The notes below the pieces were generated by a model. That model was not told where the DNA came from, ran no database searches, and saw nothing but the letters and a program-made list of their open reading frames with translations. Positions 1-36,922 of a stretch of 36,922 nucleotides of DNA are shown here, piece after piece. Numbering within the stretch: position 1 is the first letter of the stretch; each line of letters opens with the position of its first letter. A program made the translations under genes and the position numbers. The stretch comes from a virus: the IMG/VR virus record IMGVR_UViG_3300034110_000838, positions 1-36,922 of that record; one strand, written 5' to 3'.

Positions 1-127
1 CCGGGGATGGTGCCGCCGGCGCACCCGGGGGAGAATGGGTAGGCCGGGACCGGGAAAAATTGCGTCTCGGCCTCGTTGTTCGCCCCGGTGAATTCCAGGG
101 TGCCGATGAAGGAGGTGGACTGGATGT
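1..127. repeat. Terminal direct repeat, left copy (circularisation overlap)
   Basis: Bases 1-127 are identical to bases 36796-36922, so the contig closes on itself into a circle of about 36,795 bp. The length of exactly 127 equals a commonly used maximum assembly k-mer. The repeat is therefore better read as an assembly overlap on a circular or circularly permuted molecule than as a biological T7-style terminal repeat. It lies inside a coding gene, which also argues against a natural genome end. Confidence 0.95.
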
Positions 128-257
128 AAATCGTGGCGCTGGCGTCGCCGTTGAGGTCCAGCACCAGCTCGGCATTGAGCGCCGCGAGGACGCCGCTGGT
201 GGCCCGCCGTTCACGGATGGGGACAATATCCCCGGTCAGGTTTTTAAGGACGCTCAT
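1..257 (-). CDS. Beta-rich virion or fibre-associated protein, N-terminal part (gene split by contig ends)
   Basis: This is the start of a 263-residue protein that begins MSVLKNLTGDIVPIRERR and runs off the left edge. Its remainder is at 36261-36795, in the same frame once the 127-bp overlap is collapsed. The start codon overlaps the stop of the 118-residue gene in an ATGA junction at 254-257, so translation is probably coupled. The visible residues (a L-D-L-N-G-D-A-S-A-T-I-Y-I stretch followed by F-T-G) alternate in a beta-strand pattern. Similar proteins of short-tailed and other phages are usually annotated as hypothetical structural proteins. It sits between the fibre genes and the endolysin, which fits a tail or appendage role. 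The function is not established. Confidence 0.85.
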   Translation of the reverse strand, partial: MSVLKNLTGDIVPIRERRATSGVLAALNAELVLDLNGDASATIYIQSTSFIGTLEFTGANNEAETQFFPVPAYPFSPGCAGGTIP

Positions 258-610
258 GGGGTGGTCAGTTGGTAGTGAACGGGGAACGGGCCGGTGAACG
301 GCGCGTTTCCGGAGAGGTGGAAGCGGATCTGGCCGGACTCGGCGACGGCGGAAAGCCGCAGCGCGGTGTCCTCCAGTTCCTCGATGTCGTTCTCCGCATC
401 GGGCAGCGGGGCGAAGGCGGCCATGATCCGCGTCGAGGGGGTCACCGCGGGATCTTCCAGCACGACTTCAGCCCGGGACGTGGCGGGGGGCGGCACTTCC
501 AGCAGGGCGGCGTGGATGTCCGACCCGGTGCCGGCCGCGGTGCGCGGCTGGTTGATCTTGTATTCCAGCCGCCGCAGCTTGTCGCGGACTTCTTGTTGGA
601 TGACGGCCAT
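254..610 (-). CDS. Hypothetical late protein, 118 aa
   Basis: I do not recognise the family. The start at 610 (MAVIQQEVRDKLRRLEYKIN) is chosen because the charged N-terminal helix begins there and the frame further upstream reads as low-complexity Arg/Pro, a shadow of neighbouring genes. Residues 1-20 look like a short coiled coil. The C-terminal half has acidic helix-like sequence (D-A-E-N-D-I-E-E-L-E-D) and then alternating residues ending in T-T-P. It lies between a lipoprotein gene and the beta-rich protein, and its stop overlaps the next start as ATGA. From position alone it may be a tail-fibre accessory or chaperone. That is inference. Confidence 0.75.
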   Translation of the reverse strand: MAVIQQEVRDKLRRLEYKINQPRTAAGTGSDIHAALLEVPPPATSRAEVVLEDPAVTPSTRIMAAFAPLPDAENDIEELEDTALRLSAVAESGQIRFHLSGNAPFTGPFPVHYQLTTP

Positions 611-618
611 GGAGAATC

Positions 619-846
619 CTATTTTCCGGAGGCGATGATGACGGGCCCCGGAGCGAAGGCGGCGGCCGTGCCGGCCAGGGCATTCATGCTGCCGGCATCG
701 GGTGCGGTGGTCTTGCTCTCGGTGACGGTCACGGTGCCGTCCGGCGCGGTCACGGTGGTCTTGGTCTCGATGGTGGCGCAGCTGGACAGGGCCAGGGCGG
801 TCACGGCGAGGATGAGCAGCAGCAGGGCGAAGAAGGCGTGTTTCAT
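619..846 (-). CDS. Small phage lipoprotein, 75 aa (possible outer spanin)
   Basis: Read from the ATG at 846, the product starts MKHAFFALLLLILAVTALALSSC. It has a short basic n-region, a hydrophobic core and a lipobox L-S-S-C, so it should be processed by signal peptidase II and lipidated at the Cys. The mature part is Thr/Val rich and about 50 residues long. It lies in the fibre-lysis end of the late operon, and an outer-spanin (Rz1-like) role is possible, although it is not nested in an inner-spanin gene. An alternative ATG at 981, 3 bp after the preceding stop, would add about 45 Arg/Pro-rich residues before the signal peptide. That is atypical for a lipoprotein, so I prefer 846, although the Shine-Dalgarno signal is weak at both. 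Confidence 0.72.
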   Translation of the reverse strand: MKHAFFALLLLILAVTALALSSCATIETKTTVTAPDGTVTVTESKTTAPDAGSMNALAGTAAAFAPGPVIIASGK

Positions 847-984
847 GCGGTCGGGCGGGACGGGGTGTGGCGGAGGGCGGGGCATGGTCCGTGCCCCGGT
901 GCCGGGGCGGAGGGCGGCGGAGGTCATGGAGCGGCGGATCTTGCGGCGCAGGCGCAGGAGGTGCCGCCGCGGGAGTTTCATGGG

Positions 985-1293
985 TCAGGTGGCGGGCCCG
1001 GCGATGTCGCGGGCGTCCAAGTCGATCCGGGCTTCCAGTCCGCCCAGGGACTTTATCAGTGCGGCGAACTTCGGGGAGCTGGCTGGGGTGATCTTGTCCT
1101 CCTTCGGCCCGCGGAGGTGGGTGGCCAGCAGCGCGTCGTCCGCCGGCAAGAACATTTTGCCGGCGTGGGGACCGGAGAGGATGGGGTATGACCCCACGGT
1201 CCAGTAGAAGGGCAGGCCGTGGTCGAGCTGCTCCTTTTCGATGGCCGCGAGGATCTGGTCGGCGAGGGCCGCGTTGGTGACGAATCCGATCAT
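985..1293 (-). CDS. Hypothetical tail-associated protein, 102 aa
   Basis: The start at 1293 (MIGFVTNAALADQILAAIE) is fixed by an ATGA overlap with the stop of the LamG-like fibre gene. The product is soluble-looking, with an amphipathic N-terminal helix, a central aromatic segment (L-P-F-Y-W-T-V-G-S-Y-P), and a Lys/Pro-rich stretch before a C-terminal helix. I do not recognise a catalytic motif. Small proteins of this kind commonly follow LamG-like fibre genes in phages, so an accessory role in fibre assembly or host contact is plausible. No function is assigned. Confidence 0.75.
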   Translation of the reverse strand: MIGFVTNAALADQILAAIEKEQLDHGLPFYWTVGSYPILSGPHAGKMFLPADDALLATHLRGPKEDKITPASSPKFAALIKSLGGLEARIDLDARDIAGPAT

Positions 1294-2135
1294 GCGACGG
1301 GCGGCAGTTGTTGCCCGGTGAGGGATTCCCACAGGGTTTTGAGGTTGAGCGTGAAGTTGCCGTCATCGGCGTCGGACATGCCGGTCGCGATGAAGGCGGC
1401 CCCGACACGGTCGCTGCATGGGTTTGCCAGCGTGCCGGCGTTGTTTTCCCCGAGGACGTAGATTGCGACGTTGTTGATGGAGTCCAGCGTGCCGGGCGTG
1501 GCGCTGGCGCTGGCAACGATGCCGGTGGAATCCCGGCAGCGGGTGATCAGCGTGGTGCCGATGGCGCGGCAGGTGATAATGCCGGGGATCGAGTCGAGGT
1601 TGGCGTTGATCAACCGACCGCCGACGAAGTTGGTAAGGTCGAAGTAGTGGGAGCCACCGGCTTCGGTGCTTCGGAGAGGGAGCGTGAGAGCCGGACCCAT
1701 CGAACCGATCAGCGTGCCTGTCCCGGTCGCCGTGGTGCGGAGAGCGCCGATTGTCGCAGAGGTGGTGCTCAAAAACCCCGCGGACGGCGAGAGGCCGGTG
1801 TTGAGGTATCCGGTGGACCCGTCCCCCTGCACGTAGCCCGCCTCATGGTTGACGCTGCCGACCCATGTCCCGCTGGTGCGGGTGATCAGGTCGATGGCGT
1901 TTGCGGACGCGCTGGCCCATACGGGAAGATACAGACGCTTGAGCTTGGTAAAGCGACCGGCTGCCTTTTCACCGAGAATGAAGGTATTCACGGCCAGCCG
2001 TTGCCGGGTGGTGGGGAATACGCCGGCAGCCGCCAGCGTCACGAAGTAGGCCGCTGTTTCCGGCAGCAGGGAGCGCCTGCGGGCAGCCGCGAAGCAGCCG
2101 GGAACCGCCCCGGGGATGGCGCTCGGCAGGTTCAT
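1290..2135 (-). CDS. LamG/concanavalin-like tail fibre or receptor-binding protein, 281 aa
   Basis: The product starts at 2135 (MNLPSAIPGAVPGC) through an ATGA overlap with the 107-residue gene. The N-terminal third is helical. From about residue 85 the sequence takes the form of a jelly-roll (LamG-like) domain: a Gly-rich signature Y-V-Q-G-D-G-S-T-G-Y-L-N-T-G, then alternating beta strands, and a C-terminal helix (S-D-A-D-D-G-N-F-T-L-N-L-K-T-L-W-E-S-L) typical of phage LamG-like fibre proteins. These domains bind glycans and are common at the tips of phage tails. The gene directly follows the gp16-position giant and the 107-residue gene, where T7 keeps its tail fibre gene 17. Receptor binding is therefore the best guess. 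There is no obvious virion-attachment domain, so it may work with the neighbouring small proteins. Confidence 0.8.
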   Translation of the reverse strand: MNLPSAIPGAVPGCFAAARRRSLLPETAAYFVTLAAAGVFPTTRQRLAVNTFILGEKAAGRFTKLKRLYLPVWASASANAIDLITRTSGTWVGSVNHEAGYVQGDGSTGYLNTGLSPSAGFLSTTSATIGALRTTATGTGTLIGSMGPALTLPLRSTEAGGSHYFDLTNFVGGRLINANLDSIPGIITCRAIGTTLITRCRDSTGIVASASATPGTLDSINNVAIYVLGENNAGTLANPCSDRVGAAFIATGMSDADDGNFTLNLKTLWESLTGQQLPPVA

Positions 2136-2455
2136 TTCCAGGGGAGGCGCAGGAGGACGTAGCGAAGGGACTGGCTGGCGGTGCCGCCGGAGATCGTGGC
2201 GTTGAAGACCTTGGCGGTGGCGCGGAATTCCATCCGGCCGGAAGACTCGCTGGCCAGGTTCCAGGCTACCGGGCTGCCGCCGGAGACCCATTCGCTGAAG
2301 CCGCAGGTGTCGGCGTCCTCGGTGGTTTCGGAGGGGGTAAGCGTGCCGGCCAGCAGGCCGGCGGTTTTCACCCACCGGAACATGTAGCGGCAGCCGGGTT
2401 CCGTGGCGACTTGCGCGCTCGCGGCACCGGATCCATTCGTCGTCAGCGTTGGCAT
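2132..2455 (-). CDS. Hypothetical beta-rich tail protein, 107 aa
   Basis: The ATG at 2455 follows a G-rich stretch (AGGGTGGGGGA) that can serve as a ribosome binding site. The product (MPTLTTNGSGAASAQVATEP) is Gly/Ser/Thr rich with alternating hydrophobics, consistent with a small beta-sandwich, and it ends in a basic tail (R-Y-V-L-L-R-L-P-W-K). It is the first gene after a 90-bp spacer that carries the recurrent TGTCGGCAAG motif (2503-2512), so it may start a separate late transcript. Its stop overlaps the LamG-like gene. The family is unknown to me. A fibre or appendage role is inferred from position. Confidence 0.75.
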   Translation of the reverse strand: MPTLTTNGSGAASAQVATEPGCRYMFRWVKTAGLLAGTLTPSETTEDADTCGFSEWVSGGSPVAWNLASESSGRMEFRATAKVFNATISGGTASQSLRYVLLRLPWK

Positions 2456-2502
2456 TCCCCCACCCTGCCACGGCGGGCGGAGCGCGGGAAAGCCACGCGG
2501 CG

Positions 2503-2512
2503 CTTGCCGACA
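2503..2512 (-). promoter_or_regulatory. Recurrent spacer motif TGTCGGCAAG, copy A
   Basis: The minus strand reads TGTCGGCAAGCG here, in the 90-bp spacer upstream of the 107-residue gene. The same 10-mer in the same orientation occurs in the spacers at 19025-19034 and 22837-22846. Thirteen bases (TGATGTCGGCAAG on the minus strand) are identical to the copy at 19025. It is a candidate phage promoter element or regulator site. The function is inference. Confidence 0.4.
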
Positions 2513-2545
2513 TCAGTTCGGCGCGGGGTGCAGCGTGCCGCGGAA

Positions 2546-5500
2546 TCAGTCGGTGCCGGTCGCGTTCTCGACGATGGCGAGGAGATCCCGCAGCAGGTGA
2601 GAGATGGACGCGGCGGCGGCGGCCGAGTCGCTGAACAGGCCGGCGCCGGAGAGGATGGTCTCCGCGTCCTTGGCGGCTTCCTCGAGGTCCGCGGGGCCAT
2701 CGCCTTGGAGAAGATCGGCCAGGCGGGTGATGGCCTTGGGGATGTTCGAGAAGAGGTTCCCATCCGGGAGGTATTCGCCGGCCAGCTTGAATGCGGTGGA
2801 CTCCAGCGCGTCGCCGAGGAACGGGATGCCGCCGAAGGGACCGGTGAGGGAGGCCAATGCCAGGCGCTTCGGATCCCAGTTCTTTTCGTCGAAGGTCTCG
2901 TCGTCGTCATCGTCCCGGAGGTCCCGGGTGGTGGCGCGGATGACGGAGGCCAGCAGGCCGCCGGCGAGCCAGGTGACGGCGAGGGCGCGGGCCTTTGCCG
3001 CGGGGGTCTTGCCGGAGCCGAGGGCGTAGGCGGAGAGCATGAGCTTCTGCCGGGCGTCCGAGGCGAAACTCCAGACGATCCGCACGGCGGGATTCGTCCC
3101 GGTGACTTCGTAGAGGGAGCGGGTGCCGGGGCGGACGGGCTGGGCCACACGATCGGTGGAGCGCTCGGCGGCCTGGCGGGCGTAGGCGTGGGGGTCGGCG
3201 ACTCCGATGGCGCGGGCCTGCTTGAGGTGGTAGTCGAAGGTGATGGCGTAGGTGCCGGCGGTGAACAGGGCGTCCGCGCCGGAGATGGTTTCCCCCATGC
3301 GGCGGGCGAGGTATTTGAGACGGGAGGGCTTGGTGCTGCTGAGACCGTCGAGGGCCTGCTGGACGACCGGAGGCATGGTGGCCTTGCGGCGCTGGATGTA
3401 GTCGCTGCGGAGGGCGGCGGACCAGTCGAGGCGGCCGGCGAAGAGCTTGGCGAGCCGGACCATGTAGGCGGCGGCAGGCATCTCGGCGAGGGCGGCGGCG
3501 AGCTGGGTGGACTGAATGGCAAGGACACTGACGCGGCCGACCAGGGCGACGGCGGCGGCGCGGCCGACCATGCGGCCCATGAGCTGGTTCGCGGCGAGGT
3601 GGGCGGCGGCGTCGCGGGTGCCGCCCTGGGCGAAGACATCGAGCCAGCCGCGGAGGGTCTGGAGGGTTTCCTTGCCGGCGGCGGCCTCGACGGAGTTGCC
3701 GACGTTGCGCGCGTTGATGAGGGCCATGGCCTCGGTGGCGAAGGGAGAATACGCGATGAAATGCTCCATCTGCTTGGAGTGGGCGATGTAGGTCTGGAGG
3801 GCATCGCGGAAGTCCGGCTCGGCGATGGCGGTCTGGGAGCGGGTCTTGAGGGAGCCGGGGGTGAGGCCGGCGCCGGTCATGGTGGACCCGGTGACGGGGT
3901 CGAGGGTCTGGCCTGCGCCGGCCTGGGCGGGCTTTACGGTGAGGGGTGAATAGTGGGCGTGCCGCGGGAGGGAGACGCCGTAGAGCTGGCGGAAGACGCT
4001 GTTGAGCCGCTCGTATTCGGCACCGTATTGGGCGGCCAGGTGGAGGCGGATGGCTTTGGCGTTGTCGGTGAGCTGGTCCTCGAGCTGATCGACAAAGTCC
4101 TGGGTGTAGTTCCACTCGCCGGCGGGTGCGCCCTGGTCGTCAACGTGGCCTTCCATGTGGCGGCGGCCGTCTTCCTGGCGCCACATGAGGGTGGCGGTGA
4201 TGGCCTCAAGCTGGCTGAAGGTGTGGGTGCGGCCCTTGGCATCGGTGGCGGTGATGCCCTTGGCGTCGGACATCTGGAAACGGAGCTGTTCGCCCTGGAG
4301 CTTGCCACCGGCGAGGGAGGCGAAGAGGTCGTCGAGGAGATCGAGCTTGTGCTGGAGGGCGTCGGCCTTGGCATGGGCGGCGCGGCGTTCCCAATCGACG
4401 AGGGCCTCAGCGTCCGGGGTGCCTTCGCCGAAGGCCTTCTGGACGACCTGTTCAAAGGACATGAGGGAGAGGCCGGCCTTGAGGACGCGGCCGGTGCGGG
4501 TGCCTTCGTCCCGCTGGGCACGGGTTCGGCGTTCCTCGCGGGTGCCGGCCTTGCCGGTGGCGGCGGAGAGGTTGGCGCGCTTCTTGCCGCGATCCTCGCG
4601 CTGGCGGGACATGCGGATCTTCTCCTCCATGTAGCCGGACTCGAAGACGCGGGTGGCTTCGAGGACGGCGGCCTCGCGGCGGGCGGCGCTTGCCTTGCTC
4701 CAGTCGCCGACCAAGCGGACAAGATTGGCCTGGAGCATGGCGTGGGCCTGCTGGTCGGGGGTGAGGTCTTCCTGCTCGGCGAGGATCTCCAGCCGGGTGG
4801 CCTCCGCCTCAGTCTCGGCGGCGGTGAGGGTCATGGCTTCGCGAAGGTCGGCGAACAGGCTGTGGACGTCGGCACCAATCTTGCCGCGGGGGCGCTGGCC
4901 GGCCTCGTTGCGCTCCGGGGTGGCACGGGCGAGGAGGTTGAGGAATTCGAGGTGATACTGGCCCTTGAGCCATTTCTCGAGTTCCTGGTCGGTCTTGGCG
5001 AGGCGCTCGCGGAGGAATTGGAGGCCGGCGTCGGGGTCGGCGATGCGGGCGGCTTGGACCCAGCCGCCGACCTTGCCGCGGATTTCGGCGGGGACGGAGG
5101 AGAGGATGGCATCGAGCGCGGCGAGGCTGCGGAGGATCTCCTGGCGCGGGGAGTAAGTGGTGGCCTGGGTGTCGACCTGGGTGGCGAGCCAGGCGTTGGT
5201 CTCGGCCTTGGCGACGGTGCGGGCTTCGCGGAGGTCGGCCTTGGCCGCCTCCAGCACTTTCTTCATGCTGGCGACGTGGCGGGCCTCGGATTCGAGGGCC
5301 TGCCAGAGGGCGTCCGTGGTGGGTTCGCGGAGGAGGCCGGCGTCGAAGGCTTCCTGCGCGGCCTGGTCGGGGGCGAGGTCCCCGCCGAAGACGGTGCGGG
5401 AGACGCCTTCGGAGCCGTCGTAGTCGCCGGGATTGTGGAGGGTGAAGAGGTCGGGGTGCTTCTTGATGGCGGCGGTCTTGCTCATCAGCCGGCCGCGGAG

Positions 5501-8500
5501 GGAGCTGGAGGAATCGGCGAAGAAGGAGTGGACGGGCTGGGCGCGGAGCTTGGTCAGGTCGTCATCGGAGAGGATGGCGCCGTGGCGGGCCCAGGCCTCG
5601 TTCTCGAGTTCCGCGCCGCGGAGGGCCTGGCGGACGGCGGCCTCCCGGGTGAGGGCGCGCTTGAGGCGCTTGGTGCCGGAGAGCAGCTCGAGCCGCTCGG
5701 CCTCGAGCCGCAGGTCCTCGAGCTTGCGGCTGACGCGCTCCATGGCCTGGGCGCGGCGGAGCGGGTTCTGGATGCGGCGGATGGAATCCTGGGCGAGGAC
5801 GCCGAGGCGGCGGGAGCCGAGGGAGAAGGAGGGGGCTACTTCCGCGGCTTGCTGTCCGCTTCGGCCAGCGCTTCGGCCAGCTCCTTGTCCGAGAATTCCG
5901 GCAGGTCCTGGCTGAAGTCCGCCGGCCATGCCGGTCCTTTCGAGACGAATTTTTCCGCGCTCGAGGGTGACTTTGAGGTTGGACTGCTGGGTCTCGGCCC
6001 CTTCGGTGAAGTAGCTTCCATTGCGGAGGGTATTGTGGACGTCTTCGGCCGTGATGGCAACGCCAAAGGCGCGTTGAAGATCCTTTGTCAGGTCGAGGGA
6101 ACTGTGCCCGACGGCTTCGTTTTTGATCGCATTCCACCCGTGCCAGTGCATGCCGCCCGGGTTGGCATGGTCGCCCAGGTGGGCCTTAAGTTCCGGGGAC
6201 TTGTTGATGGCTTCTTGCAGCACCACCTCGAAGGCCTCGTACATCGCCAGCGAAAGGACCGGGTTGTCCGAATCCACCTGACCGTAGACGCCATAAATGC
6301 CGGTGGGATCTGAAGGGGTGTTCTGGCCGTAGCGGAAGAAGTCGGAGGTGGTTTCCGCGCCGGTGCCTTCCATGGCAGTGGGCAGCCAGAACTCCACGAA
6401 CTTCCAGCGGTCCATGATGACACCGGGCACGCCGAAGGTAAGGCCGATGAACCGCTGCACCTTGTTCTTGATGCCGAGGGCACCAGCATCGAGCGCCCAG
6501 AACCGCCGGCCCATCTCGCGGGAGGTCGGGGCCGCGTAGACATCCGCGGCGTCCTGCCAGCGACCGTTGAGGTTGCGGAGCATGAGGAAGAACGAATTGG
6601 CGTTGGCCGTGGCGCTGTTTCCGACCTGGCCGGCGTCTTGTGCTGATTCCTCCCGCGCGGCGCTGACGACTTGCTCCCAATCGGCAAGACCCATGTCGAA
6701 TGTGCCGTCAATCGACGACTGGATGGCATCGAGCACGGGCCGGTGGGCGATCAAGCGCAACCACATGCCTTCCTGCTGGAGGGGTGGCAACATCCGCGAA
6801 AGGACGCCCCACAGGTGATGCAGGGCGACCGCCCAAGGTGCTGGTGCTTGGCCTTCGCCGATGATCTCCCGCATTTCCCGGGTTCCGTCCAGGCCTTGCC
6901 GGGCGCTTTCCTGCGTCGAGTCGATGGTGCGCTCGCCGTGATACTCGCCGTTGAGCTTGGCGACGTAGGCCGCCGGATCGTTGATGATTTCCGCCAGGCC
7001 GCTGGGAGGCATGGGGACCTTGCCGTAGATGCCGGCCATCCGCAGGAACTTGACCCAGCCGGGGCCGGTGGTGATCCGCGCGGGGTCTGCCCGCAGATAC
7101 TCGAGAGCCTCGTCCAGCCGCGCGAAGAACTTGGCGCGGGCGGCCGGGGTGTTCAGCACTTTGGGCAGGCTGGTCGCCTTGTCCTGCTCGATGTCCCACA
7201 CCGGCAGGCTATCGGTGCGGATGGCCGTGACGCCCTTCGGAGGTTTGATGCGGAGCCGGCTGGGGGCGATGGAGAAGGACGGGGCGGCCAGGTTGGCCAC
7301 GTAGATGGAATCCGAGGGATAGCCGGCGAGCATCTCGAGCGAGGTGATCGGTTCCGGCTGTTCGTCCATTTCAGAGACCGCGAAGAGTTGCCGGCCATCG
7401 GCAAAGAGGGCCTCGGCTTCCTGCTTGTTGGCGACGGGCTGGAGGTCGTCAGCAGCAACGGAGTCGAAGGGTGACATCCCGCGGCGACGGCCAAGGCTGA
7501 ACGGATCGCCTTCGAGCGGGGCAGGTTGCGCGCCGTTGAGGATCGCGGCCTCCGCGTCGCGGGCTTGCTGGTCGTAGTCGATCTGCTCGTCCACGCCGAG
7601 GAGCTTGGCGAGGTAGCCGTCGTAGGTGGCGGCGTCCAGGGTGCCATCGGCGAGGCCGCGCTTGATCTGGGCGGCGCGATCGATGGCGAGGCCGAAATAC
7701 TCGCGGATGGCGGCGATGAAGCTGCGGAACTTGCCGAGGCGCTGGTCGCCGAGGAGGCGGGCGAGGGCGGAGAGGTTTTGGGAGACGATGCCGGCCGGGA
7801 GCTGGCGCTGGCCGCCTCCCTTGCGGGTGCGGACGACTTCGGCTTCGGCGATGGCGGAGATGGCTTCGTCGAGGGCGGTCTCCTGGTCGGACTCGGAGAG
7901 GGTGTCGAAGTCGGCGGGGAGTAGCTGGAGGGGCTTGCCTTCGCGGGTGGTGCGGCCTTGGAGGACCTGATTGACGGCATTGACGAAGGCGACGTCGTCC
8001 TCGCGGGTGAGGGTGCCGCGGGCGTGGGCCTGGCGGCGGAATCCGTGGGTCTCTTCGTGGAAGACGTCGAGGACGCTGCCGCCTTCGAGGATGCGGTTGA
8101 CGGTGCGGAGCTGGCCTTGCGCGAGTTCGGTGCGGGATTGGCCGAGGACGATGTTGGTGACGCTGCCATCCCCTCCCATGAGGCGCTCCTGGGCGGCGAC
8201 GCGCTCGCGGGCGCTGGCGGATTGGGCGGCGGCCTGCTCGGCGGTGAGGGTGCGGCCGAGGTCGAGGTCGATCTCGGTGGGGCGGTCGGTATCGGTGCCC
8301 CACTGGCCGGAGACTTCCGCGGCCTGGTAGGCGGTGAAGACGGTGGCGATTCGATCGGCGTCCTGGTCGGCGGAGAAATTCGCGTGGGTGGTGGCGAGCT
8401 GGGCGGCGCGCTGCCAGTCGGGGGCCTGGCCGATCTCGCTGCCGGTGGCGGTGTCGTAGAGGGTCCAGGTGCCATCGGTGCCGCGGACGGCGCGGGGCAT

Positions 8501-10297
8501 GATGCCATTGTCGGAGGCAGCGGCCACGGCGTCCTTTTCGGCTTGGAGAGTCTCGGCGAGTTCCTGGGTGGCTTCCATGGCGTCCTCGCTGCGGGGATCG
8601 CGGGCGGCGAGTTCGGCCTCGATGGTCTGCTCGGCCTGGTAACGGCCTTGCGCCTGGGCGGCGCGGATGCGGGCGATGCCGTCCTGGGAAATGCCAAGGA
8701 CGCGGAGGTGGAGGTCGGGAGCCTCGGCGAATGCCTTTGCCCGGCCTTCGGCGGAGAGCCCGCCGGCGCCGCCGATCAGGGCGAGGGGAAGGATGGCCAC
8801 GGCGGTGGTGGCGGTCTTTTCCCAGTAGCCGTCGAAGAATCCGTCCTTGCCGTTCTTCCAGACGACACCGGGGACGTCCTGCTCGAGGGCGCTGGCGGCG
8901 TCCTGGAGGAGGGCCGGGATGAGGTCCTGGGTGTTTTCGATGGCGGTCTCGAAGCCGGCGATGGCCCCGGTGCGGGCGGCGTAGCGGCCGGCGGTGGAGG
9001 TGATGCGGTTGGCGGTGGCGGCGAGGGCCTTCTCAAGGCCGGGGAGCTTGCCGACCAGGGCACCGGCCCCGATGCGCTCGAGGGCGGCCTGCGGGATGGC
9101 AATGAGAGGGGCGAGGCCTTCCGCGGTGTCGCTGGCATCGGCATCCGACATGCCGCCGTCCATGAGGGTGCGCCGCATGTCGCGGTAGGCGCTCTCCTCC
9201 ATGTGGTAGTAAGTGGCGGCAGCGCCGGCGAAGGGGACCAGGGCGGCGGCGCTGGTGGCGATGGCGCCGGGCGCGGCGTAAGCCCCGCGCTCCAGGGTGC
9301 GGAGGATGGCGGAGTCGGGGTTGAGGACCTTGACCGGGTCGTAGGTCTCGTTGCGGATGCGCTCGACGTCGGCGATGAAGTTCTTGCGGGAGCGGTCGGC
9401 GGTGGCGGCGGCCTGCTCGCCCATGGGATCGTAGTCGTTGAGCGGGGATCCGGTGTCGAGGGCTCCGCCGATGCCTTCGAGGACGTTGACGGCCTGCCCT
9501 TGGATGTCGCGGCGGGCCTGCTTGGCGAGATTGCTCCAGAATGCGGGCTGCTGCTCGGCCGGGAGGGCGCGGGCCATGACGGCGAGGGAGGCCATGAAAG
9601 CCTCGCGGTTTTCCTCAGGGACCTTGTCGTAGGCGTCGTACCAATCCGCGCCGCCGGACTGCATGGAGTTCCAGACCTGTTTGAGCGGGCCCAGGTAGGG
9701 CTCGACGTTCCGGCGGAGGGCGGTCTGGGTGTCGCGCCAGGCTTCCATGTAGGCGAAATCCATGCCGGGCTGGTAGCCGGGCTTGCCCTTGGCTTCCTGC
9801 CGCCAGAGCTGGAAGGATTGCGAATCCAGGCCGGCATCGGAAGTCTCGCGGAGGAGGGCGCCGGCGGTGGCGCTGGCCTGCATCTCATGGGCAAGGTCGA
9901 GTGTCTGCTTGCGCTGGGTGGCGTCCTTCTCGATCTCCCCGTAGAACGCCATGTCATCGCCCCGGCCGCGGCCTTGGAATCGCTCGTCGGCGATCCGGTC
10001 GCGGAGCAGGGCGCGGGAAAGTCCCTTGCCCACGGGCTGGTCGCTGTTGATTTCAAGCCATGAATCAACGACCAATGATTTGCGGGCCCGATCCGGGCTG
10101 CGGTCGAACGACAGGTCGATTCCCTCGAACTCCTTGTCCGGCTCGAAGATGGCACGGTCGAGGCGCGCGGTGTTTTCCCGGCGCCATGCGTCCATTTCCA
10201 TGGCCTCTTTCGCCTGTTGTTCTTCCCATGGCCGGTTGAACTCGGCGACCAGGGGATTCGTCGTGTCTTCGGGGATGCCGGAGGTGAGGGAAAGCAT
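2546..10297 (-). CDS. Giant polyvalent-type internal virion (ejection) protein with HExxH metallopeptidase signature, 2583 aa
   Basis: This gene occupies the T7 gene 16 slot and takes about 21% of the genome; T7 gp16 is about half as long. Such proteins are packaged in the head and ejected with the DNA. Visible parts: an acidic N-terminal region; hydrophobic segments near residues 340-364 and 495-513; a zinc metallopeptidase signature H-E-E-T-H at 747-751 with a plausible third ligand in D-E-A-I-S at 811; F-S-L/I motifs at 933, 1008 and 1491; long Glu/Arg-rich coiled-coil stretches about 1500-1900; and hydrophobic helices near 2435-2456 followed by five Asp residues. This fits the polyvalent protein class (multi-domain effectors delivered into the host), which often carries metallopeptidase domains. 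I see no transglycosylase motif; the lysozyme is in the next protein upstream. The start at 10297 lies 4 bp after the preceding stop in the context TGATCCCATG. Between about 5836 and 5965 another frame has better codon use. Confidence 0.85.
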   Translation of the reverse strand: MLSLTSGIPEDTTNPLVAEFNRPWEEQQAKEAMEMDAWRRENTARLDRAIFEPDKEFEGIDLSFDRSPDRARKSLVVDSWLEINSDQPVGKGLSRALLRDRIADERFQGRGRGDDMAFYGEIEKDATQRKQTLDLAHEMQASATAGALLRETSDAGLDSQSFQLWRQEAKGKPGYQPGMDFAYMEAWRDTQTALRRNVEPYLGPLKQVWNSMQSGGADWYDAYDKVPEENREAFMASLAVMARALPAEQQPAFWSNLAKQARRDIQGQAVNVLEGIGGALDTGSPLNDYDPMGEQAAATADRSRKNFIADVERIRNETYDPVKVLNPDSAILRTLERGAYAAPGAIATSAAALVPFAGAAATYYHMEESAYRDMRRTLMDGGMSDADASDTAEGLAPLIAIPQAALERIGAGALVGKLPGLEKALAATANRITSTAGRYAARTGAIAGFETAIENTQDLIPALLQDAASALEQDVPGVVWKNGKDGFFDGYWEKTATTAVAILPLALIGGAGGLSAEGRAKAFAEAPDLHLRVLGISQDGIARIRAAQAQGRYQAEQTIEAELAARDPRSEDAMEATQELAETLQAEKDAVAAASDNGIMPRAVRGTDGTWTLYDTATGSEIGQAPDWQRAAQLATTHANFSADQDADRIATVFTAYQAAEVSGQWGTDTDRPTEIDLDLGRTLTAEQAAAQSASARERVAAQERLMGGDGSVTNIVLGQSRTELAQGQLRTVNRILEGGSVLDVFHEETHGFRRQAHARGTLTREDDVAFVNAVNQVLQGRTTREGKPLQLLPADFDTLSESDQETALDEAISAIAEAEVVRTRKGGGQRQLPAGIVSQNLSALARLLGDQRLGKFRSFIAAIREYFGLAIDRAAQIKRGLADGTLDAATYDGYLAKLLGVDEQIDYDQQARDAEAAILNGAQPAPLEGDPFSLGRRRGMSPFDSVAADDLQPVANKQEAEALFADGRQLFAVSEMDEQPEPITSLEMLAGYPSDSIYVANLAAPSFSIAPSRLRIKPPKGVTAIRTDSLPVWDIEQDKATSLPKVLNTPAARAKFFARLDEALEYLRADPARITTGPGWVKFLRMAGIYGKVPMPPSGLAEIINDPAAYVAKLNGEYHGERTIDSTQESARQGLDGTREMREIIGEGQAPAPWAVALHHLWGVLSRMLPPLQQEGMWLRLIAHRPVLDAIQSSIDGTFDMGLADWEQVVSAAREESAQDAGQVGNSATANANSFFLMLRNLNGRWQDAADVYAAPTSREMGRRFWALDAGALGIKNKVQRFIGLTFGVPGVIMDRWKFVEFWLPTAMEGTGAETTSDFFRYGQNTPSDPTGIYGVYGQVDSDNPVLSLAMYEAFEVVLQEAINKSPELKAHLGDHANPGGMHWHGWNAIKNEAVGHSSLDLTKDLQRAFGVAITAEDVHNTLRNGSYFTEGAETQQSNLKVTLERGKIRLERTGMAGGLQPGPAGILGQGAGRSAGRSGQQAAEVAPSFSLGSRRLGVLAQDSIRRIQNPLRRAQAMERVSRKLEDLRLEAERLELLSGTKRLKRALTREAAVRQALRGAELENEAWARHGAILSDDDLTKLRAQPVHSFFADSSSSLRGRLMSKTAAIKKHPDLFTLHNPGDYDGSEGVSRTVFGGDLAPDQAAQEAFDAGLLREPTTDALWQALESEARHVASMKKVLEAAKADLREARTVAKAETNAWLATQVDTQATTYSPRQEILRSLAALDAILSSVPAEIRGKVGGWVQAARIADPDAGLQFLRERLAKTDQELEKWLKGQYHLEFLNLLARATPERNEAGQRPRGKIGADVHSLFADLREAMTLTAAETEAEATRLEILAEQEDLTPDQQAHAMLQANLVRLVGDWSKASAARREAAVLEATRVFESGYMEEKIRMSRQREDRGKKRANLSAATGKAGTREERRTRAQRDEGTRTGRVLKAGLSLMSFEQVVQKAFGEGTPDAEALVDWERRAAHAKADALQHKLDLLDDLFASLAGGKLQGEQLRFQMSDAKGITATDAKGRTHTFSQLEAITATLMWRQEDGRRHMEGHVDDQGAPAGEWNYTQDFVDQLEDQLTDNAKAIRLHLAAQYGAEYERLNSVFRQLYGVSLPRHAHYSPLTVKPAQAGAGQTLDPVTGSTMTGAGLTPGSLKTRSQTAIAEPDFRDALQTYIAHSKQMEHFIAYSPFATEAMALINARNVGNSVEAAAGKETLQTLRGWLDVFAQGGTRDAAAHLAANQLMGRMVGRAAAVALVGRVSVLAIQSTQLAAALAEMPAAAYMVRLAKLFAGRLDWSAALRSDYIQRRKATMPPVVQQALDGLSSTKPSRLKYLARRMGETISGADALFTAGTYAITFDYHLKQARAIGVADPHAYARQAAERSTDRVAQPVRPGTRSLYEVTGTNPAVRIVWSFASDARQKLMLSAYALGSGKTPAAKARALAVTWLAGGLLASVIRATTRDLRDDDDDETFDEKNWDPKRLALASLTGPFGGIPFLGDALESTAFKLAGEYLPDGNLFSNIPKAITRLADLLQGDGPADLEEAAKDAETILSGAGLFSDSAAAAASISHLLRDLLAIVENATGTD

Positions 10298-10301
10298 GGG
10301 A

Positions 10302-12419
10302 TCAGTAGCCGTTGAGGAAGATCTGTTGTTCCGCGCGCCGGCGGCGTTCGAGGCCGCGGAGCCGCTGGCCGGCGGAGTTCCGGTAAAGGAGCATCTTCTC
10401 GGCGATCTCCGCTTTGGAGCGCTTGCCGCCGGCGAGGAGCTGCTCGATGCGGCCGGTGTTGAAGTCGAAGGACGTCAGGGCATCCAGCTCATGCGGGGCG
10501 AGCGGAATGCCAAGCCTCCCCGCTTCGCGGGTGACGCGGTCGCGGTGCATGGAAAGCTCCGACTGGAGGCGTTGCTCCGCTTCCGCTTGGGTGATGGTCT
10601 CGCCCTTGCGGGCCTTCGTGCCGTAGCCGATCGAGTATTGGCCGTTGTCCCAATAGGCTTCGGGATGGAATCCCTGGGGAGCGCCGCCAGCTTCAAAGTG
10701 TTTGACCACCTCGGTCAGGCTTTTGCCCTGCGGGACGGCCGAAGTTTCGTTGCTTGCGCCCTGGGGGCCGGTGGATCCGGGCCGCGGGGTGAGTAGCTTG
10801 CCCTTCATCTGCTGGCGGACTTCATCGCCCGCGATCCGGTAAACCTCATCCTCGAACTCTTTCCGCCCAGCCTGAGGATTTGCCCGGGCGAAGTTCAGCA
10901 GCTCGATCCGTGCTTTGCCCAAGCGTTCGTCCGCGGCATCCCGCGCCGTGATCGCCGCGTCCATTGCCTCCGGGTCATCCACCTCGATCATGCTGGATGG
11001 CGGCTTGCCATCCCGCACGGCAAGGAAGGCGGCGCGTTCCAGCGGCGTGGTGCGGTCGATCCCGGTCCGGTGCTGGAATTCCGTGCGGAAGAGCCCCGTC
11101 CGCTTGTCTTCGTCCGCCGTGGCGATCTCCTTGGCCTTGTCCGCGGAGAACCCCAGCCGCTCGAGCTTTGCGGCGTCGGTCAGCAGTCCGTCATCCAGCG
11201 CGGCGCGCAGGGAGATGGAGGCCTTGCCAGTGCCGGACACGTCGCCGAAGCGGTTGGCGTTGTAGGCATCCACCAGCGCCTTCTCCGCGAGTTCCTGATT
11301 CGTGCGGATTTGCCCGAGTTGGCCCTCGCGGGTGTCCTTCAGTTGCCGCATGAGTTCGGACTTCATGGCACCTTCAGGCATCGATCGCGCCAGCATCTCC
11401 ATCTCGACGTAGGAGCGGTCGAAATCATCACCGTCCGCCTTGTACCTCGAAAGCATCGCCGTCACCTTGCCCACCACCTTGGCTTGATACTCCGGCGTGG
11501 AACGCTCGGCGGCAGTCGCGGCATCCGCCCGCCGGGCCAGTTCCGCCTTGAGTTCTTCCCTCACCGCGGGGCGCAGGTCGCCGGCCAGCTCTTCGATTTG
11601 CTCCGGCCGGGTGATCTTCGGCGGCTGGCCGTTCTGCGACACCATGCCGTCCTGGATCGCCGCGCTGACGTCATAGGTCCGCTCCCGCAGCAATTCCCGG
11701 GCATAGCCGCGCTGCTGCTGGTAGGTCACCGGGTCCACATCGGCCGGGGCCGCGTCCTGGGGGTTGGATTCCAGCCACGCCGCGGGGTCTTCGGCGATCG
11801 CGCCGCGGGTGGCCTTGTCCTGCTGCTGGATTTGCCAGTCCTTCTCCTCGCTGCCGATGTCCAGCAGATCGGCCTCGGCTTCTTCCGGCAGCCACACGTT
11901 GGCGTCCCGGCTTTCCGCCACCACGCGGCGGGCGCTCTCGAAGTCGCCGGCCTCCTTGTAGGCGCGTACGGCATTGGTGGACCGCTGGCGGGCACGGGTC
12001 ACGCCCTGCTTGGTCGCGTCCAGCATGGTGGCGCTGCTAGCCTCCTGCTGCCAGCCGGCGAAGGTCGCTTCCATTTCCGTCCGCATGAAGGGGCTCATTT
12101 CCTGCTGGAAGATCGCTTCCCGCGCCTTTCCCAGCCGGCCCTCGATGTCCGCGCCCCACGTGCTTTCATCGGGATTCTGGAGGCGGAACTGCGCGTGCTC
12201 CGCCTGCGCCTGCTGGATCATCAGGCGGGCGGCATTCTTCGCTCCATTGTCCCGGGCGGCCTGATACTTCCCGTGGATCTCCACCAGCACGCCGGCGGAC
12301 TGTTGCACGTCGCGGCCCAGATTCGCCGCGGCCTGGCCGGGTGCACCGGCGGCCTGCGGGCTGGCGACGGACGGGCGGTAGGCGCCGTCCAGCGGCTTGA
12401 TGTCGGGGATCAGGGGCAT
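10302..12419 (-). CDS. Internal virion protein with C-terminal GH24-type lysozyme domain, 705 aa (gp15 position)
   Basis: The first about 560 residues are Ala/Glu/Arg-rich and largely helical, like the rod-forming ejection proteins of T7-type phages. From about residue 568 there is a phage lysozyme domain: catalytic Glu at 576 in K-H-F-E, Asp at 591 in A-Y-W-D, and Ser at 596 in Y-S-I-G-Y-G-T, where T4 lysozyme has Thr. The Y-W-D-x-x-Q-Y-S-I-G-Y-G-T form is familiar in phage hydrolases. The protein probably opens the peptidoglycan during DNA injection. In T7 the wall-cutting domain sits in gp16, so its place here is shifted by one gene. The start at 12419 is 4 bp after the preceding stop in the context TGATCCCATG. 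Confidence 0.88.
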   Translation of the reverse strand: MPLIPDIKPLDGAYRPSVASPQAAGAPGQAAANLGRDVQQSAGVLVEIHGKYQAARDNGAKNAARLMIQQAQAEHAQFRLQNPDESTWGADIEGRLGKAREAIFQQEMSPFMRTEMEATFAGWQQEASSATMLDATKQGVTRARQRSTNAVRAYKEAGDFESARRVVAESRDANVWLPEEAEADLLDIGSEEKDWQIQQQDKATRGAIAEDPAAWLESNPQDAAPADVDPVTYQQQRGYARELLRERTYDVSAAIQDGMVSQNGQPPKITRPEQIEELAGDLRPAVREELKAELARRADAATAAERSTPEYQAKVVGKVTAMLSRYKADGDDFDRSYVEMEMLARSMPEGAMKSELMRQLKDTREGQLGQIRTNQELAEKALVDAYNANRFGDVSGTGKASISLRAALDDGLLTDAAKLERLGFSADKAKEIATADEDKRTGLFRTEFQHRTGIDRTTPLERAAFLAVRDGKPPSSMIEVDDPEAMDAAITARDAADERLGKARIELLNFARANPQAGRKEFEDEVYRIAGDEVRQQMKGKLLTPRPGSTGPQGASNETSAVPQGKSLTEVVKHFEAGGAPQGFHPEAYWDNGQYSIGYGTKARKGETITQAEAEQRLQSELSMHRDRVTREAGRLGIPLAPHELDALTSFDFNTGRIEQLLAGGKRSKAEIAEKMLLYRNSAGQRLRGLERRRRAEQQIFLNGY

Positions 12420-12423
12420 GGGA

Positions 12424-12957
12424 TCAGGCGGCTTGTGGCGGCTTGCTGCTGCGGAAGGCTCCGGAATTGTAGGCGGTGCCGGTCATCGACGCGGCGGAGG
12501 AAAGCAGGGAGCCGGTGGCTTCCGTGCGGGTGGCCAGCGCGCCCACCCGGCTTTCCCAGAGGGACAGGTTCCCCGCGCTGCGGGCATTCGCCGCGTCCAT
12601 GGACCCGGCGCGCGCTGCGTCCTGGATCTCCAGCTCCAGCGTGCCGGCCGTTTCCGTGAAGGCGTCCTCGATGCTGCCCTCCATGACCAGGCCGCTGTTG
12701 GCGATGCCGGTCCGCATCCGGGCCAGCCGGCGCTTGTTGTTCACCCGCTGGCGGCGGATGTTCTCGGCGTTCGTCAGCTCGATGTTCCGCGCCTGCATGT
12801 CGGCGGCCTTCTTCTGGTTCAGCCCGGCCTGTTCCTGCGCCTTGGCGCTTTCCTGGCTGGCATTGTAGCTGTAGGCGGCCGATGCCGCGGCGATCGCCAG
12901 ATAGACATAAATCAGGTCATCGATCACGAAGACCGCGAGAATGGAAAGATCGGTCAT
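12424..12957 (-). CDS. Internal virion protein B-like, 177 aa (gp14 position)
   Basis: The product starts MTDLSILAVFVIDDLIYVYLAI, a hydrophobic helix that runs into A-A-A-S-A-A-Y-S-Y. This is followed by a long charged Gln/Arg/Lys-rich helix (residues about 35-85) and a Gly/Ser/Ala-rich C-terminal part with L-A-R-M-R-T-G-I-A-N-S-G. This pattern of an N-terminal membrane-like helix, a coiled coil and an R-x-G-x-A-x-S-G turn is typical of the T7 gp14-like ejection protein that forms the outer-membrane part of the injection channel. The start at 12957 overlaps the stop of the GNAT-like gene by one base (TGATG). The order around it (nozzle, GNAT-like, this, lysozyme protein, giant) matches T7 genes 12 to 16. 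Confidence 0.82.
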   Translation of the reverse strand: MTDLSILAVFVIDDLIYVYLAIAAASAAYSYNASQESAKAQEQAGLNQKKAADMQARNIELTNAENIRRQRVNNKRRLARMRTGIANSGLVMEGSIEDAFTETAGTLELEIQDAARAGSMDAANARSAGNLSLWESRVGALATRTEATGSLLSSAASMTGTAYNSGAFRSSKPPQAA

Positions 12958-13355
12958 CAGGGAAGTGGCTTCGCCAAGTGTGTCACGCCGCGGGCCATCA
13001 CGACAAACCCGCACGCCTGGATCTCCGGGACTAATCCGTGTCGGCAAGCGGCGGCAAACAGCATGCGGATGCCCTGGTCGCGGGCGATGGCCTCCAGCCG
13101 AGTGAAGACGGCCAGGCAGGATTGGCGGGCTTCCCAGGCATTCAGCCCGGGCCGCGCCACCAGCCAGTCGATCCACGCGAGGGGCGTCCCCTCCACCCGG
13201 GCCAGCCACGCGGCGGCCAGCGGCCAGTCGCCTTGATCGTATGCCACCACGCCGAGCGGCGGCAGCAGCTCCGGCGGCATGTCGCCCTCGCCGCGCTCAG
13301 GCCACCATTTCAGGATCTCCGGCAAGCGCTCCGGCGTGATGAGTTCAGTCCGCAT
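12957..13355 (-). CDS. gp13-position protein with GNAT-like features, 132 aa
   Basis: The product (MRTELITPERLPEILKWWPE) has the size and pattern of a small GNAT (acetyltransferase fold) protein: an N-terminal helix, a Gly-Asp/Trp-rich middle (Y-D-Q-G-D-W-P-L-A-A-A-W), a helix with A-V-F-T-R-L-E-A-I-A-R, and an L-V-P-E-I-Q-A-C-G-F end that looks like the last GNAT helix and strand. I do not see a clear acetyl-CoA loop, so catalysis is doubtful. It begins inside the nozzle gene, with an 11-bp overlap, and sits where T7 has gene 13, whose product is needed for proper assembly of the internal core. A morphogenesis role is inferred from this synteny. Confidence 0.75.
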   Translation of the reverse strand: MRTELITPERLPEILKWWPERGEGDMPPELLPPLGVVAYDQGDWPLAAAWLARVEGTPLAWIDWLVARPGLNAWEARQSCLAVFTRLEAIARDQGIRMLFAAACRHGLVPEIQACGFVVMARGVTHLAKPLP

Positions 13356-16300
13356 CCCCGTAGACGTTCGCTTTCAGGGCCAGGGTGCGGATGGCGAAGG
13401 GGAAGGGCTCTTCGGAGACCACCGTGACATTCCCCGCGATGTCGTGCCCGCCGTCGAATTCCTTTTCGATCTCGCCGGTGAAGGTGGCCGTGGCGTCGCC
13501 GGCATCGATCGGATCGCCCGGGCCATCCTGCGTCTCGCCCAGGCGTCCGCCGCGGGAGTGGCGCAGGCTCAGGGCCACCCGGTGGATCCGCATTTCGCGG
13601 GACCGGCTCGAGCCGTTCGCCAGCGGGATCTCCGGGGTCATCGGTTGCACGGCCGCGGTGTAGGGCAGGCCGGTGATCATGTCGCTCGACGGCAGCAGCT
13701 CCAGCGGCGCCAGCACCGGCGTGCCCGTGATGCTGACATCCTGCGGGGTCCAGGTGGTGACCAGATCCGGCGTCGGGACATCCTGCCCGCCTACCCAGTA
13801 AGCCCCGCCGCCCACGCGGATCCGCCAGGCGGTGCCGCTCCAGCTGATTTCCGCGCTCGAAAGATTGTCCCGCCAGTATCGCGGCCGGCCGTTCAGGGTG
13901 CCGTTCACGTAGTAGGTGCCCGTTTGATCCGGGACCAGCGTCCCGGTCACCACCTGAGCGTAGTATTCCCCGGGCTCGATCAGGCGGGCGGTCAGCACCG
14001 GATCCGCACCGGGGTCCGCCGTCACGTAGTCCCACGCGGTCACCAGGTCGGGCGATGCCACGTCCTCCGTGCTGAAATACAGATCCGTCCACGCCAGGAA
14101 GATCACCCAGGCGGCGCGGCTCTCGATCCACTGGATGAAGAAGCCTTTCCCCGCGGTCGCGTGCTCGTAGTAGGGCCGGCCGTCGCGGGTGCCGGACGGG
14201 ACGTAAAGCCCGTTCGCGTTCGCCTCGCTCTCCGCGAAGATCAGCGCGCCCAGCCCGGCGACATCCATCCCGGTGGTGAAGGGCCAGTTGGCCCCGTCCA
14301 CGGTCGCCGGCCCGAAGAACTCCCCGGCCAGCCAGCCGGTGGCGTCCAGCCCGTCCAGGTGCGCCGCGTCCGTCAGGTCGAAGGGGGAAGGCACGGCCAC
14401 CGCGGAATCTTGCCACCAGCCGTCATCCGGCAGCGCGTCCATGTGCCCGGGGCGGAAGCGCTCGATGAAGATCGCGCCCTGGCCCCGGTCCACCAGGAAC
14501 CAGACTTCATCCTCCGTCCCCGTGGCGCGGATGGTCCCCACGCTCAGGATGTCGCCCTCCGTCTCATGGCGGTGCCAGGCGGCCACGTTCTGAGCGCGCT
14601 CGTAGGTCAGCCCGTAGAGCTTCCCGCCGGAGACGAACCAGACCACCTGCCACGGCATCCGCTGCACCGCGATGTCCTCCACCGGGCCGGTGAACAGGTG
14701 CTCCGCCAGCAGGTTCAGGTTCGCGGCCTCGTAGCGGTCCGCCTCGAAGCGGTAGGAGAATTCCCGGACCCGCGTCCCGCCGCGCTGGACGAAGAGCGAG
14801 ACGGAATCCGCGAAGCAAGCCGGCACCCCGCCGTTGTGGGAGCCGTAGCTGGAATGCCGCTTCGCCACGCCGAATTCCGGGACGATCGCCTTCTCCTCGT
14901 CCTCCCCGTGCATGATCCACTCGCCGGACCCGGTGCCGATCAGCAGGAAGCGCTCGGAAACCAGCCACAGGATCGGATCCCGCTCGCCGATCGCCACGGT
15001 GTGGCGGTAGCCCTCATCCGCCAGCAGGCCGGGGTAGAATTTTTCGTAGTCGTCCGCCGCGGAGCCCCACACCGTGTGCGGCTTCAGCGTGGTGGCCGCC
15101 ATGACCACGCGCGCCTGGTGCAGCTCCACCACCCCCGGGTAGCCTTGCACGTCGTTCCAGGCGCTTTCCGCCCAATGGTCCGTGGTGGTTAGCTCCACCG
15201 GGGTCAGCACCTCCGCGGAGGCCGTGCGCGCGTCCGTCACCGCAGTCACCCGCACCAGCCCGCGGATCAGCGCGTCGGAGGCGGCCAGCACCCCGCGCGG
15301 ATCGCTGGAGCCGCCGGCACCGTGCGTCCATTTCGTCCGCATCAGCACACGTTTTTCCTCGGTGCCCTCGGTCGAGACGTTCCGTTCCCCGTCCCCCTCG
15401 AAGGCGCGGACTTCCTCCCAGGTCGCTCCCCGGTCGGTGGACCGCTCCAGCGTGAAGGTTCCCTTCCATGTGCCGTAGGTCTCGAAGGTCCACCCGCCTT
15501 GCACCACGATGGTCGGCGAATACAGGCCATTGTTGGCGGAGATCGCTTTGATTTTCGTCTCGTAGTCCGCCGCCGCGCGCTTCTTGGAAATCTCGAACAC
15601 GGCACCGGCGTGCCCGGCCTGCCACGTGTCCCGGCTGGCCGTCAGGCCGATCACCTGGCCGATCACCGCGGACGTGTCGGAAAATCCTTCCACCCACAGC
15701 GGCTTGGTCACCGTCTGGGTCACCCGGCCGGCCACGATCACGGATTCCGTGTAGGTCGCCGTGCCGGTCCCGGGCGCTTTCGTCGCGCCGGACAGATGGC
15801 CTTTCAAGCACACCCAGGTCTTGCTTGTGTAGGTCACCCGGTCACCGGCCGCATAGGTCACCGCCGCGGACGACCACGCCGCGGGCGTGCCGCCCACCGT
15901 GAAGACGGTGCTCACCGTGTGGTCGCTGTCGAGGTTCTCCGGCAGCAGCGCCGGGGACAGGCTGTAGTCCACTTCCACTAGCTCCCAATCGTCCGCCGCG
16001 TATCGCGTCAGCTTGTGGGGCGGATATGACGGGTGGACGAAGTAGCAGACGGAATTGATCTGCCGCCAGCGCAGCAGCTCCAGGTCCGCGTCCGCCCAGG
16101 GCATGGCCAGCACGATGGGCACGCCGGTATCCAGCGCCGGCGCGCCGTCCGCGTAGACCGCCAGCAGGTCGCCGCCCAGAACCAGCATGGCCGCCTCCGT
16201 GGTGGACACCTGGAACTCCACCAGCCGCCCGGCCGTGGCCGCCGCGTCCATGCTGCCCAGGTATTCCATGCCCGGGCGCTTCTGGATGGCACCCTGCGGC

Positions 16301-16422
16301 AGCGCGATGAAGTTCAGCAGCGACCGGCAGCCGGCCGTGTACTTGTCCAGGTCCGTCCGGCCGTCCAGCCAGGGAGATAGCTCGCCCGCGGCAAAGCTCA
16401 GGAGGTGCTTGATGATGGGCAT
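13345..16422 (-). CDS. Tail tubular protein B-like (tail nozzle), 1025 aa
   Basis: The N-terminus has the hallmark of podovirus nozzle proteins: L-S-F-A-A-G-E-L-S-P-W-L-D-G-R-T-D, then K-Y-x-x-G-C, L-N-F-I-A-L-P-Q-G and a K-R-P-G-M-E-Y-L-G motif. It forms the distal part of the short tail, through which DNA and ejection proteins leave. T7 gp12 is about 790 residues. Much of the extra length here lies in the C-terminal third, which holds two copies of a repeated module (about residues 737-811 and 834-904) with N/D-G-R-P-x-Y and D-V-x-x-P-D-L-V signatures. A third copy lies in the adaptor gene just upstream. The start at 16422 has a TGAGGCC sequence close before the ATG and lies 4 bp after the adaptor stop. 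Confidence 0.92.
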   Translation of the reverse strand: MPIIKHLLSFAAGELSPWLDGRTDLDKYTAGCRSLLNFIALPQGAIQKRPGMEYLGSMDAAATAGRLVEFQVSTTEAAMLVLGGDLLAVYADGAPALDTGVPIVLAMPWADADLELLRWRQINSVCYFVHPSYPPHKLTRYAADDWELVEVDYSLSPALLPENLDSDHTVSTVFTVGGTPAAWSSAAVTYAAGDRVTYTSKTWVCLKGHLSGATKAPGTGTATYTESVIVAGRVTQTVTKPLWVEGFSDTSAVIGQVIGLTASRDTWQAGHAGAVFEISKKRAAADYETKIKAISANNGLYSPTIVVQGGWTFETYGTWKGTFTLERSTDRGATWEEVRAFEGDGERNVSTEGTEEKRVLMRTKWTHGAGGSSDPRGVLAASDALIRGLVRVTAVTDARTASAEVLTPVELTTTDHWAESAWNDVQGYPGVVELHQARVVMAATTLKPHTVWGSAADDYEKFYPGLLADEGYRHTVAIGERDPILWLVSERFLLIGTGSGEWIMHGEDEEKAIVPEFGVAKRHSSYGSHNGGVPACFADSVSLFVQRGGTRVREFSYRFEADRYEAANLNLLAEHLFTGPVEDIAVQRMPWQVVWFVSGGKLYGLTYERAQNVAAWHRHETEGDILSVGTIRATGTEDEVWFLVDRGQGAIFIERFRPGHMDALPDDGWWQDSAVAVPSPFDLTDAAHLDGLDATGWLAGEFFGPATVDGANWPFTTGMDVAGLGALIFAESEANANGLYVPSGTRDGRPYYEHATAGKGFFIQWIESRAAWVIFLAWTDLYFSTEDVASPDLVTAWDYVTADPGADPVLTARLIEPGEYYAQVVTGTLVPDQTGTYYVNGTLNGRPRYWRDNLSSAEISWSGTAWRIRVGGGAYWVGGQDVPTPDLVTTWTPQDVSITGTPVLAPLELLPSSDMITGLPYTAAVQPMTPEIPLANGSSRSREMRIHRVALSLRHSRGGRLGETQDGPGDPIDAGDATATFTGEIEKEFDGGHDIAGNVTVVSEEPFPFAIRTLALKANVYGDAD
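13711..13923 (-). repeat. Adaptor/nozzle repeat module, copy 3 (in nozzle, residues about 834-904)
   Basis: This coding repeat reads T-G-T-Y-Y-V-N-G-T-L-N-G-R-P-R-Y-W, then I-S-W-S-G-T-A-W-R-I and Y-W-V-G-G-Q-D-V-P-T-P-D-L-V-T-T-W, ending G-T-P-V-L. It matches the copies at about 13990-14214 (nozzle) and 16870-17089 (adaptor). The order is a turn with N-G-R-P, two Trp-containing strands, then D-V-x-x-P-D-L-V-x-x-W. A small beta domain that could bind a surface ligand is a reasonable inference. Confidence 0.75.
13990..14214 (-). repeat. Adaptor/nozzle repeat module, copy 2 (in nozzle, residues about 737-811)
   Basis: This coding repeat reads N-G-L-Y-V-P-S-G-T-R-D-G-R-P-Y-Y-E, then F-I-Q-W and A-W-V-I, and Y-F-S-T-E-D-V-A-S-P-D-L-V-T-A-W, ending A-D-P-V-L-T. 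The E-D-V-A-S-P block is shared almost exactly with the adaptor copy. Copy 3 follows after about 22 residues, so the two nozzle copies are nearly tandem. Confidence 0.75.
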
Positions 16423-16426
16423 GGCC

Positions 16427-17329
16427 TCAGTATTCGTCGTCCCAGAAGCTGCCGCGGGCCCCGGTCAGGTTCCCCGCCAGGAATTCCTCGAGCGGGTGAT
16501 TCTCCGCGCTTTGGGAGTCGTGCCCGTCCGCCGTGCGGGCCGCCGGCAGGTCCACCGACTCGTAGCGCTGGAGCAGCGTGGTCTCCAGCTGGTCGCTGCC
16601 GCTGATCGCCCGGGCCAGCTTGGATGCCAGCAAGGTCACCAGCGCCGCGACGAACATCGGGTCGTATTCGTCCGGGTCGTCGATCCGCTGGACGTAGCGG
16701 AGCTTGATCTCGTCCGCGTCCGCCAGCACGCAGCGCTTGCCGTTCGCCCGGCGCATCTCGAATTCATCGATCCGGCCCCGCTCCCCGCGCAGCTCGCGCA
16801 GCTTGAGGAAATCCGGAGGGATGGCGAAAGCCGCATCCCGGCCCTCCGTCTCGTCATCCATCAGCGTGGTGATTTCCACGACGCCCGTGCCGGTGCCGAC
16901 CGCCGTCCATTCCTCGACGAGTTCCGGGCTGGCCACGTCCTCGCTGGAGGTGAAGAACACGCCGCCGTTGGCCGGGTAGTCGATCGTCCACAGGCTGCCG
17001 TCCCAGTAGATGAGCGGCTTGGCCAGCGCGATAGTGTCATACTCCCACTGCGTCCGCCCGTTGACCTGCGCGCCGGCCAGGTAGTCGCCGACCAGCGAGG
17101 CATTGATGCCCGCCACGGTGCGGGCGTAGCTGTCCGCCGCCACCTGCGGCTCCAGCCGGACGGAGGTCATGGCAAAGGACCAGAAGAACGCGCGCAGCGC
17201 CTCGTCCCGCGCCTGCCCGTAGTGGAGCTTCGCGTGGCGGGCGTTCTTGTCGTTCGGGTCGTCGATGCTGCTGATCGTCTTTTCGCCGATCTTGAGCAGC
17301 GCCAGGTTGCAGAGTTCCGTCTTGGTCAT
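16427..17329 (-). CDS. Tail tubular protein A-like (head-tail adaptor), 300 aa
   Basis: The N-terminus (MTKTELCNLALLKIGEKTIS) followed by L-H-Y-G-Q-A-R-D-E-A-L-R and F-F-W-S-F-A is the classic signature of T7 gp11-type tail tubular proteins: L-C-N-x-A-L, G-E, then Y-x-x-x-R-D-x-x-L and W-x-F-A. This ring joins the portal to the nozzle. It is about 100 residues longer than T7 gp11. The extra length comes largely from an inserted module (residues about 81-152) that also occurs twice in the nozzle gene. The C-terminus (T-G-A-R-G-S-F-W-D-D-E-Y) ends the protein 4 bp before the nozzle start. A strong terminator hairpin lies just ahead of its start codon. Confidence 0.92.
   Translation of the reverse strand: MTKTELCNLALLKIGEKTISSIDDPNDKNARHAKLHYGQARDEALRAFFWSFAMTSVRLEPQVAADSYARTVAGINASLVGDYLAGAQVNGRTQWEYDTIALAKPLIYWDGSLWTIDYPANGGVFFTSSEDVASPELVEEWTAVGTGTGVVEITTLMDDETEGRDAAFAIPPDFLKLRELRGERGRIDEFEMRRANGKRCVLADADEIKLRYVQRIDDPDEYDPMFVAALVTLLASKLARAISGSDQLETTLLQRYESVDLPAARTADGHDSQSAENHPLEEFLAGNLTGARGSFWDDEY
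16870..17089 (-). repeat. Adaptor/nozzle repeat module, copy 1 (in adaptor, residues about 81-152)
   Basis: The coding segment reads G-D-Y-L-A-G-A-Q-V-N-G-R-T-Q-W-E, then L-I-Y-W-D-G-S-L-W-T-I and F-F-T-S-S-E-D-V-A-S-P-E-L-V-E-E-W. It is homologous by eye to two segments of the adjacent nozzle gene. It appears as an insertion in an otherwise gp11-like adaptor, splitting the N-terminal helical part from the C-terminal half. Confidence 0.72.
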
Positions 17330-17336
17330 GGCGGGG

Positions 17337-17379
17337 AAAAAAGCACCGGCGGCACGGGGGGAGTCCCATGCCGCCGGTG
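17337..17379 (-). terminator. Intrinsic terminator between capsid-side genes and tail adaptor
   Basis: On the minus strand, 11-bp perfect arms (CACCGGCGGCA and TGCCGCCGGTG, plus coordinates 17369-17379 and 17344-17354) flank a 14-base loop, with a run of six T directly after (17337-17342). It ends just 7 bp before the adaptor ATG. T7 has its late terminator in the same place, after capsid gene 10 and before gene 11. It would lower expression of tail genes relative to capsid. Confidence 0.9.
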
Positions 17380-17406
17380 GCGAGTGGTTTCAGGTGGCCC
17401 CGGCGG

Positions 17407-17874
17407 TTACTTCCCGAGCGCGTAGAACAGCCGCAGGCGGAAGTTCTTCGCGGTGGTGGCGATGGTGGTGGCGGCGCCTGGAACGAACTGCACCCACGAA
17501 TCTTCCGCCACCAGCACATCGGCGGCAGCATCCGGAACCGAGGTGGTTTCGGTTGCTTCCAGGTTGGCGGTCACCGAGGGGATCGTCTGGTTGGAGCCGG
17601 TCCCCGAGATCGGGACCAGCACCAGGGAACCCGCCACCGTGGCGGTGTGGTCGGTGCTCAGATACGAGGCGGAGGGGAGGATGCGCGCACCCCGGGGGAC
17701 CACCCCGAAGCGGGCGTATTCCGTGGTGGCGAAGGTGCCGACCGGCACGCTGACGTTTTCCGACAGGCAGTGGACATTGGTCGGCGTGGTGACGCCGGAC
17801 GGGCCGTTGAGCGGGCCCTTGGTGAGCGCCAGCGCGGTGGCGGTGGCGACGGCGGATTCTGCGGATGGAGGCAT
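17407..17874 (-). CDS. Putative capsid decoration or head-associated protein, 155 aa
   Basis: The gene follows the major capsid gene by 32 bp and is the last gene before the terminator, so it should be expressed at a high level together with the capsid. The product (MPPSAESAVATATALALTKG) is small, Ala/Thr/Val-rich and beta-patterned, without Cys clusters, charged helices or catalytic motifs. Small beta proteins next to the capsid gene are often head-decoration or capsid-stabilising proteins. I do not recognise the family, so this call rests on position, size and composition. The start at 17874 is preceded by AAGATC with no clear Shine-Dalgarno sequence. Confidence 0.7.
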   Translation of the reverse strand: MPPSAESAVATATALALTKGPLNGPSGVTTPTNVHCLSENVSVPVGTFATTEYARFGVVPRGARILPSASYLSTDHTATVAGSLVLVPISGTGSNQTIPSVTANLEATETTSVPDAAADVLVAEDSWVQFVPGAATTIATTAKNFRLRLFYALGK

Positions 17875-17906
17875 GATCTTGTGGTGTCAGGGATTGGGGT
17901 GGTGGC

Positions 17907-18842
17907 TTAGGCGTCCTGCTCGCACAGCACGTTCACAACGCGGTCTTCGTCCTTGCGGCCGGAGGCGACCTTGAGCACGGAGCGGACCTGCACCGCGTGG
18001 CTGACATCCGTCCGCACGTCGATGTGGGTCTTGATGTCGTACCAGAAGTCCAGGTGCACGCCGGTGGATACCCAGATCGGGCAGCTGCGGATGATCTTGC
18101 CGCCGCCGGGCGTGGTGAAGGGCAGGCGCTCGGAGCGCATGAAGTTGATGCCCATGAAGTAGTCCACTTCGCCGTCCACCAGGGCCTTCACCTTGTTGTA
18201 GTCGGAGCTTCCGGTCTGCTCGACTTCAAACAGCAGGTTGTCCAGCTCGTCCTGGCTGACCGCCATGCACAGGCGGGCGCCTTCGGCCTTGGCCTCCTGG
18301 CCGTAAACCTCGAGCTTGCCGAAGCGGCCCTTGGCGCGCACCAGCTTGGCCAGGGTCAGGCCGGTGTTCGTGGTCAGCCCGTCGCGGCGGTAGTTCACGG
18401 CCACGGTCTGGGACAGCGCCACGGTCTGGATGTTATCCTCGGACCCCTCGTAGTTCGTGCCGAGGATGCCCGCGATGAAGATGTCATCCACCTTCCGCGA
18501 GGCGGCGGCGGTGTGCTGGGTCTGGGTCTCGCCGGTCGGGCCGAACTGGTAGTCCATGTCCTGCGCGTCGTCCTCGTCGATCCAGGTGGTGAGTTCCGCC
18601 TTGCGCGGGAAGAGGAAGCGCTGGAGCACGGCGTTTTCCTCGCCGACCGTCTGCTGGAGGCGGCCGGTCACGTCGCGCATCTCCTTCTTCTGGAGCTTGC
18701 GGTGGGCCTGCGACTTGCCGGTGCAGCCGGTCTTGACGGTGGCGAAGCCGCGGAAGCGGCTCTGCATTTGCTGGGCGACATGCTCGATGCCGTCCTGGAA
18801 CATGTTCCGCGCGGATTGCGGGATGGTGATTTCAACAGCCAT
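17907..18842 (-). CDS. Major capsid protein, 311 aa
   Basis: The product (MAVEITIPQSARNMFQDGIE) has the layout of the phage capsid families found next to T7-type portals. There is an N-terminal helical arm with H-V-A-Q-Q-M-Q-S-R-F-R, a segment with F-P-R-K-A-E-L-T-T-W-I-D-E-D-D that resembles the E-loop region, R-K-V-D-D-I-F-I-A-G-I-L-G, and a C-terminal domain rich in V-D-Y-F-M-G-I-N-F and D-V-R-T-D-V-S-H-A-V-Q-V-R-S. It lies between scaffold and tail genes. The 5' leader is unusually long for this genome (206 bp), contains a 17-bp hairpin and the TGTCGGCAAG motif, and ends in an A/T-rich stretch before the ATG. High expression is expected. Confidence 0.87.
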   Translation of the reverse strand: MAVEITIPQSARNMFQDGIEHVAQQMQSRFRGFATVKTGCTGKSQAHRKLQKKEMRDVTGRLQQTVGEENAVLQRFLFPRKAELTTWIDEDDAQDMDYQFGPTGETQTQHTAAASRKVDDIFIAGILGTNYEGSEDNIQTVALSQTVAVNYRRDGLTTNTGLTLAKLVRAKGRFGKLEVYGQEAKAEGARLCMAVSQDELDNLLFEVEQTGSSDYNKVKALVDGEVDYFMGINFMRSERLPFTTPGGGKIIRSCPIWVSTGVHLDFWYDIKTHIDVRTDVSHAVQVRSVLKVASGRKDEDRVVNVLCEQDA

Positions 18843-18990
18843 AAAAATGGGATGGTAGAGAGTTGGGTAAAATGGCGTGCCACACGGCCGCGCCTGCTTG
18901 CCTCGTTCTCCGATTGTCCACCCCTGCCACGGGTCCCTCTGCGGGATTATCCACCGGACGGCGGGTCGGTATGAGTCACCGCCCGGAATA

Positions 18991-19028
18991 CAAGACCCGC
19001 GCCGTGGTGTCCACGGGCGCGGGTCTTG
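18991..19028 (-). other. Strong stem-loop in the capsid mRNA leader
   Basis: A 17-bp arm (18991-19007) pairs with 19011-19028 across a 3-base loop, with one bulged base. No T run follows on either strand, so it is not a standard intrinsic terminator. Placed between scaffold and capsid, it could act as a processing or stability element that raises capsid mRNA relative to upstream genes. That role is inferred. Confidence 0.7.
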
Positions 19029-19034
19029 CCGACA
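19025..19034 (-). promoter_or_regulatory. Recurrent spacer motif TGTCGGCAAG, copy B
   Basis: The minus strand reads TGATGTCGGCAAG here, just upstream of and overlapping by four bases the capsid leader stem-loop. Copies at 2503-2512 and 22837-22846 also lie in spacers ahead of late genes in the same orientation. It is a candidate promoter or regulator site. Confidence 0.4.
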
Positions 19035-19048
19035 TCAACTGACCGGCG

Positions 19049-19933
19049 TCAGCTCTGGTTATAGAGTCGCCGCACCTTGGCAGTTACCGCCGGATCGCCG
19101 GCCATGTACCGTTCATGCTCCGGGTGGCCGGGGTCGCGGGTGATCGCGCGGGCTTCCTCCATCGGGCTGCTGTAGCCGCTGCCGCTGGCCGGCAGGCTGC
19201 CGCGCATGCCCGCCACGCTGTCCTCCGAAAGCAGTCCGGTCACCTTCCCCAGAAACTGGAGCACCTTCGGATTGCCGAACAGCTCGCCGTCGTTCGGGTC
19301 GAAGCCGAGCGCGGTCGCCACCTGCTTCGCCACCGCCACCTTTTGCGGGTAGGCGGTCCCCCACTCCTTGCGCAGCGCCTGCTCGCGCTCCGCCATCAGA
19401 TTGTCATATTGCAGCCGCATGTCCGCCTGCACCTGCTGCTCCTGCTCCAGCTGGAAGGCCACCACCTCGCGCGCCTGCGCCGGGGTCATGCCCGCCTTGT
19501 GCGCCCGCTCCGCGAACTTCAGCGCGCGCCCTTCGTCGAACTTGATGCCCTCCGGGATCTGCTCCGGCTTCAGATCGTAGGCCGTGGGGATGTCCGGGAC
19601 GCCGATCGCCTTGCGGTAGGCGCTGACTTCCTCCGGCGTGGCATCCGCTCCCGGCACCGTCACCGCGCCGGCCCGCGGGCCCTTCATGGTTTCCAGGTTC
19701 CGGTAGCTCTTCACCAGGTCCGGCACGCTCTTGAAGCGCTCCACGCCCTTGAACTCCGCGAACTCCGGCCGGGCATGCCAGCCTTCCGCGAAGCTGCCAT
19801 CCGGGTTCACGTAGCCGGCCGGCGCCTGCTGGCCATCGCCAGCACCGCCCGCCGCTGCGCCCTGGCCTTCACCCGCTCCGCCGGCACCGCCACCGCCGCC
19901 TTCGGCATTTCGTAAAATCTCGAATCGCTTCAT
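19049..19933 (-). CDS. Scaffolding protein, 294 aa
   Basis: The product (MKRFEILRNAEGGGGGAGGA) has a disordered Gly/Ala/Gln-rich N-terminal tail (residues about 11-40). Next comes a short conserved block (V-P-D-L-V-K-S-Y-R-N-L-E) and a helical middle with A-R-E-V-V-A-F-Q-L-E-Q-E-Q-Q-V-Q-A-D-M. The C-terminus has G-H-P-E-H-E-R-Y-M-A-G-D-P and then a basic end (K-V-R-R-L-Y-N-Q-S). The block K-S-Y-x-x-L-E, followed by Y-D-L-K-P-E-Q-I-P-E-G, is typical of podovirus scaffolding proteins, which guide procapsid assembly and bind capsid through a basic C-terminus. It is located between portal and capsid genes, as in T7 (gene 9). Confidence 0.86.
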   Translation of the reverse strand: MKRFEILRNAEGGGGGAGGAGEGQGAAAGGAGDGQQAPAGYVNPDGSFAEGWHARPEFAEFKGVERFKSVPDLVKSYRNLETMKGPRAGAVTVPGADATPEEVSAYRKAIGVPDIPTAYDLKPEQIPEGIKFDEGRALKFAERAHKAGMTPAQAREVVAFQLEQEQQVQADMRLQYDNLMAEREQALRKEWGTAYPQKVAVAKQVATALGFDPNDGELFGNPKVLQFLGKVTGLLSEDSVAGMRGSLPASGSGYSSPMEEARAITRDPGHPEHERYMAGDPAVTAKVRRLYNQS

Positions 19934-19959
19934 CGTGATTTGGGGATGTTTTTAGGCGC

Positions 19960-20655
19960 TCAGTCCTTCTTCTTTTTGGCGGCCTTCTTGGCGGGCGGCG
20001 GGCTGTCATCCGCCGCGGGCAGCGCGCCTTCGTCCGTCACTTGACCGTCATCCGCCGGTCCTTCGTCCGTCACTTGACCGTCATCCTTCCCCGCGGGCTT
20101 CATGAGCTCCGCGAGCTCGATCGCCTCGCGCAGGTCCTGCGCCGCATCCGCCGGGGTGTCCCCGGTGCCGATGTGCTCGAAGTCATCGCACACCGCGGCG
20201 AAGCCCCCGCCCGGCCGGCGATCGATCCGCACCCGGCGGTCCTCGTCATCCGTGATGAACTGCGGGAACTCTTCGCCCTCGAAGGGATCGACCGGCGGCC
20301 CGGCCACGGCCGCGGCATCCCGCACCCGGCCCTTGTAGCGGGCTTTGAAATCCTCTTCCGTCCAGTGCTCCCGCGCCCAGGCCACCACCTCCGGCGTCAG
20401 GTCGCCCAGGTGGTCGCTCATCTTTTCCCGGATCTCCGGCGGGAACTCCACCACGGGCGTGGACCGCGCCACGCTGGCCTCCCCGATCTCCACCGCGGGG
20501 AACACCCCGTGATGCTGGCGGAACCACTTGGCGATCGCCTGGCCGTGGTCCTGGAATCGCTCGAAAACGCGGATCGTGCGCGTCCGGCTGTCGAATTTCC
20601 CCACGCAGTCGTCGTCAACGAACAGGTGGCGGGTCAGATACATGTGAATCTTCAT
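19960..20655 (-). CDS. Protein with HicB-like domain and Lys-rich tail, 231 aa
   Basis: No single family covers the whole product (MKIHMYLTRHLFVDDDCVGK). Residues about 142-186 resemble the HicB fold: V-R-I-D-R-R-P-G-G-G-F-A-A-V-C-D-D-F, then G-T-G-D-T-P-A-D-A-A-Q-D-L-R-E-A-I-E-L. The G-D-T-x-x-x-A-x-x-x-x-x-E-A-I-E-L spacing is that of HicB antitoxins. There is no HicA partner or HTH next to it, so this is probably a reused fold. It is followed by a duplicated D-D-G-Q-V-T-D-E-G unit and a terminal K-K-A-A-K-K-K-K-D tail. It overlaps the Bbp19-like gene by 41 bp. A structural or head-assembly function is inferred from its place between portal and scaffold. Confidence 0.7.
   Translation of the reverse strand: MKIHMYLTRHLFVDDDCVGKFDSRTRTIRVFERFQDHGQAIAKWFRQHHGVFPAVEIGEASVARSTPVVEFPPEIREKMSDHLGDLTPEVVAWAREHWTEEDFKARYKGRVRDAAAVAGPPVDPFEGEEFPQFITDDEDRRVRIDRRPGGGFAAVCDDFEHIGTGDTPADAAQDLREAIELAELMKPAGKDDGQVTDEGPADDGQVTDEGALPAADDSPPPAKKAAKKKKD
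20027..20086. repeat. 33-bp tandem unit (27-bp perfect direct repeat) inside the HicB-like gene
   Basis: A 27-bp sequence at 20027-20053 recurs identically at 20060-20086, in frame. It encodes the repeated acidic unit D-D-G-Q-V-T-D-E-G in the linker before the Lys-rich C-terminus. Perfect identity at the DNA level suggests a recent duplication by slippage. Confidence 0.9.
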
Positions 20656-20947
20656 CTTCGGGGTCGGTGTTGGTTTGGGTAAAGGCGGAGTTCAGGATGT
20701 CCGAGAGGACGTTTCTCATCCCGTCGCGGTGCGCGGCGTTCCCCGGGTTCATGCCGTCCTCCGCCATAAAGACCGACCCGTTGAAATTGTATCTCGCCAT
20801 CGCCAGCCGCAGCCACCGCCGCCCGCTGTCCAGGGTGAAAAGCTTCCGCGTCACCCGCTGCCACTCCGCTTCATTCGCCTCCGCCGCCTTCCGCGCGGCC
20901 TCGATCCGGGCAAACTCCCCCAGCGCGTCGAAGTTCCCTTGGCTCAT
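20615..20947 (-). CDS. Bbp19-like phage protein, 110 aa
   Basis: The product (MSQGNFDALGEFARIEAARK) contains F-T-L-D-S-G-R-R-W-L-R-L-A-M-A-R-Y, then N-A-A-H-R-D-G-M-R-N-V-L-S-D-I-L. This matches the pattern of the small Bbp19 family: a G-R-R turn, aromatic residues, then a R-D/E-G-x-R-N-V helix. Genes of this family sit next to the portal in several podoviruses. Their role is not well defined, and a head-assembly or maturation function is likely. The start at 20947 overlaps the portal stop as ATGA. The C-terminus (D-P-E-D-E-D-S-H-V-S-D) overlaps the next gene by 41 bp. Confidence 0.75.
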   Translation of the reverse strand: MSQGNFDALGEFARIEAARKAAEANEAEWQRVTRKLFTLDSGRRWLRLAMARYNFNGSVFMAEDGMNPGNAAHRDGMRNVLSDILNSAFTQTNTDPEDEDSHVSDPPPVR

Positions 20948-22581
20948 ACCTGCACCCCCAGGCTGCCCGCGGCCTTCGCCATTTCGGCGGCCTGCATCAT
21001 TTGCGCCTGTTCCTGCTGCGCGGCGGCGCGGGCTTCCCGCATCGCGTCGCGTTCCTTCACCGGCCGCAGGATCTTCTCCGCCGCGCCGTCGTTCCGGCCG
21101 CTTTCCCGCAGGTAGGCGTCCAGGTCGATGTTGTCCATGGCCTCCGGTGCCACCTGCGCCACCTGTAGCGCGCGCTCCACCAGTCGGTCGCCCGCGGCCG
21201 TCTGCACCTGGCGGATGGCCAGGGCGAACCGCGATTGATAGACCGTCTTGGGTTGCGGCACTTCCGGGCCTTCCGTCGTCTGCCGGATCACTTCCGCGGG
21301 GATGTCCTGCGGCAGCCCGAAGACGCCGGCCCGGAACAGGATGCCGAAAACCCGGTTCATCAGCGTGGCGAAGTCCGCGGTGAACAGGGTAAAGGACGGG
21401 GAGAACTGCATCAGCTTCTCCGCCGCCAGCTCCGTCACCTCCCGCGCCGTCATCATCTTCTCCCGGTCCGCGAACATGCGGAACAGGTCCACGTGATAGA
21501 CCCGGCGGATGGTTTCCCGCTCGTCCGCCAGCTGCTCGAGCAGCCATTGCGGTTGCCCGGTATGGGCCCACTCGCGCGGCAGCTCGCCGGCACCGGATCC
21601 GCTCTTGAAAACCGTGCGCCCGCCGGGCCGCAGGTCCACGTTCCCCACCAGGTTGTCCGGGATCAGCACCGGCGGCACGGCCATTTTCTGGCCCACCACC
21701 TGCGCAATCTGCTTGGTCTTGTTCGCCGTCAGCACGGCCGCCTTCACCTGGTCGAAGGGAGCGTATCCATACGCCTGGTCCCGGCCGCTGCGCTTCAGGT
21801 AGCGGGAGACGGTGCCGGGGAATTCCTGGTAGCCGCCGCGCTCCAGCACGCTCTTGCCATCCTCCGCCACCCACACGCTGGCGATCGGCATGTTGATCTT
21901 GTCCGCCTTGCCCGGCTCCCGGTTCAGCCGCGGGAAGACGCCGTGCACCACGTGGTGCTCCGCGTTGTGCCCCTTGCTCTGGAATTTCTCCCAGCTCTTG
22001 GCCAGCTTGGGATTCGCGTTGATCGCGTCCTCCCCGAACATTTGGACCAGCTGGCGGATGCCGTAGCAGGCCCGGCGGTAAACCGTGTCCACGTTCCCCT
22101 CCGCGTCTTCCTCGATGCAGTAGCTGCCCACCGGGTGCGCCTGGAAGGTGATCACCTTTTGCGGGTGCGGCAGCGCCATCATGGAGCAGATGCCGAAGGC
22201 CGCGCGGTCCACGAAGCACTCGTTCAGCGCGGTGTAGAAATTCCCGCCGGCCATGATCTTGGCCGCCTTGATGCTGGCCTCCCGGTACCACGCGTCCGCC
22301 TTGTCGGTCTTGATGTCGTCCGGCGCTTCCCAGCCGAACCATTGCGTGCCCGCCGGCGCGATGCTCCCGGAATGCCCGTTCGCCAGGATCTCCGCGGCCT
22401 CGATCACCGTCGTGTCGTAAAGCCGGTTGGCCGAGTTCGTCCCCGGGCCGGTCTCCGTGCGGTTGATGTTCCCTTTCCGCGGCAGCGCGTAGTCGGAAAT
22501 CGTTTGCCAGGACGCATCCCACGGGGAGCGCAGGCCGGACAGCTCGCCCCAGCGTGAAAGGATCGTCTTGGCGTCTTCCAT
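20944..22581 (-). CDS. Head-tail connector (portal) protein, T7 gp8-like, 545 aa
   Basis: The length and motifs fit the T7-type portal family. Near the N-terminus is S-P-W-D-A-S-W-Q-T-I-S-D-Y-A-L-P-R, then R-L-Y-D-T-T-V-I-E-A-A-E-I-L-A-N-G, and later W-F-G-W-E. The C-terminal half has R-V-Y-H-V-D-L-F-R-M-F-A-D-R-E and M-T-A-R-E-V-T-E-L, the motif where helices line the DNA channel, and a helical Ala/Gln-rich tail. Twelve copies of such proteins form the ring at the capsid vertex that takes in DNA from the terminase and binds the tail adaptor. The start at 22581 overlaps the preceding stop by one base (TGATG), and its stop overlaps the Bbp19-like start. Confidence 0.95.
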   Translation of the reverse strand: MEDAKTILSRWGELSGLRSPWDASWQTISDYALPRKGNINRTETGPGTNSANRLYDTTVIEAAEILANGHSGSIAPAGTQWFGWEAPDDIKTDKADAWYREASIKAAKIMAGGNFYTALNECFVDRAAFGICSMMALPHPQKVITFQAHPVGSYCIEEDAEGNVDTVYRRACYGIRQLVQMFGEDAINANPKLAKSWEKFQSKGHNAEHHVVHGVFPRLNREPGKADKINMPIASVWVAEDGKSVLERGGYQEFPGTVSRYLKRSGRDQAYGYAPFDQVKAAVLTANKTKQIAQVVGQKMAVPPVLIPDNLVGNVDLRPGGRTVFKSGSGAGELPREWAHTGQPQWLLEQLADERETIRRVYHVDLFRMFADREKMMTAREVTELAAEKLMQFSPSFTLFTADFATLMNRVFGILFRAGVFGLPQDIPAEVIRQTTEGPEVPQPKTVYQSRFALAIRQVQTAAGDRLVERALQVAQVAPEAMDNIDLDAYLRESGRNDGAAEKILRPVKERDAMREARAAAQQEQAQMMQAAEMAKAAGSLGVQV

Positions 22582-22787
22582 CAGCCCAGAAGCGAGCGCT
22601 TCGGTTCAGTGGTGGCACCCTGGCCGCTCAGCAGGGAGCGCGCGGGCTGGAGCGTGGCCGCGTAGCCCTGCCGGCCCGCCTGCTTGCGCCGTTCCTCGTC
22701 CTTGGTGGCGGCGATGTCCTCGCCCGTCTGCCGGACCGGCGGAGGTGGTGGCGTCGGCGGGATTTGTTTCGGCGGTGAGGCACCCAT
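22581..22787 (-). CDS. Small packaging-region protein, 68 aa
   Basis: The product from 22787 (MGASPPKQIPPTPPPPPVRQ) has a Pro-rich N-terminus and a conserved-looking C-terminus: K-Q-A-G-R-Q-G-Y-A-A-T-L, then R-S-L-L-S-G-Q-G, ending R-S-L-L-G. Small proteins ending in R-x-G-R/Y-A-S/A-T followed by a G-L/S-L-L-G tail are common between the large terminase and portal of podoviruses and are of unknown role. A GTG start at 22805 would add six residues. I prefer the ATG because a G-rich stretch lies just before it. Its leader contains the TGTCGGCAAG motif at 22837-22846. Confidence 0.72.
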   Translation of the reverse strand: MGASPPKQIPPTPPPPPVRQTGEDIAATKDEERRKQAGRQGYAATLQPARSLLSGQGATTEPKRSLLG

Positions 22788-22836
22788 GGCCCCCGCGCAT
22801 ACCACCGCCCGCGCGGGCCCTGCAATGAGTGTAACG

Positions 22837-22846
22837 CTTGCCGACA
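22837..22846 (-). promoter_or_regulatory. Recurrent spacer motif TGTCGGCAAG, copy C
   Basis: The minus strand reads TGTCGGCAAGCGTTACAC in the 69-bp spacer between the large terminase stop and the 68-residue gene. It shares 12 bases with copy A. The motif lies about 50 bp ahead of a start codon in both cases. Confidence 0.4.
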
Positions 22847-22856
22847 GCGGAAAAGC

Positions 22857-24452
22857 TCAGTCGTCGTCGATGAAGTCCGCCAGCACCCGCCCGCGCCGCG
22901 GCGCGTCGCCGAATCCGTCGATCGGCGAAATCACCCGCGCCGGCGGCGGTTGCGGCCCGTTCTTGATCAGCCCGGCCTCCATGGCCTCCGCGATTTGCCG
23001 GAAGGCGTCCGCGTCGTGGCTGCTCCAGTCGTGCACCGGCTGGCTGGTTTCGTGGCCGGTCTTCCGGTCCTCGCGCGTGTGATAGGCCTCCAGGCTTTCC
23101 ACCAGCTTCCCGCACCTCTCCTTGTCGAAGTAGCAGCGCGGCAGCAGCTCCGCCGCGGCATTGATCCCCGTCCAGATTTCCACGCAGCGCGGGACGATCA
23201 TCGTATTCCGCAACCCGGCTTCCTCCAGCTGCTCCTTGAAGCTCTTCCCGCTCTTCTCCTGCGCCCGCGCGTCGTGCGGCAGGATGTGCCCGCCGTAGCT
23301 GTAGCCCTTCGCCTTGATGTGCCCCACCCTCTCCGCCGGGGACAGGTCCAGGTCCGTGTCGTGGTCGATCACGTGGATGGAATTCACCCCCACGAACTGC
23401 ACGTAGATCGTCCGCGTGTTCTTCGGGCTGCCCAGGTCCCAGAAGGTGAACACGGGATACTTCCGGTCCCACTCCACTTTCTGGATCCGCCCGCCGGCCC
23501 TCGCCGCGTCGATCAGTTTCGAGTAGATCGCCCCCGGCACCGGCGCCATGAAGCACTCCGCCAGCGTGGTGGGGAATTCCGCGAAGCGCGCCAGCCCTTT
23601 CGGCAGCGCCACCTTGTAGTACCACAGGATTTGCCCCTCCGTGAAGGCGTGCCCGGTCTCGAGCGACTTCGCCGCGAAGTAAGCCCGCGTCTCCGCGTCC
23701 ACCTGGCCGGCATTCCCCGCCAGGGTGTAACTCGGGTCCCGGTACCACGGGAAGAAATACAGGTGGAAGTCCGCCGCCGTGATGTCCGCCGCCGCCGTCG
23801 TCATCGCCCGCTCCGTCAGGTTCCACAGGTGCCCGCGCTTTCCGCCCATCCAGGTGGTTTCGATGAAGACCACGCCCTCCTTGGCGGATGGCAGCGCGCC
23901 GGTCATGATTTCCTCGCTGCGCACCGGGTCCTTGTGCTGGATCGGCCCCCACTCCGAAACGTGCAGGAATTGGTTCGTCCCGCCGCGGGCGTTCATCCCG
24001 CCGAAGACCGTCGAAACATGGTCCGCCCGCGCCCCCTTCAGCCGCACCGCGAATTCGGAATCATTCGCCTTCACCACGTCGAACAGCTCGCGGACCATTT
24101 CCGGCATCGACTCGAAGGCGGCGCGCACCTTCCCCCGCACCTTCAGCGTGGCGTCCGCCTGCGTCTGGTCCACGATGCTCCCTTGGATCCCCTCGCTCCA
24201 GATTGCCGCGTCAGCCAGGATCAGGCAAATCACCGTGGACATGCCCAGCTGCCGCGCCTTCAGGATCAGGATGCCCCTTTCATGCCGCACGTGGACCGCC
24301 TCGATGATCTCCATCTGCTCCGGCGATGGCTCGAATGGCACCATGCGCCCCGTCCGGGCGTCCTTCACCTCGTAGAGATGGCACAGCCGCCACACCGGAT
24401 CCAGCAGCTTGGACTCCAGGTCCACCAGATCCGCGGCCGTCAGCTCGATCAT
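22857..24452 (-). CDS. terL: Terminase large subunit, 531 aa
   Basis: This is the packaging motor ATPase and headful or site-specific nuclease. The start at 24452 (MIELTAADLVDLESKLLDPV) is fixed by an ATGA overlap with the small subunit. Motifs: an atypical Walker A K-A-R-Q-L-G-M-S-T at residues 65-73, as in many terminases; a Walker B-like V-V-F-I-E with Glu at 198; and a C-terminal RNase H-like nuclease with acidic residues at D339 (T-F-W-D-L-G), a H-D-A-R-A-Q-E-K-S-G-K-S block, and S-H-D-A-D-A-F with D480 and D482. It acts at the portal with the small subunit. I cannot tell cos from pac packaging from the sequence alone. Confidence 0.95.
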   Translation of the reverse strand: MIELTAADLVDLESKLLDPVWRLCHLYEVKDARTGRMVPFEPSPEQMEIIEAVHVRHERGILILKARQLGMSTVICLILADAAIWSEGIQGSIVDQTQADATLKVRGKVRAAFESMPEMVRELFDVVKANDSEFAVRLKGARADHVSTVFGGMNARGGTNQFLHVSEWGPIQHKDPVRSEEIMTGALPSAKEGVVFIETTWMGGKRGHLWNLTERAMTTAAADITAADFHLYFFPWYRDPSYTLAGNAGQVDAETRAYFAAKSLETGHAFTEGQILWYYKVALPKGLARFAEFPTTLAECFMAPVPGAIYSKLIDAARAGGRIQKVEWDRKYPVFTFWDLGSPKNTRTIYVQFVGVNSIHVIDHDTDLDLSPAERVGHIKAKGYSYGGHILPHDARAQEKSGKSFKEQLEEAGLRNTMIVPRCVEIWTGINAAAELLPRCYFDKERCGKLVESLEAYHTREDRKTGHETSQPVHDWSSHDADAFRQIAEAMEAGLIKNGPQPPPARVISPIDGFGDAPRRGRVLADFIDDD

Positions 24453-24937
24453 CGCGCGCGGATCCTCCGGATGATGTCCGCCAGCTTGTCGGAGGCGTCC
24501 ACCTTCACCTCCTGCGGCTTGTTCCAGCCCATGATCGCCGCCAGCTGCGCCGCCGCGGCCAGCTTCGCCGGCATCTTCACCTTGATTCCCCCGGCCTCGT
24601 CCATGCTCCACTCCTGCGCCAGCACGTGGTTGGCATCGATCTTGCCCACCGGCGTTTTCAGCACGTCCACCAGGTATTGCACCAGGTCGTCCCGCTCCAT
24701 GCCCGCCTTCCGCGCGGCCTCCTTCCGCAGCTGCTCCAGATAGCTCGCCACCTTGACAGTCCCCAACAGCCGGCTGGCCGCCTGGTCCGCCACATCCCCG
24801 CGCGCGGAGTAGCCCGCCCGCTCGTACGCGCGGCCCGCGGGCATCCCCGCCACCACCAGCTCGCACACCCGCCGCATGCGGTCGGTGATCGGGGTTTCAG
24901 CCTTGGTCTTCTTCGCGGCCGCCTTGTCCATGGTCAT
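24449..24937 (-). CDS. terS: Terminase small subunit, 162 aa
   Basis: The product (MTMDKAAAKKTKAETPITDR) has the layout of small terminases. An N-terminal helix-turn-helix comes first (R-R-V-C-E-L-V-V-A-G-M-P-A-G-R-A-Y-E-R-A-G-Y, then D-V-A-D-Q-A-A-S-R-L-L-G). A segment R-D-D-L-V-Q-Y-L-V-D-V-L-K-T-P follows. The C-terminal part contains W-N-K-P-Q-E-V-K-V, a P-x-E-V/K-V motif widespread in small terminases. It recognises phage DNA and loads the large subunit. The start at 24937 is chosen over longer versions because upstream residues read as non-coding Ser/Pro/Thr and would overlap the gene before it. Confidence 0.9.
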   Translation of the reverse strand: MTMDKAAAKKTKAETPITDRMRRVCELVVAGMPAGRAYERAGYSARGDVADQAASRLLGTVKVASYLEQLRKEAARKAGMERDDLVQYLVDVLKTPVGKIDANHVLAQEWSMDEAGGIKVKMPAKLAAAAQLAAIMGWNKPQEVKVDASDKLADIIRRIRAR

Positions 24938-24941
24938 GAGC

Positions 24942-25289
24942 TTACCGGGATTCTCCCAACTCGGGGAGGGAGTCTTTAATGTTCTCGGGAGCGAATTCGA
25001 GGGCGCTGAGGTAGTGCCATGACTCCTCATCTCCCCATGATCCGCGCCGTTTGATGGGGTGCTCGGCTTCCGGATTTCCGGGGTGCCACTTGCGATCGAA
25101 CCGCACGAATGCCTGGTCATGGCCTCCGCCTGGGCCGTAGGCGTGGCCGGTTTCGAGGATCACGCCGGACGAGTCCCCCATGACGACGCGGGCACCGGCC
25201 AGCAGCCCCGGAAGGCACCCGTCCAAGCCCCGAGAACAAGGCCGCCGCACGCGACCTCGCTCAGCCGTTGTTCCGTTAGAGTGGTTCAT
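24942..25289 (-). CDS. Hypothetical protein, 115 aa
   Basis: Read from the ATG at 25289 (MNHSNGTTAERGRVRRPC), which has a good ribosome binding site (GGGGAAAG, 5 bp upstream). An alternative ATG at 25325 would begin 3 bp after the DnaA-like gene stop. The core A-R-V-V-M-G-D-S-S-G-V-I-L-E-T-G-H, then A-F-V-R-F-D-R-K-W-H-P, looks like a small SH3/KOW-like barrel with a G-V-I-x-x-T-G start and V-R-F-D strand. The rest is polar. It is the last gene before the terminases. No function can be assigned. Confidence 0.7.
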   Translation of the reverse strand: MNHSNGTTAERGRVRRPCSRGLDGCLPGLLAGARVVMGDSSGVILETGHAYGPGGGHDQAFVRFDRKWHPGNPEAEHPIKRRGSWGDEESWHYLSALEFAPENIKDSLPELGESR

Positions 25290-25328
25290 GATCTTTCCCC
25301 GGCTGAGCGGGTCGCGTGGGCGCATCGT

Positions 25329-25694
25329 TCATGGTTTTGGGAAATCCTTCACCCGCTCCACCACGCGGCGCATGGCGGCCAGCACGTCGTCGTCCCGGCG
25401 TTCCTGTCCCGGCCGGCCGATCCGGATCGCGGAATGCACCGACCGCCGGCAGCGCTTGAAGGCCTTGGCCGTGGTCAGCATCGGCACGCCCAGCGCCACG
25501 CAGGCGTGCATCGCCACCACCCGGGCCCGGGCCGCCTGCGGGTGGCCGCGGCCGTCCTGGACCACATCCTGCCAGCCGCAGCCGTGCAGCTCCGCCGCGG
25601 CCTCGATACAGCGCGCCACGCGCTCCGCGATCGCCCGCTGCCGGATGATCCGCAGCGCGGTGCGGATGCCTGCCTTTTCCGCGTCCTTCGTCAT
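25329..25694 (-). CDS. DnaA domain IV-like DNA-binding protein, 121 aa
   Basis: From the ATG at 25694 (MTKDAEKAGIRTALRIIRQR) the product is short and basic. Its centre, R-A-R-V-V-A-M-H-A-C-V-A-L-G-V-P-M-L-T-T-A-K-A-F-K-R-C-R-R-S-V-H-S-A-I, follows the DnaA domain IV pattern: R-x-x-A-M-x-L, a basic loop, x-x-I-A/A-K-x-F, R-x-H/R-x-x-V-x-x-A. The usual D-H-T-T signature is replaced by C-R-R-S, so its target sequence may differ from host DnaA boxes. There is no AAA+ domain. It is coupled by ATGA to the replisome-organiser-like gene, which supports a role in origin recognition or in blocking host DnaA. Confidence 0.72.
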   Translation of the reverse strand: MTKDAEKAGIRTALRIIRQRAIAERVARCIEAAAELHGCGWQDVVQDGRGHPQAARARVVAMHACVALGVPMLTTAKAFKRCRRSVHSAIRIGRPGQERRDDDVLAAMRRVVERVKDFPKP

Positions 25695-26578
25695 GCCGCG
25701 TCCCCCCTGGTGGATGCTTCCCAATCCGCCCGCGCCCGCTCCGTCGCCCACAGGATCCGCGAGTTGCTGGCCGGGTGGCGTTCCTTCGCCCAGGTCAGGA
25801 AAGCGGCCGGGATGCCGTCGCCCGCCGGCCGCGCCTTCGCGCCGGCCCCGTGCCGCCATGACATCGCCTGCGCCGCCACGTCGCCGGCCGTCTCGATCGC
25901 CCGCAGCCGTTGCCGCGGTTGCCAGCCCGCGCTGCCCTCCGGCAGCTTGGCAGCCAGGTAGTCCCGCATCGCGTCCCACGTCGCCGGCTCGATCGCCTGG
26001 AGCGCCCGCAGGTTCCGGGTCAGCGCCGCCGCCTCAGCGTCCGATGGCTCCGGGCTGGCCGACCACTCCGGCCGCAGCCCGCAGATCCGGCGGAAGACCG
26101 CCGCGGGGGATTTGGGATGGGCGGAGCCTCCCGCGCGCTCTCTCTCTCCTAATTCTATCTCTTCTTCTGGTCCACCCGTTTGTCCCGCTGGCGTCGGGAC
26201 ATTTGTCCCCGTGCCGTCCCCTTTCCCGCCGCGCTGCTTCTGCTTCTTCCGCGCCTCCGTCGCCCGCTTCTTGGCGCTGTCGCCATTGTGCCGGTCGAAT
26301 CCCGGGAAGGACAGCAACCCGTCCCCGCCGATCACCAGCCAGCCCACCGCCTCCATGGCCGCGGCAAAGCCCTTGCACGCCGTCAGCCGGTCGATGAAGG
26401 CGGGCGTGATCGCCAGCTGGTGGCCGTCGATGCTGTTCGCATCCGCCCAGACCCAGATCCGGATCAGCTTCCCGGTCACCGTGTCGGGGTCCTTCATCCG
26501 CAGCCGCGCGGCCATCGCGATCACCTCCGGCTTGTCCGGCAGCGTCGTCTCGATCTTGATCCAGGGGGAAAAGCTCAT
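25691..26578 (-). CDS. Replisome organiser / replication initiator-like protein, 295 aa
   Basis: The N-terminus (MSFSPWIKIETTLPDKPEVI, then M-A-A-R-L and G-K-L-I-R-I-W-V-W-A-D) and the following G-F-A-A-A-M-E-A-V-G-W-L with F-P-G-F-D-R-H-N-G are typical of phage replication proteins with an N-terminal winged-helix domain. A linker rich in Lys/Gln/Gly and then Glu/Pro (about residues 100-155) separates it from a helical C-terminal part, ending W-A-T-E-R-A-R-A-D-W. Such proteins bind the origin and recruit host helicase, as no phage helicase or polymerase is present here. It lies 3 bp after the preceding stop and overlaps the DnaA-like gene by ATGA. Confidence 0.75.
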   Translation of the reverse strand: MSFSPWIKIETTLPDKPEVIAMAARLRMKDPDTVTGKLIRIWVWADANSIDGHQLAITPAFIDRLTACKGFAAAMEAVGWLVIGGDGLLSFPGFDRHNGDSAKKRATEARKKQKQRGGKGDGTGTNVPTPAGQTGGPEEEIELGERERAGGSAHPKSPAAVFRRICGLRPEWSASPEPSDAEAAALTRNLRALQAIEPATWDAMRDYLAAKLPEGSAGWQPRQRLRAIETAGDVAAQAMSWRHGAGAKARPAGDGIPAAFLTWAKERHPASNSRILWATERARADWEASTRGDAA

Positions 26579-26581
26579 GGG

Positions 26582-27184
26582 TTAGTATTTGAATCCTTGC
26601 AGGTCGCTCGAAGTGTCCCGCTCCTTGAAGAGTGCGAATTTCGGAACCGGCCGCTCCTTGCCGCGCCAGTAGTCCGCCACGATCCCCTCGCCGCCGGTGA
26701 AGCGGAACAGCAGCGGGCCGGGCGTGCCCGTCATCCGCACCTCGCAGCGCGGCAGCCGCGCCAGCAGCTGGAGCATCGCCAGCGGGATCACCGGGCCGCC
26801 GGCCGTCAGCACCGGCGTGTTCAGGGAGGCGCGGCCGTGGATGGTCCACAGGTCCAGCACGCCGCCGCTGTAGATCGTCCCGCGCGAATCATCCATCGCC
26901 CGCCACTTCGGCACCGCCAGGCTCTTCGGGTCCGGCTCGAAGCGGTACCACGGCAGCGCGCCCACCCGCTCGGCGAATTCCGGATCCGCCTCCGGGTATT
27001 CCTCGGAAAACCAGTGGCCGCGCCGCACCCGGATCGCCACGTAGCCGCTGGCCGCATGGATGACCGTCTCCCCCGGCAGCCGCACCGGCACCGTGAAGGG
27101 CTTCAGCCACGGATGGCAGAAGAACGGCAGCACGTCCGGCTGGATCGGGAAATTGAACGGGCGCTTGGAGGGTGTGGGGATCAT
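26582..27184 (-). CDS. Hypothetical early protein, 200 aa
   Basis: The start at 27184 (MIPTPSKRPFNFPIQPDVLP) is set by an ATGA overlap with the 106-residue gene. The product has no clear motif. The C-terminal half alternates hydrophobics (L-L-A-R-L-P-R-C-E-V-R-M-T-G, then L-L-F-R-F-T-G-G-E-G-I-V), which faintly recalls the end of a sliding-clamp domain, but this is too weak for a call. It is sandwiched between coupled replication-region genes, so an early DNA-metabolism role is reasonable. Confidence 0.7.
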   Translation of the reverse strand: MIPTPSKRPFNFPIQPDVLPFFCHPWLKPFTVPVRLPGETVIHAASGYVAIRVRRGHWFSEEYPEADPEFAERVGALPWYRFEPDPKSLAVPKWRAMDDSRGTIYSGGVLDLWTIHGRASLNTPVLTAGGPVIPLAMLQLLARLPRCEVRMTGTPGPLLFRFTGGEGIVADYWRGKERPVPKFALFKERDTSSDLQGFKY

Positions 27185-27501
27185 GGGGTGGCGATGATGC
27201 GGGCTAGGTCCTGAATGGTGCGGACAGCGAAAACCGGCCCGCTTTCCGAAAGAGAGACCTCCATCCCACGGCTCCCCATGTGGTTCTCGAGGTGGAACCA
27301 CTCCAGCCATCCGCTATTGTCGCCGATCAGGTCGGCCAGGGTGGCGGTGTAGTCGGCAAACGTGCCCCACACGGCTTTTCCCAAAGGGCTTTCGCTGTCG
27401 GTGTAGCCAGTCACGGACTCCAGGGACGACCAAGCGACCTCGGCTTGGCGCTGGCATGATTCCCAGCGCTGTAGGTGCGGGATCATCTGCTTGCGCGTCA
27501 T
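27181..27501 (-). CDS. Conserved phage early protein of unknown function, 106 aa
   Basis: The product (MTRKQMIPHLQRWESCQRQA) begins at 27501 by an ATGA overlap with the DUF4326 gene. It shows a pattern I have seen in other tailed phages: S-P-L-G-K-A-V-W-G-T-F, Y-T-A-T-L-A-D-L-I-G-D, W-L-E-W-F-H-L-E-N-H-M-G, and a C-terminal V-R-T-I-Q-D-L-A-R-I-I. The W-L-x-W-F-x-x-E-N block is the most characteristic. The fold and role are unknown. It is part of a six-gene chain with stop-start overlaps. Confidence 0.72.
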   Translation of the reverse strand: MTRKQMIPHLQRWESCQRQAEVAWSSLESVTGYTDSESPLGKAVWGTFADYTATLADLIGDNSGWLEWFHLENHMGSRGMEVSLSESGPVFAVRTIQDLARIIATP

Positions 27502-27950
27502 AGGGCCACCTCCTGCTTCCGGTTCGCCAGCGTCAGCAGGATGTCCGCATGGCAAGGCGCACCCGGCTTGCACCAGCAGGCCAGGTTCTTCCCGCGCAGC
27601 GGGGCCAGATCCAGGGTCATGGCGTGGCGCTCGAATTTCGCCAGGCACTCGTAGAGCGTCAGGTTGGCCGGCGGGCCGTTCGGGATGAAGGGATTTCCCC
27701 AGGGCGTGGAGCGGTCCACTTTCACCGTGTTCTCCGGCATCCGCCACCCCGCGGCGCGGGACAGCTGCACCCGGCGCGGCCCAGCCTGGCAGTTCCGGTG
27801 CGCGTCCACGAAGCGCTGGAGGCTGCCGGTAAACTCCGCCAGCGGGCAGGGCAGCACCGGCGGCGCTTCCGTGGCACCGCAGACGCGGCACTCGTAGTTC
27901 CCCGCGGGATTCAGCCGGGCATTCCCGCGAAGGTCCTCCGCCGCCGTCAT
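27498..27950 (-). CDS. DUF4326 domain protein, 150 aa
   Basis: The C-terminal part carries the DUF4326 signature: V-Q-L-S-R-A-A-G-W-R-M-P, then S-T-P-W-G-N-P-F, L-Y-E-C-L-A-K-F, and L-R-G-K-N-L-A-C-W-C-K-P-G-A-P-C-H-A-D-I-L-L. The N-terminal part adds C-x-x-C (Y-E-C-R-V-C-G) and another Cys pair, possibly a zinc site. The DUF4326 fold is common in phages and its role is unknown; a nucleotide or nucleic-acid related function is often guessed. The start at 27950 overlaps the J-domain gene as ATGA. I prefer it to an in-frame upstream start at 27983 for that reason. Confidence 0.85.
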   Translation of the reverse strand: MTAAEDLRGNARLNPAGNYECRVCGATEAPPVLPCPLAEFTGSLQRFVDAHRNCQAGPRRVQLSRAAGWRMPENTVKVDRSTPWGNPFIPNGPPANLTLYECLAKFERHAMTLDLAPLRGKNLACWCKPGAPCHADILLTLANRKQEVAL

Positions 27951-28531
27951 GCCAGCCCCCTTTCCTTCTGGAAGGCCTGCCACGCCGCGCCGAGCTCCGC
28001 GAAGGCTTCATGCCCGCCTCCCGCATCGGGATGCCGGCGCTTCGCGAGTTCGCGATACTTGGCCTTCACGTCATCGGTCGGCGCATGGGCGGGCAGGTCC
28101 ATCACCTCATGCCAGGGCTTCACCCGGCCGGGCTCCGGCAGCGCCTGGAACCCCTGGAAGGTGGCCCGCGTGATTTCCAGCCCGCCGTGGCGCAGCTCCG
28201 TGCGCCGCGCCTCGAGCACGTGGTGGATGGCTTGCAGATTCGCCTCCACGCTCTTGTAGCGGTCCACGGGGATGCACACTTGGAAGCCGTCCCACGTGAA
28301 CCAGACGGAAACGCCGGGATCCGCGGGCCGTTGCGCGCCCAGCGTCACGTTGGAGGAAATCGTCACCTCCGCCAGCCGCTTCCCGGAATCCGTGGCAAAT
28401 CGGCGCAGGCTGTCCTCCACGTTCTTCAGCGCGCCGGCCAGCGAAGTCTTGAACGCTCCGGCCTCCCGCTTCACCGCGGGCGTCCGCGGGAACCTGTCCG
28501 GCCAGCATAGCGGATACGCCGGCACGCTCAT
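27947..28531 (-). CDS. J-domain (DnaJ-like) protein, 194 aa
   Basis: The last about 55 residues form a J-domain: A-P-T-D-D-V-K-A-K-Y-R-E-L-A-K-R-R-H-P-D, with H-P-D at 167-169, then G-G-G-H-E-A-F-A-E-L-G-A-A-W. The H-P-D triplet is the part that stimulates DnaK/Hsp70. The N-terminal 130 residues (MSVPAYPLCWPDRFPRTP) have alternating strands (V-S-V-W-F-T-W-D-G-F-Q-V) and are probably substrate-binding. It could recruit host DnaK to remodel phage replication complexes, as lambda P-dependent initiation needs DnaJ/DnaK. That is inference. ATGA overlaps join it to the exonuclease and DUF4326 genes. Confidence 0.85.
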   Translation of the reverse strand: MSVPAYPLCWPDRFPRTPAVKREAGAFKTSLAGALKNVEDSLRRFATDSGKRLAEVTISSNVTLGAQRPADPGVSVWFTWDGFQVCIPVDRYKSVEANLQAIHHVLEARRTELRHGGLEITRATFQGFQALPEPGRVKPWHEVMDLPAHAPTDDVKAKYRELAKRRHPDAGGGHEAFAELGAAWQAFQKERGLA

Positions 28532-29076
28532 GCGCTCCCTCCCTTCAGCTTCGCCAGGGCGGCGCACAGGTCCGCCACGCCGGCCTGGCAATCGTCCAGC
28601 GCGCGGTGGGGCCGCGGTGCGTGCTTCACCCCGGGGAAGGCCAGCTTCCAGACGGTCCGCGCGCACGATGGCTGCCAGTACGCCCACGGGGCTTCCCCGC
28701 CGGTCGCGTAGCGCTCCCAATAGGGTTCCAGCAGCGGAAAGTCGTAAGTGCTCCCCCAGCTCCAGATGTCATCGATTTCATGGCCGGCGTCCGCGGCCTC
28801 CGCCAGCCAGTCCAGGAAGGCGTCCACCGCCTCCCCCGCCGTCAGCGCCAGCTTTTCCCGGATGTCCGGCGGGTGCGGGAAGGTCCCCTGCCGCGCGTGC
28901 CACTCCAGCGTGTCCAGATCCGCGTGCCAGGGATCGTTCTTCTCCGGCTGGATGTAGAGTTGCAGGTCGGCGGCCGTCTCCCCCGTCGCCGGGTCGAAGA
29001 CCAGCGCGCCCAGCTGCACGATCGCGCAGCCGAGCGTCTTCCCCAGCGCCTCGATGTCCACGAAGAGCGAGTTCAT
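28528..29076 (-). CDS. DEDD-family 3'-5' exonuclease, 182 aa
   Basis: Exonuclease motif I is at the very N-terminus, F-V-D-I-E-A-L-G with D7 and E9. The middle has D-I-W-S-W-G-S-T-Y-D-F-P-L-L, the motif II region with its Asp. The C-terminus has H-R-A-L-D-D-C-Q (H157, D162), motif III. The sequence matches small phage exonucleases of the Rv2179c/DUF5051 type, which trim RNA or DNA 3' ends. The start at 29076 (MNSLFVDIEALGK) overlaps the winged-helix gene as ATGA. It may serve recombination, replication or RNA turnover; the sequence does not decide. Confidence 0.88.
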   Translation of the reverse strand: MNSLFVDIEALGKTLGCAIVQLGALVFDPATGETAADLQLYIQPEKNDPWHADLDTLEWHARQGTFPHPPDIREKLALTAGEAVDAFLDWLAEAADAGHEIDDIWSWGSTYDFPLLEPYWERYATGGEAPWAYWQPSCARTVWKLAFPGVKHAPRPHRALDDCQAGVADLCAALAKLKGGSA

Positions 29077-29420
29077 GGCGTGGCGGTGGCGGGTGCGGGT
29101 TCCTCGGTCTTCATCAGCTTCTCCACCAGCCGCAGCCCGGCCGGCGTGATCTTCCACTCCAGCGCGCCGTTCAGCCCGCCCTTCACCGGCCGCTTGTCCA
29201 GCAGCCCGGCCTCCACCGCGCCGCGCGTGCAGCTGCAAAATGTCGTGGAGGTCAGCGTCAGCTCCGCGGTGGCCAGCTGCGTCCCGCTCATCCACTCGTC
29301 AGGCCGGCGGGAAAGGATCATCAGCATCAGCAGGCTGACCACGGGCACCCGGTGCGGGTGGCTGTTCCCGATGTTCCGGGCGGCGGCAAACAGGTGGATC
29401 GCAAAATCGATTTTCTTCAT
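29073..29420 (-). CDS. Winged-helix DNA-binding protein, 115 aa
   Basis: The product (MKKIDFAIHLFAAARNIGNS) has a MarR-like or winged-helix layout. There is an N-terminal helix, a V-V-S-L-L-M-L-M-I-L-S-R-R-P helix, then Q-L-A-T-A-E-L-T-L-T-S-T-T-F-C-S-C-T-R-G-A-V-E-A-G-L-L as recognition helix and wing approach, and W-K-I-T-P-A-G-L-R-L-V-E-K-L. The T-P-A-G-L-R/E-x-V-x-x-L ending is typical of winged-helix regulators. It starts 22 bp after the DUF2303 stop and opens the chain of coupled genes, so it may regulate this early block. The context before the ATG is GAATCC, without a Shine-Dalgarno sequence. Confidence 0.75.
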   Translation of the reverse strand: MKKIDFAIHLFAAARNIGNSHPHRVPVVSLLMLMILSRRPDEWMSGTQLATAELTLTSTTFCSCTRGAVEAGLLDKRPVKGGLNGALEWKITPAGLRLVEKLMKTEEPAPATATP

Positions 29421-29442
29421 GGATTCGGAGGGGGATGGGGTT

Positions 29443-30303
29443 TCAGGCCAGGATGTCCGCCGGCCACTGGCGCACGGCACCGAGATAGACCGGCACCTGG
29501 AGTTCGCGGGCGTTCAGCTCGCTGGCCAGCGCCGCGGCCACTTCGTCAAAGGCGAGCTCGATCGCCTTTTCCGGGCGCCACAGCTTCACCTCGAAGGTCA
29601 GCTTCCCCTCGCGGATCCGGTACCGCAGGAAGGCTTTCACGTCGAAGGTGGTCGCCTTCTCCGCCCCGCGGTAAACCGGCAGCTTCAGCTTGAGCTCCGC
29701 CGGCACCTTCGTGTCCCCGTTCACCCCGCCTCCCGCGTCCGTCTCTTCCTTCCACATCAGGCCCACGTCGCCATTGCCCAGATTCCGGGAGCTCAGGAAT
29801 TGGACGTTGCGCTTCCCGCTCAGCGTGGACGCCGTTTCCAGCACGCTGGCACCCGCGGGCTCGATGATGTCCGGCAGGTTCTCTTCCAGGAACTCCGCGA
29901 AAGCGTCCTGGCTCATGGCCTTGCCGTTGATCCCCGTCCACGCCTTCCACTCCGGCGTGTGCTCCAGCTTGTATTCCACCCGGTGGCGGGCCCAGCCGGC
30001 ACGCTCGGAAGGCGGGCCGCCGGCCGTGTGCCAGTCGATCACCCCGCAGACCAAAGCGCAGTCGCGGCTGGCGAAAATTGCGCTGTTCGCGCTCGCGTGG
30101 TGGCTCACGTAGTCCGCCAGGCTGGAAAGCGTGTGGACGCCTACCGTGCCGGCATCGTCCGCCGGGAATTCGTAGAACTTCCGCAGGCTCTCCAGCTTGA
30201 AATCGGGCGGCACGGCGGCCACCGGCACGCCATCGAGTTTGAAGGCGCGGAGGGCGTGGAGCGCGGCCATCAGGCCACTGTCGGTTTCAGTGATATTCTT
30301 CAT
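29443..30303 (-). CDS. DUF2303 (YfdQ-like) protein, 286 aa
   Basis: The product (MKNITETDSGLMAALHALRA) fits the DUF2303 family known from the E. coli CPS-53 prophage protein YfdQ. Recognisable blocks: S-L-A-D-Y-V-S-H-H, C-G-V-I-D-W-H-T, W-A-R-H-R-V-E-Y-K-L-E-H-T-P-E-W-K-A-W, F-A-E-F-L-E-E-N-L-P-D-I-I-E-P, and a C-terminal F-L-R-Y-R-I-R-E-G-K-L-T-F. Members are encoded in early regions of many phages and are thought to take part in DNA metabolism or recombination, but the biochemical role is unclear. The start context is CGATCCCATG. Confidence 0.87.
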   Translation of the reverse strand: MKNITETDSGLMAALHALRAFKLDGVPVAAVPPDFKLESLRKFYEFPADDAGTVGVHTLSSLADYVSHHASANSAIFASRDCALVCGVIDWHTAGGPPSERAGWARHRVEYKLEHTPEWKAWTGINGKAMSQDAFAEFLEENLPDIIEPAGASVLETASTLSGKRNVQFLSSRNLGNGDVGLMWKEETDAGGGVNGDTKVPAELKLKLPVYRGAEKATTFDVKAFLRYRIREGKLTFEVKLWRPEKAIELAFDEVAAALASELNARELQVPVYLGAVRQWPADILA

Positions 30304-30353
30304 GGGATCGGTCAGGTGGTGGGGCCGCAGCCCCGGTCAGGGGTTGGATGGGG

Positions 30354-30725
30354 TCAGGCGCTGGCGGACTTGCGCGGTCCGTGCGCGTCGAATTCCTCGC
30401 CAAAGGGCAGCTTCTTCTGGCGCGGGTCGTCCCGCAGCAGCTCGCCCTTGTCCGTCGCGAAGAAGATCGATTTCGCGGGATCCGCCTTCGGGCGCTTCAG
30501 CGTGGAGTCGCTGGTGATCTCCACCTGGCCGCGGTTCCCGGTCGGCTTGATCTTCAGCGTCAGGCTCAGCGTGCCCGCCCGCCCGGAAGCTTTCACCTCC
30601 TTGGTCAGCAGTTGCAGGTCCTCGGAGAGCGATGGCAGCAGGGCGCCATAGTCCAGGTGCGAAAGCACTACGGCGAAGTGGTTGGAATCCAGGGTTTCGT
30701 CCTCGGCGGCTTGTTCTTGTGGCAT
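30354..30725 (-). CDS. Conserved phage early protein, partner of DUF2303, 123 aa
   Basis: The product (MPQEQAAEDETLDSNHFAVV) has blocks L-S-E-D-L-Q-L-L-T-K-E-V-K-A-S-G-R-A-G-T-L-S-L-T-L-K-I-K-P and V-E-I-T-S-D-S-T-L-K-R-P, then S-I-F-F-A-T-D-K-G-E-L-L-R-D-D-P. This pattern is common in small phage proteins that lie directly upstream of a DUF2303 gene. It is probably a small beta protein. The function is unknown. The start context CGATCCCATG is the same as at the DUF2303 gene. It is the first gene downstream of the terminator at 30754-30823, so its expression may depend on read-through. Confidence 0.78.
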   Translation of the reverse strand: MPQEQAAEDETLDSNHFAVVLSHLDYGALLPSLSEDLQLLTKEVKASGRAGTLSLTLKIKPTGNRGQVEITSDSTLKRPKADPAKSIFFATDKGELLRDDPRQKKLPFGEEFDAHGPRKSASA

Positions 30726-30753
30726 GGGATCGGTGATGGTGTGGAGTTGATGG

Positions 30754-30823
30754 AAAAAAGGGATGCCCCGCTGCCGTCCGGAGGGTGCTGTCTTCCCGGC
30801 AAAGGCCCGGGCGGAAGCGGGGC
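30754..30823 (-). terminator. Intrinsic terminator or attenuator in the early operon
   Basis: On the minus strand two arms (plus coordinates 30807-30823 and 30765-30781) pair at 15 of 17 positions, followed by ATCCC and six T (30754-30759). It lies between the SAP-like gene stop and the 123-residue gene. In the direction of transcription it would split promoter-proximal immediate-early genes from the replication block, a classic place for regulated read-through. Confidence 0.8.
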
Positions 30824-30832
30824 GCTGGAAAG

Positions 30833-31117
30833 TCAGTGGAGGGACAGGATGAAGGTGGCATTCTCACGCACCGCCCAGGTCACCAGGCGGTCCACCATGT
30901 CCTCCTTGTTCTTCGGGATCGGCAGTTGCCGGGAGCGCAGCATTTCCACCAGGCGCTTGGACGGCAGGGTTCCGATCATCCGGCCCAGCTGGCCGGTGCC
31001 GAATGCCTCGCCCGTCGTCCCTCCCAGAATGATCGGATTCAGTGGCTTGGCTTTTTTCTTCACGGGCTTCCCGGCGGGGGCCGCCGGCTTCGGGTTGGTT
31101 TTGGCTTTCGCGGCCAT
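30833..31117 (-). CDS. Basic protein with SAP-like motif, 94 aa
   Basis: The product (MAAKAKTNPKPAAPAGKPVK) has a disordered Lys/Pro/Ala-rich N-terminus of about 25 residues. The C-terminal part has L-P-S-K-R-L-V-E-M-L-R-S-R-Q-L-P-I-P-K-N-K-E-D-M-V-D-R-L-V. The alternation helix-turn-helix with P-x-x-K-x-D/E-x-V/M-x-x-L resembles a SAP or HeH domain, a short DNA-binding fold. It may bind DNA without strong sequence preference. Its stop lies just ahead of the early terminator. No other motif is seen. Confidence 0.7.
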   Translation of the reverse strand: MAAKAKTNPKPAAPAGKPVKKKAKPLNPIILGGTTGEAFGTGQLGRMIGTLPSKRLVEMLRSRQLPIPKNKEDMVDRLVTWAVRENATFILSLH

Positions 31118-31160
31118 GTGTTTTTCGGTGCGTTCGGTGTTCTCGGGAAAGGATCATGGG

Positions 31161-31427
31161 TCAGACTCGTTCGTGCGGCTGGTAGGTCTCTTCCATCCGG
31201 GCGAAGCGGCGCCAGCGGCCGGCGTCCGCCAGCTCGATCAGCGCGCCCCCGGCGGCGGCCAGCGCCATGGCCAGCAGCGCCAGCGGCACCCACCAGAATT
31301 GTCCCCCGCGGCAGCCGGCCCCGATCAGGGCCATGGCCGCCACGCAGGCGATCGAGAAGACGGCCAGTCCCAGCGCGTCGCGGCGTGCCAGCGCGGCCAG
31401 CCGGTGGTAGTGGTGAGGGTCCTTCAT
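31161..31427 (-). CDS. Small two-helix membrane protein, 88 aa
   Basis: The product (MKDPHHYHRLAALARRDALG) has two hydrophobic helices, about residues 18-37 (L-G-L-A-V-F-S-I-A-C-V-A-A-M-A-L-I) and 45-64 (W-W-V-P-L-A-L-L-A-M-A-L-A-A-A-G-G-A-L), with basic residues at both ends. Both termini are likely to be cytoplasmic. An immediate-early membrane protein could serve superinfection exclusion or another host-directed task, but nothing in the sequence decides. The start overlaps the stop of the 67-residue gene as ATGA. Confidence 0.72.
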   Translation of the reverse strand: MKDPHHYHRLAALARRDALGLAVFSIACVAAMALIGAGCRGGQFWWVPLALLAMALAAAGGALIELADAGRWRRFARMEETYQPHERV

Positions 31428-31627
31428 GGGCGCAGGCGGCGGCGTTGGATTTCACGGAGCAGGGCGGCACGGCGGGCCAGCACCCACCGCTGTTCCGGGT
31501 CCTTCTTGTCCCACACGCGGCGGGCCATCAGATCGTTCGCCGCGGCCACCAGCGTCCCGTCGTTCATTTCCCGGGCGTGGCGGTCATGCTTCCCGGCGTC
31601 GATCTTGTCGGAGTTCATCACGATCAT
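31424..31627 (-). CDS. Small early protein, 67 aa
   Basis: The product (MIVMNSDKIDAGKHDRHARE) is polar and helical, ending in a basic stretch (A-L-L-R-E-I-Q-R-R-R-L-R-P). A second Met at codon 4 (ATG at 31618) is an alternative start. There is no recognised family. Its basic C-terminus may contact nucleic acid. It starts 12 bp after the preceding stop and overlaps the membrane protein gene by ATGA, which supports it being real. Confidence 0.65.
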   Translation of the reverse strand: MIVMNSDKIDAGKHDRHAREMNDGTLVAAANDLMARRVWDKKDPEQRWVLARRAALLREIQRRRLRP

Positions 31628-31639
31628 GGATTCAGGGGG

Positions 31640-31948
31640 TCAGAGGGCTTGCAGCGGTTGCGGGGCGGCGGGATAGCGCGCGGGCCGGGTCTTGCCGGCC
31701 AGGTAGCGGCGCAGCTCCCCCAGCGTCACCCCATACTTCCCGGGGCTGGTTTCCGTCACCGCCAGCACCTTCGGGATCGTGTGGCGGGACAGCCCGGTGA
31801 TCGTCCGCACCGCGGCGAAGTCGAAGACCACCAGCTCCAGCGCCCCGCCGGCCGCGGCCATCGCCTCCGCCGCCACGATCTCCGCCGCCTGGCGGGAAAT
31901 CGCGGCCCATTGCTCCGCGCTCCACGTCTGGGAAACCGCGCCTTTCAT
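31640..31948 (-). CDS. Putative helix-turn-helix early protein, 102 aa
   Basis: The product (MKGAVSQTWSAEQWAAISRQ) has an N-terminal amphipathic helix rich in Ala/Glu, then F-A-A-V-R-T-I-T-G-L-S-R-H-T-I-P-K-V-L-A-V-T-E, which reads as a helix-turn-helix (G-L-S-R-x-T-I-P-K), and finally K-Y-G-V-T-L-G-E-L-R-R-Y-L-A-G-K. The last part is like the wing region of excisionase or MerR-type small regulators. An excisionase or early regulator role is possible. It overlaps the preceding 61-residue gene by ATGA. Confidence 0.65.
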   Translation of the reverse strand: MKGAVSQTWSAEQWAAISRQAAEIVAAEAMAAAGGALELVVFDFAAVRTITGLSRHTIPKVLAVTETSPGKYGVTLGELRRYLAGKTRPARYPAAPQPLQAL

Positions 31949-32130
31949 CGTCCGCCCTCCGTTTCCGTTTCCGCGGCATCCGCGCCAGCCTCGCAGGCCT
32001 GCTTGCGGATCTCGCGGGACAGCGCGCCCAGCTCGGCGGCCAGCGCCTCCAGCGCGGTGGGGGTGAATTCCCCGGCCGCCAGATTCGCGGCGGTGCGGAG
32101 ACGGTAGCGGGATTCTTCGGAGAGTTTCAT
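31945..32130 (-). CDS. Small early protein, 61 aa
   Basis: The product (MKLSEESRYRLRTAANLAAG) is an Ala/Glu-rich helical peptide. It is in the immediate-early block, its start context is CGATCCCATG, and its stop overlaps the next start by ATGA. This regular gene packing is the main reason to accept it. There is no recognised family or motif. It may be a small adaptor or inhibitor, which the sequence cannot show. Confidence 0.62.
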   Translation of the reverse strand: MKLSEESRYRLRTAANLAAGEFTPTALEALAAELGALSREIRKQACEAGADAAETETEGGR

Positions 32131-32280
32131 GGGATCGGGGCGGGATCGGGATTCGGGGCGGGCTTGGTCGGGTTGGCGGGGGGCGGTGGCGGTGGAAAGG
32201 GATCCGTCCGGCCGGCGGTCACTGTTCGTTTCCTTCTGATCCCCCCCCGAGGTGCAAAAGGGCCGGCCGGACGAAAGGGG
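32131..32280 (-). other. 150-bp early leader spacer with a long inverted repeat
   Basis: No gene is seen here. Two 11-bp arms (CGTCCGGCCGG at 32205-32215 and its complement at 32263-32273) enclose 47 bases, including eight consecutive C. No T run follows on the minus strand. It could form a leader structure between the Cro-position gene and the rest of the early operon, possibly an anti-termination or attenuation site. Confidence 0.45.
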
Positions 32281-32472
32281 TCAGGCCGCGCTGGCGGCCT
32301 GCGGGTCCAGCAAGCGGCGGGAAACCTCATCGACCAGCTGGCCGAGAAGTTCCGGCAGCGACAGGCCGCGGCGCATCGCCTCGCGGCGCAGCGCGGAAAG
32401 CTGCTTTTCGGAAAGCTCGCGGAGGTCCGCGGCCACCAGGCGGTCTTGCGGTATTCGGGTCGGCTTAGGCAT
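32281..32472 (-). CDS. Cro-position small regulator, 63 aa (RHH-like)
   Basis: The product (MPKPTRIPQDRLVAADLREL) is the first gene transcribed leftward from the immunity region, opposite the repressor, the place Cro holds in lambdoid phages. The sequence S-E-K-Q-L-S-A-L-R-R-E-A-M-R-R-G-L-S-L-P-E-L-L-G-Q-L-V-D-E-V fits the two helices of a ribbon-helix-helix protein (S-L/P-E-L-L-x-x-L-V), though the usual N-terminal strand is short. It may bind the operators at 32481-32520. The role is inferred from place and fold pattern. Confidence 0.65.
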   Translation of the reverse strand: MPKPTRIPQDRLVAADLRELSEKQLSALRREAMRRGLSLPELLGQLVDEVSRRLLDPQAASAA

Positions 32473-32480
32473 GCGCCCAA

Positions 32481-32503
32481 CAATGCGAGATATTCTCGCA
32501 TTG
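32481..32503. promoter_or_regulatory. Operator O1, perfect palindrome between repressor and Cro-position gene
   Basis: A perfect inverted repeat with 10-bp arms (CAATGCGAGA and TCTCGCATTG) around TAT. Its centre GAGATATTCTC is shared, with one change, by O2 at 32508-32520. It lies 9 bp from the Cro-position start codon and overlaps the likely leftward promoter spacer. It is the likely binding site of the repressor or the Cro-position protein. Confidence 0.8.
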
Positions 32504-32507
32504 TCAA
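32502..32507 (-). promoter_or_regulatory. Candidate -35 box (TTGACA) of the early leftward promoter
   Basis: The minus strand reads a perfect TTGACA here. At 16 bp spacing the -10 position would read CATTGT (weak), overlapped by O1. The arrangement, with an operator between and over the promoter boxes, is what a repressed early promoter should look like. The weak -10 keeps confidence moderate. Confidence 0.45.
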
Positions 32508-32520
32508 TGAGATCTTCTCA
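32508..32520. promoter_or_regulatory. Operator O2, imperfect copy of O1
   Basis: TGAGATCTTCTCA is an inverted repeat of 5-bp arms around TCT. Its GAGATCTTCTC core matches O1 except at one base. A further half-site (TTCTCAC) occurs near 32545. The spacing suggests a multi-operator region as in lambdoid phages. Confidence 0.65.
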
Positions 32521-32574
32521 CTCCTCGTCAAATTTAGTTGGAAGTTCTCACAAAACCGTGTAAGAACCTGATCC

Positions 32575-33042
32575 ATGATCCCCTACGACGAGATCGACAA
32601 CCGGCTGAAAGCCATTGGAAAGAATCGCGCCTGGCTGGCAGAACGATCCGGCCGCTCCCCCGGCTCCCTTCGCGCGGCTCTTGCTCCCAATGCCAATCCG
32701 AAAAACCGAACGAATCTCCTTCAGCGCGCGCTGTCGGAGACAATTGAGCGCGAGGAGGCCGATCAAGCGGCGTTCTCCCAGCCGATCCCGCCCGGCATGA
32801 CGAACGTGTTCTTGAATGACGAGATGCTGGACCGCGCCGACCGTGCCAGCCGGCAGGTGAATTCCTCATCCCTCGCCGAGTTCTGCCGGGATGCCATCCT
32901 GTTCCGTGCGGATGAGATCCTGGCCGGGAACGAAGATCCCGTCCCGCTGCCCTTCACCCCGCCGGCCAACAATAGCCACGCGCCCTACCCCAAGCCCTCC
33001 GCGCTGCCCCCGGTGCGCCCAAACTCCCGCCGCGCCAAATAA
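32575..33042 (+). CDS. Repressor-position DNA-binding protein with HTH and RHH-like parts, 155 aa
   Basis: The product (MIPYDEIDNRLKAIGKNRAW) begins with a helix-turn-helix at about residues 8-35 (L-K-A-I-G-K-N-R-A-W-L-A-E-R-S-G-R-S-P-G-S-L-R-A-A-L). From about residue 77 it has N-V-F-L-N-D-E-M-L-D-R-A-D-R-A-S-R and S-S-L-A-E-F-C-R-D-A-I-L, a strand and two helices in the ribbon-helix-helix pattern. The C-terminus is Pro-rich and disordered. There is no LexA/CI-type self-cleavage domain (no A/C-G peptidase region seen), so induction may differ from lambda. It is divergent from the early operon and next to operators, so it is the likely lysogeny repressor. The start is preceded by CTGATCC, without a strong Shine-Dalgarno sequence. 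Confidence 0.78.
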   Translation: MIPYDEIDNRLKAIGKNRAWLAERSGRSPGSLRAALAPNANPKNRTNLLQRALSETIEREEADQAAFSQPIPPGMTNVFLNDEMLDRADRASRQVNSSSLAEFCRDAILFRADEILAGNEDPVPLPFTPPANNSHAPYPKPSALPPVRPNSRRAK

Positions 33043-33120
33043 TCCCCTTCTGGCCCGGCCCTTGTCGCAGATGCTCCCGGACATAGACGGTCCGCCCCCC
33101 CCTAACAGAAAGCAAATCTT

Positions 33121-33378
33121 TCACTCCCTCCACGCCCGCAGCCCGTGCCGGGCCATCGGCAGCCAAGCCAGGCATAGCAGGACCAGACCAAGCTCGAACA
33201 AAGCACCGTTCTTCTGACTCCCCAGCCACGCAGCCAGCCCCGCATCCCTGGCAACCGCATGCAACACGGCACCGACCACCAGATAACCGATCCACCATGA
33301 GAGATCGCCCCATCCGAAAGCCCTTTTCCGCACCGCATCACGCGGCGGCGACAGCTTCACCGTTTTCGCCGCACTCAT
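33121..33378 (-). CDS. Small two-helix membrane protein next to lipoprotein, 85 aa
   Basis: The product from 33378 (MSAAKTVKLSPPRDAVRKRA) has a basic N-terminus. Two hydrophobic segments follow: W-W-I-G-Y-L-V-V-G-A-V-L-H-A-V-A (about 28-43) and L-F-E-L-G-L-V-L-L-C-L-A-W-L (about 59-72). Its start overlaps the lipoprotein stop as ATGA, so the two are co-translated. The pair points against the repressor gene on one side and away from the integrase on the other, and is outside the early and late operons. Such placement is typical of genes expressed in the lysogen. A role in superinfection exclusion is a reasonable hypothesis. Confidence 0.7.
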   Translation of the reverse strand: MSAAKTVKLSPPRDAVRKRAFGWGDLSWWIGYLVVGAVLHAVARDAGLAAWLGSQKNGALFELGLVLLCLAWLPMARHGLRAWRE

Positions 33379-33707
33379 GGCTTCTCCGTGAAAACGAAGG
33401 TCTTCGACGGGTTGATCGGCCGGCCTGTCCGCCCGTCGCCGTGCGTGGTGTCTTCCATCGCGTATCCGCCAGGGAAAGTCCGCGCGGCATATCGATGGGC
33501 GACAATCGTCATGTCCTGATGACTCGCCGCCACCGTGCCGAAGCCAAAACGCGTGTCGGTCACGGTGATCATGTGCTTTTTCCCGCCCAGCCGTTCGTGG
33601 CGGATCGTCATCCCGCTCGGGTCTTTCACCGCCGGTCCTTGGGCGTTCATTGGACCCACGCACCCCGCCAGCACGGCGGCCATCAGAACAACTAGGATCG
33701 ATTTCAT
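33375..33707 (-). CDS. Prophage-type lipoprotein, 110 aa
   Basis: The product (MKSILVVLMAAVLAGCVGPM) has a clear lipoprotein signal: Lys at position 2, a hydrophobic core, lipobox L-A-G-C. The mature part (K-K-H-M-I-T-V-T-D-T-R-F-G-F-G-T-V, then F-P-G-G-Y-A-M) looks like a small periplasmic beta domain. It starts 15 bp from the divergent integrase start, and its stop is joined to the membrane protein gene. Lipoproteins made by prophages are known to block receptors or DNA entry of competing phages, so exclusion is a fair guess. A second-site lysis role is less likely because the gene is far from the endolysin. Confidence 0.75.
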   Translation of the reverse strand: MKSILVVLMAAVLAGCVGPMNAQGPAVKDPSGMTIRHERLGGKKHMITVTDTRFGFGTVAASHQDMTIVAHRYAARTFPGGYAMEDTTHGDGRTGRPINPSKTFVFTEKP

Positions 33708-33722
33708 CAGGAGCAATATGCC

Positions 33723-35009
33723 ATGAGCGCTCGCAAAAAGTTCCGAGTCCGGCGAGGAAATTCCCACCTCTCCGTCTATCCCTGGACGCATCCGCGCACC
33801 GGCCGGGAATGCTGGCGCTACGCGTGGCGGGAATCCGCCGGCCAGCCATGGCGCTACGTCACCCGGGAAAAGCGCGCGGACATCGTAGACAGCGCGGAGC
33901 GGAAGCTGGCCGAGCTGGACCGCGGCGGCATCGTCTGGAGCGGCCTCCCCGCCGAGCGGCTGGCATTCCTCGAGTCCATCCACCGCACCGCGCGCCCCTC
34001 CGACCAGCAGGCCATTCTCGAATTCATCGCCAGCCGGCAGAAAAGCGGTGCCCTGGCCGATGCCGTCGCCCGCTTCATGGCCCACAAGATCGCCGCGAAG
34101 AAGGGCCACGAAACCGCGCACCTCGCCCAGGTCCGCCGCGACCTCGAAGCCCTGGCGGATCACTTCCCCGGCCGCCTGGTCATCGATGTCTCCCATCCCG
34201 AGCTGGAACAATGGTGGACCGCGCGCGCCGGCACCGCCGGTGCCGATCGCCAGCGTGGCATCCGCACCACCCTGGCTATGTTCTGGAAATGGGCGCGCAA
34301 GGACGGCATCGCGGGGAACGACGTGGACACCGTGGCCGACCGCCTCCCCCGCATCGAAGCGGGCGAGGCCTCGCTTTGCATCTTCCACCTCGATGAACTC
34401 GAGTTCCTGCTGTCGATCGTGGAACGCCAGTGGTTCCCCCTGATCGTCCTTGGCGCTTTCCAAGGACTCCGGCCCGAAGAGATCGCGCCCAAGCAGGGCA
34501 GCCGCAAGCCCCCGAAGCCCGGCGCCCCCGCCCGCAAGACCGCCCCGCCCAAGCCCGGCATGCGGTGGGAATTCATCGACTGGGAATGGAACGTGATCCG
34601 GATCCCCAAGGCCGTGTCCAAAACCCGCGAGCGCGTCATGCCGCTGCACCCTGCCACACGTGCCTGGCTCGAGGCCTACGGCGCCGGCCCCACCTGGACC
34701 GGCCCGGTCTGCCTGGAGAATCCGACCGAAGTCCACCCGCGCGCCACCACCACATGGGGGAAAGCCCTTGCCGGGAAATTCCCCGAGCGCTTCACCGAGT
34801 GGCCGCAGGACGGACCGCGCCACTCGTACGCCTCGTATCGGAATGCCGTCGTGCGGAATCTCCCCCAGGTGGCCGAAGAAATGGGAACCTCCGAAGCCAT
34901 GCTGCACGGCCACTATCACAACCCGCGCACCACCGCACAGGGTGAAGCCTGGTTCAACTTCCTGCCCTCCGCCGCCCGCGTGCTGGCCGCCTACCTCAAA
35001 GCCGCGTGA
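33723..35009 (+). CDS. int: Tyrosine recombinase integrase, 428 aa
   Basis: A site-specific recombinase of the phage integrase family. N-terminal residues 1-75 form an arm-binding-like region (MSARKKFRVRRGNSHLSVYP), followed by a SAM-like core-binding domain (about 107-210). Catalytic residues: R250 in F-Q-G-L-R-P-E-E, K300 in S-K-T-R-E-R-V-M-P-L, R366 in R-H-S-Y-A-S-Y, H395 or H397 in L-H-G-H-Y, and nucleophile Y398. The usual first His of H-x-x-R is D363 here, as in some related integrases. AGGAG at 33708-33712 is a good ribosome binding site. A tRNA-like attP candidate lies about 120 bp downstream, as expected for an integrase gene next to its attachment site. Confidence 0.94.
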   Translation: MSARKKFRVRRGNSHLSVYPWTHPRTGRECWRYAWRESAGQPWRYVTREKRADIVDSAERKLAELDRGGIVWSGLPAERLAFLESIHRTARPSDQQAILEFIASRQKSGALADAVARFMAHKIAAKKGHETAHLAQVRRDLEALADHFPGRLVIDVSHPELEQWWTARAGTAGADRQRGIRTTLAMFWKWARKDGIAGNDVDTVADRLPRIEAGEASLCIFHLDELEFLLSIVERQWFPLIVLGAFQGLRPEEIAPKQGSRKPPKPGAPARKTAPPKPGMRWEFIDWEWNVIRIPKAVSKTRERVMPLHPATRAWLEAYGAGPTWTGPVCLENPTEVHPRATTTWGKALAGKFPERFTEWPQDGPRHSYASYRNAVVRNLPQVAEEMGTSEAMLHGHYHNPRTTAQGEAWFNFLPSAARVLAAYLKAA

Positions 35010-35131
35010 TCCGATTGGCTCCGATTTTCCGAAGGCCTACGCGGGTAGAACGCGGCAGATTTGAAACCTCACGCGCCCGCAATCGTTGAATTTGCACGGT
35101 TTCGACAGCTTCCACAAACTTCCCGCATCCC

Positions 35132-35182
35132 TAAGGATCTAGTGGAGTAATCCGTGGGGGTTCGAGTCCCCCCTCGAGCACC
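35132..35182 (+). other. Candidate attP core: 3' part of a tRNA-Leu-like gene
   Basis: A T-arm (GGGGG at 35156-35160, loop TTCGAGT, CCCCC at 35168-35172) is followed by a 7-base acceptor 3' strand CTCGAGC, discriminator A and CC. Upstream, GGA-GTAA-TCC forms the long variable arm of a class II tRNA. Discriminator A supports Leu rather than Ser. The match would begin at the anticodon region (TAAGG), giving a Leu(UAA)-like tRNA. There is no 5' half, so this is a fragment carried for integration, not a working tRNA. Confidence 0.85.
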
Positions 35183-35196
35183 TTCCTTTGAACGAC

Positions 35197-35224
35197 AAGG
35201 CCCGGAGCGATCCGGGCCTTTCCG
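35197..35224 (+). terminator. Rightward terminator after attP
   Basis: A perfect 10-bp stem (AAGGCCCGGA with TCCGGGCCTT) and a GCGA tetraloop are followed by TCCGTTTT. It would end integrase transcripts on the plus strand, or may be carried over from the host tRNA locus. Confidence 0.85.
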
Positions 35225-35285
35225 TTTTCAGGGACTGGCGGTGGCCGTGATCCGAGGATGTTCCGATTTCCGGAACCCCTCCTCC

Positions 35286-35315
35286 GACCATTTTGCTGGC
35301 ACCAACAAAATGGTC
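35286..35315 (-). terminator. Hairpin at the end of the late operon
   Basis: A perfect inverted repeat with 10-bp arms (GACCATTTTG at 35286-35295, complement at 35306-35315) and a 10-base loop begins within the stop codon of the last late gene. T runs occur only within the arms, so it may be a weak or factor-assisted terminator facing the integrase terminator. Confidence 0.65.
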
Positions 35316-35601
35316 ACGGCCGCCGGCTCAGGTCCTCGATGGCCTCCGTCTGGGATTCCAGTTTCATGGCCACGTTCTGCATCACGGAAATCGCGTCCTT
35401 GTAGGCGTCCAGCAGCTGGAGGCGGTCGGCGCGCATGTCACTGTAAACATGGACGATCCCCCAGCCGAAGACGCCGGCCACGGCAATTCCTACCCCGAAG
35501 CGGGCCAGGGCCCAGACGATGAGACCTTGCCACGTGTTGGGGACCTGGATGGGGTCCGGGGTGTCCCGGTTGGCGATGTCGTGCAGCTCTTCTTGTGACA
35601 T
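35314..35601 (-). CDS. Single-span membrane protein, lysis-region (holin or inner-spanin candidate), 95 aa
   Basis: The product (MSQEELHDIANRDTPDPIQV) has a soluble N-terminus of about 24 residues and one hydrophobic segment (about 27-52: L-I-V-W-A-L-A-R-F-G-V-G-I-A-V-A-G-V-F-G-W-G-I). The C-terminal part is a charged helix with heptad-like Leu/Met spacing (Q-L-L-D-A-Y-K-D-A-I, then M-K-L-E-S-Q-T-E-A-I-E-D-L). It follows the endolysin, so it is probably part of the lysis module. A single-span holin like that of T7 or an inner spanin are both possible. The coiled-coil tail slightly favours a spanin. It is the last gene of the late operon. Confidence 0.7.
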   Translation of the reverse strand: MSQEELHDIANRDTPDPIQVPNTWQGLIVWALARFGVGIAVAGVFGWGIVHVYSDMRADRLQLLDAYKDAISVMQNVAMKLESQTEAIEDLSRRP

Positions 35602-35628
35602 GGTGGCGGGTGCGGTTGGCGAGGTCTC

Positions 35629-36264
35629 TTAGTGGGTGATCCGGATGACGGAGCGGATGAGGGTGCGGGACCGGGACCGGCGGAAGACGCCGCCGCCTTC
35701 GTTGTTCCCGCTGTCCAGGGAGGTGTTGGCATCGATGGTCTGGACCACGCCGCTGCCGCGCGGGCACCGGGCTTCCACCACGGAGGCGTGGCTGAATTCC
35801 CAAATGATGATGTCCCCCGGCTCGAGCGGGTCGCCCTTGCCGATGAAGACCACGCCTTTCCCGGCGTTGCGCTTGGCCCATTGCTCAAGCAGGAAGGCCT
35901 TGGCGGTAGTGGGAAGGGTGAAGGGAACGGCGGCCTTGGCGACGGCTTCCCTGACCCAGTAGCAGACGGCGGCGGCGCAGTAGGGCTGCCGGTCCTGGTA
36001 GCCGTCCGGGTAGGTGGTGGCGGGCCAGTATTTGGCGATGCCGTCGCCCTGGTTCTTCCCTTCCGTCTCGCGGATCCAGAGGTCCGCCTTGGCAAAATCC
36101 ACCAGCCGGTGCGCGATGCTGCCGGCGGTGGCGGGCGTCAGCGAGGCTTCCCACGCGGCGCGGGCGGCGGCGGTCCTGGCACCGGGAATGCCATCGAGCG
36201 GGCCGGGGTCGAATCCGAGGCTTTTCAGCCCGGCTTGCTGGAGGAACAGGCCGGCGTCCTTCAT
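35629..36264 (-). CDS. Endolysin: peptidoglycan-binding domain plus CHAP-like amidase/peptidase, 211 aa
   Basis: The start at 36264 (MKDAGLFLQQAGLKSLGFDP) is set by an ATGA overlap with the preceding gene. Residues about 5-40 form a small peptidoglycan-binding domain (L-G-F-D-P-G-P-L-D-G-I-P-G-A-R-T-A-A-A). The rest is a CHAP/NlpC-like hydrolase: catalytic Cys96 in Q-P-Y-C-A-A-A-V, then G-D-P-L-E-P-G-D-I-I-I-W-E-F and His159 in S-H-A-S-V-V-E-A. Such enzymes cut the peptide part of peptidoglycan. There is no signal peptide, so it would need a holin for release. This is distinct from the virion-borne lysozyme domain. Confidence 0.87.
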   Translation of the reverse strand: MKDAGLFLQQAGLKSLGFDPGPLDGIPGARTAAARAAWEASLTPATAGSIAHRLVDFAKADLWIRETEGKNQGDGIAKYWPATTYPDGYQDRQPYCAAAVCYWVREAVAKAAVPFTLPTTAKAFLLEQWAKRNAGKGVVFIGKGDPLEPGDIIIWEFSHASVVEARCPRGSGVVQTIDANTSLDSGNNEGGGVFRRSRSRTLIRSVIRITH

Positions 36265-36922
36265 GGGCCGAGACGGTAAATCGCGTTCACGCGCCAGATG
36301 ACGCCGGTGGTGGCGGGACAGACGATTGTGGTGGCCGCGCCGGCGGTGGTGGCCGCCAGGCCGGAACCGAAGTCGATGGACACCACCTTGTCGTCCCCCT
36401 GGGGTGCGGCGTCCGCGCCGAAGGTGAAAGCCAGCGCGCCGGGCAGGTTGGTGGTGGTGACCACCACGGGCGTGGCGCCGGCGGTGAGCAGCGCGGAGGC
36501 GCTGCGGGTGATCTCGATCCGCTGGATGTAGTGCCGCAGCCCGGTGACGGCCGCCAGGGTGGCAGTAAGGGCGACGCCGGCGGCCTGCGTGCTGCTGACC
36601 GCGAGGGTCGGCAGGGGGTGGATGATCTCGGTATTCAGGGGGGGATTCACGTCCGCCAGCATGGAGGCGATGCAGGAGCCGGAGGTGTAGGCGGAGACGC
36701 GGACGCGGAGCTTGCGCAGCTGGCCGACCGGGATGGCATAGACCACGGCGGTATTGGCGGCGACGAGCGCATGGACCAGCAGCGGCTGGCCTGCACCGGG
36801 GATGGTGCCGCCGGCGCACCCGGGGGAGAATGGGTAGGCCGGGACCGGGAAAAATTGCGTCTCGGCCTCGTTGTTCGCCCCGGTGAATTCCAGGGTGCCG
36901 ATGAAGGAGGTGGACTGGATGT
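36261..36922 (-). CDS. Beta-rich virion or fibre-associated protein, C-terminal part (gene split by contig ends)
   Basis: This is the rest of the 263-residue protein whose start is at 257. In the circle it occupies 257-1 and then 36795-36261 (792 bp); the part above 36795 repeats the left end. The C-terminal sequence (V-T-G-L-R-H-Y-I-Q-R-I-E-I-T-R-S-A-S, T-T-T-N-L-P-G-A-L-A-F-T-F-G, A-T-T-I-V-C-P-A-T-T-G-V-I-W-R-V-N-A-I) is a pattern I recognise from phage structural proteins with two beta domains, often placed near tail fibres and lysis genes. The first domain has a matching V-R-V-S-A-Y-T-S-G-S-C strand pair. Its stop overlaps the endolysin start. Confidence 0.85.
   Translation of the reverse strand, partial: IQSTSFIGTLEFTGANNEAETQFFPVPAYPFSPGCAGGTIPGAGQPLLVHALVAANTAVVYAIPVGQLRKLRVRVSAYTSGSCIASMLADVNPPLNTEIIHPLPTLAVSSTQAAGVALTATLAAVTGLRHYIQRIEITRSASALLTAGATPVVVTTTNLPGALAFTFGADAAPQGDDKVVSIDFGSGLAATTAGAATTIVCPATTGVIWRVNAIYRLGP
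36796..36922. repeat. Terminal direct repeat, right copy
   Basis: Identical to bases 1-127. Removing one copy restores an uninterrupted reading frame across the junction, which is good evidence that the closed circle is the true sequence. Confidence 0.95.

Follow-up and report, generated by a model that had tools for sequence, protein, structure and literature searches.

The tail adaptor and the tail nozzle encoded in the window, which at 36,922 bases covers a whole IMG/VR virus record, carry three copies of a mobile domain that belongs to a real but unnamed family, of a kind (optional beta-modules on virions) that is already known. Two properties mark it as a mobile accessory domain of the virion: many virion proteins with no homology to one another contain it, and it is optional in homologous ones, being absent from related adaptors and nozzles. 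AlphaFold2 predicts the domain with confidence as a small beta-meander, which in the model folds independently. As to its role, we put at roughly one half the probability that it is a new mobile decoration domain, displayed on the outside of the tail and likely to serve in accessory binding.

The adaptor (300 residues; 16427–17329, minus strand) and the nozzle (1025 residues; 13345–16422, minus strand) are correctly labelled as such in the initial annotation. The adaptor matches phrog_394 (E 1.5e-37) and, by sequence, the connector of phage Carin-1 (PDB 8ck1_E), while the nozzle is of the phrog_376 type (E 3.4e-138) and is homologous in sequence to the solved Carin-1 tail nozzle (8ck1_A, E 8.4e-54). 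An AlphaFold2 model of the whole adaptor, built from an alignment of 35 rows (pLDDT 87), has the head-tail connector fold of the T7 gp11 type, with a four-helix bundle (residues 3–14, 28–46, 224–243 and 246–269) and an antiparallel beta fiber dock. It superposes on 8ck1_E with Z 21.0 (rmsd 2.5, 191 of 206 residues aligned) and on T7 gp11 (6r21_M) with Z 13.9. From the secondary structure of the model and the domain layout of T7 gp11 (PMC6702177), the first dock strand falls at residues 54–59 (17153–17170, minus strand), just upstream of an insert, and the model together with an alignment to insert-free adaptors places the other dock strands just downstream of it at residues 166–214 (16688–16834, minus strand). 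The insert itself is predicted as a separate beta unit, residues 70–155 (blocks with pLDDT 78–94), joined to the host fold by lower-confidence linkers (residues 61–69 and 156–165, pLDDT 62–75).

This insert is the adaptor copy of the domain (16865–17122, minus strand; profile core 16874–17101), its limits being set by the profile match, the alignment with insert-free adaptors and the linkers of the model. Two further copies were delimited in the nozzle by profile: copy 1 with its core at residues 734–812 and a leading strand from about residue 720 (13987–14265, minus strand; profile match 13987–14223), and copy 2 with its core at residues 831–907 and a leading strand from about residue 823 (13702–13956, minus strand; profile match 13702–13932). 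The three-copy profile found no fourth copy anywhere in the window. One adaptor copy and two nozzle copies are what the initial annotation had reported, and the profile matches lie within about 12 bases of the boundaries it gave. Pairwise local scores among the copies are 85, 68 and 105, compared with shuffle means of about 27 and a top shuffled score of 62, and none of 5,000 shuffles attains any observed score; moreover, a profile of the two nozzle copies, or of the adaptor copy alone, picks out the other protein, at E 3e-8 to 8e-8, from a set with 999 shuffled versions of it. The similarity therefore passes the shuffle control that had been proposed for it. The residues that are invariant among the three copies include G-R, two Trp strands (I-x-W and W-x-I) and D-V-x-x-P-x-L-V-x-x-W. 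The repeat is genuine, but its length had been underestimated: the unit spans about 86 residues rather than 60–75, because a conserved leading beta-strand ending in V-[ST]-G, 9–14 residues upstream of the original start, had been missed. The GC content of the inserts equals that of their surroundings, and composition therefore shows no sign of recent import.

In the adaptor, the insertion is a clean one between the first two fiber-dock strands of the T7-gp11-like fold. Insert-free adaptors pass from a W-[SN]-F-A helix and the first strand directly into a Y-x-L-P-x-D-x-L strand, and it is exactly at this junction that the adaptors of the window and of a relative, L061 (at 57% identity), are longer by about 90 residues. 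The loop is an insertion hot spot, since two other adaptors (L083 and L100) hold a different insert there (AHGLATGD..., weakly E1_FCCH-like). The loci of this second insert are L083:1189-2025 and L100:4177-4995, and its Pfam match is weak (PF16190-like, E 0.037). A motif resembling it also occurs in the nozzle of Vibrio phage PS25B.1 (L065), a protein annotated as chitin-binding type-3.

The two nozzle copies occupy the stretch that separates the last recognisable beta-propeller segment (IERF) from the conserved GLPYTA..PM platform segment; homologous nozzles have only about 60 residues there. The domain is present in 0 of the best 80 nozzle-relative loci, and in the window's nozzle the segment at the canonical dock position is strongly changed. 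In T7, five dock strands form the fiber dock of the adaptor, a second dock joins propeller to platform on the outer surface of the nozzle, and the fibers sit between the two (PMC6702177); in SU10 the dock loops stick out radially from the dock domain (PMC9509320). Comparison of the nozzle family with T7 gp12 by hhalign gave no significant similarity; with the relationship undetectable by profile comparison, it is domain order that suggests that the nozzle copies occupy the place of T7's second fiber dock.

Nozzle copy 2 was also modelled alone with AlphaFold2, from an alignment of 25 family rows (pLDDT 81, pTM 0.73, the first nine residues unreliable). The model consists of five short antiparallel strands followed by a P-D-L-V-T-T-W turn. 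No meaningful fold match to this isolated domain was returned by Foldseek (best E 1.8 in PDB and 0.43 in BFVD) or by VIA (best Z 4.6). MORN repeats, Polo boxes, designed barrels and VgrG tips were considered as fold relatives and set aside, all scoring below meaningful Foldseek and VIA levels. For the predicted structure, then, these searches show no known relative, which in itself is not proof of a new fold.

A scan of the collection with the three-copy profile yielded 10 phage contigs encoding a relative, and second and third scans added more; the iterated profile collects 30 non-identical copies (domain E < 1e-3). Their consensus reads V-[ST]-G-x-G-x-x-x-V-N-G-T-Y-x-x-x-G-x-x-N-G-K/R-P-x-Y ... 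I-x-W-x-G-x-x-W-x-I ... Y-x-S-T-x-D-V-A-T/S-P-D-L-V-T-T-W ... G-x-P-x-v-T. The profile search suggested by the initial annotation thus finds some 30 copies, carried by virion proteins of environmental phages that are unrelated to one another, and the statement that the domain has no named family holds, with no match in Pfam (also queried with the family consensus), NCBIfam or PHROGs. A PDB sequence search with the domain returned nothing, and a literature search for the motif PDLVTTW found no paper. Among 50,697 cultured-phage records and 72,556 plasmids there was no acceptable match, tblastn with single copies and with the consensus giving chance matches only; candidate carriers in Lactobacillus phage Lpa804 and in the human faecal contig MT835805 fail the family profile. 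Cellular genomes contain a single copy, in a Verrucomicrobia bin, which probably belongs to a prophage because it sits downstream of a tape-measure gene. Wider spread in bacteria was considered and rejected, the domain being found in 1 of 193 genomes, namely the one already known to carry it and none of its 192 relatives. The family is almost confined to uncultured phages and is therefore missed by annotation libraries.

The proteins that carry the domain are mostly unrelated to one another, and most match no PHROG. They comprise adaptors, probable tail-module and baseplate-neighbour proteins and the one prophage protein, and wherever their neighbours can be named, these belong to the virion module, namely major capsid and tape measure in L006, tape measure in L002 and L010 and baseplate wedge in L028. 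In some records (L005, L031 and L035) two separate proteins carry the domain or a single protein has two copies of it. The L034 carrier, likewise a phrog_394 adaptor, has the domain at the corresponding site, within a larger insert. Here (L034:3083-4831, plus strand, residues 220–430) the domain is apparently nested in a second domain (GPSGNEISVEIAEA ... NYGASDGTGVVATVAATNLSGGT) that is likely to be mobile too and has itself been inserted into the adaptor.

The domain diverges more quickly than the protein that hosts it, as indicated by the comparison of the window and L061 adaptors, in which the domain is 51% identical and the flanking parts are 67% and 61% identical, with 12 of the 14 gap columns falling within the domain. 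The window copies resemble those of other phages (39–44% identity) as closely as they resemble one another, and they do not group in the family tree, although a forced grouping is not rejected (AU p 0.28–0.33). Of the original description as a mobile domain duplicated within the tail, the mobility is borne out and the duplication is neither supported nor rejected: duplication within the tail is possible, and separate gains are equally compatible with the data.

We propose that phages plug this self-contained mobile beta-domain of about 86 residues into loops of their virion proteins. One copy would here project from the fiber-dock loop of the adaptor and two tandem copies from the propeller-platform segment of the nozzle, so that small knobs would surround the channel of the assembled tail in two adjacent rings on its outside; if the stoichiometry is T7-like (12 adaptors and 6 nozzles), each virion would display 12 + 12 = 24 domains. 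Exposure on the tail surface is suggested by the fiber-dock location, and we hypothesise that the exposed domains bind a ligand, their most likely job being weak, multivalent binding to the host envelope or to a glycan of the matrix. Adhesion appears the likeliest use both by analogy with the Ig-like and BACON decorations of phages and because the same nozzle has a second type of add-on, a CBM_5_12-like stretch (residues 182–215; 15778–15879, minus strand; Pfam PF02839, E 3.7e-5, 24.1 bits, just under the 26.2-bit cut-off). This stretch is also kept in the L061 nozzle. Searches for a ligand site, a catalytic motif or a characterised relative of the domain found none. Conservation is highest at W, W, P, L and W, which may simply belong to the core, and some carriers, such as a 248-residue neck or tail-module protein in L006, may be poorly placed to reach a host ligand.

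The main rival to adhesion is a role in docking the phage's own fibers, in which the inserts would rebuild the docking site for the N-terminus of the fiber or spike, or else brace the rings of adaptors and nozzles. In its favour, the adaptor and the nozzle, the two components of the fiber dock in T7, each have the domain at a dock-equivalent place, the nozzle's canonical dock segment is strongly altered and the close relative L061 retains the domain in its adaptor; yet its absence from all 80 of the best nozzle-relative loci means that this type of tail does not need it, and it is also found in proteins that have no fiber dock. We consider this explanation rather unlikely. A bolder scheme would have a new beta-fold family, confined to tailed-phage virions, acting as an exchangeable cassette for docking or adhesion, with the adaptor and nozzle copies, one set in each half of the fiber-dock groove, forming a composite site for fibers or host ligands. 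We hold this scheme to be a little less likely again, but, if it were true, cassette swaps would re-tool the tail without a change of fiber.

The domain could instead be a tolerated passenger, self-folding and harmless, that spreads by recombination into exposed loops and adds little function here. Its scattered distribution would suit such a passenger, as would the different domains found at one hot-spot loop and the nesting in L034, but even very divergent copies conserve the D-V-A-T/S-P-D-L-V-T-T-W core and three copies have been kept open in one compact genome, which makes us doubt this account more than either of the docking schemes. Least probable in our judgement is a diverged Ig-like, BACON, CBM or E1_FCCH module that escaped both sequence and fold searches. 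Such modules are of similar size, all-beta and used alike, but Pfam, NCBIfam and PHROGs hold no match, Foldseek gave none of meaningful score, and the best VIA hit lies below the level of chance matches. Of these accounts we favour a decoration domain with a likely accessory binding function.

Several other loci deserve mention. In IMGVR_UViG_3300005739_000034, a 937-residue frame (L136:2188-4998, plus strand) holds five tandem diverged adaptor copies (43–65% identical) and lies directly upstream of the nozzle gene; its cultured-phage matches look like single adaptors, and a fused chain of this sort would be odd for a 12-fold ring. In the window, the C-terminal half of the product of 1290–2513 (minus strand) resembles by eye a lectin-type (LamG-like) receptor-binding tail protein; the product has no Pfam match and a weak match to a PHROG of unknown function. 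The 2583-residue protein encoded at 2546–10297 (minus strand), which has no PHROG or Pfam match, is by position likely to be an internal or ejection protein.

Few mobile modules are known as decorations of phage virions, and this family is an addition to them; its profile would account for parts of many 'hypothetical' virion proteins. The findings also suggest that the fiber-dock loop of the adaptor serves generally for insertions in short-tailed phages. If the domain binds host glycans, it would be a small binding module and would allow a test of how tails gain adhesion without new fibers.

Among known systems, the Ig-like add-ons of phage virion proteins are thought to aid binding to surfaces or glycans. 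The same is thought of the BACON add-on domains in crAssphage virion proteins (PMC6949934). Both are likewise small all-beta modules, optional and either inserted or in tandem, that virion proteins unrelated to one another have in common. Neither matches the window domain in sequence (Pfam and NCBIfam models), and Foldseek and VIA returned no fold match; the window domain differs in its predicted short-strand meander with the conserved D-V-A-x-P-D-L-V-x-x-W. It may nonetheless have their Greek-key beta-sandwich fold, although the model is a short-strand antiparallel meander and the Foldseek and VIA rows include no Ig entry. CBM_5_12 (PF02839, chitin-binding-like) is also an aromatic-rich beta module, of about 40–60 residues, and one is present in the same nozzle; PF02839 does not match the domain at E <= 1 or 10, whether searched with members of the 10-copy alignment or with both family consensuses. 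The E1_FCCH-like insert of L083 and L100 occupies the same adaptor loop and is also optional, but is unrelated in sequence. The closest counterparts of the host proteins are T7 gp11 and gp12 and the Carin-1 proteins of 8ck1, the adaptor superposing at Z 13.9–21.0 and the nozzle being homologous to 8ck1_A. T7 gp11 and 8ck1_E have no room for an insert of about 86 residues, and in T7 the fibers are held directly by the docks.
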